Source of the DNA: Planctomycetota bacterium
GTDB taxonomy: Bacteria; Planctomycetota; Phycisphaerae; UBA1845
Assembly: GCA_030616775.1 (NCBI GenBank)
Contig: JAUWWQ010000036.1
Span: forward strand, 1-42,920
Reading direction: 5' to 3'
DNA: 42,920 nt
The notes beneath the pieces were generated by a model. The model was not told the origin of the DNA and did not search any database. It was given only the letters and a program-made list of their open reading frames with translations. This document shows positions 1 to 42,920 of the stretch, piece after piece. The translations under genes were made by a program, and so were the position numbers. Numbering within the stretch: position 1 is the first letter of the stretch; every line of letters starts with the position of its first letter.

Positions 1-92
1 CAAGCGGCAAGCTCACGCTGACCATCAGCGGAGCCGGCATGGTGAAAGAGAAACTGCTCGACATGCTCGACCGCCTACGACCGGCCGCGTGA
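1..92 (+). CDS. C-terminal end of an unidentified protein (partial)
   Basis: An open frame enters from the left edge and stops with TGA at 90-92. It gives about 29 residues that begin SGKLTLTISG and end LDRLRPAA. The alternation of a beta-strand-like stretch and an amphipathic helix looks like the end of a small alpha/beta domain, but the family cannot be recognised from so little. The frame is called coding because the other two plus frames give no better protein-like reading. It converges with the short minus-strand gene that follows. Confidence 0.4.
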   Translation, partial: SGKLTLTISGAGMVKEKLLDMLDRLRPAA

Positions 93-108
93 AGAACCCC
101 GACGAGAT

Positions 109-228
109 TTATGCAACGTTGGGGTTCACCCAGCTACGGTAGCTCGTTCCAAGCCCGGTGCGCAGTCCGAACAGCAGCGTCCCCACCGCCGCCAGTGTGA
201 GCAGAACGATGACGATCTTGCGGATCAT
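109..228 (-). CDS. Small single-span membrane protein, 39 aa
   Basis: An ATG at 228 opens a 39-residue frame starting MIRKIVIVLLTLAAVGTLLF, which is a short basic tail followed by one strongly hydrophobic segment. The tail end is GTSYRSWVNPNVA. A GGAA-like ribosome site lies about 9 bases upstream. Short proteins with this kind of start seem familiar from planctomycetes, but they are usually longer and I know of no assigned function. The copy could therefore be a truncated remnant: the upstream side (229-590) is filled with palindromic repeats. It could also be chance, since the call rests on the hydrophobic profile and the plausible start. Confidence 0.4.
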   Translation of the reverse strand: MIRKIVIVLLTLAAVGTLLFGLRTGLGTSYRSWVNPNVA

Positions 229-391
229 GCTTGCGTTCCGTTCTCCGGGTATCGAGACTCGGTAGCTCTATACGATTATACCCGGATTGCCCGTGCAGGC
301 CGCTCCTGAGCCCAGGTGGGATCGAGCCGCACGCGGGATCGAGTGGGGAGCAGCCCGGTGGCATGTCGAAGATCCCGAGAATCGGGTCCAA

Positions 392-409
392 GTCCCGGCG
401 CGCCGGGAC
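392..409. repeat. 18-bp perfect palindrome GTCCCGGCGCGCCGGGAC
   Basis: This is a perfect self-complementary sequence within the gene-free stretch 229-588. Sixteen of its bases recur at 35169-35184, in the centre of a repeat inserted in the oppC-type gene. That makes it a dispersed element and not a chance palindrome. No function is visible. Confidence 0.6.
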
Positions 410-428
410 GCCGGCATGTAGGACGTTC

Positions 429-534
429 GCTGGACCGAGAATCCCTTCTCGCTGGACCGAGAATCCCTTCTCGGTCCACTTGGCAATGGACGGTATGGTG
501 CGAGAATCCCGATGCACATCGGGACTCGCACCAG
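429..534. repeat. Rearranged copy of the 62-bp double-hairpin repeat
   Basis: The 22-bp unit GCTGGACCGAGAATCCCTTC(TC) occurs twice in direct tandem (429-450 and 451-472). The second copy completes the first hairpin (GGACCGAGAA / TTCTCGGTCC). A second, diverged hairpin with arms GGTGCGAG / CTCGCACC follows at 497-532. This is the same architecture as the exact 62-bp copies at 5419, 30692 and 32146, but with a partial duplication. The whole interval 229-588 holds only such repeats and no convincing gene. Confidence 0.7.
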
Positions 535-588
535 CGAAGACTCGCACCAGCGGTCGAGCGTCTCTACAAAATCCTAGAAACTACCGAG

Positions 589-1074
589 CTATGACGCAAA
601 CTCGCTCGGACCTTCCGGACCGGGTGAGCCCTCCGGATCTGGTGGGCCCTCCTCCGGTTTTCGTGGACGCGGCTTCAGCTTGATCAACTCCAGGCGGGCT
701 TCGCGAAGCAGTTCGCCGCCGGAGTAGAGCTGGACCCGGTACTCGCCCGGCTGGGGAAAGGTAATTCCGTGGAACTGTAGAGCCAGGTTGGCGATGGCCC
801 GCGGGTCATGGAAACGCACCTTCCCTCTCCCCTCGACGATCGGAGGCCGGGCGTCGTTGGCATCGACTATCCGGATCCTCAGCTCCGTCTCGCCGCGGCC
901 TTCCGTCAAGGCCACGAAGACGCAAAGCTGCGGATGTGCCGCCGGGAAACCCCGGGCGTGGATCTTGCTGAACATTCCGATGATCGACTGCTTGCCGGTC
1001 ATCCGGTCGGTGATGATCTGATCACAGACGATCATCGCCAATACGTCCGGGGCAGGCCTGTGCATGGCCATCAT
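589..1074 (-). CDS. DUF6941 family protein
   Basis: This is a 161-residue soluble protein. After MMAMHRPAPDVLAMIVCDQI it reads as a compact beta-rich domain containing KQSIIGMFSKI and a strand pattern ending near residue 130 (PGEYRVQLYSGGELL). A charged, proline/glutamate-rich tail follows. The pattern of an early CDQ motif, then SIIGMF and a PQPGEYR-like strand, matches the DUF6941 family. That family is common in planctomycetes and its function is unknown. ATG at 1074 is chosen because GAGGAAG sits 5-8 bases upstream; the longer frame to 1164 lacks a ribosome site. It is divergent from sucC, and the two share a 250-bp intergenic region. Confidence 0.75.
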   Translation of the reverse strand: MMAMHRPAPDVLAMIVCDQIITDRMTGKQSIIGMFSKIHARGFPAAHPQLCVFVALTEGRGETELRIRIVDANDARPPIVEGRGKVRFHDPRAIANLALQFHGITFPQPGEYRVQLYSGGELLREARLELIKLKPRPRKPEEGPPDPEGSPGPEGPSEFAS

Positions 1075-1227
1075 GTCGCTTCCTCGCTTTCGTGGATCGT
1101 CGCATGCTACCGTGAATAGGCCGGGTTGCATAGCACACTCGCCCGTTCCAGCGGTCGCTTCCACGCTTTCACGTGTGTTCCGTGGTGCGGATGTCCTGAT
1201 TACCGAGCGGGTGTCTCAACTCGGTGA

Positions 1228-1255
1228 TTGATTTTGGCAAGCGATCCCCCATAAT
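1228..1255 (+). promoter_or_regulatory. Candidate sigma-70-type promoter for sucC
   Basis: TTGATT (1228-1233) and CATAAT (1250-1255) are separated by 16 bases and lie about 75 bases before the sucC start. They match the -35 consensus at 4 of 6 and the -10 at 5 of 6. A small inverted repeat, ACCGAG/CTCGGT (1202-1225), lies just upstream. The call is by inspection only. Confidence 0.4.
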
Positions 1256-1265
1256 ACCACTCGTG

Positions 1266-1283
1266 ACCGACTCGAAGGTCGGT
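1266..1283 (+). promoter_or_regulatory. Leader hairpin upstream of sucC
   Basis: The stem ACCGAC / GTCGGT encloses the 6-base loop TCGAAG and lies between the candidate -10 box and the sucC start, so it would be in the transcript leader. I do not recognise a named RNA motif. A similar CCGAC-(TTTAC)-GGTCGG hairpin stands at about 2546-2561, just after sucC, which suggests a dispersed repeat and not a specific riboswitch. Confidence 0.35.
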
Positions 1284-1329
1284 ATCCGAGATTTCGATCC
1301 AGCCGCAAAAACCAACGGAATCGATGCCC

Positions 1330-2493
1330 ATGAAAGTACACGAATACCAGGCGAGAGAGTTGCTGGCGGAAGCCGGCGTACCCGTTCCCAAATCCTACGT
1401 GGCCACGACGGTCGATCAGGCCGCCGCAGCCTTCGACAAGATCGGCGGAAAAGCCGTGGTCAAGGCCCAGGTCTTCGCCGGCGGTCGGGGCAAGGCCGGC
1501 TTCGTCAAGCTGTGTGATACCGCCGAGCAGGTGCGCCAGGCCGCCACATTTATGCTCTCTAACCGGATGGTCTCGCCGCAAACCGGATCGGAGGGCGTGG
1601 AGGTCAAAAAGCTCCTGGTGGCCGACGCGGTGGACATCGAGAGCGAATACTACGTGGCCGTCGTGATGGACCGGGCCAAGAACACGGCCGTTGTCATGGT
1701 CTCCCAAGAAGGCGGCGTCGAGATCGAGATCGTTGCCAAGGAAAAGCCCGGTGCCATCATCAAGCGGTGGCTTCATCCGCATCTTGGCCTGATGAGCTTT
1801 CAGTGCGCCCAGCTCGTCGCCGGCCTGGGTTTTACCGACAAGGAACAGGCCAAGGCCGCCGCCAAGGTCATCCGTGGGCTGGTCAACGTGTTCCACAAAT
1901 ACGATTGTGCCCTGGCGGAGATCAACCCGCTGGTCCGCACGAAAAGCGGAGAGATCCTGGCCATCGACGCCAAAATGAACTTCGACGACAACGCCGTCTT
2001 CCGCCATAAGCGCCTCCAGGAAATGTTCGACCCGTCCGGGGAGAACCCCATGGAGCTGCGCGCCAAAGAGCACAACCTTTCCTATATCCCGCTTGATGGG
2101 AACATCGGCTGCTTAGTCAACGGTGCCGGCCTGGCCATGTCCACTATGGACCTGATCAAGCTGCACGGCGGTGAGCCGGCCAACTTCCTCGACGTCGGCG
2201 GATCGGTGACCGCCGAGGAGGCCACCGAGGCATTCCGCATCGTTCTTTCAGACCCCAAGGTCAAGGGCATCCTGGTCAACATCTTCGGCGGCATCGCCAA
2301 GTGCGACACAATCGCCGAGGCCCTGATTGCCGCAGCCAGGGAGATCGGCTTTGACGTCCCCGTTGTGGTCCGCCTGGAGGGCACCAACGTCGAACGGGCT
2401 CACGAGCTGCTCAAGGAAGCCGCCATCCCCCAACTGATCACCGCCACCGACCTGACCGACGCCGCCAACAAAGTCTGCGCCCAGGTGGCGTAA
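1330..2493 (+). CDS. sucC: Succinate-CoA ligase (ADP-forming) beta subunit
   Basis: The 387-residue product is full length for SucC. This subunit carries the ATP-grasp nucleotide site and part of the CoA/succinate site, and pairs with SucD to make succinyl-CoA/succinate plus ATP in the TCA cycle. Visible family marks are [12 protein letters not shown] at the start, [13 protein letters not shown] (ATP-grasp), AEINPLV, and near the C-terminus [13 protein letters not shown] and [17 protein letters not shown] 1330 is preferred over ATG 1324 because GGAA lies 9 bases before it and family members begin MxxHEYQ. The usual partner sucD is absent: the next 250 bp hold only repeats. Confidence 0.96.
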
Positions 2494-2566
2494 GTAGTCT
2501 GCTGGAAGCCAACGTCCGTTGAAGAACCGGAGCAGTATGGGAGGCCGACTTTACGGTCGGTCTCGC

Positions 2567-2597
2567 CGGGTGCCACTGGTGGCTTGCCCACCAGTGC
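2567..2597. repeat. 31-bp palindromic repeat, left copy
   Basis: CACTGGTGG and CCACCAGTG form a 9-bp stem inside this 31-base unit. An identical unit in inverted orientation stands at 3542-3572, so the pair brackets the PepSY gene. The stretch 2494-2747 contains this repeat and the CCGAC hairpin before it, and no gene. Confidence 0.8.
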
Positions 2598-2747
2598 TTA
2601 GAGGTCGGGTGTCACCAGCGGCCCCCGGCGCGGGCGCGCGGACTACGTTTTTCAGAGGAGTAGGGCAGGTCGGCAGACGTGCTGTTGTTTTTCACCGGCG
2701 CGTGTCACCCCGCTCCACCGTGCCCAACGACTACTTTGGAGGTGCGA

Positions 2748-3308
2748 ATGAGCCTATTCAAACTCTTCCGGACGACACACAAGTGGACCGGCATCATTTT
2801 GTCAGTCGTGTTTGTGTACATGTCTGCCACGGGTTTTCTGCTGCTCATCAAAAAGAGGAACGCCTGGATCCAGCCCCCGACGCAACGCGGCGCCCAAGGC
2901 GGGGTGGAGGATTTCATCACTGTTCAAAGACTGTTCGATGTTCTCCGGGCGCAGAACCACCCCGATTTCACATCAGTTAAGGATATCGAGCGGATCGACT
3001 TTCGCCCGGGCAAGCGCGCCTTCAAGGTTCATTCTGAGCATCATCATTCCGAGATCCAGGTATGCGCTGTGACCGGTAAGGTGCTAAGCGTTTCCTGGCG
3101 ACCTTCGGACCTGTTTGAGAATATCCACGACGGCTCGTTCATTGCGGCCTGGTTCCATGATTGGATCATGCCCGCGGTGAGCGCCGGATTACTGTTCCTT
3201 GTCCTCAGCGGGTGGTGGCTGTGGCTCGGTCCCAAGCTGCGCAAACGGAAAGCTGAGCAACGTAGAAAAGTCAGGACGAGCCAGCCCGTGTGCGTGGGTG
3301 ACCTTTGA
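2748..3308 (+). CDS. PepSY-associated transmembrane protein
   Basis: This 186-residue protein has an N-terminal membrane segment (about 13-35, after the motif RTTHKWTG) and a PepSY-like extracytoplasmic domain in the middle (IERIDFRPGKRAFKVHSEH, then VTGKVLSVSW). A second membrane segment lies at about 150-172 (WFHDWIMPAVSAGLLFLVLSG) and a basic tail follows. Small PepSY_TM proteins of this layout often accompany metal uptake or respiratory genes; no such partner is adjacent, so the role is open. ATG 2748 has an excellent GGAGGT ribosome site 5 bases away. Histidines H11 and those in HSEHHHSE are notable and could bind metal or haem. Confidence 0.8.
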   Translation: MSLFKLFRTTHKWTGIILSVVFVYMSATGFLLLIKKRNAWIQPPTQRGAQGGVEDFITVQRLFDVLRAQNHPDFTSVKDIERIDFRPGKRAFKVHSEHHHSEIQVCAVTGKVLSVSWRPSDLFENIHDGSFIAAWFHDWIMPAVSAGLLFLVLSGWWLWLGPKLRKRKAEQRRKVRTSQPVCVGDL

Positions 3309-3861
3309 ACGGCGAAGGCCCCGCCGGTGTGCACCACTACGGGGGGCGTGCGGATGCACCTTGCGATAATGACGTTTACCGTGATCCTCGTTACTGCTCG
3401 ATGGTTCCTGTAGTCTAGGTACCGGTCCGTTGGCAGCCTGCTGCCAGTGCGACGTCCACCTTGCCGTTAACCGCCTCCTTGGGGTGCTTGCTTCGATTGC
3501 CCACCGGAATACAATTGGACTCTGCACCCGAGTAGTCTCAGGCACTGGTGGGCAAGCCACCAGTGGCACCCGCCATGCAGAAATCCGCTCGCTCTCCCGG
3601 CTCCGAAACGACCGGCGGAATAAGGCTGCTACGGTCCCGCAGGTTCTCAAGCGAGGCTTCAACATTATCGGACCCGAAACTCCTCGATCCTCCGTCCCCG
3701 GGAAACACGTTACTTTTTGAAGAATCGCAAAGTCGCCCCTGGCGTGCGCCGATCAGATCACCTAGAATGCGTGCCATAGCATGCAGAGCAGGCGGATCGC
3801 GTATGCGCGCGTTCCGATGTATGGACAGGGCAACAAACGACGGTTGGAATAAGGAGACGTT
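3309..3861. other. Gene-free stretch before rpsU
   Basis: No convincing gene is seen. The stretch contains a TGGCAG/CTGCCA mini-hairpin near 3430 and the inverted 31-bp repeat at 3542-3572. A TAGAAT hexamer near 3763 could be the -10 box of an rpsU promoter, although no good -35 was found. Confidence 0.5.
3542..3572. repeat. 31-bp palindromic repeat, right copy (inverted)
   Basis: By eye this is the exact reverse complement of 2567-2597 over all 31 bases. The internal stem CACTGGTGG/CCACCAGTG is the same. The two copies lie 975 bases apart and enclose only the PepSY gene and its flanks. Confidence 0.8.
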
Positions 3862-4059
3862 GTGGTAAAGGTTAGACCTCGGGGAAACGAATCAATCCAG
3901 CAGATGTTGAAGCGCTTCAAGCGCCTGTGCCAGCGGGAGGGGCTCATCCGGGACATCAAACGGCACAGCTACTACGAAAAACCATCGGAACGAAAGCGCC
4001 GCCAGATGCGCAAGTCCATCCGAAAAGTTGAAAAGGACAGGGAGCAGAACGGAAGATAG
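3862..4059 (+). CDS. rpsU: 30S ribosomal protein S21
   Basis: This is a 65-residue, very basic protein. It begins MVKVRPRGNESIQQMLKRFK, which is the S21 pattern of a short strand followed by long helices, and ends in a lysine/arginine-rich tail (RKRRQMRKSIRKVEKDRE). S21 sits on the small-subunit platform near the 3' end of 16S rRNA and helps initiation. The start codon is GTG at 3862, supported by AAGGAG five bases upstream. The gene stands alone with its own terminator. Confidence 0.95.
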   Translation: MVKVRPRGNESIQQMLKRFKRLCQREGLIRDIKRHSYYEKPSERKRRQMRKSIRKVEKDREQNGR

Positions 4060-4076
4060 CTTCTCGCGTCATTAAT

Positions 4077-4113
4077 GACCGGCCAGTGCCAGCGCAGGCT
4101 GTCCGGTTTTTTC
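4077..4113 (+). terminator. Rho-independent terminator after rpsU
   Basis: ACCGG (4078-4082) pairs with CCGGT (4103-4107), and a CAGC/GCTG stem can form inside. The stem runs straight into six T residues. It lies 18 bases after the rpsU stop. Confidence 0.75.
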
Positions 4114-4285
4114 TTGCGCGCATCGCCCGCACTTCACTCGTCGCATCTCTTGATGTGACAAACGGTACGCCGTGATCCCTGTGACACTCGAAACTCACAA
4201 CTCATTGTCTCAGGCGTGACACACTCCTTTCCGCCCGGTATAGTAGCAACTCGCCGCCGGACGGCGGACGCGGAGAAGCCAAGAC

Positions 4286-5068
4286 ATGATTGAGCAGAAG
4301 GTGGCCCTGGTTACAGGCGGGTCGCGCGGCATCGGGCGAGGCATCTGCATCGAGCTCGCCAAGGCCGGCTACGCCATACTGGTCAACTTCAACGAGAATC
4401 TCGGGGCGGCCGAGGATGTCCGGTACCAGATCGAGAAGATCGGCGTGCCCGTCGAGATATGCCAGGCTGATGTCACCGCCAAATCCCACCGGGACCTTCT
4501 GGTGCAATTCACCCTGGAGCGCTTCGGGCGGATCGATCTTCTGGTCAACAATGCCGGCATCGCTCCCAAAGTGCGTAAGGATATCCTCGAAACCGAGGAG
4601 AAAACCTTCGACCGGATCCTTAATGCCAACCTTCGGGCACCTTATTTTCTGACCCAGCGGGTGGCCCGGGTGATGATCGGCCTGATCGAGGCCAAGGAGA
4701 TCGATGGTGCCGCCATTGTCAACATCTCGTCACTTCGATCCTACACCACCGCCAAGAATTACGGCGAATACTGCGTCAGCAAGGCCGGACTGAGCATGGT
4801 GACCAGGCTTTTCGCGGTGCGTCTGGCCGAGTACGGCATCAACGTCTATGAGATCAGCCCGGGTCTGATCGAAACCGACATGACCTCCGTCGAGCACGTG
4901 CGCGACTATTACAACGACAAGCTCGCTCAAGGTATGGCCCCGATCAACCGCTGGGGCAAGCCTCAAGAGGTCGCCCTGGCTGTGACCGCCATCGCCAAAG
5001 GCCACTTCCCCTTCAGCACCGGAACCGTATTCCACACCGACGGCGGCTTCCACCTCCGCGAGCTGTAG
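4286..5068 (+). CDS. Short-chain dehydrogenase/reductase, FabG-like
   Basis: The 260-residue product is a classical SDR that probably reduces a carbonyl with NAD(P)H. It has the cofactor motif TGGSRGIG (10-17), NNAG (88-91), a catalytic serine at about 149 in NISSLRS, Tyr162-x3-Lys166 (YCVSK) and PGLIETDM. It ends TGTVFHTDGGFHLREL, typical of the family. Resemblance to 3-oxoacyl-ACP reductase is clear, but no fatty-acid genes are near, so the true substrate is unknown. The basic residue early in the second strand region is not diagnostic for NADPH. The ribosome site (GAGAAGCC) is modest. Confidence 0.85.
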   Translation: MIEQKVALVTGGSRGIGRGICIELAKAGYAILVNFNENLGAAEDVRYQIEKIGVPVEICQADVTAKSHRDLLVQFTLERFGRIDLLVNNAGIAPKVRKDILETEEKTFDRILNANLRAPYFLTQRVARVMIGLIEAKEIDGAAIVNISSLRSYTTAKNYGEYCVSKAGLSMVTRLFAVRLAEYGINVYEISPGLIETDMTSVEHVRDYYNDKLAQGMAPINRWGKPQEVALAVTAIAKGHFPFSTGTVFHTDGGFHLREL

Positions 5069-5101
5069 CCGTCTATGCACCGCCCGCCGAGAGCTTGACT
5101 C

Positions 5102-5118
5102 GTCGGGCAAAGCCCGAC
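5102..5118. terminator. Hairpin between convergent genes
   Basis: GTCGGGC (5102-5108), loop AAA, GCCCGAC (5112-5118) forms a perfect 7-bp stem in the 69-bp gap between the SDR gene (plus) and the zinc-ribbon gene (minus). There is no T-run, so it may be a dispersed repeat used as a bidirectional stop and not a standard terminator. Confidence 0.45.
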
Positions 5119-5137
5119 CTACGATTCTCAAGAGTAC

Positions 5138-5371
5138 TCAGAACAGCAACGGGCCGAGCAGCAACACCACCAGCATCAAAACGATGCCGCCCAAGAACAC
5201 GAAGGCGATGATCTTGATGGCCTTGGGAACGGGCGGACGGAACGTGGCGCTGAACCCCTCGCCCAGTTCCTGCCCGCAATCCGGGCAAAGTTCGTGGAAG
5301 CGATCCATGACCGCCCCGCACCGCGAACATGTAAACTCGATATCGGCGAACTCGTCGTCGGGGCCTTGCAT
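5138..5371 (-). CDS. Zinc-ribbon, single-span membrane protein
   Basis: This is a 77-residue protein. Residues 12-33 form a zinc ribbon with CSRC (C15, C18) and CPDC (C29, C32). A linker with FRPPVPKAIK and a C-terminal membrane segment of about 25 hydrophobic residues (53-77) follow, ending LLLGPLLF. The topology suggests a cytosolic metal-binding head anchored by its tail. Similar zinc-ribbon tail-anchored proteins are common in planctomycetes and have no known function. It lies convergent to the SDR gene. Confidence 0.7.
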   Translation of the reverse strand: MQGPDDEFADIEFTCSRCGAVMDRFHELCPDCGQELGEGFSATFRPPVPKAIKIIAFVFLGGIVLMLVVLLLGPLLF

Positions 5372-5418
5372 GACGGCAAGAGCCTAAGCGACGTCCCACC
5401 CTTCTTCAAGCGGTCTCC

Positions 5419-5480
5419 GCTGGACCGAGAATTCTTTCTCGGTCCTCCCAGAAGTGCCGAGAAGGGATTCTCGGCACAGC
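5419..5480. repeat. 62-bp double-hairpin repeat, copy 1
   Basis: Hairpin one is GGACCGAGAA-TTCT-TTCTCGGTCC (5422-5445) and hairpin two is GTGCCGAGAA-GGGA-TTCTCGGCAC (5454-5477). The ends are GCTG and CAGC, so the whole unit has inverted termini. Length and organisation are the same as at 30692-30753 and, in reverse orientation, 32146-32207. Confidence 0.85.
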
Positions 5481-5582
5481 ACGGCGTTGACGGACTCGTG
5501 AGGCAGAGACACCACTCCTCGCAAGATGAATTTAATGGATCGCACGTTCTTGGGTACCTGATGCGGATGATCGCGTTTCCAC

Positions 5583-5675
5583 ACCCGACGAGGTAGTCAG
5601 TCCGCCCGAGTCTGCGCATCACGGCGTAGGTTTCTGGGCCATTCCCATACTACCTCACGTCGGGTAAACCTACGC
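5583..5675. repeat. Nested inverted repeats overlapping the end of the isomerase gene
   Basis: GCGTAGGTTT (5624-5633) is mirrored by AAACCTACGC (5666-5675). ACCCGACGAGGTAGT (from about 5583) is mirrored by ACTACCTCACGTCGGGT (about 5649-5665), with a two-base insertion. The right-hand arms are adjacent, and the last one contains the stop codon of the neighbouring minus-strand gene. Confidence 0.6.
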
Positions 5676-6470
5676 TGGTGGGAGAAGGCGGGTTAGGAGG
5701 TCGCGGGCGTCTTGGATGTCTGCGACCGGGGTCTGAGAGTCGGTCCGGCGGAGGACGTAGGGGCCGGCGTAATCGGCGGCCTCAAGCGCGGCAAGCAGTC
5801 CGACTAGATCGACCTCGCCTTCGCCCAAGCGGGTTTCGTGACCCGCCCGTTCGGACAGACCTACTGTGCCGTCACGGGCGTGCATCAGTGTGATCTGGGC
5901 CGGGACCCGCTCAATTACTGTCAGTGGATTGACACCATTCATTACCATAGCGGCCGGGTCGAGACAAATCCCGATTGAAGGGCAACCCAGCTCGTCAAGC
6001 ACCCGAACGATACGCTCACCACTGTCGCCGGAAACGCGCAGAGCGTAAGCGATCCCGCGCAGATCGGCGTATTCACCGATGCGCTTGAGCGCTTCGATCG
6101 CGGCCTCCGACGGCTCACCCGTATCGGGTTGCGTCAGCATGCCGGCCGACGCCGTCACTGCAGGAACCTTCAAGTCGGTCGCAAGTTGTAGAATCCGGCA
6201 GGTCCGCTCGACCCGCTCGTCGACGGTGCGCGGGTCGGTAAGCCGCAGGCCGGGAAGATCCGCGACCAGGGCGGCCATCCGCAGCCCCAAACCGTCAACA
6301 TAGCGCGACAGGTGCCGCCGCCCGCTTGACGACAGATTCCACGGCGCCAGATCGCCCGTGACGGTCGCCAGCTCGACCGCGCGGAAGTCGAGTTCCGCCG
6401 CTTTGCGCAGGGCCTCCCTGGGCCGAAGGCGAAAGTCGTCGATGTCCACACCGATTCTGGGTCCGCTCAT
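5670..6470 (-). CDS. Sugar phosphate isomerase/epimerase-like TIM-barrel protein
   Basis: The product has 266 residues from MSGPRIGVDID. It shows the xylose-isomerase-like (AP endonuclease 2) barrel pattern: FRAVELA in the second strand region, the extended PGLRLTDPR, GIAYALRVSGDSGERI, then GICLDPAAM and LMHARDG. These carry the acidic/histidine positions that bind a divalent metal in the family. The usual metal-site motif in the fifth strand (ENH) is replaced by LRVSG, so catalytic competence is uncertain. The start at 6470 is where homology-like sequence begins; the upstream 35 codons look non-coding. No operon partner indicates a substrate. Confidence 0.7.
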   Translation of the reverse strand: MSGPRIGVDIDDFRLRPREALRKAAELDFRAVELATVTGDLAPWNLSSSGRRHLSRYVDGLGLRMAALVADLPGLRLTDPRTVDERVERTCRILQLATDLKVPAVTASAGMLTQPDTGEPSEAAIEALKRIGEYADLRGIAYALRVSGDSGERIVRVLDELGCPSIGICLDPAAMVMNGVNPLTVIERVPAQITLMHARDGTVGLSERAGHETRLGEGEVDLVGLLAALEAADYAGPYVLRRTDSQTPVADIQDARDLLTRLLPPA

Positions 6471-6674
6471 GCTGCAACCGCCGCCACAGACAGCTCGAGG
6501 CCAATCCTCTCTTGCGGTTACTGTAGCGAAAGGCACGTCGCCGCCAAGTTGACCGCGCGACAGGCCCCGCCCCATCGTATGCAGAGCATCCGTACCACGC
6601 GTATGCGCACAGCGAGTCGGAGAAAGGCAACCCGAGCGCCTGCGACAGGTCCGGTCAGATATACACGCCCAAGC

Positions 6675-7283
6675 TTACAGATCGACGTGAAGCCGGCGCA
6701 CCTCGGCCAACTGGTAGAAAGAACTCACAACCGTCGGGACCACGACGATAAACGGTATCACGATGGCACTGCCGGTGGCCATGGCCCGCAGCGTCCCGTA
6801 CAGACCCGGCAGGTTCACGACCCACGCAGTAAGCCCGGAGACAAGTAGCGCCGCTCCCAGAAACGCGGTCACCACAATCACCACATGTTGGCGATTCAGG
6901 AAGGCGAACGCGGTGCATCCGATGAAAGCGGCCCCTCCGGAAGCCAGCAGGGCCGTCCCGGTGACGCCAAGATTAGCCAGTGAATACGTTACCATGCCGG
7001 CACCGATGAGACCTCCCAAACCCGACACCGCGTAGTTGACCGGCCAATAGCTCACCAAGCCGAGCCCCGCACCGACTGCAAGCGCGTAGAGCCATTGACC
7101 ATCACACGGCCCGACGATCCACGCACCAAACGCCGCACCGAGCAGCGCGTAGGACAGCATCACACAGACCTTCCACATGCGCCATCCAAACAACATCAGG
7201 CCCAGCCCAGCCACGACCAGTGGGAAACCGACTGCGCTTTGCGACTGCCTCAGATAGAGCAGCCAATCATCCAGGGAAATCAT
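6675..7283 (-). CDS. Multi-span membrane protein (DUF4203/TMEM198-like), first of two
   Basis: The product has 202 residues from MISLDDWLLYL. Nearly all of it consists of six or more hydrophobic segments rich in glycine and alanine (GLGLMLFGWRMWK, ALLGAAFGAWIVG, LGGLIGAGMVTYS, AFLGAALLVSGL). The repeated G-rich helices with a FGWR-like turn resemble the DUF4203/TMEM198 type, but this is a profile judgement. It follows the similar gene at 7440-8264, and both lie after ftsQ at the end of the division cluster. GTG at 7301 is an alternative start. Confidence 0.6.
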   Translation of the reverse strand: MISLDDWLLYLRQSQSAVGFPLVVAGLGLMLFGWRMWKVCVMLSYALLGAAFGAWIVGPCDGQWLYALAVGAGLGLVSYWPVNYAVSGLGGLIGAGMVTYSLANLGVTGTALLASGGAAFIGCTAFAFLNRQHVVIVVTAFLGAALLVSGLTAWVVNLPGLYGTLRAMATGSAIVIPFIVVVPTVVSSFYQLAEVRRLHVDL

Positions 7284-7439
7284 CACGGCAAGGCACTCCA
7301 CTTAGAACGCAGAAACGCACTCTTGACCATCGCGCCTCGCATGGTCCTTAGTAGCTCAGCGGCCACGGACCTACGCACACACGAGCGCGGCGGAGGCGCA
7401 CGGTGGTCAAGACCTCGTACTGCTAACTTACGATATCAG

Positions 7440-8264
7440 CTATGATTTGCCGGTGGATTCCGCCTTGGTGTCAGGCGCTTTTCGGGTAAGCAGGGTCTGG
7501 AGAACCAGCGAGGACACCAGAAACGCTCCGACGCCCACGCCGACCAGACTGGGGTGGCGGTGGAAAGCCTCATAAGATTCGGGAACCGAGTGCGTCAGGA
7601 GCGTGGCGATGGCCGTCGTAACCAGCGCGGTCCCCACAAGGGACGTCGACACGATCAGCGCCCACCGGGCAGCGACCACACCGAGACAAAGCCCGGTAAT
7701 CATCGCAGCCAGGGCAACCGCCCGACCGTTACGCTCCACATTCACATCCTTCTGAGTCACGAATGCCCAGAACTCCTGAGCCCACTGCTGGGGCGACCGC
7801 TCGAGGTAGGCCTGCTGCTCTTCGGGGGAAGGAAGGGCAAATGATCCCGGAGCCTCAACCACTGACGAGGCCGTCTGCTCGAACTCGCCGTAGTGAGGCA
7901 CCACCCGGTGATACCCGAACATACCCAAAGCGGCTGTGGACAGGACCAGGGCAGCGATCAGCCCAACCCACAGCTTCAACGTCTGGTATCCGATCACCCC
8001 GAGCATCAGCGCTCCGATCGGGCTGCATACCAGCACGGGGAACCCGGTCTGGCGGGCAATGAAAGCGCCGATGTAGGCCCCCAGCAACCCAAACCCGCAG
8101 GTAATTCCGATGCGGGAAAGCTTGGCACCGAGCACGCTCAGGCCTATCCCGGCCACGAGGCAGATAATGCCGAACGGCACAGCCTCCCGCAGCAGATCCG
8201 CCGGGGCATGTTGAAGCACGAACAAACGTGCTTGCTCTAGGATGGAAGCGATCTCTTCAGCCAT
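7440..8264 (-). CDS. Multi-span membrane protein (DUF4203/TMEM198-like), second of two
   Basis: The product has 274 residues from MAEEIASILEQ. Membrane helices fill about residues 30-125, a polar loop follows (about 126-170, containing EEQQAYLERSPQQWAQEFW), and further helices run to the C-terminal charged tail TRKAPDTKAESTGKS. The GLSVLGAKLSRIGITCGFG pattern resembles the FGWRMWKVCVMLSYALLG stretch of the neighbour, so the pair are probably distant paralogues. ATG 8264 is chosen over GTG 8273 because AGGTGG precedes it by 5 bases. Function is unknown; position after ftsQ suggests an envelope role. Confidence 0.6.
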   Translation of the reverse strand: MAEEIASILEQARLFVLQHAPADLLREAVPFGIICLVAGIGLSVLGAKLSRIGITCGFGLLGAYIGAFIARQTGFPVLVCSPIGALMLGVIGYQTLKLWVGLIAALVLSTAALGMFGYHRVVPHYGEFEQTASSVVEAPGSFALPSPEEQQAYLERSPQQWAQEFWAFVTQKDVNVERNGRAVALAAMITGLCLGVVAARWALIVSTSLVGTALVTTAIATLLTHSVPESYEAFHRHPSLVGVGVGAFLVSSLVLQTLLTRKAPDTKAESTGKS

Positions 8265-8396
8265 ATCAACCACCTGTTTCGCTTACCTACATTCTATCGT
8301 CTATTCGGGAGCCGCCGCAGAATATTGCAGCCCACCACGCCGGTCTGGGGCCCGTCGGATCAGTCGATACGCTCCGAAAACCATAGCCAACCCCGA

Positions 8397-9287
8397 CTAT
8401 CCCGGGATCGTGAACCGGTCCGGGAATGTCGAGATGTCGATGACCGGATGGTGAGCGTCGAGGCGCCCCGTTTTCCGGTAGTTTTCCCGCAGAATCGCCA
8501 GCTTCTGCTCTACGGTGTTCTCCTCTAGTTCAAAACCGGGCGCTGTGCCCCAGCGGATGCGTCCTCCGGCACGATCCGTGGCCAGCTCTATGTGACATCG
8601 CAGCGGATCGCGGCGTCCGCCGAGGTTGTCCACAAGCACAGCCGTGATCTGGTCGTTGTAGGGTTCCCTGGCGACGGCAGCGACGATTGCCAGGGCGGCG
8701 TCCAGGTCATCGCCCTCCCAATGAGTCCCCGCCTGAGGCGCGGCGCCGCCCAGGCCTTGTATGAGCTTCCATGCCGGATCGTACAGGTAAGTGCCGGGCA
8801 GTCTCACACCCTTGCGGTCAACGAGCAGGAACTCATCCGCCTGTTGTACCATCGCCACGGGTAACCGGTAGTGAGCCCCCACCTCGAATCGTGCATCCGC
8901 TGTTCGACGCACGAAGTTGACCCTTGCCACCCACCCGACCGCCGCCAGCCGCGTGGCAATGTCCCGGCAGAGTCGGTCATCCGTCCAGTCGCGGGTGAGC
9001 AAATCGGAAACGCTCTTGTCCAGATCGTCACCGGCGAGCTCCACGAGCTGCTCAGGACGGTCAACGAACGTCACGGTGGGAGGGCCGAATCGGTCAAGTA
9101 ACCGCCTGTCTACGTGGGCCTCCAACCGGGCCACCGCGATCAACCCGGCAACAAGAAACGTCAGAGCGACAACCACAAATGCAGCACTGCTAAAGAGGCG
9201 GCGATGTCGCCGGAAGTCATAGGATGCCCACCAACTCCGATGGTGCACCTTGCGCCTGCGTCTGTGTGATTTCGATCTTCGTGCCAT
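8397..9287 (-). CDS. ftsQ: FtsQ/DivIB-type cell division protein
   Basis: This is a 296-residue bitopic protein. It has a very basic cytosolic start (MARRSKSHRRRRKVHHR), one membrane segment at about 31-53, then an extracytoplasmic part. The region near 70-150 fits the POTRA and beta domains (VTFVDRPEQ, AAVGWVARVNFVRR, YRLPVAMVQQADEFLLVD) and has the FtsQ-like sequence of a strand followed by VDRKGVRLPG. FtsQ bridges FtsL/B to the septal synthase FtsWI. ATG 9287 follows the ddl stop after one base (TAG-C-ATG), implying coupling. The N-terminal extension with a TTG start is rejected. Sequence is divergent, so position in the cluster carries much of the call. Confidence 0.8.
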   Translation of the reverse strand: MARRSKSHRRRRKVHHRSWWASYDFRRHRRLFSSAAFVVVALTFLVAGLIAVARLEAHVDRRLLDRFGPPTVTFVDRPEQLVELAGDDLDKSVSDLLTRDWTDDRLCRDIATRLAAVGWVARVNFVRRTADARFEVGAHYRLPVAMVQQADEFLLVDRKGVRLPGTYLYDPAWKLIQGLGGAAPQAGTHWEGDDLDAALAIVAAVAREPYNDQITAVLVDNLGGRRDPLRCHIELATDRAGGRIRWGTAPGFELEENTVEQKLAILRENYRKTGRLDAHHPVIDISTFPDRFTIPG

Positions 9288-9288
9288 G

Positions 9289-10257
9289 CTACTCTGGTCG
9301 CCACTTTGCCAACGAGAGCTCAACGATCCGTTGGCAGAGCTGATCGAAGCTCATCCCGATCCTCGCCGCCGCCTTAGGCACCAGCGAATGACTCGTAAAC
9401 CCGGGGATTGTGTTCACCTCCAAAACATACGGCTCGAGAGTCTCGGCGTCGACCATCCAGTCCACCCGTGAAAAGACGCTGCAACCCAGGGCGTCGTGTG
9501 CCGCGAGGCTTAGCACTTGAACGCGGTTCAGCAGTGCGGGTGGAAGGTCCAGATCGAAGAGGTATCGCGTGTCGTCATCGAGGTATTTGGCCTCGTAGTC
9601 GTAGAACTCGCGGTTGGTGCGAATCTCGCAAACCGGCAGGGCCTCATCGCCCAGGATCCCCACAGTCAGTTCGGGGCCGGCAATGTATTGCTCGACAAGC
9701 ACTTGACCGTACCTTCCGACTAACTCCGCGGCGATTGTCCGCAGGTCGTCGGCTTTGCGGACAATCATCGTATCTACGCTGCTGCCCGCCGCGACGGGCT
9801 TCACCACCGCGGGCGTTGCAAACCGCGACGTCAGCCCGGCGAGGTTGTGCCGATTGATGATCTCATACGCTGGGGTTGGAATACCATGACGCTGAAAACA
9901 GCGTTTCGCGGCTGCCTTGTCCATTGCGGTCCGAGAGGCGGCTGCCCCGGACCCGCAGTAAGGCAAGCCGCGAGCGTCCAGCTCTGCCTGTAGCTCACCA
10001 TCTTCCCCGAACTCGCCATGCAGGGCGATGAAGAAGATGTCCACCGACCGACCTAACGCAGACAGATCGTCCGGGCTGATGTCACACAGGGCAACACGAT
10101 GCCCGAGTCGCATCAGCGCTTCATAAACCGCCCGGCCGCTGTTAAGACTGACCTCGCGTTCCGCTCCCGGCCCACCCGCCAATACGGTGATGTTCAGAGT
10201 CTCCAAAGTTGCGCTGAACGGCTCTTTGGGAGCGGGGCCAGTCTTGGTGATGGTCAT
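9289..10257 (-). CDS. ddl: D-alanine--D-alanine ligase
   Basis: The 322-residue ATP-grasp enzyme joins two D-Ala for the murein stem peptide. It shows LAGGPGAEREVSLNSGRAV at the start, FFIALHGEFGEDGELQ, then PAVVKPVAAGSSVDT, the EQYIAGPELTVGILGDEALP strand, and VNTIPGFTSHSLVPKAA with the metal-binding Glu/Asn region. In the glycine/serine loop the usual GSSVGV reads GSSVDT, a small departure. It overlaps the murB end by 4 bases (ATGA) and is followed at once by ftsQ. The order murC-murB-ddl-ftsQ is the standard dcw order. Confidence 0.96.
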   Translation of the reverse strand: MTITKTGPAPKEPFSATLETLNITVLAGGPGAEREVSLNSGRAVYEALMRLGHRVALCDISPDDLSALGRSVDIFFIALHGEFGEDGELQAELDARGLPYCGSGAAASRTAMDKAAAKRCFQRHGIPTPAYEIINRHNLAGLTSRFATPAVVKPVAAGSSVDTMIVRKADDLRTIAAELVGRYGQVLVEQYIAGPELTVGILGDEALPVCEIRTNREFYDYEAKYLDDDTRYLFDLDLPPALLNRVQVLSLAAHDALGCSVFSRVDWMVDAETLEPYVLEVNTIPGFTSHSLVPKAAARIGMSFDQLCQRIVELSLAKWRPE

Positions 10258-11162
10258 TCGTCGCGCCTCCTAGCCCTCACCGGCTTCCATATTTCGATTT
10301 CGGTTTCGAGTTCGGTGCCGAATACATTGCGCACCCGCTCGCGGATCAGGTCGATCAAATGCAGGACATCCGAAGCGGTGGCTCCGTGTTCTGCCACGAT
10401 GAAGTTCGCATGCCGTCTGGAGACCTGTGCCTTGCCATATCGGGCCCCTTTGAGGCCGGCCTGATCGATCAGGGCACCGGCTGACTGCCCCACAGGGTTC
10501 TTGAACACGCACCCTGCACTTCTATCCGCCAACGGCTGCGAGCGCTCTTTGTACTTGAGCATATCGTCGAACGTACGCTTCACTCGGTCCGGGTCGTCTT
10601 CAACCAGCTCGAGTTGCGCGGACAGCACGATGCCATCGCCAAGATCGCTGCGGCGGTATTGAAAGCCGATCCGATCGTGCGGCCAGGTCTCAACACCGCC
10701 ATCAGTGCGAAGCACCTCGATCTCGCGGACAACGGTGCCGAACTCCCCGAACCGCCCACCGGCGTTCATCCGTACCGCACCACCAACAGTTGCAGGGATC
10801 CCAGCCAGACACTCCAGGCCGGAGAGTCCTTGTTCGCTGCACCGACGCGCCAAGGGCATCAGATCCACACCGGCGCCGACTTCCAACGACGTTCCCCGCC
10901 GCGTGGTTGTGCAGAAGGCGTCGTTGTCCAAGCGCACCACCACTCCGTCGAACCCATCGTCGCTGATCAGCACGTTGGCACCGCTGCCCAGAACCTTAAC
11001 GGGTATGTCTTCGTGCTTGGCACGAGTTAACAGAGATGCCAGGTCCTCGGCATCACGTGGTCTAAAAAGGTAGCGCGCAGGCCCTCCCAGGCGATACCAG
11101 GTATGACGGCCGAGCGGGGTATCACGCTCGATTCGATTCGCAAATTCGCTCCACCAGCTCAT
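10254..11162 (-). CDS. murB: UDP-N-acetylmuramate dehydrogenase
   Basis: The 302-residue flavoenzyme reduces UDP-GlcNAc-enolpyruvate to UDP-MurNAc with NADPH. FAD-binding signatures are visible: NTxxR-like HTWYRLGGPARYLF, VLGSGANVLISD, and GIPATVGGAVRMNAGG. The substrate region has FQYRRS (Tyr169). The catalytic serine motif (SAGSVFKNP in many members) reads SAGCVFKNP here, placing Cys218 at the proton-donor position; this substitution is known in part of the family. It lacks the extra loop of E. coli-type MurB, consistent with the shorter type II form. Its start overlaps the murC end by 41 bases. Confidence 0.96.
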   Translation of the reverse strand: MSWWSEFANRIERDTPLGRHTWYRLGGPARYLFRPRDAEDLASLLTRAKHEDIPVKVLGSGANVLISDDGFDGVVVRLDNDAFCTTTRRGTSLEVGAGVDLMPLARRCSEQGLSGLECLAGIPATVGGAVRMNAGGRFGEFGTVVREIEVLRTDGGVETWPHDRIGFQYRRSDLGDGIVLSAQLELVEDDPDRVKRTFDDMLKYKERSQPLADRSAGCVFKNPVGQSAGALIDQAGLKGARYGKAQVSRRHANFIVAEHGATASDVLHLIDLIRERVRNVFGTELETEIEIWKPVRARRRDE

Positions 11163-12603
11163 CGGCCACCTTCCAGACGTCGCCCGCTCCCATGGTCAAT
11201 ACCAAATCACCCTCCGTCACGTGCCGGACAAGATGCTCGGCCACCGCGCTTAGGCCGGGCATGTACCGGGCCCGGCCCCCGCGTTGGCAAATCCGCGAGA
11301 CCAGCTCCTCCGAACACGGCGTGCCGTCCGCGTCAGGGATGGCGCTTTCCGGAGGTGTCTCAGGTACGTCGCTCGCCTCGCGGGCGGCGTACACATCGGG
11401 CACGATAATCTCGTCAGCCTCACCAAATGAGTCGGAGAAATCCTCCATAAGGTGTCGCGTTCGGGCGTGTTGGTGGGGCTGAAAAATCGCCCAGGTGCGC
11501 CTGGGACGATATCGATATCGGGCGGCCTCGATGGTCACGCGAATCTCGGTTGGATGATGGGCGTAGTCATCGACGATGGTAACGCCGTGTCCCTCGCCGC
11601 GCAGGCTCAGGCGGCGGCTGACTCCCGAAAAAGTCGGCAACGCTCTTTCAATACAGCCGGGATCGGCCCCGGCGTGATAGGCCAACGCAATGGCTGCAAG
11701 CGCGTTGGCCACATTGTACAGGCCGGGAATCGATAATCGCGTTGATATAAGAACCTGGCCGCTGAAACGTACCTCGAAAGAGTAGCAACCGTGCTCGCGG
11801 CCCAGGTTGACCGCGTGCCAGTCCGCCCCCTCTGTGAATCCGAAGGTCTGCACACAGGCCATTGATTCGGCGGCGGCGGCCCTCGTCCTATGATCCCCGG
11901 CGTTGCAAACGAGCAACCCGTTGGGATCAACGTTATGCGCGAACCGGGCGAACGCGCCAACGATCTCGTCAAGGTCACGGTAACAATCAAGATGATCCGG
12001 TTCGATATTGAGAATAGCCGCCGACTCCGGTGCGAGATGCAGGAAGGAACGGTCGAACTCGCACGCTTCGACGATAAAATGCGGCCCCTTGCCCAGGCCG
12101 CTGCTTCCGCCCAACTGTGCAGAGTACGCGCCGACCAGAAACGAAGGATCAAGACCCGCACCGCGATACAGATGAGCGCAAATGGCCGTTGTGGTGGTCT
12201 TGCCGTGCGTCCCGGCTATGGCCACGCCCTTCGTGCATCCGCGCATAAGGACACCGAGCAACTCGGCATATTTGACGACCCTTACCCCAAGGGTCCTCGC
12301 CGCCATGAGTTCCGGGTTGGATTCTGGAATGGCTGCGCTGATCACCACGAAATCGACGTTGGTGTCGAGTTGCTGTTCCCGATGGCCGATGCCTACGCGC
12401 GCCCCACGATTGACCAGCGCTCCCATTCCCTCGAAGGGCACCAAGTCCGATCCGGACACATCTGCCCCCAGCCCCAAGAGCAGCGCCGCGGCACCGCTCA
12501 TACCGCTGCCGCCGATTCCGATGAAATGCACGTGCGTCCCGGCAAACTCTCGCGGCGATTTCTGCCGGTCCGTGGCTGCTGCTTCCGCGGGAGTGCGCAT
12601 CAC
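11122..12603 (-). CDS. murC: UDP-N-acetylmuramate--L-alanine ligase
   Basis: The 493-residue Mur ligase adds L-Ala to UDP-MurNAc. The N-terminal Rossmann motif GIGGSGMSG (29-37) binds the UDP part, the P-loop GTHGKTTT (131-138) binds ATP, and the central VEACEFDRSF and EPDHLDCY follow with VDDYAHHPTE in the C-terminal domain. The C-terminal domain has an extra acidic/proline stretch (SDVPETPPESAIPDADGTPCS), absent from compact MurC proteins. The start could be either of the first two ATGs. It lies 183 bases after murG, a gap without visible features. Confidence 0.96.
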   Translation of the reverse strand: MMRTPAEAAATDRQKSPREFAGTHVHFIGIGGSGMSGAAALLLGLGADVSGSDLVPFEGMGALVNRGARVGIGHREQQLDTNVDFVVISAAIPESNPELMAARTLGVRVVKYAELLGVLMRGCTKGVAIAGTHGKTTTTAICAHLYRGAGLDPSFLVGAYSAQLGGSSGLGKGPHFIVEACEFDRSFLHLAPESAAILNIEPDHLDCYRDLDEIVGAFARFAHNVDPNGLLVCNAGDHRTRAAAAESMACVQTFGFTEGADWHAVNLGREHGCYSFEVRFSGQVLISTRLSIPGLYNVANALAAIALAYHAGADPGCIERALPTFSGVSRRLSLRGEGHGVTIVDDYAHHPTEIRVTIEAARYRYRPRRTWAIFQPHQHARTRHLMEDFSDSFGEADEIIVPDVYAAREASDVPETPPESAIPDADGTPCSEELVSRICQRGGRARYMPGLSAVAEHLVRHVTEGDLVLTMGAGDVWKVADELVERICESNRA

Positions 12604-12786
12604 GATCCCTCAAATTCGCGTGAGTTTTTATGGTGTGGGCAAGTAGCCGTTCCCCAGACCCTCGCGCCGTGTCTGCGGCCCGCGCCAGCCTACGGTCCTA
12701 CAGAATAACCTATCGGGTGCGCCGGCACCATGCCTCCAACCATTCGTTTTTGACGCACCTTCTACGCTCCGCGCCCACGTTCAGCG

Positions 12787-13965
12787 TTAGCCGGCAGCCC
12801 CTACGCAGCGTCTCGAAGAGGGCGCCATCCCGCTCGCCTCGACCATCTCGACAATGTAGTCGGCAATCTGGGACGCAGCGTGGCCACGTCCCAGGCGCCT
12901 AGTCGCTGCGGCCATGTAACCGCGCAGCTCATCATCGCTCATTAGCTGTTCCAGAACCTCGCGCAGGGCTGGCCCGTTCCTCGCCGGATCCACCTTATCG
13001 TGGACGATTCGTGCTGCCGACGCCCGCACCAGGCAACGAGCATTGGCAAGCTGGTGTTGGTCTTTGTGATACGGGTAGGGCATCAAGATTGAAGCACGAC
13101 CTACCGCAGTGATCTCTGCCAGTGTTGATGCGCCCGCCCGGGCAATGACCAGATCCGCGGCGCCCAGCGCCTCAGCCATGTGGTCGGTGAACGGCAGCAC
13201 CGATGCCCGGATGGACCGGCGGGCGTACGCCGCGTGCACCTCTTCGTAATCCAGATCACCCGTCAGGTGTATGACCTGCCAGTCATCGCGCGATTCCAGA
13301 AGGGCTAAGTTGGAGACGACTACCTCGTTGATCGTTCGCGCTCCCTGCGACGCCCCGGTTACCAGCAACGTCTTCCGATTGGCATCAAGCCCGAATCGTG
13401 CCATCCCGGCTTCCCGGCTGGTCTGGTTGAACTCCGGCCGAACAGCGCAGCCGGTGACTACCACGCGAGCAGAACCTGGAAAGTGACGGACCGCCTCCTC
13501 CCACTGTACGAAGACGACGTCGGCTGAACCCGCCAGGTATCTGTTCGCCCGACCCGGCACGGTGTCAGGATTGAGCAGTGCCACTGGAATACCCATGCGA
13601 ATCGCCCGCCGAACCGCCGGTACTGATCCGAGGCCCCCCGTTCCAACCACCACCGCCGGCCTGTCGCTCTCGAAGCGTGAGCGGCACAACAGGCTCGATT
13701 GGCGGTAGCCAAGGTACATGCGCAACCAGTGCCAGGGAGCGTAATTAATCGTGGGAAGTGTCTGCTGTACCAGGTCACAGCCGGCCTCGGTCAGAACACG
13801 TCTGTCGATCGGCCGCTGGGTTGCAAAGAACACGAACCTGACGCCGGGAAGACGCCTGCGCAGCGCGTCGGCAATCGCCAGTGCAGGGAAAAGGTGACCG
13901 CCTGTTCCCCCACCGGCGAACACGATCAGCGGCGATTCAGGTTGGTCACTTGGGCGGGTCACCAT
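12787..13965 (-). CDS. murG: Lipid II synthase, N-acetylglucosaminyltransferase MurG
   Basis: The 392-residue GT28 enzyme works at the inner face of the membrane and transfers GlcNAc to lipid I. Marks are FAGGGTGGHLFPALAIADAL, VVGTGGLGSVPAV, LLVTGASQGARTINE, and in the UDP-GlcNAc half ADLVIARAGASTLAEI followed by PYPYHKDQHQLANARCL. It overlaps the ftsW end by 7 bases. The C-terminus is slightly extended (MAPSSRRCVGAAG). In most bacteria murD lies between mraY and ftsW, before this gene; it is missing here. Confidence 0.96.
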   Translation of the reverse strand: MVTRPSDQPESPLIVFAGGGTGGHLFPALAIADALRRRLPGVRFVFFATQRPIDRRVLTEAGCDLVQQTLPTINYAPWHWLRMYLGYRQSSLLCRSRFESDRPAVVVGTGGLGSVPAVRRAIRMGIPVALLNPDTVPGRANRYLAGSADVVFVQWEEAVRHFPGSARVVVTGCAVRPEFNQTSREAGMARFGLDANRKTLLVTGASQGARTINEVVVSNLALLESRDDWQVIHLTGDLDYEEVHAAYARRSIRASVLPFTDHMAEALGAADLVIARAGASTLAEITAVGRASILMPYPYHKDQHQLANARCLVRASAARIVHDKVDPARNGPALREVLEQLMSDDELRGYMAAATRRLGRGHAASQIADYIVEMVEASGMAPSSRRCVGAAG

Positions 13966-15191
13966 GCTGTTGCATCCCCCATTCGAGCCATGCCCACTAC
14001 ACGTCGACCAGGAACGTCAGCCTCTAAGGATAGAGACGCCATCTTGTTGCCGCGCGCGGAAATGGCGGCTAGGACGCCCAACGCCAGACAAAACGTTAAC
14101 AGGCTGCTACCACCGGCCGATATCAACGGTAATGAGATCCCCGTGGTCGGCGTCACCACCGTAACCACCGCGATATTCATCGCTGATTGCAAACCTATCG
14201 TTGCGGCGAGGCCAAACGCCAAGAGACGCTCGAAGCGCGATGGCGCCGCCAGCATCGCCCGAAGACCCAGCCAAACGAGGGCACAGAAAAGACCTATCAC
14301 AAGAGCCCCACCAAATATGCCCAGCTCTTCGCAGATCACCGCAAAGATGAAATCCGTGCGACTTTCAGGCAGGTACCCGTACTTCTGCACTCCCGACCCC
14401 AGCCCCATGCCGAGCCAGCCTCCGGACGCGATGGTGGTCAACGACTGAAGCGGTTGATAGGCCTTTCCCTGTGGATCTTCCCAGAGCTCCTTGTACGCGG
14501 TGAGCCGGGCAAGTCGATACGGGGCTGCATATAGCAGGACCGTCAAACCACATGCGCCTACGGCGCTTAACACAGACAAGTGACGCAGACGACACCCCGC
14601 CACAAACAACATGGCCACGCCTATGCCTGCTAACAGGGCCGCCGTTCCGAAATCCTCCATGCCCACCAGGAGCACGCACACCGCTATTGCGATTGAGGCC
14701 GGTAGGAAACAGCGTCGAAACGATCGTGGATCGGCGCCGCGTTCGGTCAGCAGCGACGCTACTATTGCCACCATGGCCAGCTTGGCCAGCTCGGACGGCT
14801 GAAAGCCGATATCCATTCCTCCGATTCCTCCGATAGCCAGCCGCAGCCAGCGATGGGAACCACGATGGGGCGAGGCAAGGCTCGGAATCAGCGCCGCAAT
14901 CAGACAAGCTACCGCGATGACGAAAGCCACTTGCGAAGTCCGCCGTCGCATTTCAGGCGAAGCAAGAAGCGGCATGGCCAATCGGCTCGTCACAATCATC
15001 ACGGCAAACCCGATGAGGACAAACACCATCTGCCGACCGAAAGGAGTCCGCCACAGCGGCCAGGTGAACGACGAACGGTCCAACGAAGCCGAGGTCGATG
15101 CGACCATCACCAGCCCGATCGCCATCAGCGCCATAGCGACAATGAACACTGCGGCGGATTGTGCCGGCTTGTTGTGTCCTTCGAGAGTCAT
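13959..15191 (-). CDS. ftsW: SEDS peptidoglycan polymerase FtsW
   Basis: The 410-residue polytopic protein has about ten membrane helices. SEDS marks are the GSHRWLRLAIGG region followed by FQPSELAKLA, the extracytoplasmic loop VQKYGYLPESRTDFIFAVICEELG holding the conserved aspartate of the polymerase site, and NIAVVTVVTPTTGISLPLISAGGSS. FtsW polymerises septal glycan with its partner PBP, encoded nearby. Assignment as FtsW and not RodA rests on the dcw location. The C-terminal tail is extended (about 30 residues, LEADVPGRRVVGMARM). It lies 76 bases after mraY. Confidence 0.94.
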   Translation of the reverse strand: MTLEGHNKPAQSAAVFIVAMALMAIGLVMVASTSASLDRSSFTWPLWRTPFGRQMVFVLIGFAVMIVTSRLAMPLLASPEMRRRTSQVAFVIAVACLIAALIPSLASPHRGSHRWLRLAIGGIGGMDIGFQPSELAKLAMVAIVASLLTERGADPRSFRRCFLPASIAIAVCVLLVGMEDFGTAALLAGIGVAMLFVAGCRLRHLSVLSAVGACGLTVLLYAAPYRLARLTAYKELWEDPQGKAYQPLQSLTTIASGGWLGMGLGSGVQKYGYLPESRTDFIFAVICEELGIFGGALVIGLFCALVWLGLRAMLAAPSRFERLLAFGLAATIGLQSAMNIAVVTVVTPTTGISLPLISAGGSSLLTFCLALGVLAAISARGNKMASLSLEADVPGRRVVGMARMGDATAW

Positions 15192-15267
15192 CCTACGCTA
15201 TCCGTGACATCTGTTCGTCACTCTGGAAGCTCGAATCGCTCTGCCTCCGTCGCAACCGCGCCGTGCG

Positions 15268-16410
15268 TCAGCGGAGCTTAATCGTTGCAAGAGCAAATCC
15301 TGCGAACATTGCCGCCATCAGCCAGAATCGCACCACCGTCTGCGGCTCGCTCCAACCGCCCAGATGAAAGTGGTGGTGGATCGGGGCGCAGCGAAGCAAT
15401 CGTCGCCCGCCGGTCCTCTTGTAATAGCCGACCTGGGCTATCACCGAGACCGCTTCGATGACAAACACCCCGCCGGCAATGAGCAGCATCAACTCCTGCC
15501 GGGTGACAACGGCGACATAGCCTATCAATCCGCCCAGCGGTAGCGATCCTATGTCGCCCATAAACACCCGAGCCGGATGGCAATTGTACCACAAAAAGCC
15601 CAGGCAAGAGCCGAGGATCGCACCGCACAGGATAACCAGCTCGCCGCTCTTGGGAATGTGCGGGAAAAGCAGTTTGTCGGCCAGCGCCGGCGTCCCAACG
15701 ATGTAGGCAAAGAGCAGAAACACCAACGCACACATGGCCACGCAGCCCGAGGCCAGACCGTCCATCCCGTCCGCCAGGTTGACGGCGTTGGACGTGCCGG
15801 TCATCACCAGTACGGTAACGAGCATGAATGCGAGCGTTCCGAGCTGCAGGCCCGGCTTGTAGAAGGGAACGCTCAGAATCTTGTAAGCCGGCAGCTCGCC
15901 GGGCTCCACCAACGAGCTGAGTACCGCAAAGTTGCCGCGACCGTATCTGTATATATAGAAGCCCAGCACCACGCCCAGGCCGAGCTGAAAAAGCAGCTTC
16001 TGGTACACCTTGAGCCCGTCGCGCGAACGAGACCGGCGTCGGGCGGTCAGCTTCAGCCAATCGTCCGTTGCCCCCAACAGGCCCAGCCACACCAGACACA
16101 CCAGCCCCATCTGGACGTAAAAGTTGGTCAGATCGGCCAGCAACAGCATCGCCAGGGTGATGGACACGAGAATCATCACGCCGCCCATGGTAGGCACGTT
16201 GCTCTTGTCGCGGGTCAGCTCGTTAAGCGAGGCGTGGTCGAACTCGGGGCGGTCCCCCAGCTTCCACTTCATCAACTGCCGGATGACACGCGGCAGCAGC
16301 AGCAGCGCCAGTAAAAAGCAGAACAGCGCCGCGCACGTGCCGCGGAAAAGCACGTTCTCGTACGCGTAATGCCGACCCTGAAGAAGCTCGCGAGCAAGAA
16401 GGTAAAGCAC
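15268..16410 (-). CDS. mraY: Phospho-N-acetylmuramoyl-pentapeptide transferase
   Basis: The 380-residue polytopic enzyme makes lipid I from UDP-MurNAc-pentapeptide and undecaprenyl phosphate. Diagnostic motifs are NVPTMGGVMIL, LGATDDWLKL (the Asp pair), VNLADGMDGLASG, PARVFMGDIGSLPLGG and PIHHHFHLGGWSEPQTVVRFW, the last with the HHH motif. About ten membrane segments are visible. The N-terminus MLYLLARELLQGR is typical in length. A 191-bp gap with tandem 44-bp repeats separates it from the murF stop. Confidence 0.97.
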   Translation of the reverse strand: MLYLLARELLQGRHYAYENVLFRGTCAALFCFLLALLLLPRVIRQLMKWKLGDRPEFDHASLNELTRDKSNVPTMGGVMILVSITLAMLLLADLTNFYVQMGLVCLVWLGLLGATDDWLKLTARRRSRSRDGLKVYQKLLFQLGLGVVLGFYIYRYGRGNFAVLSSLVEPGELPAYKILSVPFYKPGLQLGTLAFMLVTVLVMTGTSNAVNLADGMDGLASGCVAMCALVFLLFAYIVGTPALADKLLFPHIPKSGELVILCGAILGSCLGFLWYNCHPARVFMGDIGSLPLGGLIGYVAVVTRQELMLLIAGGVFVIEAVSVIAQVGYYKRTGGRRLLRCAPIHHHFHLGGWSEPQTVVRFWLMAAMFAGFALATIKLR

Positions 16411-16548
16411 TTGACACCACTTCCCGGCTCAACCCGGCCGCCACCCGGCTCGATTCACCTCACAATACGGTGACCTTCCCCGAACCGCAGGTCTCAACCC
16501 GCGGACGTTGGATACCTTGATGATCCGCTGGTATTAGCTCTTGCGCAT

Positions 16549-16662
16549 GTCCGCGGACTAAAGCCTGCGGCTCGGTTTTGACGGCGCGAAGTCCGCGCAG
16601 GCTAAAGCCTGCGGCTCGGTTTTGACGACGCGAAGTCCGCGCAGGCTAAAGCCTGCGGCTCA
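16549..16662. repeat. Tandem 44-bp palindromic repeats spanning the murF stop
   Basis: Units start at 16549, 16591 and 16635. Each contains GTCCGCGCAGGCTAAAGCCT followed by GCGGCTC, and the first two continue with a GGTTTTGACG-CGCGAA spacer. The first unit is 2 bases shorter, and the third stops after the palindrome. The core CGCAGGC-TTTA-GCCTGCG makes a 7-bp stem with a 4-base loop. The murF stop codon (16602-16604) is in the second unit, so the third unit and part of the second encode the MurF C-terminus. Confidence 0.85.
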
Positions 16663-18071
16663 GGGTCCCCGAACCGAGTCTGCAGGTCGCTGACTACGCG
16701 ATCCAGTTCCATAGCCCGCGATCCTTTGATCCATACCGTGTCACCGGGCGCTAAAATCTTCGTAAGAGCGTCACTGGCAGCTTCCGCATCCGCACATAAC
16801 ACCACACGAGTGCGTTGGTGACAACCGTCGATTAGCCGAAGAGCATCCGCCATTGCCGCCCCGACCGCTACCAGGATTTCGATACCGGCTTTAAGCACTG
16901 CGCCGACCGTTCGACGATGCAGCGATGCGCTTTGGGGCCCCAGCTCGAGCATGTCACCCATAACCAGAACACGCCGACCGGACGCACCTTGTCGCAACGT
17001 CTCCACCACTGCGGCCATACTGGCCGGATTGGCGTTGTACGCATCGTCGACCACGGTAAACCCGCCAATCTGCAAACGCCGCGTCCTCCCCTCCGGCGGC
17101 ATAAATGACCGGAGCCGCTCGACGATCACCTTGGCAGCCACGCCGAACCAACGGGCCACGGCGAATGCGCCTGCGGCGTTGACCGCGTGGTGCACACCGG
17201 GCACAGCTAGTTCAATGCGATAACGACCGTCAAGCTCGAACGTCGTGCTGCGGATGTCGCCGTGCACGCCGGTGACGCGCAGATCGGCGCTCGAATCGGT
17301 CCCGACGGTCGATAACCTTGCCCGTTGGGCGGCGGCCAAATGAGGTTTTATCTCCGGTCGGTCGACGTTGACAACGGCCAGACCGTCTGGCCGTACATGA
17401 CGCAGCAATGACACCTTCTCTGCCGCCACTCCGTCAATGCTGCCCAATCCCTCTAAATGCGCCTCCCCGATTGACGTAATCACGGCTAGGTTGGGCGATG
17501 CAATCGCCGACAGGGCTTCAACCTCGCCGGGTGCGTTGCTGCCGATCTCGACGATCAAGTAGCGGTCGTCCGGATCGGCCAACAGCAACGTCAGTGGCAC
17601 GCCAATGTGATTGTTGAAGCTTCCAGGCGCCGCCCGACCCTTGAATGAACCGGATAACACGTGATCGATCATGCACTTGGTGGTAGTTTTGCCGTTGCTG
17701 CCTGTAATGGCCACGACAACCGTCGCGTCCTGCACGACATGGCACCGATAATGCGCCGCCAATCGGGTGAGCGCTTCCACCGTATCCCCAACGACAAGAC
17801 AGGGCATTGCAGGCAGTGCATCGCCCACCTCGCCGGCACCACCCTCAACGAACCGATCACGATTACAGACACATGCGGCGGCGCCTTTGGAAGCCGCCTC
17901 AGCGATGAACCGATGGCCGTCAAACCGTTCGCCCACGATCGCGAAAAACAGGTCCCCCGGTTGCACCCGGCGCGAGTCCGTGGTCACCCGCTGGATCCGG
18001 ACGCCACCGCCGCCCAGCTTGTCTGCCGCGCCCACGGCTGATGCCACATCACTCAGCGCCATGGGGATCAT
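16602..18071 (-). CDS. murF: UDP-MurNAc-tripeptide--D-alanyl-D-alanine ligase
   Basis: The 489-residue Mur ligase adds D-Ala-D-Ala. It shows TTDSRRVQPGDLFFAI in the N-terminal domain, P-loop AITGSNGKTTTK (around 121-132), GSFNNHIGVPLTLL, EIGSNAPGEV, and VVDDAYNANPASM and VMGDMLELG in the last domain. ATG 18071 overlaps the murE stop as ATGA. The last 19 residues, EPQALACADFASSKPSRRL, are encoded wholly by the palindromic repeats downstream; the ancestral protein probably ended near GDP. This tail is unlike any MurF end I know. Confidence 0.96.
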   Translation of the reverse strand: MIPMALSDVASAVGAADKLGGGGVRIQRVTTDSRRVQPGDLFFAIVGERFDGHRFIAEAASKGAAACVCNRDRFVEGGAGEVGDALPAMPCLVVGDTVEALTRLAAHYRCHVVQDATVVVAITGSNGKTTTKCMIDHVLSGSFKGRAAPGSFNNHIGVPLTLLLADPDDRYLIVEIGSNAPGEVEALSAIASPNLAVITSIGEAHLEGLGSIDGVAAEKVSLLRHVRPDGLAVVNVDRPEIKPHLAAAQRARLSTVGTDSSADLRVTGVHGDIRSTTFELDGRYRIELAVPGVHHAVNAAGAFAVARWFGVAAKVIVERLRSFMPPEGRTRRLQIGGFTVVDDAYNANPASMAAVVETLRQGASGRRVLVMGDMLELGPQSASLHRRTVGAVLKAGIEILVAVGAAMADALRLIDGCHQRTRVVLCADAEAASDALTKILAPGDTVWIKGSRAMELDRVVSDLQTRFGDPEPQALACADFASSKPSRRL

Positions 18072-19603
18072 GCAACCTCCTCCGCCACAGCCGACGCGTT
18101 CAAACACTCCCGTGCCACCTCCATGTCATCAAACGGCAGCATCGTATCACCTACCAGTTGGTAAGTTTCATGACCCTTTCCGGCGATCAACACCGTATCG
18201 CCGGGCCGGGCTTCGCCGATCGCCGTTTGGATTGCGCGCCGCCGGTCGACCTGGACCTCGACTCGACAGGCCGGCGACGAGCCGAATCCGGGCAGAATGT
18301 CGTCAATGATGCGCTGGGGATCTTCCCTGCGCGGGTTATCGCTGGTCACGTATGCGACTTCCGCGAATCGACCTACCACCGCCGCCATCCGCGGGCGTTT
18401 GCTCCGATCGCGATCGCCTCCGCAGCCAAAGACGCAGATGAGCCTTTCGCGGGCAAGTGACCGAAGCACGGGTAGCACGCTTGACAGGGCCGCGTCCGTG
18501 TGGGCGTAGTCAACGAGAACCGAAAATGGGCAACCCTGCCGCTGGGCCCGCTGCAAGCGCCCGGGCACGCCGAGAACTCTCTCCAACCCGGCGACGATCG
18601 CGTCAGGATTTATGCCGAGGGCCACGGCGGTCGCTGCGGCTGCCAGCGCATTGAGCACGTTGTGGCGTCCCAAGAGCGAAAGGTGTACAGCCGTCTCGAA
18701 CGAGCGGCCTCTCAGGGCAATGTCGGTTCCGCTCACGGTCATGGCCCCAATGCGCGCGGTCATGTCAACGCCCGGCGAATCCAGACCGTATGACGTGACC
18801 GGAATATCCAGGCTCTTAATAAGCGACTCACCCATTGGATCGTCACGGTTGACAACCGCAACTGCGTCGGCGTCAAGCAGCTCAAACAGACGGCGCTTCG
18901 CCGCAGCATAGGATTCCATTGTCTCGTGATAATCGAGATGGTCGCCGGATAGATTCGTGAAAACACCAGCCTTGAGGAGAAGTCCATCGCAGCGCCGTTG
19001 ATCCAACGCGTGGGACGAAATCTCCACAACTCCGTAAGTTGCACCAGCATCACGGGCCGCAGCCAGGTGTCGACATAGAGCAAGTGGTCCCGGCGTCGTT
19101 AACGGCGCCGGCAGGCGCTCGTATACCAGGTCGTACTCGATGGTGCCGATCAGCGCCGTGGCTTGGCCTGCTGCCTGCAGGATCGAACGTAACAGCCAAG
19201 CGACGGTTGTCTTACCATTCGTACCCGTCACGCCGATCAATTGCAGACCATGTTCCGACTCACCCCGCAAGCCGTAGTAAGCAGAGGCCAGTCTCGCCAA
19301 GGCCTCGCGCGTATCGCGCACAAGTACGCGGGCGGTATCCCCGACGACTGGAACCTCACGCTCCACTACAGCCACGGTCGCTCGCCCAGCAGAAGCCGTC
19401 TCAACGAAATCGTGACCATCGCGTCTCGTCCCACGGATGGCCACGAAGCAATCCCCCGGCTCTACGCTTCGCGAGTCGTCGGTCAGCCGGGTGATTTTGA
19501 CATTCGGGACCACCGCACGCCCGGTTGGCGTGATACCGGCACGAGCGAACAATTCCGGCAACGTCCAGTGGCGATAGTCTGCGGATCGATCAGGCATACT
19601 CAT
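18068..19603 (-). CDS. murE: UDP-MurNAc-tripeptide synthetase (meso-diaminopimelate type)
   Basis: The 511-residue Mur ligase adds the third stem residue. Visible are DDSRSVEPGDCFVAI, P-loop VTGTNGKTT (125-133), EISSHALDQRR, TNLSGDHLDYH, VDYAHTDAAL, FGCGGDRDRSKRP and SDNPRREDP (421-429). The DNPR motif is the known marker of meso-diaminopimelate-specific MurE, which predicts the cell-wall type of this organism. Two ATGs (19603 and 19597) are possible; an AGGATG sequence lies just before the second. It is followed by murF with a 4-base overlap. Confidence 0.96.
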   Translation of the reverse strand: MSMPDRSADYRHWTLPELFARAGITPTGRAVVPNVKITRLTDDSRSVEPGDCFVAIRGTRRDGHDFVETASAGRATVAVVEREVPVVGDTARVLVRDTREALARLASAYYGLRGESEHGLQLIGVTGTNGKTTVAWLLRSILQAAGQATALIGTIEYDLVYERLPAPLTTPGPLALCRHLAAARDAGATYGVVEISSHALDQRRCDGLLLKAGVFTNLSGDHLDYHETMESYAAAKRRLFELLDADAVAVVNRDDPMGESLIKSLDIPVTSYGLDSPGVDMTARIGAMTVSGTDIALRGRSFETAVHLSLLGRHNVLNALAAAATAVALGINPDAIVAGLERVLGVPGRLQRAQRQGCPFSVLVDYAHTDAALSSVLPVLRSLARERLICVFGCGGDRDRSKRPRMAAVVGRFAEVAYVTSDNPRREDPQRIIDDILPGFGSSPACRVEVQVDRRRAIQTAIGEARPGDTVLIAGKGHETYQLVGDTMLPFDDMEVARECLNASAVAEEVA

Positions 19604-19712
19604 CCTGGGAGCCGGATTCTAGCCGACATTGCCGGTATGTCATCTCACCACACCGACGCCGTGTGCTCGAACCCGTGACACATATCCTGCCGCACTGTGA
19701 AATCCGAAAACA

Positions 19713-21458
19713 TCACAGGCTGGCAAGGCCGGACTTCGCCTTGGGCGGCACTTCGAGATAGGCCAGCGTCCGCTTGATAATCTCCCCCACTACGGGTGCC
19801 GCCACTGCCGCACCATAGTAGCCGATCTGCGGGTTCGGCCGGCGAACCATCACCAGCACCAGTATCTGTGGATCGGCGACCGGGGCTGCCCCGACAAACA
19901 CGCTAAGGTACGCACCGGGTTCGTAACCGCCTCGATCGCTATACACCAGTCTGGCGGTGCCGGTCTTGCCGAGGACCTGGTACGGTCCGGTGGCGGCGCG
20001 GCGTCCGCTACCGTTTTCGACGACGGAAACAAGCAGATCTTGGGCCACGTACCGGGCCACCTGCGACGAGACCACGCGCCTGACGATCCGGGGACTGTCC
20101 AACGACCGGATCACCTCACCGCGGGATCCCAGCAGCTCTCTCACCAGTCGCGGCCTCATCAGAATGCCGTCGTTGACAATCGCAGCAAAGGCGTTGATGA
20201 GCTGCAACGGTGTGACCAGCACCTCATATCCCATTGCCACCGAGGTCGGGGAGTAGCTCGTCCAACGGTGCAGCGGGTAGACCACACCGGAGCTTTCTCC
20301 CGGACAGTCAATGCCGGTGCGCTCACCTAAGCCGAACCGGCGGAGGGTGTCGTGCAACACCTCGTTGCCCATCCGCTCGGCGATGATGCCCATCCCGATG
20401 TTGCTGCTGCGGGTGATGATGCCTCGAATATCCAGCAGCCCCTGCGGCGATGTATCCTTCACCAGCCGCCGCCCGAAGCGATGGGACCCCATGTGACAGT
20501 CAATCCTCTCCGTCGTCGACACGAAGCCGTCTTCCAGCGCCCGGCATGTGATGATCGGTTTGAACGAGCTGCCGGGTTCGACCGGATCGGTCACCGCCCG
20601 GTTGCGACGCGCGGCAGCGGACTCCGCGGTCACAGGCTCATTGGGATCGAACGTAGGCACACACACCATGGCAAGGACCGAGCCGTCTTTCGGTGACATG
20701 ACGATGGCAGAGCCGCCCTCGGCCTCGAACCTTCTGACACCGGCCGCCAGGGCCTCTTCCGCAATCAGTTGGATCTCGGCGTCGATCGTCAGGACCAGAT
20801 GCCCGCCATCAACAGGTGACACGGGCAACTGTCCCAATCGCCCGAGGGCCCGGCGCCGGGCATCGCGGATCATGGTGCGTTGTCCGCTTCGACCGCGCAG
20901 ATGGGCATCGTACGCAAGCTCAATACCTTCCATACCGTGACCGTCGCGACCGACCCATCCAAGCACGTGGGCCATGGTTTCAGCATGCGGATAGCTGCGC
21001 CGGGCCCGCTCCGCCAGGCCCACGGCGGCGTTTCCCATCGATCGAACCGCCTCGGCAGTGACCGCGTCCACGCCCGGGGCGATCAACACAAAACGCGAGT
21101 TTGCTCCGCGACGTATTCGGTCTGCAACAGCGCGAGCGGGGAGATTGACGCGCGGGGCCAGTTCAGCCGCCAGCCTCTCGACGTCGTCCACCAGGGCGGG
21201 ATCCACAAACACGTCTGGTACCTGACGATCGAGGGCGACAACCCGGCCGCGGGTGTCGAAGATCATGCCCCGCCGGGCGGGGATCACCGACCGGCCCTGC
21301 TGCTGTTTGCTGGCAATGGCAACAAGACGGGGCCTCAGCGTCGTGTTGATATACGCCAGGCGTGCGGCCAGCGCCGCCAGCAGCACAATGATACCGACCA
21401 ACAACACCGCACCCGATCGTCGTTGCACTCGATCCAGGGGCACGGTCTGAAAAGACAT
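19713..21458 (-). CDS. ftsI: Septal peptidoglycan transpeptidase FtsI (class B PBP)
   Basis: The 581-residue protein has an N-terminal membrane anchor (about 17-37), a pedestal/dimerisation domain with ARRGMIFDTRGRVVA and HVLGWVGRDGHGMEGIE, and a penicillin-binding transpeptidase domain. The latter has active-site S297-x-x-K300 (EPGSSFK), SSN (351-353) and KTG (498-500, GKTGTA). It cross-links septal murein with FtsW. No PASTA domains are seen. ATG 21458 has AAGGTG about 8 bases upstream; the longer frame to 21566 lies over ftsL. It begins 13 bases after the ftsL stop. Confidence 0.94.
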   Translation of the reverse strand: MSFQTVPLDRVQRRSGAVLLVGIIVLLAALAARLAYINTTLRPRLVAIASKQQQGRSVIPARRGMIFDTRGRVVALDRQVPDVFVDPALVDDVERLAAELAPRVNLPARAVADRIRRGANSRFVLIAPGVDAVTAEAVRSMGNAAVGLAERARRSYPHAETMAHVLGWVGRDGHGMEGIELAYDAHLRGRSGQRTMIRDARRRALGRLGQLPVSPVDGGHLVLTIDAEIQLIAEEALAAGVRRFEAEGGSAIVMSPKDGSVLAMVCVPTFDPNEPVTAESAAARRNRAVTDPVEPGSSFKPIITCRALEDGFVSTTERIDCHMGSHRFGRRLVKDTSPQGLLDIRGIITRSSNIGMGIIAERMGNEVLHDTLRRFGLGERTGIDCPGESSGVVYPLHRWTSYSPTSVAMGYEVLVTPLQLINAFAAIVNDGILMRPRLVRELLGSRGEVIRSLDSPRIVRRVVSSQVARYVAQDLLVSVVENGSGRRAATGPYQVLGKTGTARLVYSDRGGYEPGAYLSVFVGAAPVADPQILVLVMVRRPNPQIGYYGAAVAAPVVGEIIKRTLAYLEVPPKAKSGLASL

Positions 21459-21471
21459 CGTTGTGTCACCT

Positions 21472-21759
21472 TCATGGTCGGTCGGAGGCGAGTCGCGCTG
21501 CCGGCGGCGACTCGATCTCTGCCGCCGGTGCCGCCAGATCGGTCGGCAACGACACCACCCGATCACGCAGGCGCTGTGGAGTCTTCAGTCGGGCCGTCCG
21601 CGTTTGCAGTACCCACAACTCACGCCGTAGCTGGATCCAATCGGATTCCAATGCCACAATCCTGGCAGCACAGCGCGTCCGCTCGGCACGAAGATGAACG
21701 ACGACCAGTGCAATCACCGTAAGAGCGGCGATCAAGAAGCCAACGCGACCGACGTTCAA
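21472..21759 (-). CDS. ftsL: FtsL-like division protein
   Basis: This is a 95-residue bitopic protein: a short start, one membrane segment (about 6-23), then a heptad-like coiled coil (ARIVALESDWIQLRRELWVL) and a TPQRLRDRV motif. In FtsL proteins such a motif (often SPxRLE) ends the coiled coil. The C-terminal tail is proline/alanine-rich. FtsL links FtsQ to FtsWI at the septum. Sequence identity in this family is low, so location directly before ftsI is the main support. The start overlaps the stop of the LysM gene by 4 bases (ATGA). Confidence 0.75.
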   Translation of the reverse strand: MNVGRVGFLIAALTVIALVVVHLRAERTRCAARIVALESDWIQLRRELWVLQTRTARLKTPQRLRDRVVSLPTDLAAPAAEIESPPAARLASDRP

Positions 21760-22871
21760 CGGCCCGCCTCCCCCGTCGGCGTCTGCACCGTTACCGGCAG
21801 CTTGATGCGAACGCCTGGGCGAATCCGGTCCGGGTCGGGGAACTTGTCCTTGTTCAACTCGTGGATCTCCCGCCAGCGGCGCCCGTCCCCGAGTTGCTCA
21901 CGGGCGATGTTGATGTAGCGATCGTTCTCCTTGATTTGATACCACCGAAATGCGGCGCCGTCCGATTGGGTGGTCTTGACACGATCGCGCCCCGGCACCG
22001 GCCTAGACACGTTGGAGTCACGCCCGGCACGGGAGCGAAGATCGAACCCGGTGATGACCGGCAACGTCAACTCAAGCCCCACGCTCAGCAGGTCGGGACT
22101 GGAAAGCACGTTGCCATTGGCGTCAAAGACAGCGTTGATGACCATTGGGGACCGACTGCCGTAATGGGCGGCTGCGATCTTGGAGAGTGTATCCCCGGCG
22201 ACAACGGTATGGCCTACCGGTCGCGTCCGGGCCGGGGTCGGCGCGGTTGGTGACCTTCCCGCAGGTGCTAGCGGCGGGCGCCGGGTTCGTCCGGTCGCTG
22301 TCCCGTCGCTTGGGTGTTGACCGGCACTGCGTCTCGATTCTTCGTTTGCGGCATTGCGCATGCTGCGGGCGTCGAGATACTCCTGAAGGATGCGCTGCTG
22401 CTGGGCCTGCTCACGCGAAGGCACCGCCAGCGCAGGGCCGCCTGTAGCCTCGCTCACCGCCGCCAGGGCGGATTCGTCGGGGCCTGTCTTCTCTTCCAGG
22501 GATGCTCCTCCACCGCCGCCTGGCGGCGCGGCGTCAGAAGGCAGCACGACCTCTGCGCCACTGCTCGCCAATCCGGTAGGCGTGCTGCCGGCAACACCGC
22601 GGCCAACACGAACCGGGTTCGAGCGATAGGCTAAGGAATCGGCATGAGGCCGCGCGGACCGCGTGTCGAGACCCTGGGCAACCGGTGGCTGCTTGGTTGT
22701 CGTTCGTGCATCGCGTGTCCAAGCGGTGGGTCCCGTGTTTACCGTCCCGTCAACGACGTAGGGGAGGGGTACCAGGGGAGGCTCTTGCCGACCTCTATTG
22801 GCCAGAATGATTGCGAAGCAAATGATAAAAGCGAGTCCGGCGAGCAACCCGACCTTTGTTTCCCTGCCCAT
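21756..22871 (-). CDS. Membrane-anchored double LysM protein in the division cluster
   Basis: The product has 371 residues: a membrane anchor at about 7-24, a long low-complexity proline/alanine/arginine-rich linker (30-215), and two LysM domains. LysM1 is about 221-271 (HTVVAGDTLSKIAAAHYG, ending LTLPV). LysM2 is about 309-359 (RWYQIKENDRYINIAREQLG, with WREIHELNKDKFPDPDRIRPG). LysM binds N-acetylglucosamine in glycan strands, so the protein probably spans from membrane to murein. It sits between rsmH and ftsL and overlaps ftsL translationally, which argues for a division or septal-wall role. No enzymatic domain is seen. Confidence 0.85.
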   Translation of the reverse strand: MGRETKVGLLAGLAFIICFAIILANRGRQEPPLVPLPYVVDGTVNTGPTAWTRDARTTTKQPPVAQGLDTRSARPHADSLAYRSNPVRVGRGVAGSTPTGLASSGAEVVLPSDAAPPGGGGGASLEEKTGPDESALAAVSEATGGPALAVPSREQAQQQRILQEYLDARSMRNAANEESRRSAGQHPSDGTATGRTRRPPLAPAGRSPTAPTPARTRPVGHTVVAGDTLSKIAAAHYGSRSPMVINAVFDANGNVLSSPDLLSVGLELTLPVITGFDLRSRAGRDSNVSRPVPGRDRVKTTQSDGAAFRWYQIKENDRYINIAREQLGDGRRWREIHELNKDKFPDPDRIRPGVRIKLPVTVQTPTGEAGR

Positions 22872-22933
22872 ATCGCCGCAGTCTCCCCGTTATCCGGGTC
22901 ACGGAGCTACCGTGCACCAGACCGATGCTTGCC

Positions 22934-23848
22934 TCATTCAGGAAGCCGAATTGCGACCCGAAGCTTGGCGCTGCGGGAACGGGGATTCGCCCGACGCTCC
23001 TCGGCATCAGCAACCACCGGTCTTTGGGTCACAATCCGATAGACTCCTTCTTTCTTTCGGCCTCGAAAGTCGGTTTTGACCGGCTTATCTTCGACGCTAT
23101 GAAACGCAATCACGCCAATCCGGCCTTCTGGCCTTAGTACCCCAGGCGCCGCATCCAGCAGAGCTTCCAGGCAGCCGATCTCGTCATTGACGGCAATGCG
23201 CAGAGCAAGAAAGGTCCGCGTCGCAGGGTGGATCTTGGTCCGGCGCGAGCTCGGATCCACCCCGAGAGCGTTGGAAATAATCCTTGCCAACTGACCAGTC
23301 GTGGTGATGCGCTTCTCGCGCCTGGCTTCACAAATCCGCTTAGCGATTCTTCGGGCGGCCCGCTCCTGCGCGTTGTAGTAAAGAAGGTCGCCGAGTTTCC
23401 GCTCCTTGAGCCGGTTGACCAGGTCCGCCGCCGTGGTCGTTAGCCGCGGATCCATCCGCATATCAAGCGCCCCATCGCGCTGGAACGAGAATCCTCGAGC
23501 AGCGTCGTCCAATTGCGTGGAGCTAACGCCCAGATCCGCGAACAACACATCGACCTGGGCAACACCGACGGACTCGAGGACCGAAGGAAGCTCCGCAAAG
23601 TTCGCGTGCACAAGCTCAATCCGGCACGTCGCTCCCGACAGTGTCCGTCGGGCGACCGCCAGATTGGCCGGGTCGACGTCGAGGCCGATGAGCGTGCCTT
23701 CCGGACCAAGCGATTCGGCGAATAAGCGTGCATGCCCGCCAACCCCCACTGTGGCGTCCAGCACGGTCTCGCCCGCCCGGACAGCAAGTAACTCACACAC
23801 CTCGCGGGTCAACACGGGAGTGTGACCGACCGGCTTATTCACCACCAC
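22934..23848 (-). CDS. rsmH: 16S rRNA (cytosine(1402)-N4)-methyltransferase
   Basis: The SAM-dependent enzyme methylates C1402 in the decoding centre. It has NKPVGHTPVLTREV, the SAM motif DATVGVGGHA, LIGLDVDP, FADLGVSSTQLD, GFSFQRDGALDMRMDP, then IAFHSVEDKPVK and ANPRSRSAKLRVA at the end. The start is unclear: three consecutive GTG codons (23848, 23845, 23842) precede NKPV, and choosing them gives about 302-304 residues, normal for RsmH. Upstream ATGs at 23953 and 23971 would overlap the small gene before it and have no ribosome site. Confidence 0.93.
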   Translation of the reverse strand: MVVNKPVGHTPVLTREVCELLAVRAGETVLDATVGVGGHARLFAESLGPEGTLIGLDVDPANLAVARRTLSGATCRIELVHANFAELPSVLESVGVAQVDVLFADLGVSSTQLDDAARGFSFQRDGALDMRMDPRLTTTAADLVNRLKERKLGDLLYYNAQERAARRIAKRICEARREKRITTTGQLARIISNALGVDPSSRRTKIHPATRTFLALRIAVNDEIGCLEALLDAAPGVLRPEGRIGVIAFHSVEDKPVKTDFRGRKKEGVYRIVTQRPVVADAEERRANPRSRSAKLRVAIRLPE

Positions 23849-23882
23849 AGGGATCCGACACAAGCCAAAATCAGGGGGGGCG

Positions 23883-24125
23883 TCAACCCTCCTTGGCGAC
23901 AAACTCACCCCCAGTGCGGTCGAGCACGCCAGCCGCAGTACCTCGTGCGACATACCCGGAGAGTCGGACATGGCTGCAACAATCGTACATGGCGTGCAGC
24001 CGATGAACCCGGGCCTCCAACTCCGCGATGTCACGCAGATTCGGAAGGCCAGTTCGCCCAACCGGCCCGTACGGCTGCAGTCGCCTTTGAATACGCCAAA
24101 CCAAGCGATTGGCGCTGCCTGCCAT
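23883..24125 (-). CDS. Unrecognised 80-aa protein between mraZ and rsmH
   Basis: ATG 24125 has a textbook AAGGAGG ribosome site 8 bases upstream (24134-24140), the strongest in the cluster. The product begins MAGSANRLVWRIQRRLQPYG, has a charged helix (LPNLRDIAELEARVHRLHAM), a CC pair (YDCC) and a soluble end with DRTGGEFVAKEG. It is basic and carries no membrane segment. I do not recognise a family. Tandem position after mraZ and 35-41 bases before the rsmH start suggests co-transcription. The helix with regularly spaced leucines could form a coiled coil. Confidence 0.6.
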   Translation of the reverse strand: MAGSANRLVWRIQRRLQPYGPVGRTGLPNLRDIAELEARVHRLHAMYDCCSHVRLSGYVARGTAAGVLDRTGGEFVAKEG

Positions 24126-24203
24126 GCCAGCAACCTCCTTCGTGCCCACCGCAGGCTGTGGCGAGGCGATTCCCTTCACTTCTACCGCCGCAGCACTGTC
24201 TAC

Positions 24204-24407
24204 TCAATCCAGCCGGGATTGCTCGCAGCAATCCTCCCTCAAAGGCGCGCAAACCTCCTCTTTCTGCAAGGTTGCACGTGGTTCCGCGCCGTTATCGTCA
24301 AGGCAGTCTTCCAGCCGCGCCTGGTTCGGACTGCCCACCGCAACTTCCCCTTCCCCGGCGGTCTTAATCTCCACTCGCTGCGACAACCGGCTCCGTCCGG
24401 TCCGCAA
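24204..24407 (-). CDS. Doubtful short ORF after mraZ
   Basis: A 67-residue frame with a TTG start (24407) lies in the gap between mraZ and the 80-aa gene. It has coding-like third-position GC, and a GGTAGG sequence stands before the start. The product is acidic (AGEGEVAVGSPNQARLEDCL, ending EDCCEQSRLD) and matches nothing I know. It may be a real small gene or untranslated leader sequence. Confidence 0.25.
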   Translation of the reverse strand: MRTGRSRLSQRVEIKTAGEGEVAVGSPNQARLEDCLDDNGAEPRATLQKEEVCAPLREDCCEQSRLD

Positions 24408-24429
24408 CGACCTACCGCCCGTGCTCCCG

Positions 24430-24894
24430 CTACTCTGCGGGTCTCATCCGCAGAAAGCCCTGCCAATCAGGCCAGTCATCCCCCTCCCAGTCGATTACCA
24501 TGGATCGTTCCAGATCCACCCGGTTCCATACGTCGATCCGATACTTCTGGCCGACAAGGAACACCTCTTCACCGAGCCTGGCCTTCTTCCGAAGCCGGTC
24601 GGGCAAGACGATCCGCCCTTGCTTGTCCATGTCCACGTAAGAGGCGAGGCTGTAGAACTGGAGCTCAAAGCGGCGGGATTCGGGGCCCGGTATGAACTCC
24701 GTTTCAATCCGGGCCACGAGCTCCTCAAACCCTCGGTTGGTGAAAATTGACAGCGTCCCGCGGAACTCGCCAAGCGTAACGTACAATCCCTCGCCGTCCC
24801 GCTCCGGATCGATCGCAGATCGCAACTGCGAAGGAAGCTGAATGCGATTCTTAGCATCGATCGTCCGCTCATATTGTCCTGTGAAAATCCGCAT
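24430..24894 (-). CDS. mraZ: Transcriptional regulator / cell-division protein MraZ
   Basis: The 154-residue protein has two AbrB-like MraZ repeats, each with the D/R-rich motif: TIDAKNRIQLPSQLR near the start (about residues 11-25) and YVDMDKQGRIVLPDRLRKKA in the second half. It ends LGEEVFLVGQKYRIDVWNR and a tail. MraZ forms rings, binds repeated TGGG-like boxes and controls its own dcw operon. It is the first gene of the cluster, and the repeats expected for binding are visible just upstream. Confidence 0.95.
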   Translation of the reverse strand: MRIFTGQYERTIDAKNRIQLPSQLRSAIDPERDGEGLYVTLGEFRGTLSIFTNRGFEELVARIETEFIPGPESRRFELQFYSLASYVDMDKQGRIVLPDRLRKKARLGEEVFLVGQKYRIDVWNRVDLERSMVIDWEGDDWPDWQGFLRMRPAE

Positions 24895-24934
24895 GAAGCA
24901 GCTTGCTAGTCAACCCACTTGGTGGGATTGATCG

Positions 24935-24966
24935 ACACAATTTACCACTGCCTGCCACTTAGTCAA
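24935..24966 (-). promoter_or_regulatory. Candidate mraZ promoter with three MraZ-box-like repeats
   Basis: Read on the minus strand, TTGACT (24966-24961) and TAAATT (24944-24939) are 16 bases apart, and a T-run upstream could help the polymerase bind. Within and after the spacer, AGTGG, AGTGG and TGTGT start exactly 10 bases apart (plus-strand blocks 24955-59, 24945-49, 24935-39). Known MraZ operators have three TGG-type repeats with this periodicity. Binding would cover both promoter boxes, as expected for repression. Confidence 0.55.
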
Positions 24967-25227
24967 CAAAAAAACTCTGACAAAATCTACTGGTGGTCTC
25001 AGAAGCATGAGGCCTTCTCTAAGCGCGTCGATATATGGGGGCGGTGCGGCAGGACCATACTACCGCTCGGAGTTGCGGAACCGCCGGCAACTTTTGCGCG
25101 TGTGCGCACTGTCTCCGCCGCCCCGCGTCCCCGCCCGTGGACTGTCTGGAACCGGGCGGCAGACCGCGACCAGGAGATCCATGCCGCCGCGATAGGGATG
25201 GGCCGCCTCGTGTGTGTTCGGGAATTG

Positions 25228-26382
25228 TTAAGGGGTTTGAGCGGTGGGCCGGTCCCCGGTAGTTCCGCGATCGGCGGCGATGATTGCTTCATAGACGTCG
25301 GTGTACGCCTCGAATGTCTGCTCGATGTGCCACTCCTGCGTCACTGATTCGGCTGCACGCTGGCCGAGCCGCTCAGCCCCGGCCCGGTTGTGCAGGAGTC
25401 GAAGAATGGCAGTAGCTAGTGCCTTAGTGTCACTATATGGCACAACCAGTCCGGTCCTCTCGTGCTCAATCAGATCGCGACACCCCGGCACGTTCGTCGT
25501 CACGATGGGACACCCCGCAGCCATCGCCTCGAGTAAGGCATTGGGAAGCCCTTCGGTCCGTGATGGAAACGCGAACACATCGGCGGCCTTGAGCAGTGCC
25601 GGGACATCGTCACGAGCACCGAGAAGATGAACACGCTCCATCAGTCCCAGCCGGCCGATCATATTTTGGAACCGCTTTCGTAGCGGCCCGTCGCCTACCA
25701 GAAGCAAGTGGGCGTCGGTACCCGCGCTTATGCTTTGGAAAGCACGAATCAATGTCCCAAGCCCTTTCACCGGATCGAGGCGTCCGACCCAAAGGATCAG
25801 TGCGCCTCCCATCGGAATACCGAGTGCCGACCGGTCGATGGGGATCGCATTTTGCAGCGGTGCCGGATCGATACCCCCTTTAACCAAACGCAGTCGATCG
25901 CGGGCGATTCTCCCGTGAGTATGGAGGTGTTCGATGACCGAGGGTGAGTTTCCGATGGTGAAGCGACAGCCGCGGTGCGTAAAGCGATCGACGAGCAGGT
26001 GCCATCGCCGCTCGACCTCCGCCGTTTGAATTTCGCAGACGACACGATCGTTCGGGAACCCGGCTTTGCGGGCCGCCCGACGAGCGGCCACGTTGGCATG
26101 GAAGAGCATAGCGTGCACGATTTCGGGCCGTTTCTTATTGATAATTCGTGCAAGCCGGCCGATGACACGGATATCCCAACTACCCCGCGCGCCGCAACCG
26201 TGTACTTCGACTCCGTCGTCGCGCAGCGTCCTGGCTACCGGGCCCAGCTCGCCGAGCGACACGACACAGGGCTCAAACCCGCGTCGCCGCATCTCAAATG
26301 CCAGGCGGCTAAGATGTAGGGGGACGCCGCCCACCCTAAGGTCGGTGATGACGTACAGGATGCTCGCAATAGTGTGGTTCAC
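25228..26382 (-). CDS. GT4-family glycosyltransferase
   Basis: The 384-residue retaining glycosyltransferase has a GT-B fold. The N-terminal half has ILYVITDLRVGGVPLHLSRL (donor-independent acceptor domain start) and HAMLFHANVAARRAA. The C-terminal half has LILWVGRLDPVKGLGTLIRA, LLLVGDGPLRKRF, and the family signature SRTEGLPNALLEAMAAGCPI with VPGCRDLI. Substrates are unknown; such enzymes build exopolysaccharide or lipid-linked glycans. The GTG start at 26382 overlaps the stop of the preceding gene (GTGA), and the longer upstream frame lies entirely over that gene. Confidence 0.88.
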   Translation of the reverse strand: MNHTIASILYVITDLRVGGVPLHLSRLAFEMRRRGFEPCVVSLGELGPVARTLRDDGVEVHGCGARGSWDIRVIGRLARIINKKRPEIVHAMLFHANVAARRAARKAGFPNDRVVCEIQTAEVERRWHLLVDRFTHRGCRFTIGNSPSVIEHLHTHGRIARDRLRLVKGGIDPAPLQNAIPIDRSALGIPMGGALILWVGRLDPVKGLGTLIRAFQSISAGTDAHLLLVGDGPLRKRFQNMIGRLGLMERVHLLGARDDVPALLKAADVFAFPSRTEGLPNALLEAMAAGCPIVTTNVPGCRDLIEHERTGLVVPYSDTKALATAILRLLHNRAGAERLGQRAAESVTQEWHIEQTFEAYTDVYEAIIAADRGTTGDRPTAQTP

Positions 26383-27032
26383 CGTGCCGTCACAGCAGTG
26401 GGTTGCTGCCCGAATGGTTGGTCGTGTGAAAGCCCATCCAGGCTTACGTGCGTCCGCATGCACTGCGCAGTAAGTGACCTGGCTATGGCACCCTCTATGC
26501 CGGCAACGTCCGCCACTTCCTGCCAGTGCGGTTTGCGAACCGCACGAACGCGCCCGGAGTCGCAGACCAAAAGCCCCCAACGGCGGGGCACCTCCTTGAC
26601 GCGCAACAGTCCGGGAGGCGTCAGCAGATAATGAAGGTTGGCGTGGGGCCGCAGCAGGCAGGTATCGAACTTGCCCAACGCTTTACTTGCGTGCCTTGGT
26701 CGGTGAGACCGACCGGCGCGAAACCGGTCCGCCCGTTCACGCAGTGCGAACGCGAATTGATGTTGTCGCCCGTGATCACGCAAAAAATCGGCACGCATTG
26801 CCTTGCACTCGATAAAAACCACGTGATGCCGATCCACCGCCGGCTCACGCTGGAAGACAACGCGGCGCGGGTTGTACCGCCGCCACCGGCCTGCAGCTAC
26901 GACATCAATCACACCCACACCGGGAACGGGTACCTCTTCGGCGATGGCCGCATAGCCCGCCTCCCACAGCCACTTGCAGGCTGCTCGCTTGAGTCGGCGG
27001 TGAAGCTCATTTTCGTTTGTCTGATGCCCCAT
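26379..27032 (-). CDS. PDDEXK-like protein resembling MmcB family
   Basis: The product has about 217 residues. After a helical start (ENELHRRLKRAACKWLWEAG) come VPVPGVGVIDVVAAGR with a likely catalytic Asp, and VVFIECKAMRADFLRD with the E-x-K of a PDDEXK nuclease core. Later YLLTPPGLLRVKEVPRRWGLLVCDSGRVRAVRKP fits the MmcB-type pattern, where a strand ending LTPPG is followed by WGLL. MmcB-like proteins are linked to DNA damage repair, but activity here is an inference. ATG 27032 was preferred to GTG 27065; neither has a clear ribosome site. It is translationally coupled to the glycosyltransferase gene, an odd pairing. Confidence 0.6.
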   Translation of the reverse strand: MGHQTNENELHRRLKRAACKWLWEAGYAAIAEEVPVPGVGVIDVVAAGRWRRYNPRRVVFQREPAVDRHHVVFIECKAMRADFLRDHGRQHQFAFALRERADRFRAGRSHRPRHASKALGKFDTCLLRPHANLHYLLTPPGLLRVKEVPRRWGLLVCDSGRVRAVRKPHWQEVADVAGIEGAIARSLTAQCMRTHVSLDGLSHDQPFGQQPTAVTAR

Positions 27033-27077
27033 ACCTTCGGCAAACCGCTCACCACGCGGTGACACGCAGCGCTACGG

Positions 27078-28007
27078 CTAATAGTCCTTCCGCGCGAACG
27101 TCCACATGGCCAACAGGACAACGACGATCTCAAACAACAACGACGAACCGATCGAATAGAACTGATTTTTCGCAAGCTCCTGTTCCTCGACTTGACGGGC
27201 GCGCTCCAGGTCAGTGACCGCGTCCAGATCGAAATAGGGAAAGGAATCGATACTGGTTCCGGCCTGAGACCAGCTTGCGGCCAGATACACGAAGTCCCCC
27301 GTCTTGGGCGGGATCCAGCTTAGCACGCGCGCTGCTGCATAGACCGTACGCCGCTTCTTCAGCTCGGGGAATGTTTCGAACACGTTTGGGGCCTGATGGA
27401 TCAGCGCGAACAACACCCAGGCGAGCAGAGTCAAAAGGATTGCCGCCACCGCGCTTCGCGTCTTGACGGCTACCAGAACCGAGACGCAATACAGGTAGCT
27501 GAACAGGAGCACCAGAAACACGATCGACAGCAGATAACCCGGCGCCCATACACCCCATCGCAGCCACATGACCAGAAAGGTCAGGACGAAGAACAGCGTT
27601 CCCTGCAACACCACGAACACCATGGTCGCGAAATACTTGTACAGAAAGAGTCTGGCCCGGTTGATCGGCTTCGCCAGCACCACATCCAAGGCACCGCGTT
27701 CCGTAAAAGCCGGAAAAGCACCGGCGGTGGCGATGATCATGAGCGTAACACCGATCCACCCCATCATCGTGTTGGCCAGTAGATACACGACAAACCCCAC
27801 GAGATTCGCTCGCCCGATATCCGAGAGAGGATTGAACCGGTCGCTCTCGGTTGACCACATGCCGAAGAAGAGGGTGACTTCCTCACCATCAAACCCGACA
27901 CCGAGCATCGACAGGGTAATCAGGAGTGTGAGGCCAACGAGGATCCAAAAGATCTTGCGATCGAGGGACTCGCGGAGGCTGTCAACAATCAGCGCCCAGA
28001 ACTGCAT
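27078..28007 (-). CDS. ABC-2 type transporter permease
   Basis: The 309-residue membrane protein has six or so helices in the ABC-2 arrangement: an N-terminal amphipathic part (FWALIVDSLRESLDRKIFW), first helix LVGLTLLITLSML, a long extracytoplasmic loop (about 38-70), TERGALDVVLAKPINRARLFLYK before the central helices, and a last helix before FARKDY. The conserved LAKPINR motif is the coupling region of such permeases. It follows its ATPase gene by 30 bases. Export substrate is unknown. Confidence 0.88.
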   Translation of the reverse strand: MQFWALIVDSLRESLDRKIFWILVGLTLLITLSMLGVGFDGEEVTLFFGMWSTESDRFNPLSDIGRANLVGFVVYLLANTMMGWIGVTLMIIATAGAFPAFTERGALDVVLAKPINRARLFLYKYFATMVFVVLQGTLFFVLTFLVMWLRWGVWAPGYLLSIVFLVLLFSYLYCVSVLVAVKTRSAVAAILLTLLAWVLFALIHQAPNVFETFPELKKRRTVYAAARVLSWIPPKTGDFVYLAASWSQAGTSIDSFPYFDLDAVTDLERARQVEEQELAKNQFYSIGSSLLFEIVVVLLAMWTFARKDY

Positions 28008-28037
28008 GAATCCGATGCTCCTTCGATCGGTACTACC

Positions 28038-28994
28038 TTACGGGTGCATAGGCCTGGCCACCGGTGTGGCTGACTGGTCGGCTAGCACCTGTACGAGAAT
28101 ATCCTCCAGGCTAAACCGGTGCGGCTGGACGGATTCGATCGACAGGCCCGCGGCGCGGAGCAGGTCGATCATGGCGTTGACCTTGCCCGTGTCATGACCC
28201 GACACCGTTATGACATTGGCGCCCAGTGAGACACCGAGCGCCTCAACCTTCTCCTGGATTACCCCTGCGTCGCCGGAAAACGCGATCCGATACTCGACGG
28301 TCTCCTCCGTCAATTCGTTGAGCGTCCCTTGCCTGGCGACCAGGCCGTCCACAAGAATCGCCACACGGTCGCAGATCATCTCGAGCTCGCTGAGCAGGTG
28401 CGAGTTCAGAAAGACAGTTTTGCCGGCGCTCTTGAGCTCCAAAAGAAGTTCGCGGACATCCCGACGCCCTACCGGATCAAGCCCGTCGGTGGGCTCGTCC
28501 AGAACGATCAGCTCCGGATCATTCATCAGCGCCTGGGCGATCCCCAGCCGTTGAAGCATCCCCTTGGAGTACTTGTCGATACGCGTCGTCGCCCACTCCG
28601 ACATACCGACGCGATCGAGCAGCCGGGCTGCGTTGGCCTTGCGACGGGATCGTGGCACTTTACCGAGGGCCGCATAGTAGTCGAGCAGTTGTGCTCCGGT
28701 CAGATACCCGGGGAATCGATGGTCCTCCGGCAGATAACCGGTGCGGGCGAGCTTGCCACGGTGGCCCATCGGACGGCCAAGAAGCGTCCCCAGCGCGTGC
28801 GTCGGCCTCACCACCGTCATCATGATCTTCACCAACGTGGTCTTGCCCGCCCCGTTGGGTCCCAGCAAACCGAAGATCTCACCCCGACCGACCTGGATGT
28901 TCACTCCACGGAGGGCATGAATCGTCTTGCCGTACGTCTTGTGCACGTCGATCAGGTCGACCGCCCAGTTTGTCATCTCGGTTATGCCGACCAT
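28038..28994 (-). CDS. ABC transporter ATP-binding protein
   Basis: The 318-residue ATPase has Walker A GLLGPNGAGKTTLVK, the signature YSKGMLQRLGIAQAL (a KGM variant of LSGGQ), Walker B LIVLDEPTDGLDP, and HLLSELEMICDRVAIL with the switch histidine. A C-terminal domain of about 90 residues (ETVEYRIAFSGDAG onward) is typical of drug/polymer export ATPases of the CcmA/DrrA type. ATG 28994 has GAGGG nearby and overlaps the miaA end by 13 bases. It powers the neighbouring permease. Confidence 0.93.
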   Translation of the reverse strand: MVGITEMTNWAVDLIDVHKTYGKTIHALRGVNIQVGRGEIFGLLGPNGAGKTTLVKIMMTVVRPTHALGTLLGRPMGHRGKLARTGYLPEDHRFPGYLTGAQLLDYYAALGKVPRSRRKANAARLLDRVGMSEWATTRIDKYSKGMLQRLGIAQALMNDPELIVLDEPTDGLDPVGRRDVRELLLELKSAGKTVFLNSHLLSELEMICDRVAILVDGLVARQGTLNELTEETVEYRIAFSGDAGVIQEKVEALGVSLGANVITVSGHDTGKVNAMIDLLRAAGLSIESVQPHRFSLEDILVQVLADQSATPVARPMHP

Positions 28995-29920
28995 AACGAC
29001 CCTCGGCGCTGAAACAGTTCGCCGGCGGCCTCGGACACCATCGTATCCGGGGCCAGATCAATCCACTCGGTCTTGCGGAACCGTTTGAACCAGGTCCGCT
29101 GGGCCTTGGCGAACTGACGTGTGTTGATTTTGATCATTTCGAGCGCGTCCGCAAGAGACACATTACCTTCGAGATGCTGTAAGATCTCGGCGTACCCTAA
29201 TGCCTGACGGGCCGCCGTGCTCAGCGGTTTCGGCTCGGCCAACAACGATTTCACCTCGTCAATGAGGCCGGCGTTGATCATGCTTGTCACCCGTTCGTTG
29301 GTACGATGGTTCTGGTCCGCCAGCTCGCGGCGCACGCCAATCAAAATATAGTCGAATCTGGCACGCTCTAGATCCCACTGGGCCTGAAGCGCACTGATCG
29401 GCTTGCCGGTAAGCTCAAACACCTCCAGCGCCCGGACGATACGCCGCAGGTCGTTGGGATGAATCCTATCAGCGGCCCGCGGATCAACCTCCTGCAACTG
29501 CCGGTGCAACGTTGCGGATCCGTGTGCCGCAGCCGCCTCGTGCAGGCGGGCTCGGATTTTCGGATCGGCGCCCGGCCCCTCGAACAGACCTTCGGTCAAG
29601 GCTTTGAGATACAGCGGTGTCCCGCCCACCACAAAGACCGGTTTATCACGTGTTTGAATGTCAGCGATCGCCCGCTCGGCGTGCTCGACGTATTTGGCCA
29701 CGGAGAAGTCCTCGGAGGGCTCAACCACATCAATGACGTGATGCGGTATCTCACGACGGATTTCGGACGAGGGCTTGGCTGTCCCGACATCCATCCGGCG
29801 GTAGACCTTCATCGAGTCCAGGCTGACGATCTCCCCGCCGGTTCGCTTGGCCAGCTCCCGCCCAAGCGAACCTTTGCCCACCCCAGTGCATCCAATGATG
29901 AAGGTAACTGGCCGTTGCAT
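28982..29920 (-). CDS. miaA: tRNA dimethylallyltransferase
   Basis: The 312-residue enzyme transfers a dimethylallyl group to A37 of tRNAs that read UNN codons. It shows the P-loop GCTGVGKGS (the usual second residue proline is cysteine here), DSMKVYRRMDVGTAKPS, PHHVIDVVEPSEDFSVAKY, VVGGTPLYLKALTEGLFEG, NDLRRIVRALEVFELTGKP and a C-terminal INTRQFAKAQRTWFKRF, all characteristic of MiaA. It is followed by the ABC ATPase gene with overlap. Confidence 0.96.
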   Translation of the reverse strand: MQRPVTFIIGCTGVGKGSLGRELAKRTGGEIVSLDSMKVYRRMDVGTAKPSSEIRREIPHHVIDVVEPSEDFSVAKYVEHAERAIADIQTRDKPVFVVGGTPLYLKALTEGLFEGPGADPKIRARLHEAAAAHGSATLHRQLQEVDPRAADRIHPNDLRRIVRALEVFELTGKPISALQAQWDLERARFDYILIGVRRELADQNHRTNERVTSMINAGLIDEVKSLLAEPKPLSTAARQALGYAEILQHLEGNVSLADALEMIKINTRQFAKAQRTWFKRFRKTEWIDLAPDTMVSEAAGELFQRRGSLWSA

Positions 29921-30114
29921 TGCCTAGTCAACGTCGGTCGTGAAAGCTCAAGGACTTGATCGAGTTCACGCTGGGAACAGCACGCAGTGCTCGGGCGGCT
30001 TTCCAGTGTGTCGAACCGCTTTCTGTACGCTGAGACCGGCTGCGATGCGGGTCCGGCAACGGGATCGAGCTACATCACAGGTCGCCAAGCGTCGTACGGA
30101 GTCGACAATCAGCG

Positions 30115-30378
30115 CTAAGCACAAACCACGCGGGTGACTTCGGGAATCTGTTGTTTGAGATTGCGCTCGATCCCCTGGCTGAGGGTCATCGAAGCAGCCG
30201 GGCAGCCCATACAGGCGCCCTGCAAGCGAACCTGAACGACGCCCGCCGCATCCACGTCGACCAACTCGATGTCACCGCCGTCGGCCTGGAGCATAGGTCG
30301 TAGGGTATCGAGTACGGCCGCTACGCGATCGCGCAGCGTCGGCGTCGGTTTGGAGCCTATTTCCGCTGAATCAGTCAT
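30115..30378 (-). CDS. NifU C-terminal domain (Nfu-type) Fe-S scaffold
   Basis: The 87-residue protein has the Nfu pattern: RDRVAAVLDTLRPMLQADGG, then DIELVDVD, VQVRLQGACMGCPAASMTL with the CMGC cysteine pair that holds a 4Fe-4S cluster, and EVTRVVCA at the end. Stand-alone Nfu proteins carry clusters to target apoproteins. The gene lies alone, with a 194-bp gap before miaA in which I see no feature. Confidence 0.93.
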   Translation of the reverse strand: MTDSAEIGSKPTPTLRDRVAAVLDTLRPMLQADGGDIELVDVDAAGVVQVRLQGACMGCPAASMTLSQGIERNLKQQIPEVTRVVCA

Positions 30379-31034
30379 GTGCCTTATCTCCGCCGGAACC
30401 AGCCGGTAAGGGCTGGCTTCGGACGCCCGATAACAATCCCAACCGGCAGTCGCACCGTTTTTGAACCGTGTCCTAGCCTGTGACCAAGCTTACTGCCTCG
30501 GTCACCGCGCAGCAACCCCCGGTTCACCATGTCGGACACTCCGTAGCGTGTTCGATTCCGGCGGACCGGGAAGAGATCAGTCCCGGACTGAGTACGCCGC
30601 GTCAAGGGCACCGCAACCGGCCAAGACCAGGTCGTTGCGAAATTGGGCGTCAGACAGATTGAAAGCCGGGCTGGGGGCCTGGCCTCGGCTCGCTGGACCG
30701 AGAATCCCTTCTCGGTCCTCTGGCAGGTGCCGAGAGAGGATTCCCGGCACAGCGTATAGTCGTATTACTTGCGAAACAGGGCATCAGGTTCTTGCGAAAG
30801 GAGTCGGCAGATGAGTCGAGGGCCTGACCGAGGGCCCGGCCTCGGCTTGACACACTGCCAGCGATACCGCAAGCTTGGCAAGCGATTGGACTGACGCGGC
30901 AGTCTGCCAGTACGGTAACCCACCATGCCGGTCGCGGACGCGGACTTTCATGGCCGAATGAGCGTCGCGGGCCGACTCCCTGGTCAACGCTGCAAAGCCT
31001 TCGGTGACGTGAGCGCCCAAGGGGGAGAACCTGT
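30379..31034. other. Gene-poor stretch containing a 62-bp repeat
   Basis: No convincing gene is found in about 650 bases. Small minus-strand frames (for example around 30384-30611) have no ribosome site or recognisable content. The stretch holds one exact-length copy of the double-hairpin repeat and GC-rich sequence rich in GGCCTCGG-type words. The ribosome site GGGGGAG at its right end belongs to the next gene. Confidence 0.5.
30692..30753. repeat. 62-bp double-hairpin repeat, copy 2
   Basis: Same orientation as the copy at 5419. Hairpin one GGACCGAGAA-TCCC-TTCTCGGTCC is perfect. In hairpin two (GTGCCGAGAG-AGGA-TTCCCGGCAC) the arms have changed slightly, so the element is older or decaying. 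The linker reads TCTGGCAG. Confidence 0.85.
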
Positions 31035-32075
31035 ATGCTGAAGCCCAGTACATGCTATGTGGCCTCGGCCTGCATTGCGCTCGCATGGGCGACAACCTCT
31101 GTCCACGCTCAGGAAGTCCTGTCGGACGATGCAGTGATTGACGGAATTCGAGGTCGCAGTGACATCGGCCCGTCTGATCAGCGCCGGATTGCCGCGTGGG
31201 TGGACGGTGAAATCGAGAAGTTCACTGAGTTCCTGCCGTTCCGAAAGAGGTTTGACCAGCAATTTAATGACGCGAAAAATTCGGAGCAGTTCCGTGTTCA
31301 GTTGGCTACGCAGACCGCGCAAGTGGCGGCCCAGCAATTCGTAAACCCGGACCTGAGTGGCGATGTCGCCCATGCCCTGACGCAGGTTCTGACTGATATG
31401 AATCGCCGGGAGACGTTTCCCGGGTTTATCGCGGGACTCAAATCATCCGATGTACGAGCCCGCTATTTCTGCGCCAAGGGGTTGATTGCACTGCAGGACT
31501 GGATCGCCGGCGACAAGGCCAGGCTCGACCAAACCGTCCAAGCACTTCGTGAGGCCGGGCTGGGTGAAACGGATCCGGTGGTGTCAGGTCGGATTTATGA
31601 GGCTCTGGCGTTCCCCGGCCAAGTTGCGGACGTCTTTGACGTCTACTTGGCGTTCTTTGACAAACGCCTCACGGCACGCCGCGGCCCGGCCGTTGTTGCG
31701 GACGGTGCGGAAAACTACGCCTACGAGTTCTTCCGTTCGCGCGGAGTGCTGGGAGTCCTCAACGCCGACCAGAAATCGAGACTAGTAGCCCGCATAGCGG
31801 TGTTTCTGCGGATGGACGCCGAGCGGTACAACAACCCCAATCTGAAGTTCGACGAAATCGACCGGCTGGAGCGCGCCCTCGACGGGGCGGAGGATATCTT
31901 GACGATATTGGCCGGGGCCACGGGGGGAAAGATACGCGATGAGCTGTCTTCCGGCGGGCACGGCAGCCGAGCGGCGATTCTGCAAGAAGCGTACAAGTGG
32001 GTGGGTGACCCGGAGACAAAGCAGCCCGGCGCCTTGAACACCGCCCCGTGGGACGTCCCGGTGGGTGCGCCCTAA
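31035..32075 (+). CDS. Secreted helical (HEAT-like) protein
   Basis: The 346-residue protein has a signal peptide (about 1-26, ending TTSVHAQE, cleavage likely after VHA). The rest is mainly alpha-helical, with one HEAT-like stretch (SSDVRARYFCAKGLIALQD) that suggests a helical solenoid. Later come DVFDVYLAFFDKRL and a proline-rich end. I cannot assign a family. The ribosome site GGGGGAG lies 7 bases before ATG 31035. It precedes the peptide-transporter genes on the same strand but is separated by a repeat, so shared function is uncertain. Confidence 0.65.
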   Translation: MLKPSTCYVASACIALAWATTSVHAQEVLSDDAVIDGIRGRSDIGPSDQRRIAAWVDGEIEKFTEFLPFRKRFDQQFNDAKNSEQFRVQLATQTAQVAAQQFVNPDLSGDVAHALTQVLTDMNRRETFPGFIAGLKSSDVRARYFCAKGLIALQDWIAGDKARLDQTVQALREAGLGETDPVVSGRIYEALAFPGQVADVFDVYLAFFDKRLTARRGPAVVADGAENYAYEFFRSRGVLGVLNADQKSRLVARIAVFLRMDAERYNNPNLKFDEIDRLERALDGAEDILTILAGATGGKIRDELSSGGHGSRAAILQEAYKWVGDPETKQPGALNTAPWDVPVGAP

Positions 32076-32145
32076 TGAGGCCTTGGAGCCTAGTTTCTAA
32101 GTATCTAGAAACCAGTACCGTGGTTCGCAAGTGATAGGATGGTAC

Positions 32146-32207
32146 GCTGTGCCGAGAATCCTTGCTCGGCACCTGCCAGAGGACCGAGAAGGGATTCTCG
32201 GTCCAGC
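32146..32207. repeat. 62-bp double-hairpin repeat, copy 3 (inverted)
   Basis: This is the reverse complement arrangement of the copies at 5419 and 30692: GTGCCGAGAA-TCCT-TGCTCGGCAC first, then GGACCGAGAA-GGGA-TTCTCGGTCC. Terminal bases are GCTG and CAGC. It lies 36 bases before the start of the binding-protein gene, and the longer open frame that begins at 32139 reads through it. Confidence 0.85.
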
Positions 32208-32243
32208 AATGATAGTCGCGATTTTTATGAAACACGGTACTCG

Positions 32244-34187
32244 ATGGTACGTAATCTCTTCTTTATCTGCGGCGCACTCTTAGCAACAACTCTCTCGATT
32301 TACATATTCAGCTCCACGGAACCCCGGGCAGATTTCACCTACGTCAATCCCTCCGGCATCCACACTCTGGACCCGGCACGGATGAGTTGGACGCAGGATT
32401 TCCGCGTCGCCCTGAACATCTGGGAGGGGCTCACGACGTGGCATCCTCAGACGTTGGAGCCCATCGAGGGTGCCGCTCTGTTCCCACCGGGGGTGTCGGA
32501 TGACGGGCTGACGTACAGGTTCGCGATCCGCGAAGACGCGCGTTGGTCCAACGGCGATCCGGTTACGGCGCGCGATTTTCTGCGCGGGTGGCGACGGGGC
32601 ATGGAGCCTGGAACGGCCACCGACTACACGTTCCTCTTCACGGAGAACGTCGCCGGAGCGGGTGAGTACGTCCAGTGGCGACGCGAGGCCGTGGGGGGTC
32701 TGACGGCCCTTGCGCGGCTGCGTGATGGCTGGGGGGTCAGCGGCGAGCAGGCGAAAGCCATCGTGCGAAATCCTGTGTTCGAGCAGATCGAGACCGCCGT
32801 CGACGGGACTCTGTTCAAGCCGGCGAAGAACGACGGAAACGAAGCATGGGAGCGGATTGCAACTGAGCTTGGCGAAGCGGGTGTTGATTGGAGCAGCTTT
32901 TACAACCGGGTGTTTGAGACGCATATTCTGGAGTTCGATACTCGTTTTGACGCCGTCGGCCTGAAGGCGCCTGATGATCAGACGTTTGTAATCCAACTGA
33001 AGCGACCCTGCCCGTACTTACTCGACTTGATAGCTCTCCCGATCTTTTTGCCCTGCCATGAGTCGATCGAGCTTTTACGCGAGCGGTATCGTGGTGCACC
33101 GATCACTGCAGAAGGTTTGGTCGTCTATGATCCCCAGTGGACAAAGCCGGACTACCATCGCAACGACTACCCCGGCCTGTTGACCAACGGTCCATATCGC
33201 TTAAGCGATTGGACGTTCAAACGTCGTGCCCGGCTGACAGTCAACCCGCACCATCGAATGGCACGCACTGTCACATGTCGCACTGTGGACATGGCGGTAT
33301 ATGACAACATCAGCGCGTCGATTATGGCCTATGAGGCAGGTGACGTTGATTTCCTGCCGGCGATGGACGTGCCCTACGATCACGAGATTGCACGCCTGGC
33401 CCGAAGCGGCGAGCGACCGGACTTTCATCTGTGCCACGTGTCGGCTACATACTTTCTCAACTTCAACTGTGTCAGCAAGAGTGTGGATGGTCGGAAAAAC
33501 CCTTTTACCGATCGCCGGATGCGGAAAGCGTTTGCCCTGGCTGTGGACAAGCAGCGGATTGTTGACAAGGTGTTGACACGGGGCGATCGTGTGGCCTATA
33601 GCTTCGTGCCGCCCAATACCATCCCAGGATATCAGCCTCCAGCCGGACTGAGCATGGATGTGGACCAGGCACGTCGGCTTCTCGGCGAGGCGGGCTATCC
33701 GGATGGAACCGGACTAGGCCCGGTCGAACTCCTTTACACACCGAGTGACGAGCGCGTTTGTCAGGCTCTGGCCCGTATGTGGGAGCAGGCCCTGGGGGTT
33801 CGCGTTGAACTGAGAAGCAAGGAAAGCAAGACCTTCGCCGAGGACAAGGCCAACCACCGCTACATGATCGCGCGTGGGAACTGGTACGCCGACTACAATG
33901 ATCCGACGACCTTCCTTGATTGTCTTGGCACCGGTAACGGCAACAACGACAGCGGATACAGCAATCCGCGATATGACGCCATATTGGCTGAGGCCAATAC
34001 CGCTTGCAACCCGAAGAGGCGTTCGGCCTTGCTCCGGCAGGCGGAGTCGATAATCGTGGAGAAGGATCTGCCTATCCTGCCCATCCTGCACTATGCCACT
34101 CCCATCGCCATCAAACCTCATGTTAAGGGTCTGTATGTCAACGGGCGGTTATGGTTTCCGTTCCGCTATGTGAAGGTGGAACGATGA
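32244..34187 (+). CDS. Peptide ABC transporter substrate-binding protein
   Basis: The 647-residue protein belongs to the SBP_bac_5 (OppA/DppA) family. It has an N-terminal hydrophobic signal/anchor (MVRNLFFICGALLATTLSIY), then IHTLDPARMSWTQDFRVALN, EGLTTWHPQTLEPIEGAA, YRFAIREDARWSNGDPVTA with FLRGWRR, NGPYRLSDW, MRKAFALAVDKQRIV and WYADYNDPTTFLDCL. It is about 100 residues longer than usual because of an insertion near residues 145-230. ATG 32244 is chosen: the frame to 32139 is only repeat-derived. No clear ribosome site is visible. It binds peptides for the two permeases that follow. Confidence 0.92.
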   Translation: MVRNLFFICGALLATTLSIYIFSSTEPRADFTYVNPSGIHTLDPARMSWTQDFRVALNIWEGLTTWHPQTLEPIEGAALFPPGVSDDGLTYRFAIREDARWSNGDPVTARDFLRGWRRGMEPGTATDYTFLFTENVAGAGEYVQWRREAVGGLTALARLRDGWGVSGEQAKAIVRNPVFEQIETAVDGTLFKPAKNDGNEAWERIATELGEAGVDWSSFYNRVFETHILEFDTRFDAVGLKAPDDQTFVIQLKRPCPYLLDLIALPIFLPCHESIELLRERYRGAPITAEGLVVYDPQWTKPDYHRNDYPGLLTNGPYRLSDWTFKRRARLTVNPHHRMARTVTCRTVDMAVYDNISASIMAYEAGDVDFLPAMDVPYDHEIARLARSGERPDFHLCHVSATYFLNFNCVSKSVDGRKNPFTDRRMRKAFALAVDKQRIVDKVLTRGDRVAYSFVPPNTIPGYQPPAGLSMDVDQARRLLGEAGYPDGTGLGPVELLYTPSDERVCQALARMWEQALGVRVELRSKESKTFAEDKANHRYMIARGNWYADYNDPTTFLDCLGTGNGNNDSGYSNPRYDAILAEANTACNPKRRSALLRQAESIIVEKDLPILPILHYATPIAIKPHVKGLYVNGRLWFPFRYVKVER

Positions 34188-35104
34188 TCGCGCTGATCGT
34201 GCGCAGACTGTTGCTGGGCATCGTCACCGTCGCGTGCATCTATGCGCTGACTTTCGTAATGGTGATCTCGCTGCCCGGTAACCCATTCCAGCAGGGACAG
34301 CACAACATCCCACCGGAGGCGGAGATGGCCTTGCGGGCCCGGTACAGCATGGACAACAACTGGCTTTACTTCCAGGAGTTTCTCGCCGGGGCCGTCCGCC
34401 TGGATTTTGGGCCGACATTTACGTACAACGACTGGACGTGCAATCAGATCATCGCCTCGGCGCTGCCGGTATCCATCCTGCTCGGCTTTCTGGCAATCAT
34501 GATTGCAGTGCTGATCGGTGTGCCAGTCGGCGTACTCAGTGCGGTAAAACGAGGTAGCTGGTTCGACGTTTCCAGTCTCAGTCTTGTCCTATTGGGCATA
34601 TCGGTGCCGACGTTCGTCACCGGATCGGCTCTGCTGATCGTCTTCGCGGTCTGCCTGCAAGTCGCCCCCGTTGGCGGGTGGGGTACTCTTGGACATTTGC
34701 CGCTGCCGGCGCTGACGCTGTCGCTTCCGTTTATGGCCTATATCGCCCGACTTACGCGAACCGGGATGCTCGACGCCCTTGGTAGTGATTTCGTACGGAC
34801 CGCGCTGGCCAAAGGGGCGTCGCCACGGGCCGTTGTCTGGAAGCATGCATTGAAAGTCGCATTTCTGCCGGTGCTGAGCTTCCTGGGGCCGGCCGCCGCC
34901 CAGGCCATGACCGGATCTTTCGTGGTAGAGAAGGTTTTTGGGGTACCGGGTATCGGGCAACACTTCGTCAACGCGGCCCTAAACCGCGACGCCGGTCTGA
35001 TCATGAGTACCGTGCTGGTTTTCTCCACGCTTCTGGTGGCCTTCAATCTGATCGTGGATGTGCTTTATACGTGGATCGATCCGCGTATCTCCGAGTCGGT
35101 GTGA
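34184..35104 (+). CDS. Oligopeptide ABC transporter permease, OppB-like
   Basis: The 306-residue permease has six membrane segments. It begins MIALIVRRLLLGIVTVACIY, as OppB/DppB proteins do, and has GNPFQQG and the periplasmic LDFGPTF region (family: DFGxS). The cytosolic EAA loop is DFVRTALAKGASPRAVVWKHALK, and VEKVFGVPGIGQHFVNA follows, the typical OppB end motif. ATG overlaps the binding-protein stop by 4 bases (ATGA), and the next gene overlaps by 1 base. Confidence 0.93.
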   Translation: MIALIVRRLLLGIVTVACIYALTFVMVISLPGNPFQQGQHNIPPEAEMALRARYSMDNNWLYFQEFLAGAVRLDFGPTFTYNDWTCNQIIASALPVSILLGFLAIMIAVLIGVPVGVLSAVKRGSWFDVSSLSLVLLGISVPTFVTGSALLIVFAVCLQVAPVGGWGTLGHLPLPALTLSLPFMAYIARLTRTGMLDALGSDFVRTALAKGASPRAVVWKHALKVAFLPVLSFLGPAAAQAMTGSFVVEKVFGVPGIGQHFVNAALNRDAGLIMSTVLVFSTLLVAFNLIVDVLYTWIDPRISESV

Positions 35105-36198
35105 TGGGCATGCAGTCTGACAACGAGCGTACCGAGCCGCAGGCTTTAGCCCGCGCGGACGGATCGCGTCCCGGCGCGCCGGGAAAGCCTGCGGCTCGGT
35201 ATGGCACACCGTGGAGACGGTTCGCACATAACCGTTTAACCCAGGTGAGTGCGGCACTACTCACTGTTTTTGTAGTGACAAGCCTTGTCACTCTTCCGTT
35301 TTCACTGCGCTGGTACAACGTTCAGGAGCTGGACAAGGCCGTGCGACACACGCCGGCCTTCTCACCAGTGGTTTCCTACGGTCACTACGTGCAGCGAGTT
35401 ACAGGTCGCAGCGGGCCGGGCTTATCCGCGCAGGCTGAAGCCTGCGGCTCGGTTGCCCACCGGGCGTCGTCGTGGTTTGGCCACGACGATTTGGGGCGGA
35501 GCCTGTTTTACCGCGTCCTGCCGGGGTTCCTGGTCAGTCTGGGGATCGGACTTGCGGCAGCCGGTATCGCCGTCGTCATCGGAGCGACCTGGGGTGCGGT
35601 GGCGGCGCTAACGGGCGGTAGGGTTGACTTGCTCATGATGCGGATCGTGGATGTCATCTACGGTCTACCTTACATTCTGATGGTGATTCTGCTGAAGATC
35701 GCGCTGACCCGCCCACTGACGGCGCTATTTGCGGGTCACACCAAGTATGCCGACATGGTGATTTTGTTCCTCGCAATCGGCGGAGTGAGCTGGTTGACGA
35801 TGGCCCGGGTGATCCGAGGTCAGGTGCTGTCGCTGCGAAGTCAACCGTTTGTCGAAGCCGCACGCGCCTCGGGTGCCGGATCGGTGTACATCCTGCGCCA
35901 ACACGTGCTTCCTAACCTGGTCGGCCCGATCATAACCTACGCCGCCCTGGTGATTCCACAGGCCGTCTTGCAGGAATCCTTCCTGAGCTTCCTGGGAATC
36001 GGCGTTCAACAACCAACGCCCTCACTCGGCCGACTGGCGGCTGACGGTGTGGAGGCGGTTAACACCTTCGTGGGCTATTGGTGGTTGATCACATTCCCGT
36101 GCGCGATCCTGGTACTCACACTTATAGCATTGAACTTCATCGGCGACGGCCTGCGCGACGCATTCGACCCGAAATCGTCGGAGGCAATGTTGGTATAG
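35104..36198 (+). CDS. Oligopeptide ABC transporter permease, OppC-like, with repeat-derived segments
   Basis: The 364-residue permease has OppC-type organisation: TM1 at about 50-65 (VSAALLTVFVVTSLVTLP), a long extracytoplasmic loop with WFGHDDLGRSLFYRVLPG (family: FGTDDLGRD), then five helices with the EAA loop FVEAARASGAGSVYILRQHVLPN and ESFLSFLGIGVQQPTPSLG. Residues 10-33 and about 108-117 are encoded by palindromic repeats and stay in frame. The first lies in the cytosolic tail and the second in the extracytoplasmic loop, both places that tolerate insertion. ATP-binding subunits (OppD/F) are not next to it. Confidence 0.92.
   Translation: MGMQSDNERTEPQALARADGSRPGAPGKPAARYGTPWRRFAHNRLTQVSAALLTVFVVTSLVTLPFSLRWYNVQELDKAVRHTPAFSPVVSYGHYVQRVTGRSGPGLSAQAEACGSVAHRASSWFGHDDLGRSLFYRVLPGFLVSLGIGLAAAGIAVVIGATWGAVAALTGGRVDLLMMRIVDVIYGLPYILMVILLKIALTRPLTALFAGHTKYADMVILFLAIGGVSWLTMARVIRGQVLSLRSQPFVEAARASGAGSVYILRQHVLPNLVGPIITYAALVIPQAVLQESFLSFLGIGVQQPTPSLGRLAADGVEAVNTFVGYWWLITFPCAILVLTLIALNFIGDGLRDAFDPKSSEAMLV
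35131..35200. repeat. 70-bp palindromic repeat inserted in frame, oppC N-terminus
   Basis: ACCGAGCCGCAGGCTTT (35131-35147) and its exact reverse complement (35184-35200) are the ends. Between them, GCGCGGAC matches the 16.6-kb repeats, and the 16-bp palindrome at 35169-35184 matches 392-409. It encodes TEPQALARADGSRPGAPGKP, in the same reading frame as the repeat at the end of MurF (EPQALACAD). Confidence 0.85.
35425..35453. repeat. Same repeat core inserted in frame, oppC loop
   Basis: TCCGCGCAGGCTGAAGCCTG followed by CGGCTCGGT matches the 16.6-kb units in inverted sense, with one difference in the loop (TGAA for TAAA). That change matters: in this frame it gives AEA and not a stop-prone sequence. 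It encodes about SAQAEACGSV in the extracytoplasmic loop before the FGHDDLGRS motif. Confidence 0.8.
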
Positions 36199-36438
36199 GA
36201 TGCGCCACTTTTGCATTGCCCGGTGTCCTTGCGTTGTTGACGCCCGTGAGCTAAACTTCGTGTGGTTCTTTCGCCCGGGCTGGCGATCGGCGCGGAACGT
36301 CGGCTTGCGAGCAGCAGCGTGCATGGCCAGGGGCCCTTGAGGGGAGGTCTTTTCAGGCCAAGCAGAGCGGCGACCAGCGGCACGGCGTGCCTCTGTCGCG
36401 ATTCCGGGCACAATCCGGCTTGTAAGGAGAATTACGTG

Positions 36439-38475
36439 ATGATGAGAAGTCTGGCCTTTTCAGTTCGGCGTGGTGCTTTCGTGGTGGTGATCTTATGCCT
36501 GTTGGCTGCAACGGCAGGATGCCCTAGCGGGCCGGTGGGGCCGACCGGCCCTACCATCGGCCTGTCGCCAACTTCGCTAACCTTTTCAGGCATGGAGATG
36601 GGTGCGGACCCGCAAGATCAAACCATCCAGCTCTCCAACACCGGGATCGGAACGTTGGAGTGGTCCGTTTCCGACAACGCAGACTGGCTGTTGGTGACGC
36701 CGACCTCCGGGAGCACAACAACGGGGGCGGAAACGCTTACCGTCAGTGTGGACACGACCGGCCTGACCGCGGCCGGGTTGCCCTACACCGCGCAGATAAC
36801 CGTAAACGCCACCGGTGCAACCAACACACCGCGGACGGTGAACGTGACGCTGACACTGACGGCCGTCACCTGCCTGACCATCAGCGGGACGATCGACACG
36901 GATACCACGCTAAGCGCGGCGTGCTACATCGTTGAATCCGACATCACTGTCTCTGGCGGTGCGACACTGACCATTCAGCCAGGTGTCACACTGCGGTTCC
37001 AGCAGGGGCACGACATGAGCATATCGAGCGACGGGCGCCTTTCGGCCGTGGGGACGGCCTCGCAGCCGATCTTGTTCACCGGCGAGGAAGCGATCCGTGG
37101 TTACTGGGGTGGACTTCGCTTCTACCAGTCGAACTCCACGGACAATCAGCTCAACCACGTGACCATCCAGTACGGCGGCGGATACCACAACGCAAACCTG
37201 TATCTCGACGGCAGTTCAAGTTCTCCGGTCCGGCTCGACATCACGAATTGCACGCTGCGTGAAAGTGAGACCTACGGTTTCTCCTTCGACGTTGACACCA
37301 TCATCGGAGAATTCAACGGCAACACAATAACGGCGAATACGCTTGGCGCGGGCAATTTAGCGGCTGACGTGGCCGGCTACCTGGATGATACCAGCACGTA
37401 CACCGGCAACGACGAGGATGTGGTGGCCATCTGGGGAAGCACGGTGTACGCGGATCAGACGTGGCCGGGCATCGACGCGGACTATCTGTTCACGGGTGAC
37501 ATCACCGTCTCCGCGTACCTCACGATCGCTCCCGGCGCCAGGCTCGTTTTCCAAACGGGCAACGATATGTCGGTGACCAGCAGTGGGCAACTGGCGGCCG
37601 TAGGCACCACGGATCAACCGATCGTTTTTACCGGTGTGGAGCAGACTCGCGGCTACTGGGGTGGACTTCGCTTCTATCAGTCAAACTCCACGGACAATCA
37701 GCTCAACCACGTGACCATCGAGTACGGCGGCGGATACCACAACGCAAACCTGTATCTCGACGGCAGTTCAAGTTCTCCGGTCCGGCTCGACATCACGAAT
37801 TGCACGCTGCGTGAAAGTGAGACCTATGGTTTCTCCTTCGACGGTGACACCATCATCGGAGAATTCAACGGCAACACAATAACGGCGAATACGCTTGGCG
37901 CGGGCAATTTAGCGGCTGACGTGGCCGGCTACCTGGATGCTACCAGCAAGTACACCGGCAACGACGAGGATGTGGTGGCGATCTGGGGAAGCACGGTGTA
38001 CGCGGATCAGACGTGGCCGGGCATCGACGCTGATTACCTGTTCACGGGCGATGTCACTGTTTCTGCTGCGCTGACGATTGCCCCGGGGGCCCGGTTGGTG
38101 TTCGAGGCGAGTGAGGAAATGTCGGTCAACTCGAGCGGTGCACTGACGGCTGTGGGTACCGTGGATCAGCCAATCGTCTTTACCGGTGTCGAGCAGACTC
38201 CCGGATACTGGGGCGGCCTGCGGATCTACCAGTCAAACTCACCGGATAATCAACTAGACTATGTGACCATCGAGTACGGCGGCGGGTATTGGGACGCGAA
38301 CCTTTATCTCGACGGTTCGGCAAGCTCTCCGGTGCAACTCACGGTCACCAACTGCACGATCCAGGAAAGCGCGACGTGGGGTATAAGCCTCGATGCCGAT
38401 ACAAACGTGAACGCGGACATCGAGACCGCCAATACGTTCTTCAATAACGCCCTGGGCAATGTCTACAGCCAGTAG
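36439..38475 (+). CDS. Lipoprotein with BACON domain and three beta-helix-type repeats
   Basis: The 678-residue protein has a signal peptide with a lipobox-like end (CLLAATAGC, Cys28), then a BACON-type beta-sandwich domain (about 40-141; LSPTSLTFSG, WSVSDNADWLLVTPTSG, AGLPYTAQITV). Three repeats of 184-186 residues follow, each with a strand set like TLTIQPGVTLRF, SQPILFTG, GYWGGLRFYQSNS and HVTIxYGGGYHNANLYLDGS. This is the pattern of a right-handed parallel beta-helix, and the third repeat is cut short. YWGG falls at residues 222, 406 and 590, exactly 184 apart. A surface carbohydrate-binding or adhesin role is plausible. AAGGAG stands 9 bases before ATG. Confidence 0.8.
   Translation: MMRSLAFSVRRGAFVVVILCLLAATAGCPSGPVGPTGPTIGLSPTSLTFSGMEMGADPQDQTIQLSNTGIGTLEWSVSDNADWLLVTPTSGSTTTGAETLTVSVDTTGLTAAGLPYTAQITVNATGATNTPRTVNVTLTLTAVTCLTISGTIDTDTTLSAACYIVESDITVSGGATLTIQPGVTLRFQQGHDMSISSDGRLSAVGTASQPILFTGEEAIRGYWGGLRFYQSNSTDNQLNHVTIQYGGGYHNANLYLDGSSSSPVRLDITNCTLRESETYGFSFDVDTIIGEFNGNTITANTLGAGNLAADVAGYLDDTSTYTGNDEDVVAIWGSTVYADQTWPGIDADYLFTGDITVSAYLTIAPGARLVFQTGNDMSVTSSGQLAAVGTTDQPIVFTGVEQTRGYWGGLRFYQSNSTDNQLNHVTIEYGGGYHNANLYLDGSSSSPVRLDITNCTLRESETYGFSFDGDTIIGEFNGNTITANTLGAGNLAADVAGYLDATSKYTGNDEDVVAIWGSTVYADQTWPGIDADYLFTGDVTVSAALTIAPGARLVFEASEEMSVNSSGALTAVGTVDQPIVFTGVEQTPGYWGGLRIYQSNSPDNQLDYVTIEYGGGYWDANLYLDGSASSPVQLTVTNCTIQESATWGISLDADTNVNADIETANTFFNNALGNVYSQ
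36940..38475 (+). repeat. Three direct coding repeats of about 552 bp
   Basis: Units begin at 36940, 37498 and 38050. From the shared YWGG codons, the first two units match over about 370 bases with roughly eight differences by eye, while the third is clearly diverged. The first-to-second spacing is 558 at the unit start because of a 6-base indel. Confidence 0.85.
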
Positions 38476-38876
38476 AGCGGCGCGAAGGATTAACGGGGTG
38501 GGTCCGGCGACCCTCCCTAGTGCACTGTGACACGCCAATTGATGGATGTGGTTGGGTTGGGTGGCATGAGTCCGCTTTGGCGGACCCGTGTGGTACACCC
38601 TCAAGACGCAGGCAAGAAGGCCGTTACCTAGGCGGCCGAACCCTCGGAGGCGGCGATTGTCTCACTTTGATTGAGACAAATCACTTGGGAGCGCACCCGC
38701 TCACTTGTTGATCTACGGGGCTACTTCGTAGCGTGGTCGGAGGGCAGGTGTAAGCGCTTGCTCACCACCCAGACTTGACCTCTTCGGCCGGAGAGGCCAT
38801 GATGCGGATCAAGCCAGCAAGGGCTGGTAGCGGCCCGGTGAACCACTTCGTGCCGCGAACTTCGCCGTATGCCTTA
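38476..38876. other. Gene-free stretch before tRNA-Ser
   Basis: No gene is supported in these 400 bases. A GGGTC-CGGC-GACCC hairpin lies at 38500-38513. A longer one, with TTGTCTCA (38657-38664) and TGAGACAA (38672-38679) as arms and a 7-base loop, lies mid-stretch. Neither is followed by a T-run. The tRNA promoter was not identified. Confidence 0.5.
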
Positions 38877-38963
38877 GGAGCGGTGTCCGAGCGGCTTAAG
38901 GGACCGCACTGGAAATGCGGTGTGCGGGTAACCGCACCGAGGGTTCGAATCCCTCCCGCTCCG
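38877..38963 (+). tRNA. tRNA-Ser (anticodon GGA)
   Basis: The acceptor stem GGAGCGG (38877-38883) pairs with CCGCTCC (38956-38962), and 38963 is the discriminator G. The anticodon stem CCGCA/TGCGG encloses the loop CTGGAAA, giving anticodon GGA for UCC codons. A long variable arm (GTGCGGGTAACCGCAC) follows, as in class II tRNA-Ser, and the T arm is GAGGG-TTCGAAT-CCCTC. The CCA end is not encoded. Its 3' two-thirds overlap, in antisense, the integrase gene, so the tRNA is the likely attachment site of the element to its right. Confidence 0.95.
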
Positions 38964-40242
38964 TTTTCGCGTTTTGCACCGTCGCGCACACCAGCGCTTG
39001 ATGCTGCACAAACTCTGTATCTATAGGGGTTTTCGTCAATTCTGGCGACTCCATGCAATTGCCTGCGCACGTGTGCTGCGCCGTATTCTGCGCCGCTTGT
39101 GCGCCGGATTCTGCGCCGCCTCCCGATGCCCGTGCGAAATCGTCATCGGTCACTTGCAGGTAGTGCTTGACCGCGATGCTGACCGTGTTGCCCAGCCATG
39201 ATGTGACGACGTGGATCGGGTATTCCTTTGCCAGTTCCGTCTCACGGCTGCCCCGCATAGCATGGAACAGCCGGGGCCAGGGTTTCAAGCCCGCGCGCTT
39301 CACGATCCGCATGAATTGGGTCCGCATGTTGCAGTTTCGCCAGCCGCTTAGAGTTTGAGCCGCTCGGCGATAGCCGGAATCGACAACGTATTCCGCACCC
39401 TCCGGGGCCAGGTCAAAGGCTTCCGCCAAGATCGGCTTCAGTTCCGCGAACATCGGGATAATCCGGCTGTCCTTGCCGGGGTGGTGTGCGGTCTTGGGCG
39501 ATGGGACTATGATCGGCTCCGACTCCCAGTTAACGTCCTGCCAGCGCAACGAAAGAACCTCGCTCGGACACCGTAGGCCCCCGTATCGGCAAAGTCCTAC
39601 GATCACCCTCCAGGTCGAATCAGACTCCGCAAGCAATCGCTCGGTTTCGCCACGGGTGACGAAATATTGCCGGTCGGGCAGCATCACTGCGGGGTTGGTT
39701 ATTTCCTCGAAGGGATTGTTGGTAATCAACTCCCGTCGTTTCGCCCCCCGGAAGAACATCCGCGCGAATTGTAGCCGCTTGTGAACTGTGACCGGGGCCA
39801 GCCCTTGGGCGATGAGGAACATCTTGAAGTCTTCCGCGTCGCCCTCGGTGACGGTTGGCAAGGCTCGATCGTCTCCGAAATGGTCCAGCAGATTGCGAAC
39901 TACTTGCGACCAGACTTCCCGCGTCGCCGGTTTCACGTCGGACCGCCCCTCGATGTAGTTCGTCAGAAAGGCCCCCAGCTTCGCCGAGTCGCGCCGCTTG
40001 GTCAGCCCCACGCGGGCCAGCTTGTCGTAAAGCTCGGGGCCTAAGTTGGTCAGCCAACGGCTTGTTTCATCCGCCGGGGCATGGCCGGTGATGGTAGCGA
40101 AGACCAGGTCTTCGACCTTAACCTTGACGGCTTCGGCGTACCGTTGTGGAACCTTGCCCAACCGAATCGTCTTACGGTCGCCCCTGGTGTCAACGAACAA
40201 GATACGCCGCCGGCCGTTGGGATCGTTGCTGATACTCGCCAT
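38896..40242 (-). CDS. Tyrosine recombinase (integrase) of a tRNA-targeting element
   Basis: The 448-residue product has an N-terminal arm-type part, a SAM-like core-binding domain (about 85-180; KLGAFLTNYIEGRSDVKP) and a catalytic domain. Likely catalytic residues are Arg224 (YGGLRCPSE), Lys250 (SPKTAHH), His327 and Arg330 (LFHAMRGSRE), a Trp/His position near 349 (SWLGNT) and Tyr361 (KHYLQV). The last 20 or so residues (REGFEPSVRLPAHRISSAVP) are the antisense of the tRNA-Ser gene. ATG 40242 follows the HTH gene stop after two bases (TAG-TT-ATG). Confidence 0.92.
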   Translation of the reverse strand: MASISNDPNGRRRILFVDTRGDRKTIRLGKVPQRYAEAVKVKVEDLVFATITGHAPADETSRWLTNLGPELYDKLARVGLTKRRDSAKLGAFLTNYIEGRSDVKPATREVWSQVVRNLLDHFGDDRALPTVTEGDAEDFKMFLIAQGLAPVTVHKRLQFARMFFRGAKRRELITNNPFEEITNPAVMLPDRQYFVTRGETERLLAESDSTWRVIVGLCRYGGLRCPSEVLSLRWQDVNWESEPIIVPSPKTAHHPGKDSRIIPMFAELKPILAEAFDLAPEGAEYVVDSGYRRAAQTLSGWRNCNMRTQFMRIVKRAGLKPWPRLFHAMRGSRETELAKEYPIHVVTSWLGNTVSIAVKHYLQVTDDDFARASGGGAESGAQAAQNTAQHTCAGNCMESPELTKTPIDTEFVQHQALVCATVQNAKTEREGFEPSVRLPAHRISSAVP

Positions 40243-40244
40243 AA

Positions 40245-40448
40245 CTACCCGCCTTTCCGCTTGCCGCGCCGCACCGGGCGCAGCTCCAAGCCCAGCACAT
40301 CGCACCACCGCTGAACCGTCGATAACTGTGGATCGCGCTCGCCTGTGAAAAACGCATGAACGCTCGCGTAGCGCGTCCCGGACAGGTCGGACAGCCGTTT
40401 GAGGCTCATTCCGCTTTCCCGGAACGCCCGTCGAATCCGCTCGGCCAT
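40245..40448 (-). CDS. Small XRE-type helix-turn-helix protein
   Basis: The product has 67 residues from ATG 40448 (74 from ATG 40469). It is a compact HTH: AERIRRAFRESGMSLKRLSDLSG, then TRYASVHAFFTGERDPQLSTVQRWCDVLGLELR, a typical lambda-repressor-like five-helix set with a basic tail RPVRRGKRKGG. GGTAGG lies 8 bases before ATG 40448, whereas ATG 40469 has none at proper spacing. It sits two bases from the integrase gene and probably regulates integration/excision or works as a recombination directionality factor. Confidence 0.8.
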   Translation of the reverse strand: MAERIRRAFRESGMSLKRLSDLSGTRYASVHAFFTGERDPQLSTVQRWCDVLGLELRPVRRGKRKGG

Positions 40449-40470
40449 ATTGGATTGCCTACCGCTCATA

Positions 40471-40500
40471 CCTATAGGCTATCACACACGGGATATCCCG
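40471..40500. promoter_or_regulatory. Two palindromes upstream of the HTH gene
   Basis: CCTATAGG (40471-40478) and the 12-bp perfect palindrome CGGGATATCCCG (40489-40500) fill the gap between the HTH gene start and the stop of the next gene. They could be operators for the HTH protein, or the second could act as a weak stem for stopping transcription. No -35/-10 pair is evident. Confidence 0.4.
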
Positions 40501-41004
40501 TCAAGTCGATTCCGACGATTCTTCGTCGATTCCCCAAAGTAGCCGGGCCGCCCGCTGGTACAACTCGGCCACGTCGCGATGCCGCTCGTAGCAACGCCCA
40601 GCGCGGTATTGTAGGTAGTACGCCCATCGCTGAGGCGTCCACCCCTCACGTGCACACACGAGCCCTTGTAGCGGTTCGGGCAAGGCGTCCAGATCGGGGC
40701 CGGTCACCCACCGGGCCGACTGCTGTTCGGTGTTTAACTCGCGGACGAGCTTTCCGAGCACGCCTGACCGCTCGGCCTCGCGCTGGGCCGCCTGCACTTC
40801 GGGGCTGGCCGGGTTGGCCCACAGACGAAGTCCATCGCCTCGAACCCTTCGGTCGTTTTCGTCGTTTATGTCGTAGTCTAGGGCTGGTTCGGAATCTGCA
40901 TCCTGACGGTCAAGACGCATGAGAGGCTCCTGCGCTGGAGCCGTCTCCTGTCCGGCTTTCAGTTCAGCAAACGCCTCTTGTACAAGTTCCAGGTACCTTC
41001 CCAT
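40501..41004 (-). CDS. Unknown protein of the integrated element
   Basis: The 167-residue acidic protein starts MGRYLELVQEAFAELKAGQE, has a disordered-looking middle (DRQDADSEPALDYDINDEND) and a more ordered C-terminal part (LVCAREGWTPQRWAYYLQYR, CYERHRDVAELYQRAARLLWG). That C-terminal part looks helical, and aromatic residues recur in it. I do not recognise a family. It is transcribed with DUF3987 and primase-like genes before it and integrase genes after it, which suggests a role in element replication or maintenance. Confidence 0.6.
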   Translation of the reverse strand: MGRYLELVQEAFAELKAGQETAPAQEPLMRLDRQDADSEPALDYDINDENDRRVRGDGLRLWANPASPEVQAAQREAERSGVLGKLVRELNTEQQSARWVTGPDLDALPEPLQGLVCAREGWTPQRWAYYLQYRAGRCYERHRDVAELYQRAARLLWGIDEESSEST

Positions 41005-41051
41005 TCCTGCACCCGTCTTACGACATTAACGACCGAAACGACGAAAGCCCC

Positions 41052-42359
41052 CTATCCGGCGACCAAAACCCAAACCTCAGCCGGTCGGCCGTCGGTAGCG
41101 ACCGATTTCGGTTCGGCCAGCTTGAAGCGGTGAAGCAAAGCCAATGCCCGCCCAATCCGGTCGCGCGACACGTTACGCTGGAATAAATCACGTATGTCCG
41201 TCCGGCTCAGGCCGTTTGGCCGCGATTTCAGGGCTTCGTAGATGTCGTCCGCGATCGGGTCGCCTAGCGCCCGGCCGAAGATGTGATAAACCGATCGCTC
41301 CGCGAATTCCCAGAGCGCCAACGCGGCCGTCAGATGCGCCGGCCGGATTACCATCGACCGATCCAACAGCGCGTAGACCGACGCCAGTCTCATCACCTGC
41401 GCCTCGGCCCTCGCGATGAGCGCACCCGCCAAGCCGGGTTTCCCTTCGGACAAGTCAGGATAGACCTTGTACCAGATAGCCCGCGCAGATTCGTCGCGCT
41501 CTAACAGCCGCGGCTTACGACCGAATTCAATCGCCGCACCCAGGCGCGTCAGGATCGGGTCGAAGTCCACCCGATCAAGCTTGCCGCCGTCGGGCAAAGC
41601 CTTCGAGCGCCGGACACAAATCCAGAGAAACCGGTTCCCGAACCCGCCCGCAATCTCACTGAGTTGAAGGTAGCGCTTCAGCTCGTCCGCCACGATGTGG
41701 CCCACAATGGAGACGTGCGCCCCGGTTGCCCGGGCAGGACTATTCTTCGTAAGTGCCCGGAGCGTCCCGCTTTCCCAGGCGGTCCGGATGATCGGCGAAA
41801 GCGTGTTTCCGTCGCGCTGCAACATCCGCAAAACCGAGGCGAACTCGGGTTCGTGAACCAGTGCTCTCTTGTCGCTAACGCCGACATCGACGACCACCTC
41901 TTCGACTTCCTTTGTCTTCCTGTTTCGCTCGGCTTTTTGGATCGGATCGCGCACCTGCCAGATCAACCCCTCACCGCTGGAAAGTCCCGTCATCGTCCGC
42001 TCGGCCTTCCACTGCGCAGCGCACAAGTCAAAGAGCCGGATCACTTGACTCCAGCTCGTCCCCTTTCGCGCTTTACTGGTCTCACCGACGAGGACCGTAA
42101 AGAGGTTCATATAGTGAACCGCACCATCGGCGACGAAATGCGCCCCGCGGCCGATCACATTCCCGAAGGCCACGAGGAACTGAATGAGTAGCGCGACGGG
42201 ATCAGCCTCGCTGTGCGGCTCTATGGCGTGAACAATCTCCCCTGGAAGTCCGTGATAGGCCGTGTCGTCCACACGGTCCAGCCAATTATCCGCCGCCGGC
42301 GTGACATCGGCCCCTTCAAGAATCGGCACTTGTAAACGTTGCCCGGTGAGGGCAATCAT
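41052..42359 (-). CDS. DUF3987-type protein of mobile elements
   Basis: The product has 435 residues from ATG 42359. Its sequence (GLPGEIVHAIEPHSEADPVALLIQFLVAFGN, then NLFTVLVGETSKARKGTSW with a degenerate P-loop, LVHEPEFASVLRMLQRDGNT, STVRTAW-like IIRTAWESGTL, ISLTGHI-like VSIVGHIVADELKRYL, NRFLWICVRRSKALP) fits the DUF3987 family, which is associated with phage and island primases. The C-terminal 70 residues look like a winged helix (RTDIRDLFQRNVSRDRIGRAL). The start follows the upstream stop as TAG-C-ATG; ATG 42389 is the alternative. Confidence 0.8.
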   Translation of the reverse strand: MIALTGQRLQVPILEGADVTPAADNWLDRVDDTAYHGLPGEIVHAIEPHSEADPVALLIQFLVAFGNVIGRGAHFVADGAVHYMNLFTVLVGETSKARKGTSWSQVIRLFDLCAAQWKAERTMTGLSSGEGLIWQVRDPIQKAERNRKTKEVEEVVVDVGVSDKRALVHEPEFASVLRMLQRDGNTLSPIIRTAWESGTLRALTKNSPARATGAHVSIVGHIVADELKRYLQLSEIAGGFGNRFLWICVRRSKALPDGGKLDRVDFDPILTRLGAAIEFGRKPRLLERDESARAIWYKVYPDLSEGKPGLAGALIARAEAQVMRLASVYALLDRSMVIRPAHLTAALALWEFAERSVYHIFGRALGDPIADDIYEALKSRPNGLSRTDIRDLFQRNVSRDRIGRALALLHRFKLAEPKSVATDGRPAEVWVLVAG

Positions 42360-42360
42360 G

Positions 42361-42920
42361 CTATGCTGTTTCACGGTAGATAAGTCCATTGGCCCGGTCG
42401 GTGTGTTCGCAAAACCGCATGATCGGGCCGTTTGCTAGGGTTGATTCAATATCATGCCGCGTTGCTCCCGCCCGAACCCATGCCCGAGCATCCTTTATGC
42501 CCGGTGGCGGGGCGATGATTTGCACGGACGGGCAGACCGCGCGCAACTCGCAGGCGAGCCGGATTGCGCCGCGCTGGCCAGCGGCGTTCGCATCCAAGTC
42601 ACTGACAATCACCACGCCCCGCCCACAGGCAAGCTGTACCACGCAAGCCGTGCAGCCGTTACAGCCAGGTCTTCCAACCGCGGACAACCCAAGGGTCAAC
42701 AACGCGGCCGTATCGGTTTCGCCTTCCGCAACGAAGAGCGCACCGTCAGCGGGAAATGAGTCGGGAATGAAAAGCCCGGTCGTTGAGCCGGTCACACAGA
42801 GCTTCTGGCCGTTGGGCAGGCGGCGTCGAATCCCGATGATCCGGCCGCCCCCGTCGCGCATAGGGAACGTGTACGCCCGGCCATCGTAGCCGATGTGGAG
42901 CCGTCGCAGACTCTCGGACG
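42361..42920 (-). CDS. Toprim-domain primase-like protein (partial)
   Basis: The frame is open to the right edge, so the start is missing. The visible 186 residues contain HIGYDGRAYTFPMRDGGGR, GRIIGIRRRLPNGQKLC (a beta-rich part preceding the Toprim fold), then the Toprim core: LFVAEGETDTAALLTLGL with catalytic Glu and VVIVSDLDANAAGQRGA with the DxD. This arrangement matches bacteriophage/island primases of the CHC2-Toprim class. A zinc-binding N-terminus would lie outside the window. The stop is 1 base from the DUF3987 start. Confidence 0.8.
   Translation of the reverse strand, partial: SESLRRLHIGYDGRAYTFPMRDGGGRIIGIRRRLPNGQKLCVTGSTTGLFIPDSFPADGALFVAEGETDTAALLTLGLSAVGRPGCNGCTACVVQLACGRGVVIVSDLDANAAGQRGAIRLACELRAVCPSVQIIAPPPGIKDARAWVRAGATRHDIESTLANGPIMRFCEHTDRANGLIYRETA

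Follow-up and report, generated by a model that had tools for sequence, protein, structure and literature searches.

We found that the gene of an OppC-type ABC-transporter permease carries two in-frame insertions of a short palindromic repeat, very probably a REP with a CNGA tag that is mobilised by a class-3 TnpA/RAYT transposase; the same process would have nested RAYT genes within genes of related genomes, whose essential enzymes appear to bear a transposase domain. This explanation builds on repeat sequence and copy number, covariation in the repeat stem, linkage of repeat and transposase, presence or absence in orthologues, open frames and purifying selection. REPs are usually regarded as extragenic.

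Two REP copies in the OppC gene

Features of the window (the whole stretch of 42,920 nt that was analysed) are collected in Table 1. The initial annotation had described in the OppC gene a 70-bp palindrome with perfect ends of 17 bp and a shorter copy of the same core in an extracytoplasmic loop. The longer element is present as described except that its perfect inverted arms measure 18 bp (35130–35147 and 35184–35201). Folded as single-stranded DNA, it reaches −35.6 kcal/mol (z = −7.3), a value matched by none of 200 shuffles. The shorter copy is a single inverted 28-bp unit; along 29 nt it is 93% complementary to the first arm. By this reading the N-terminal tail of OppC received an inverted pair of REPs, and the TM1–TM2 loop a single one.

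Table 1. Repeat copies in the window and the genes that contain them
Feature	Position	Strand	Basis or remark
Third tandem REP core, downstream of the Mur ligase stop, 44-bp period	16554..16573	-	core search
REP core giving the Mur ligase its TAG stop	16598..16617	-	core search and translation
Mur ligase (MurF-type)	16602..18107	-	C-terminal tail REP-encoded; stop codon inside next REP
REP core in frame at the Mur ligase end, read EPQALACAD	16642..16661	-	core search and translation
OppC-type ABC-transporter permease	35110..36198	+	PF00528 (BPD_transp_1), 2.4e-28; hosts two in-frame REP insertions
70-bp inverted-repeat (BIME-like) element, OppC N-terminal cytosolic tail	35131..35200	+	translated as TEPQALARADGSRPGAPGKPAAR
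REP unit 1 in OppC, CCGAGCCGCAGGCTTTAGCCCGCGCGGA	35132..35159	+	28/28 vs genome consensus
Inverted partner arm of the 70-bp element, AAAGCCTGCGGCTCGGTA on the + strand	35184..35201	-	inverted-repeat comparison
REP unit 2, OppC extracytoplasmic loop before WFGHDDLGR	35425..35453	-	28/28 vs consensus; translated SAQAEACGS

The reading frame is indeed kept at both sites: one open frame runs through both REPs, and the gene probably starts at the ATG at 35110. No in-frame ATG, GTG or TTG was found between the N-terminal REP and the conserved PWRRF segment; this REP is therefore translated if the OppC tail is made. It is unlikely that the N-terminal REP is instead a hairpin in a 5′-untranslated leader, with a downstream start and only the loop copy coding. 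The start codon is a predicted one, and caution about N-terminal REPs is advised in the account of intragenic repeats by Di Nocera 2013 (PMC3733652); however, the next in-frame start is a GTG near 35245, use of which would remove the conserved WRRF..NR tail, and the upstream gene ends with its stop codon at 35104. In an AlphaFold model of OppC (10 sequences, mean pLDDT 68) residues 1–30 are predicted to be disordered (pLDDT < 50). The effect of the REPs on OppC function is presumably neutral.

Comparison with 30 aligned orthologues (named relatives are labelled Phycisphaerae or Planctomycetota) agrees with the view that a palindrome was inserted twice into this gene. The REP-encoded residues of the N-terminal tail are missing from the orthologues, and the tail is ∼21 codons longer than in the closest of them (genome G001). 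The loop REP is matched at 28 of 28 positions in G044 and at 24 of 28 in G016, in the same loop and in a different reading frame, with the G016 copy located about five codons farther from the conserved motif; the remaining orthologues do not have it. Since the loop varies in length, it does not allow a clean insertion of nine codons to be delineated. In a tree built from the conserved part of OppC (deep support is weak), G044 and G016 fall together and the source genome, G000, apart, which needs two changes; the starred branches of this tree force just one origin of the loop REP, and the case for independent origins draws on the differences in frame and position. We read the loop as a permissive site in which REP insertion may have been repeated.

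The same alignment bears on the idea that the two segments are ancestral functional OppC sequence, repeat-like by chance, or else codon-biased low-complexity sequence. Both segments are open and in frame, and the loop region itself is found in all orthologues; yet the REP-encoded residues are not common to the orthologues, which already contradicts an ancestral origin, and both segments match at 28 of 28 DNA positions a repeat of ∼170 copies, with 0.00 matches expected by chance in the window. We regard this idea as hardly credible. The 20-mer REP core was matched five times in the window with up to three mismatches (0.00 expected).

Repeat family, host genes and transposase linkage

In the REP consensus, CCGAGCCGC[AG]GGCTT[CT]AGCC[CT]GCGCGGA, the tag is C[C/T]GAGC, the stem measures 7 bp and the loop reads TTYA. 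A search of the 4.45-Mb source genome gave about 171 matches (87 + 84 with up to two mismatches; 0 + 1 in the control), and 175 distinct units were read from about 110 stretches around repeat copies. Most of these units have the tetranucleotide C[C/T]GA 5′ of the hairpin, the CnGA foot. The sole variable pair of the stem, 9–20, is Watson–Crick in 150 of the 175 units versus 83 expected from independence (A–T in 70, G–C in 80), a pattern of compensatory change. Some REPs stand alone and others form tandem series or inverted pairs; part of them lie inside a longer composite with conserved flanks. In the composite an inverted REP pair lies within outer flanks ATACTACGACTATAG...GACTTATGAAACA that are nearly identical across many loci (L005, L006, L009, L014, L015, L019, L023, L024 and others), and it has the look of a REPIN or MITE that expanded recently. 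Across the family the distribution is patchy: 36 of 51 genomes have the REP, and copy numbers across the set range from 0 to about 260. The repeats of the window matched no Rfam family; RF00005 detected a tRNA gene at 38877–38963.

Four of the six frames of a REP are stop-free if the loop is TTTA, and five if it is TTCA; all five possible stop-free frames are in use (EPQALACAD, RAAGFSPRG, SRGLQPART, SAQAEACGS and PRGLKPAAR). Thus copies that land in the right phase in a permissive loop or terminus can be translated and survive. The Mur ligase of the window is such a case; its tail, which the initial annotation had matched in frame (EPQALA.AD) to the N-terminal OppC copy, reads one REP and ends at the TAG of the next.

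To classify the genomic copies, a strict codon-score test was tried first and was too insensitive (it missed OppC itself); an ORF-based Markov model was used instead, in which the short upstream part of OppC still scores negative. By this model, 14 of 120 readable REP clusters lie in a single open frame whose coding signal reaches at least ∼8 log-units both before and after the cluster; about ten further clusters are plausibly intragenic. Pfam identified among the hosts AlaRS, GatB, Mfd, a UvrD-type helicase, UvrA, FabF, ThiDE, FtsJ, an ECF sigma factor, FTCD, xanthine dehydrogenase and an N-terminal extension of CTP synthase, besides others. Three sites in UvrA (1778 aa) and two in AlaRS (1202 aa) contain REPs. 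In alignments the REP segments of GatB, UvrA and AlaRS are insertions missing from most relatives, while the same sites bear REP peptides in some other genomes, including those of other genera. The UvrA locus (L221, G000:C36:95000-106000) contains this double-length UvrA and, 2 kb upstream, a separate UvrA-like ORF with a degenerate REP. The AlaRS insert of the source genome (L224) and L227 have the peptide HPSSFILHPSSF, which suggests that a second, tandem-type repeat may also be translated in frame.

Frame-keeping insertions in loops or tails would be tolerated and so remain. That they are kept for useful peptides, an adaptive exaptation, is improbable: the same loops of OppC, GatB and AlaRS are used across several genera and nucleic-acid enzymes recur among the hosts, but at equivalent sites different frames yield unrelated peptides, and the sites are variable loops and termini such as the OppC tail with its predicted disorder.

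Eight Y1_Tnp matches were found in the source genome, two of them of class-3 type (NHVH, W[TA]RHGSTRY and YVxExQ motifs). Neither of the two has the exact OppC-form REP beside it; they are flanked by cousin repeats (as at C88) or by none. The OppC-type REP occurs on the flanks of the class-3 RAYT gene in G017 and G011, and in G017 an inverted pair of exact copies brackets this gene; cousin REPs flank it in G000 and G012. A TnpAY1 gene with NHVH, W[TA] and Y----Q motifs is thus flanked by CnGA-type REPs; this signature, occurrence in Planctomycetes and hairpin flanks with a CnGA foot have been described for class 3 TnpAY1 (PMC6006769). Given the linkage in G017 and G011, we assign the OppC element to a class-3 RAYT system, as one of its REPs, and not to the Rickettsia palindromic elements (RPEs). 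It is very unlikely to be either an RPE-type repeat or a MITE that derives from a DDE transposon with no relation to RAYTs: its in-frame palindromic behaviour and the many copies in a longer composite with conserved outer flanks would fit such elements, but its tag is CNGA, not CGTC, and in relatives HUH Y1 transposase genes are bracketed by its copies. As REPs of the class-3 system, the non-autonomous hairpins would move via single-stranded DNA by the action of the TnpA/RAYT HUH transposase.

Transposase domains inside essential genes of relatives

Family and class searches found class-3 RAYT matches inside very long ORFs. Within the class Phycisphaerae, 38 RAYT domains lie in frame inside host genes: AlaRS (at least two sites), ValRS, PurH, LeuRS, a DUF1156 protein, an MmeI-type methylase and, N-terminally, MutS; one further domain comes from another family of the phylum, where a single-contig genome has it in a methyltransferase-like ORF. 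Loci with domains nested in ValRS, AlaRS, PurH, LeuRS and DNA-methylase ORFs include L363, L362, L365, L366, L369, L380, L354, L357 and L385. Pfam detected host domains together with Y1_Tnp in representative fusions. Host homology is found on both sides of the nested domain, which is mostly bracketed by repeat-type peptides. Among single loci, L364 (G135:C11) has two RAYT domains at different sites of one 1686-aa AlaRS ORF, and L360 (G045:C20) is a 1408-aa MutS ORF with an in-frame N-terminal extension containing a Y1_Tnp domain and many repeat-derived peptides.

Assembly chimerism was considered as a source of the nested genes and ruled out by their presence in many genomes, including single-contig G208 and G671; two-sided host homology and the single open frame also contradict it.

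Where ValRS or AlaRS is the host, the fusion is the sole copy of its gene. Each of the 13 genomes tested has exactly one C-terminal domain of ValRS, and in 12 of them it is part of a fusion-length ORF (the G370 domain is on another contig; the G115 match contains one TGA). For AlaRS, every piece among the matches listed maps to the fused locus in G035, G033, G012, G008, G014 and G015. Most nested domains retain an NHVH-type motif, and pN/pS is 0.18–0.39 in eight pairs; by this measure they are under purifying selection. An ATG near the domain start is absent from 35 of the 38. The RAYT tree groups by host gene (16 changes versus 31.9 in shuffles), which fits a long residence with several changes of host. 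An automatic search detected the CNGA tag beside nested RAYTs in three of seven loci tried; at the remaining loci the flanking peptides SRDREGA/PLPHGRGS and EPRASARA/ARAEARGS point to likely repeats as well. A second repeat subfamily, about CCGAGCCGCG[AC]CCGTAAGGAAGCGG and read SRDREGA or PLPHGRGS, flanks AlaRS-nested RAYTs at L365, L369, L371 and L374.

The process proposed for OppC may have placed a RAYT gene with its flanking REP-type repeats in frame inside these essential genes, and the nested RAYT would then be translated as part of the host enzyme. We lean towards the view that the RAYT–REP units of Phycisphaerae are translated selfish elements: startless HUH transposases in variable loops of single-copy AlaRS, ValRS, PurH and LeuRS, produced solely as a domain within the host protein, with the REPs of OppC and of dozens of further genes as their non-autonomous offspring. 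If so, nested RAYTs would gain expression and protection from deletion, as inteins do but without splicing; any such benefit of the insertions, to element or host, we infer.

Transposases kept inside essential enzymes under purifying selection would be a novel means for a mobile element to survive, and the synthetase–transposase fusions make the question of REP/RAYT persistence and movement directly testable. More generally, a RAYT-linked repeat is here a routine source of new protein segments, recurring in the same loops across genera, so an unusual insert in a planctomycete protein may represent mobile DNA, a caution for annotation.

Comparison with known systems

The OppC element resembles the CnGA-footed REPs of class 3 TnpAY1 (PMC6006769), with which it shares the 5′ CNGA foot, the hairpin, high copy number, occurrence in Planctomycetes and flanking of Y----Q transposases. 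The class-3 section of that paper describes neither in-frame intragenic copies nor transposases nested in essential ORFs, both of which are seen here.

The initial annotation had supposed that such behaviour may be undescribed in this lineage. For the CNGA REP class in these genomes this stands, but work on Opitutus, a member of another PVC phylum, had reported in-frame intragenic REPs in 2013, two insertions in the same gene among them (Di Nocera 2013, PMC3733652), so OppC is a further case of a known phenomenon. Those GTAG/CGTC REPs are likewise short hairpins in frame in ORFs; several are in uvrA, helicase and tRNA-synthetase genes, and a REP may supply the TAG stop. They differ in tag (here C[C/T]GAGC, not the GTAG or CGTC of those super-families) and in transposase class, and the 2013 account of intragenic copies has no transposase gene inside a host ORF. 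The nesting of transposases in essential enzymes is an unexpected extension, for which no earlier report (of a transposase inside aminoacyl-tRNA synthetases, or of nested RAYTs) was found in the open-access literature.

Nested RAYTs resemble inteins with homing endonucleases in being a mobile-element enzyme domain placed in frame in conserved essential enzymes. They differ in that Pfam found no intein/Hint splicing domain in the inserts and the enzyme is a HUH transposase, not a homing nuclease; protein splicing is unsupported.

Likeness to Rickettsia palindromic elements, also proposed initially, extends to behaviour, since both are palindromic repeats in frame in many proteins. It does not extend to kinship: RPE-4 and RPE-6 are grouped with CGTC-type repeats (PMC3733652), and neither the RPE sequence family nor that tag was found here, where the lineage is another and the repeat has a CNGA tag and is linked to class-3 RAYTs. 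Finally, the 70-bp OppC element has the layout of REPIN/BIME elements (PMC3116915, PMC2817692), two inverted REPs with a spacer; those elements are known mainly from extragenic sites, whereas the OppC element is read as protein.
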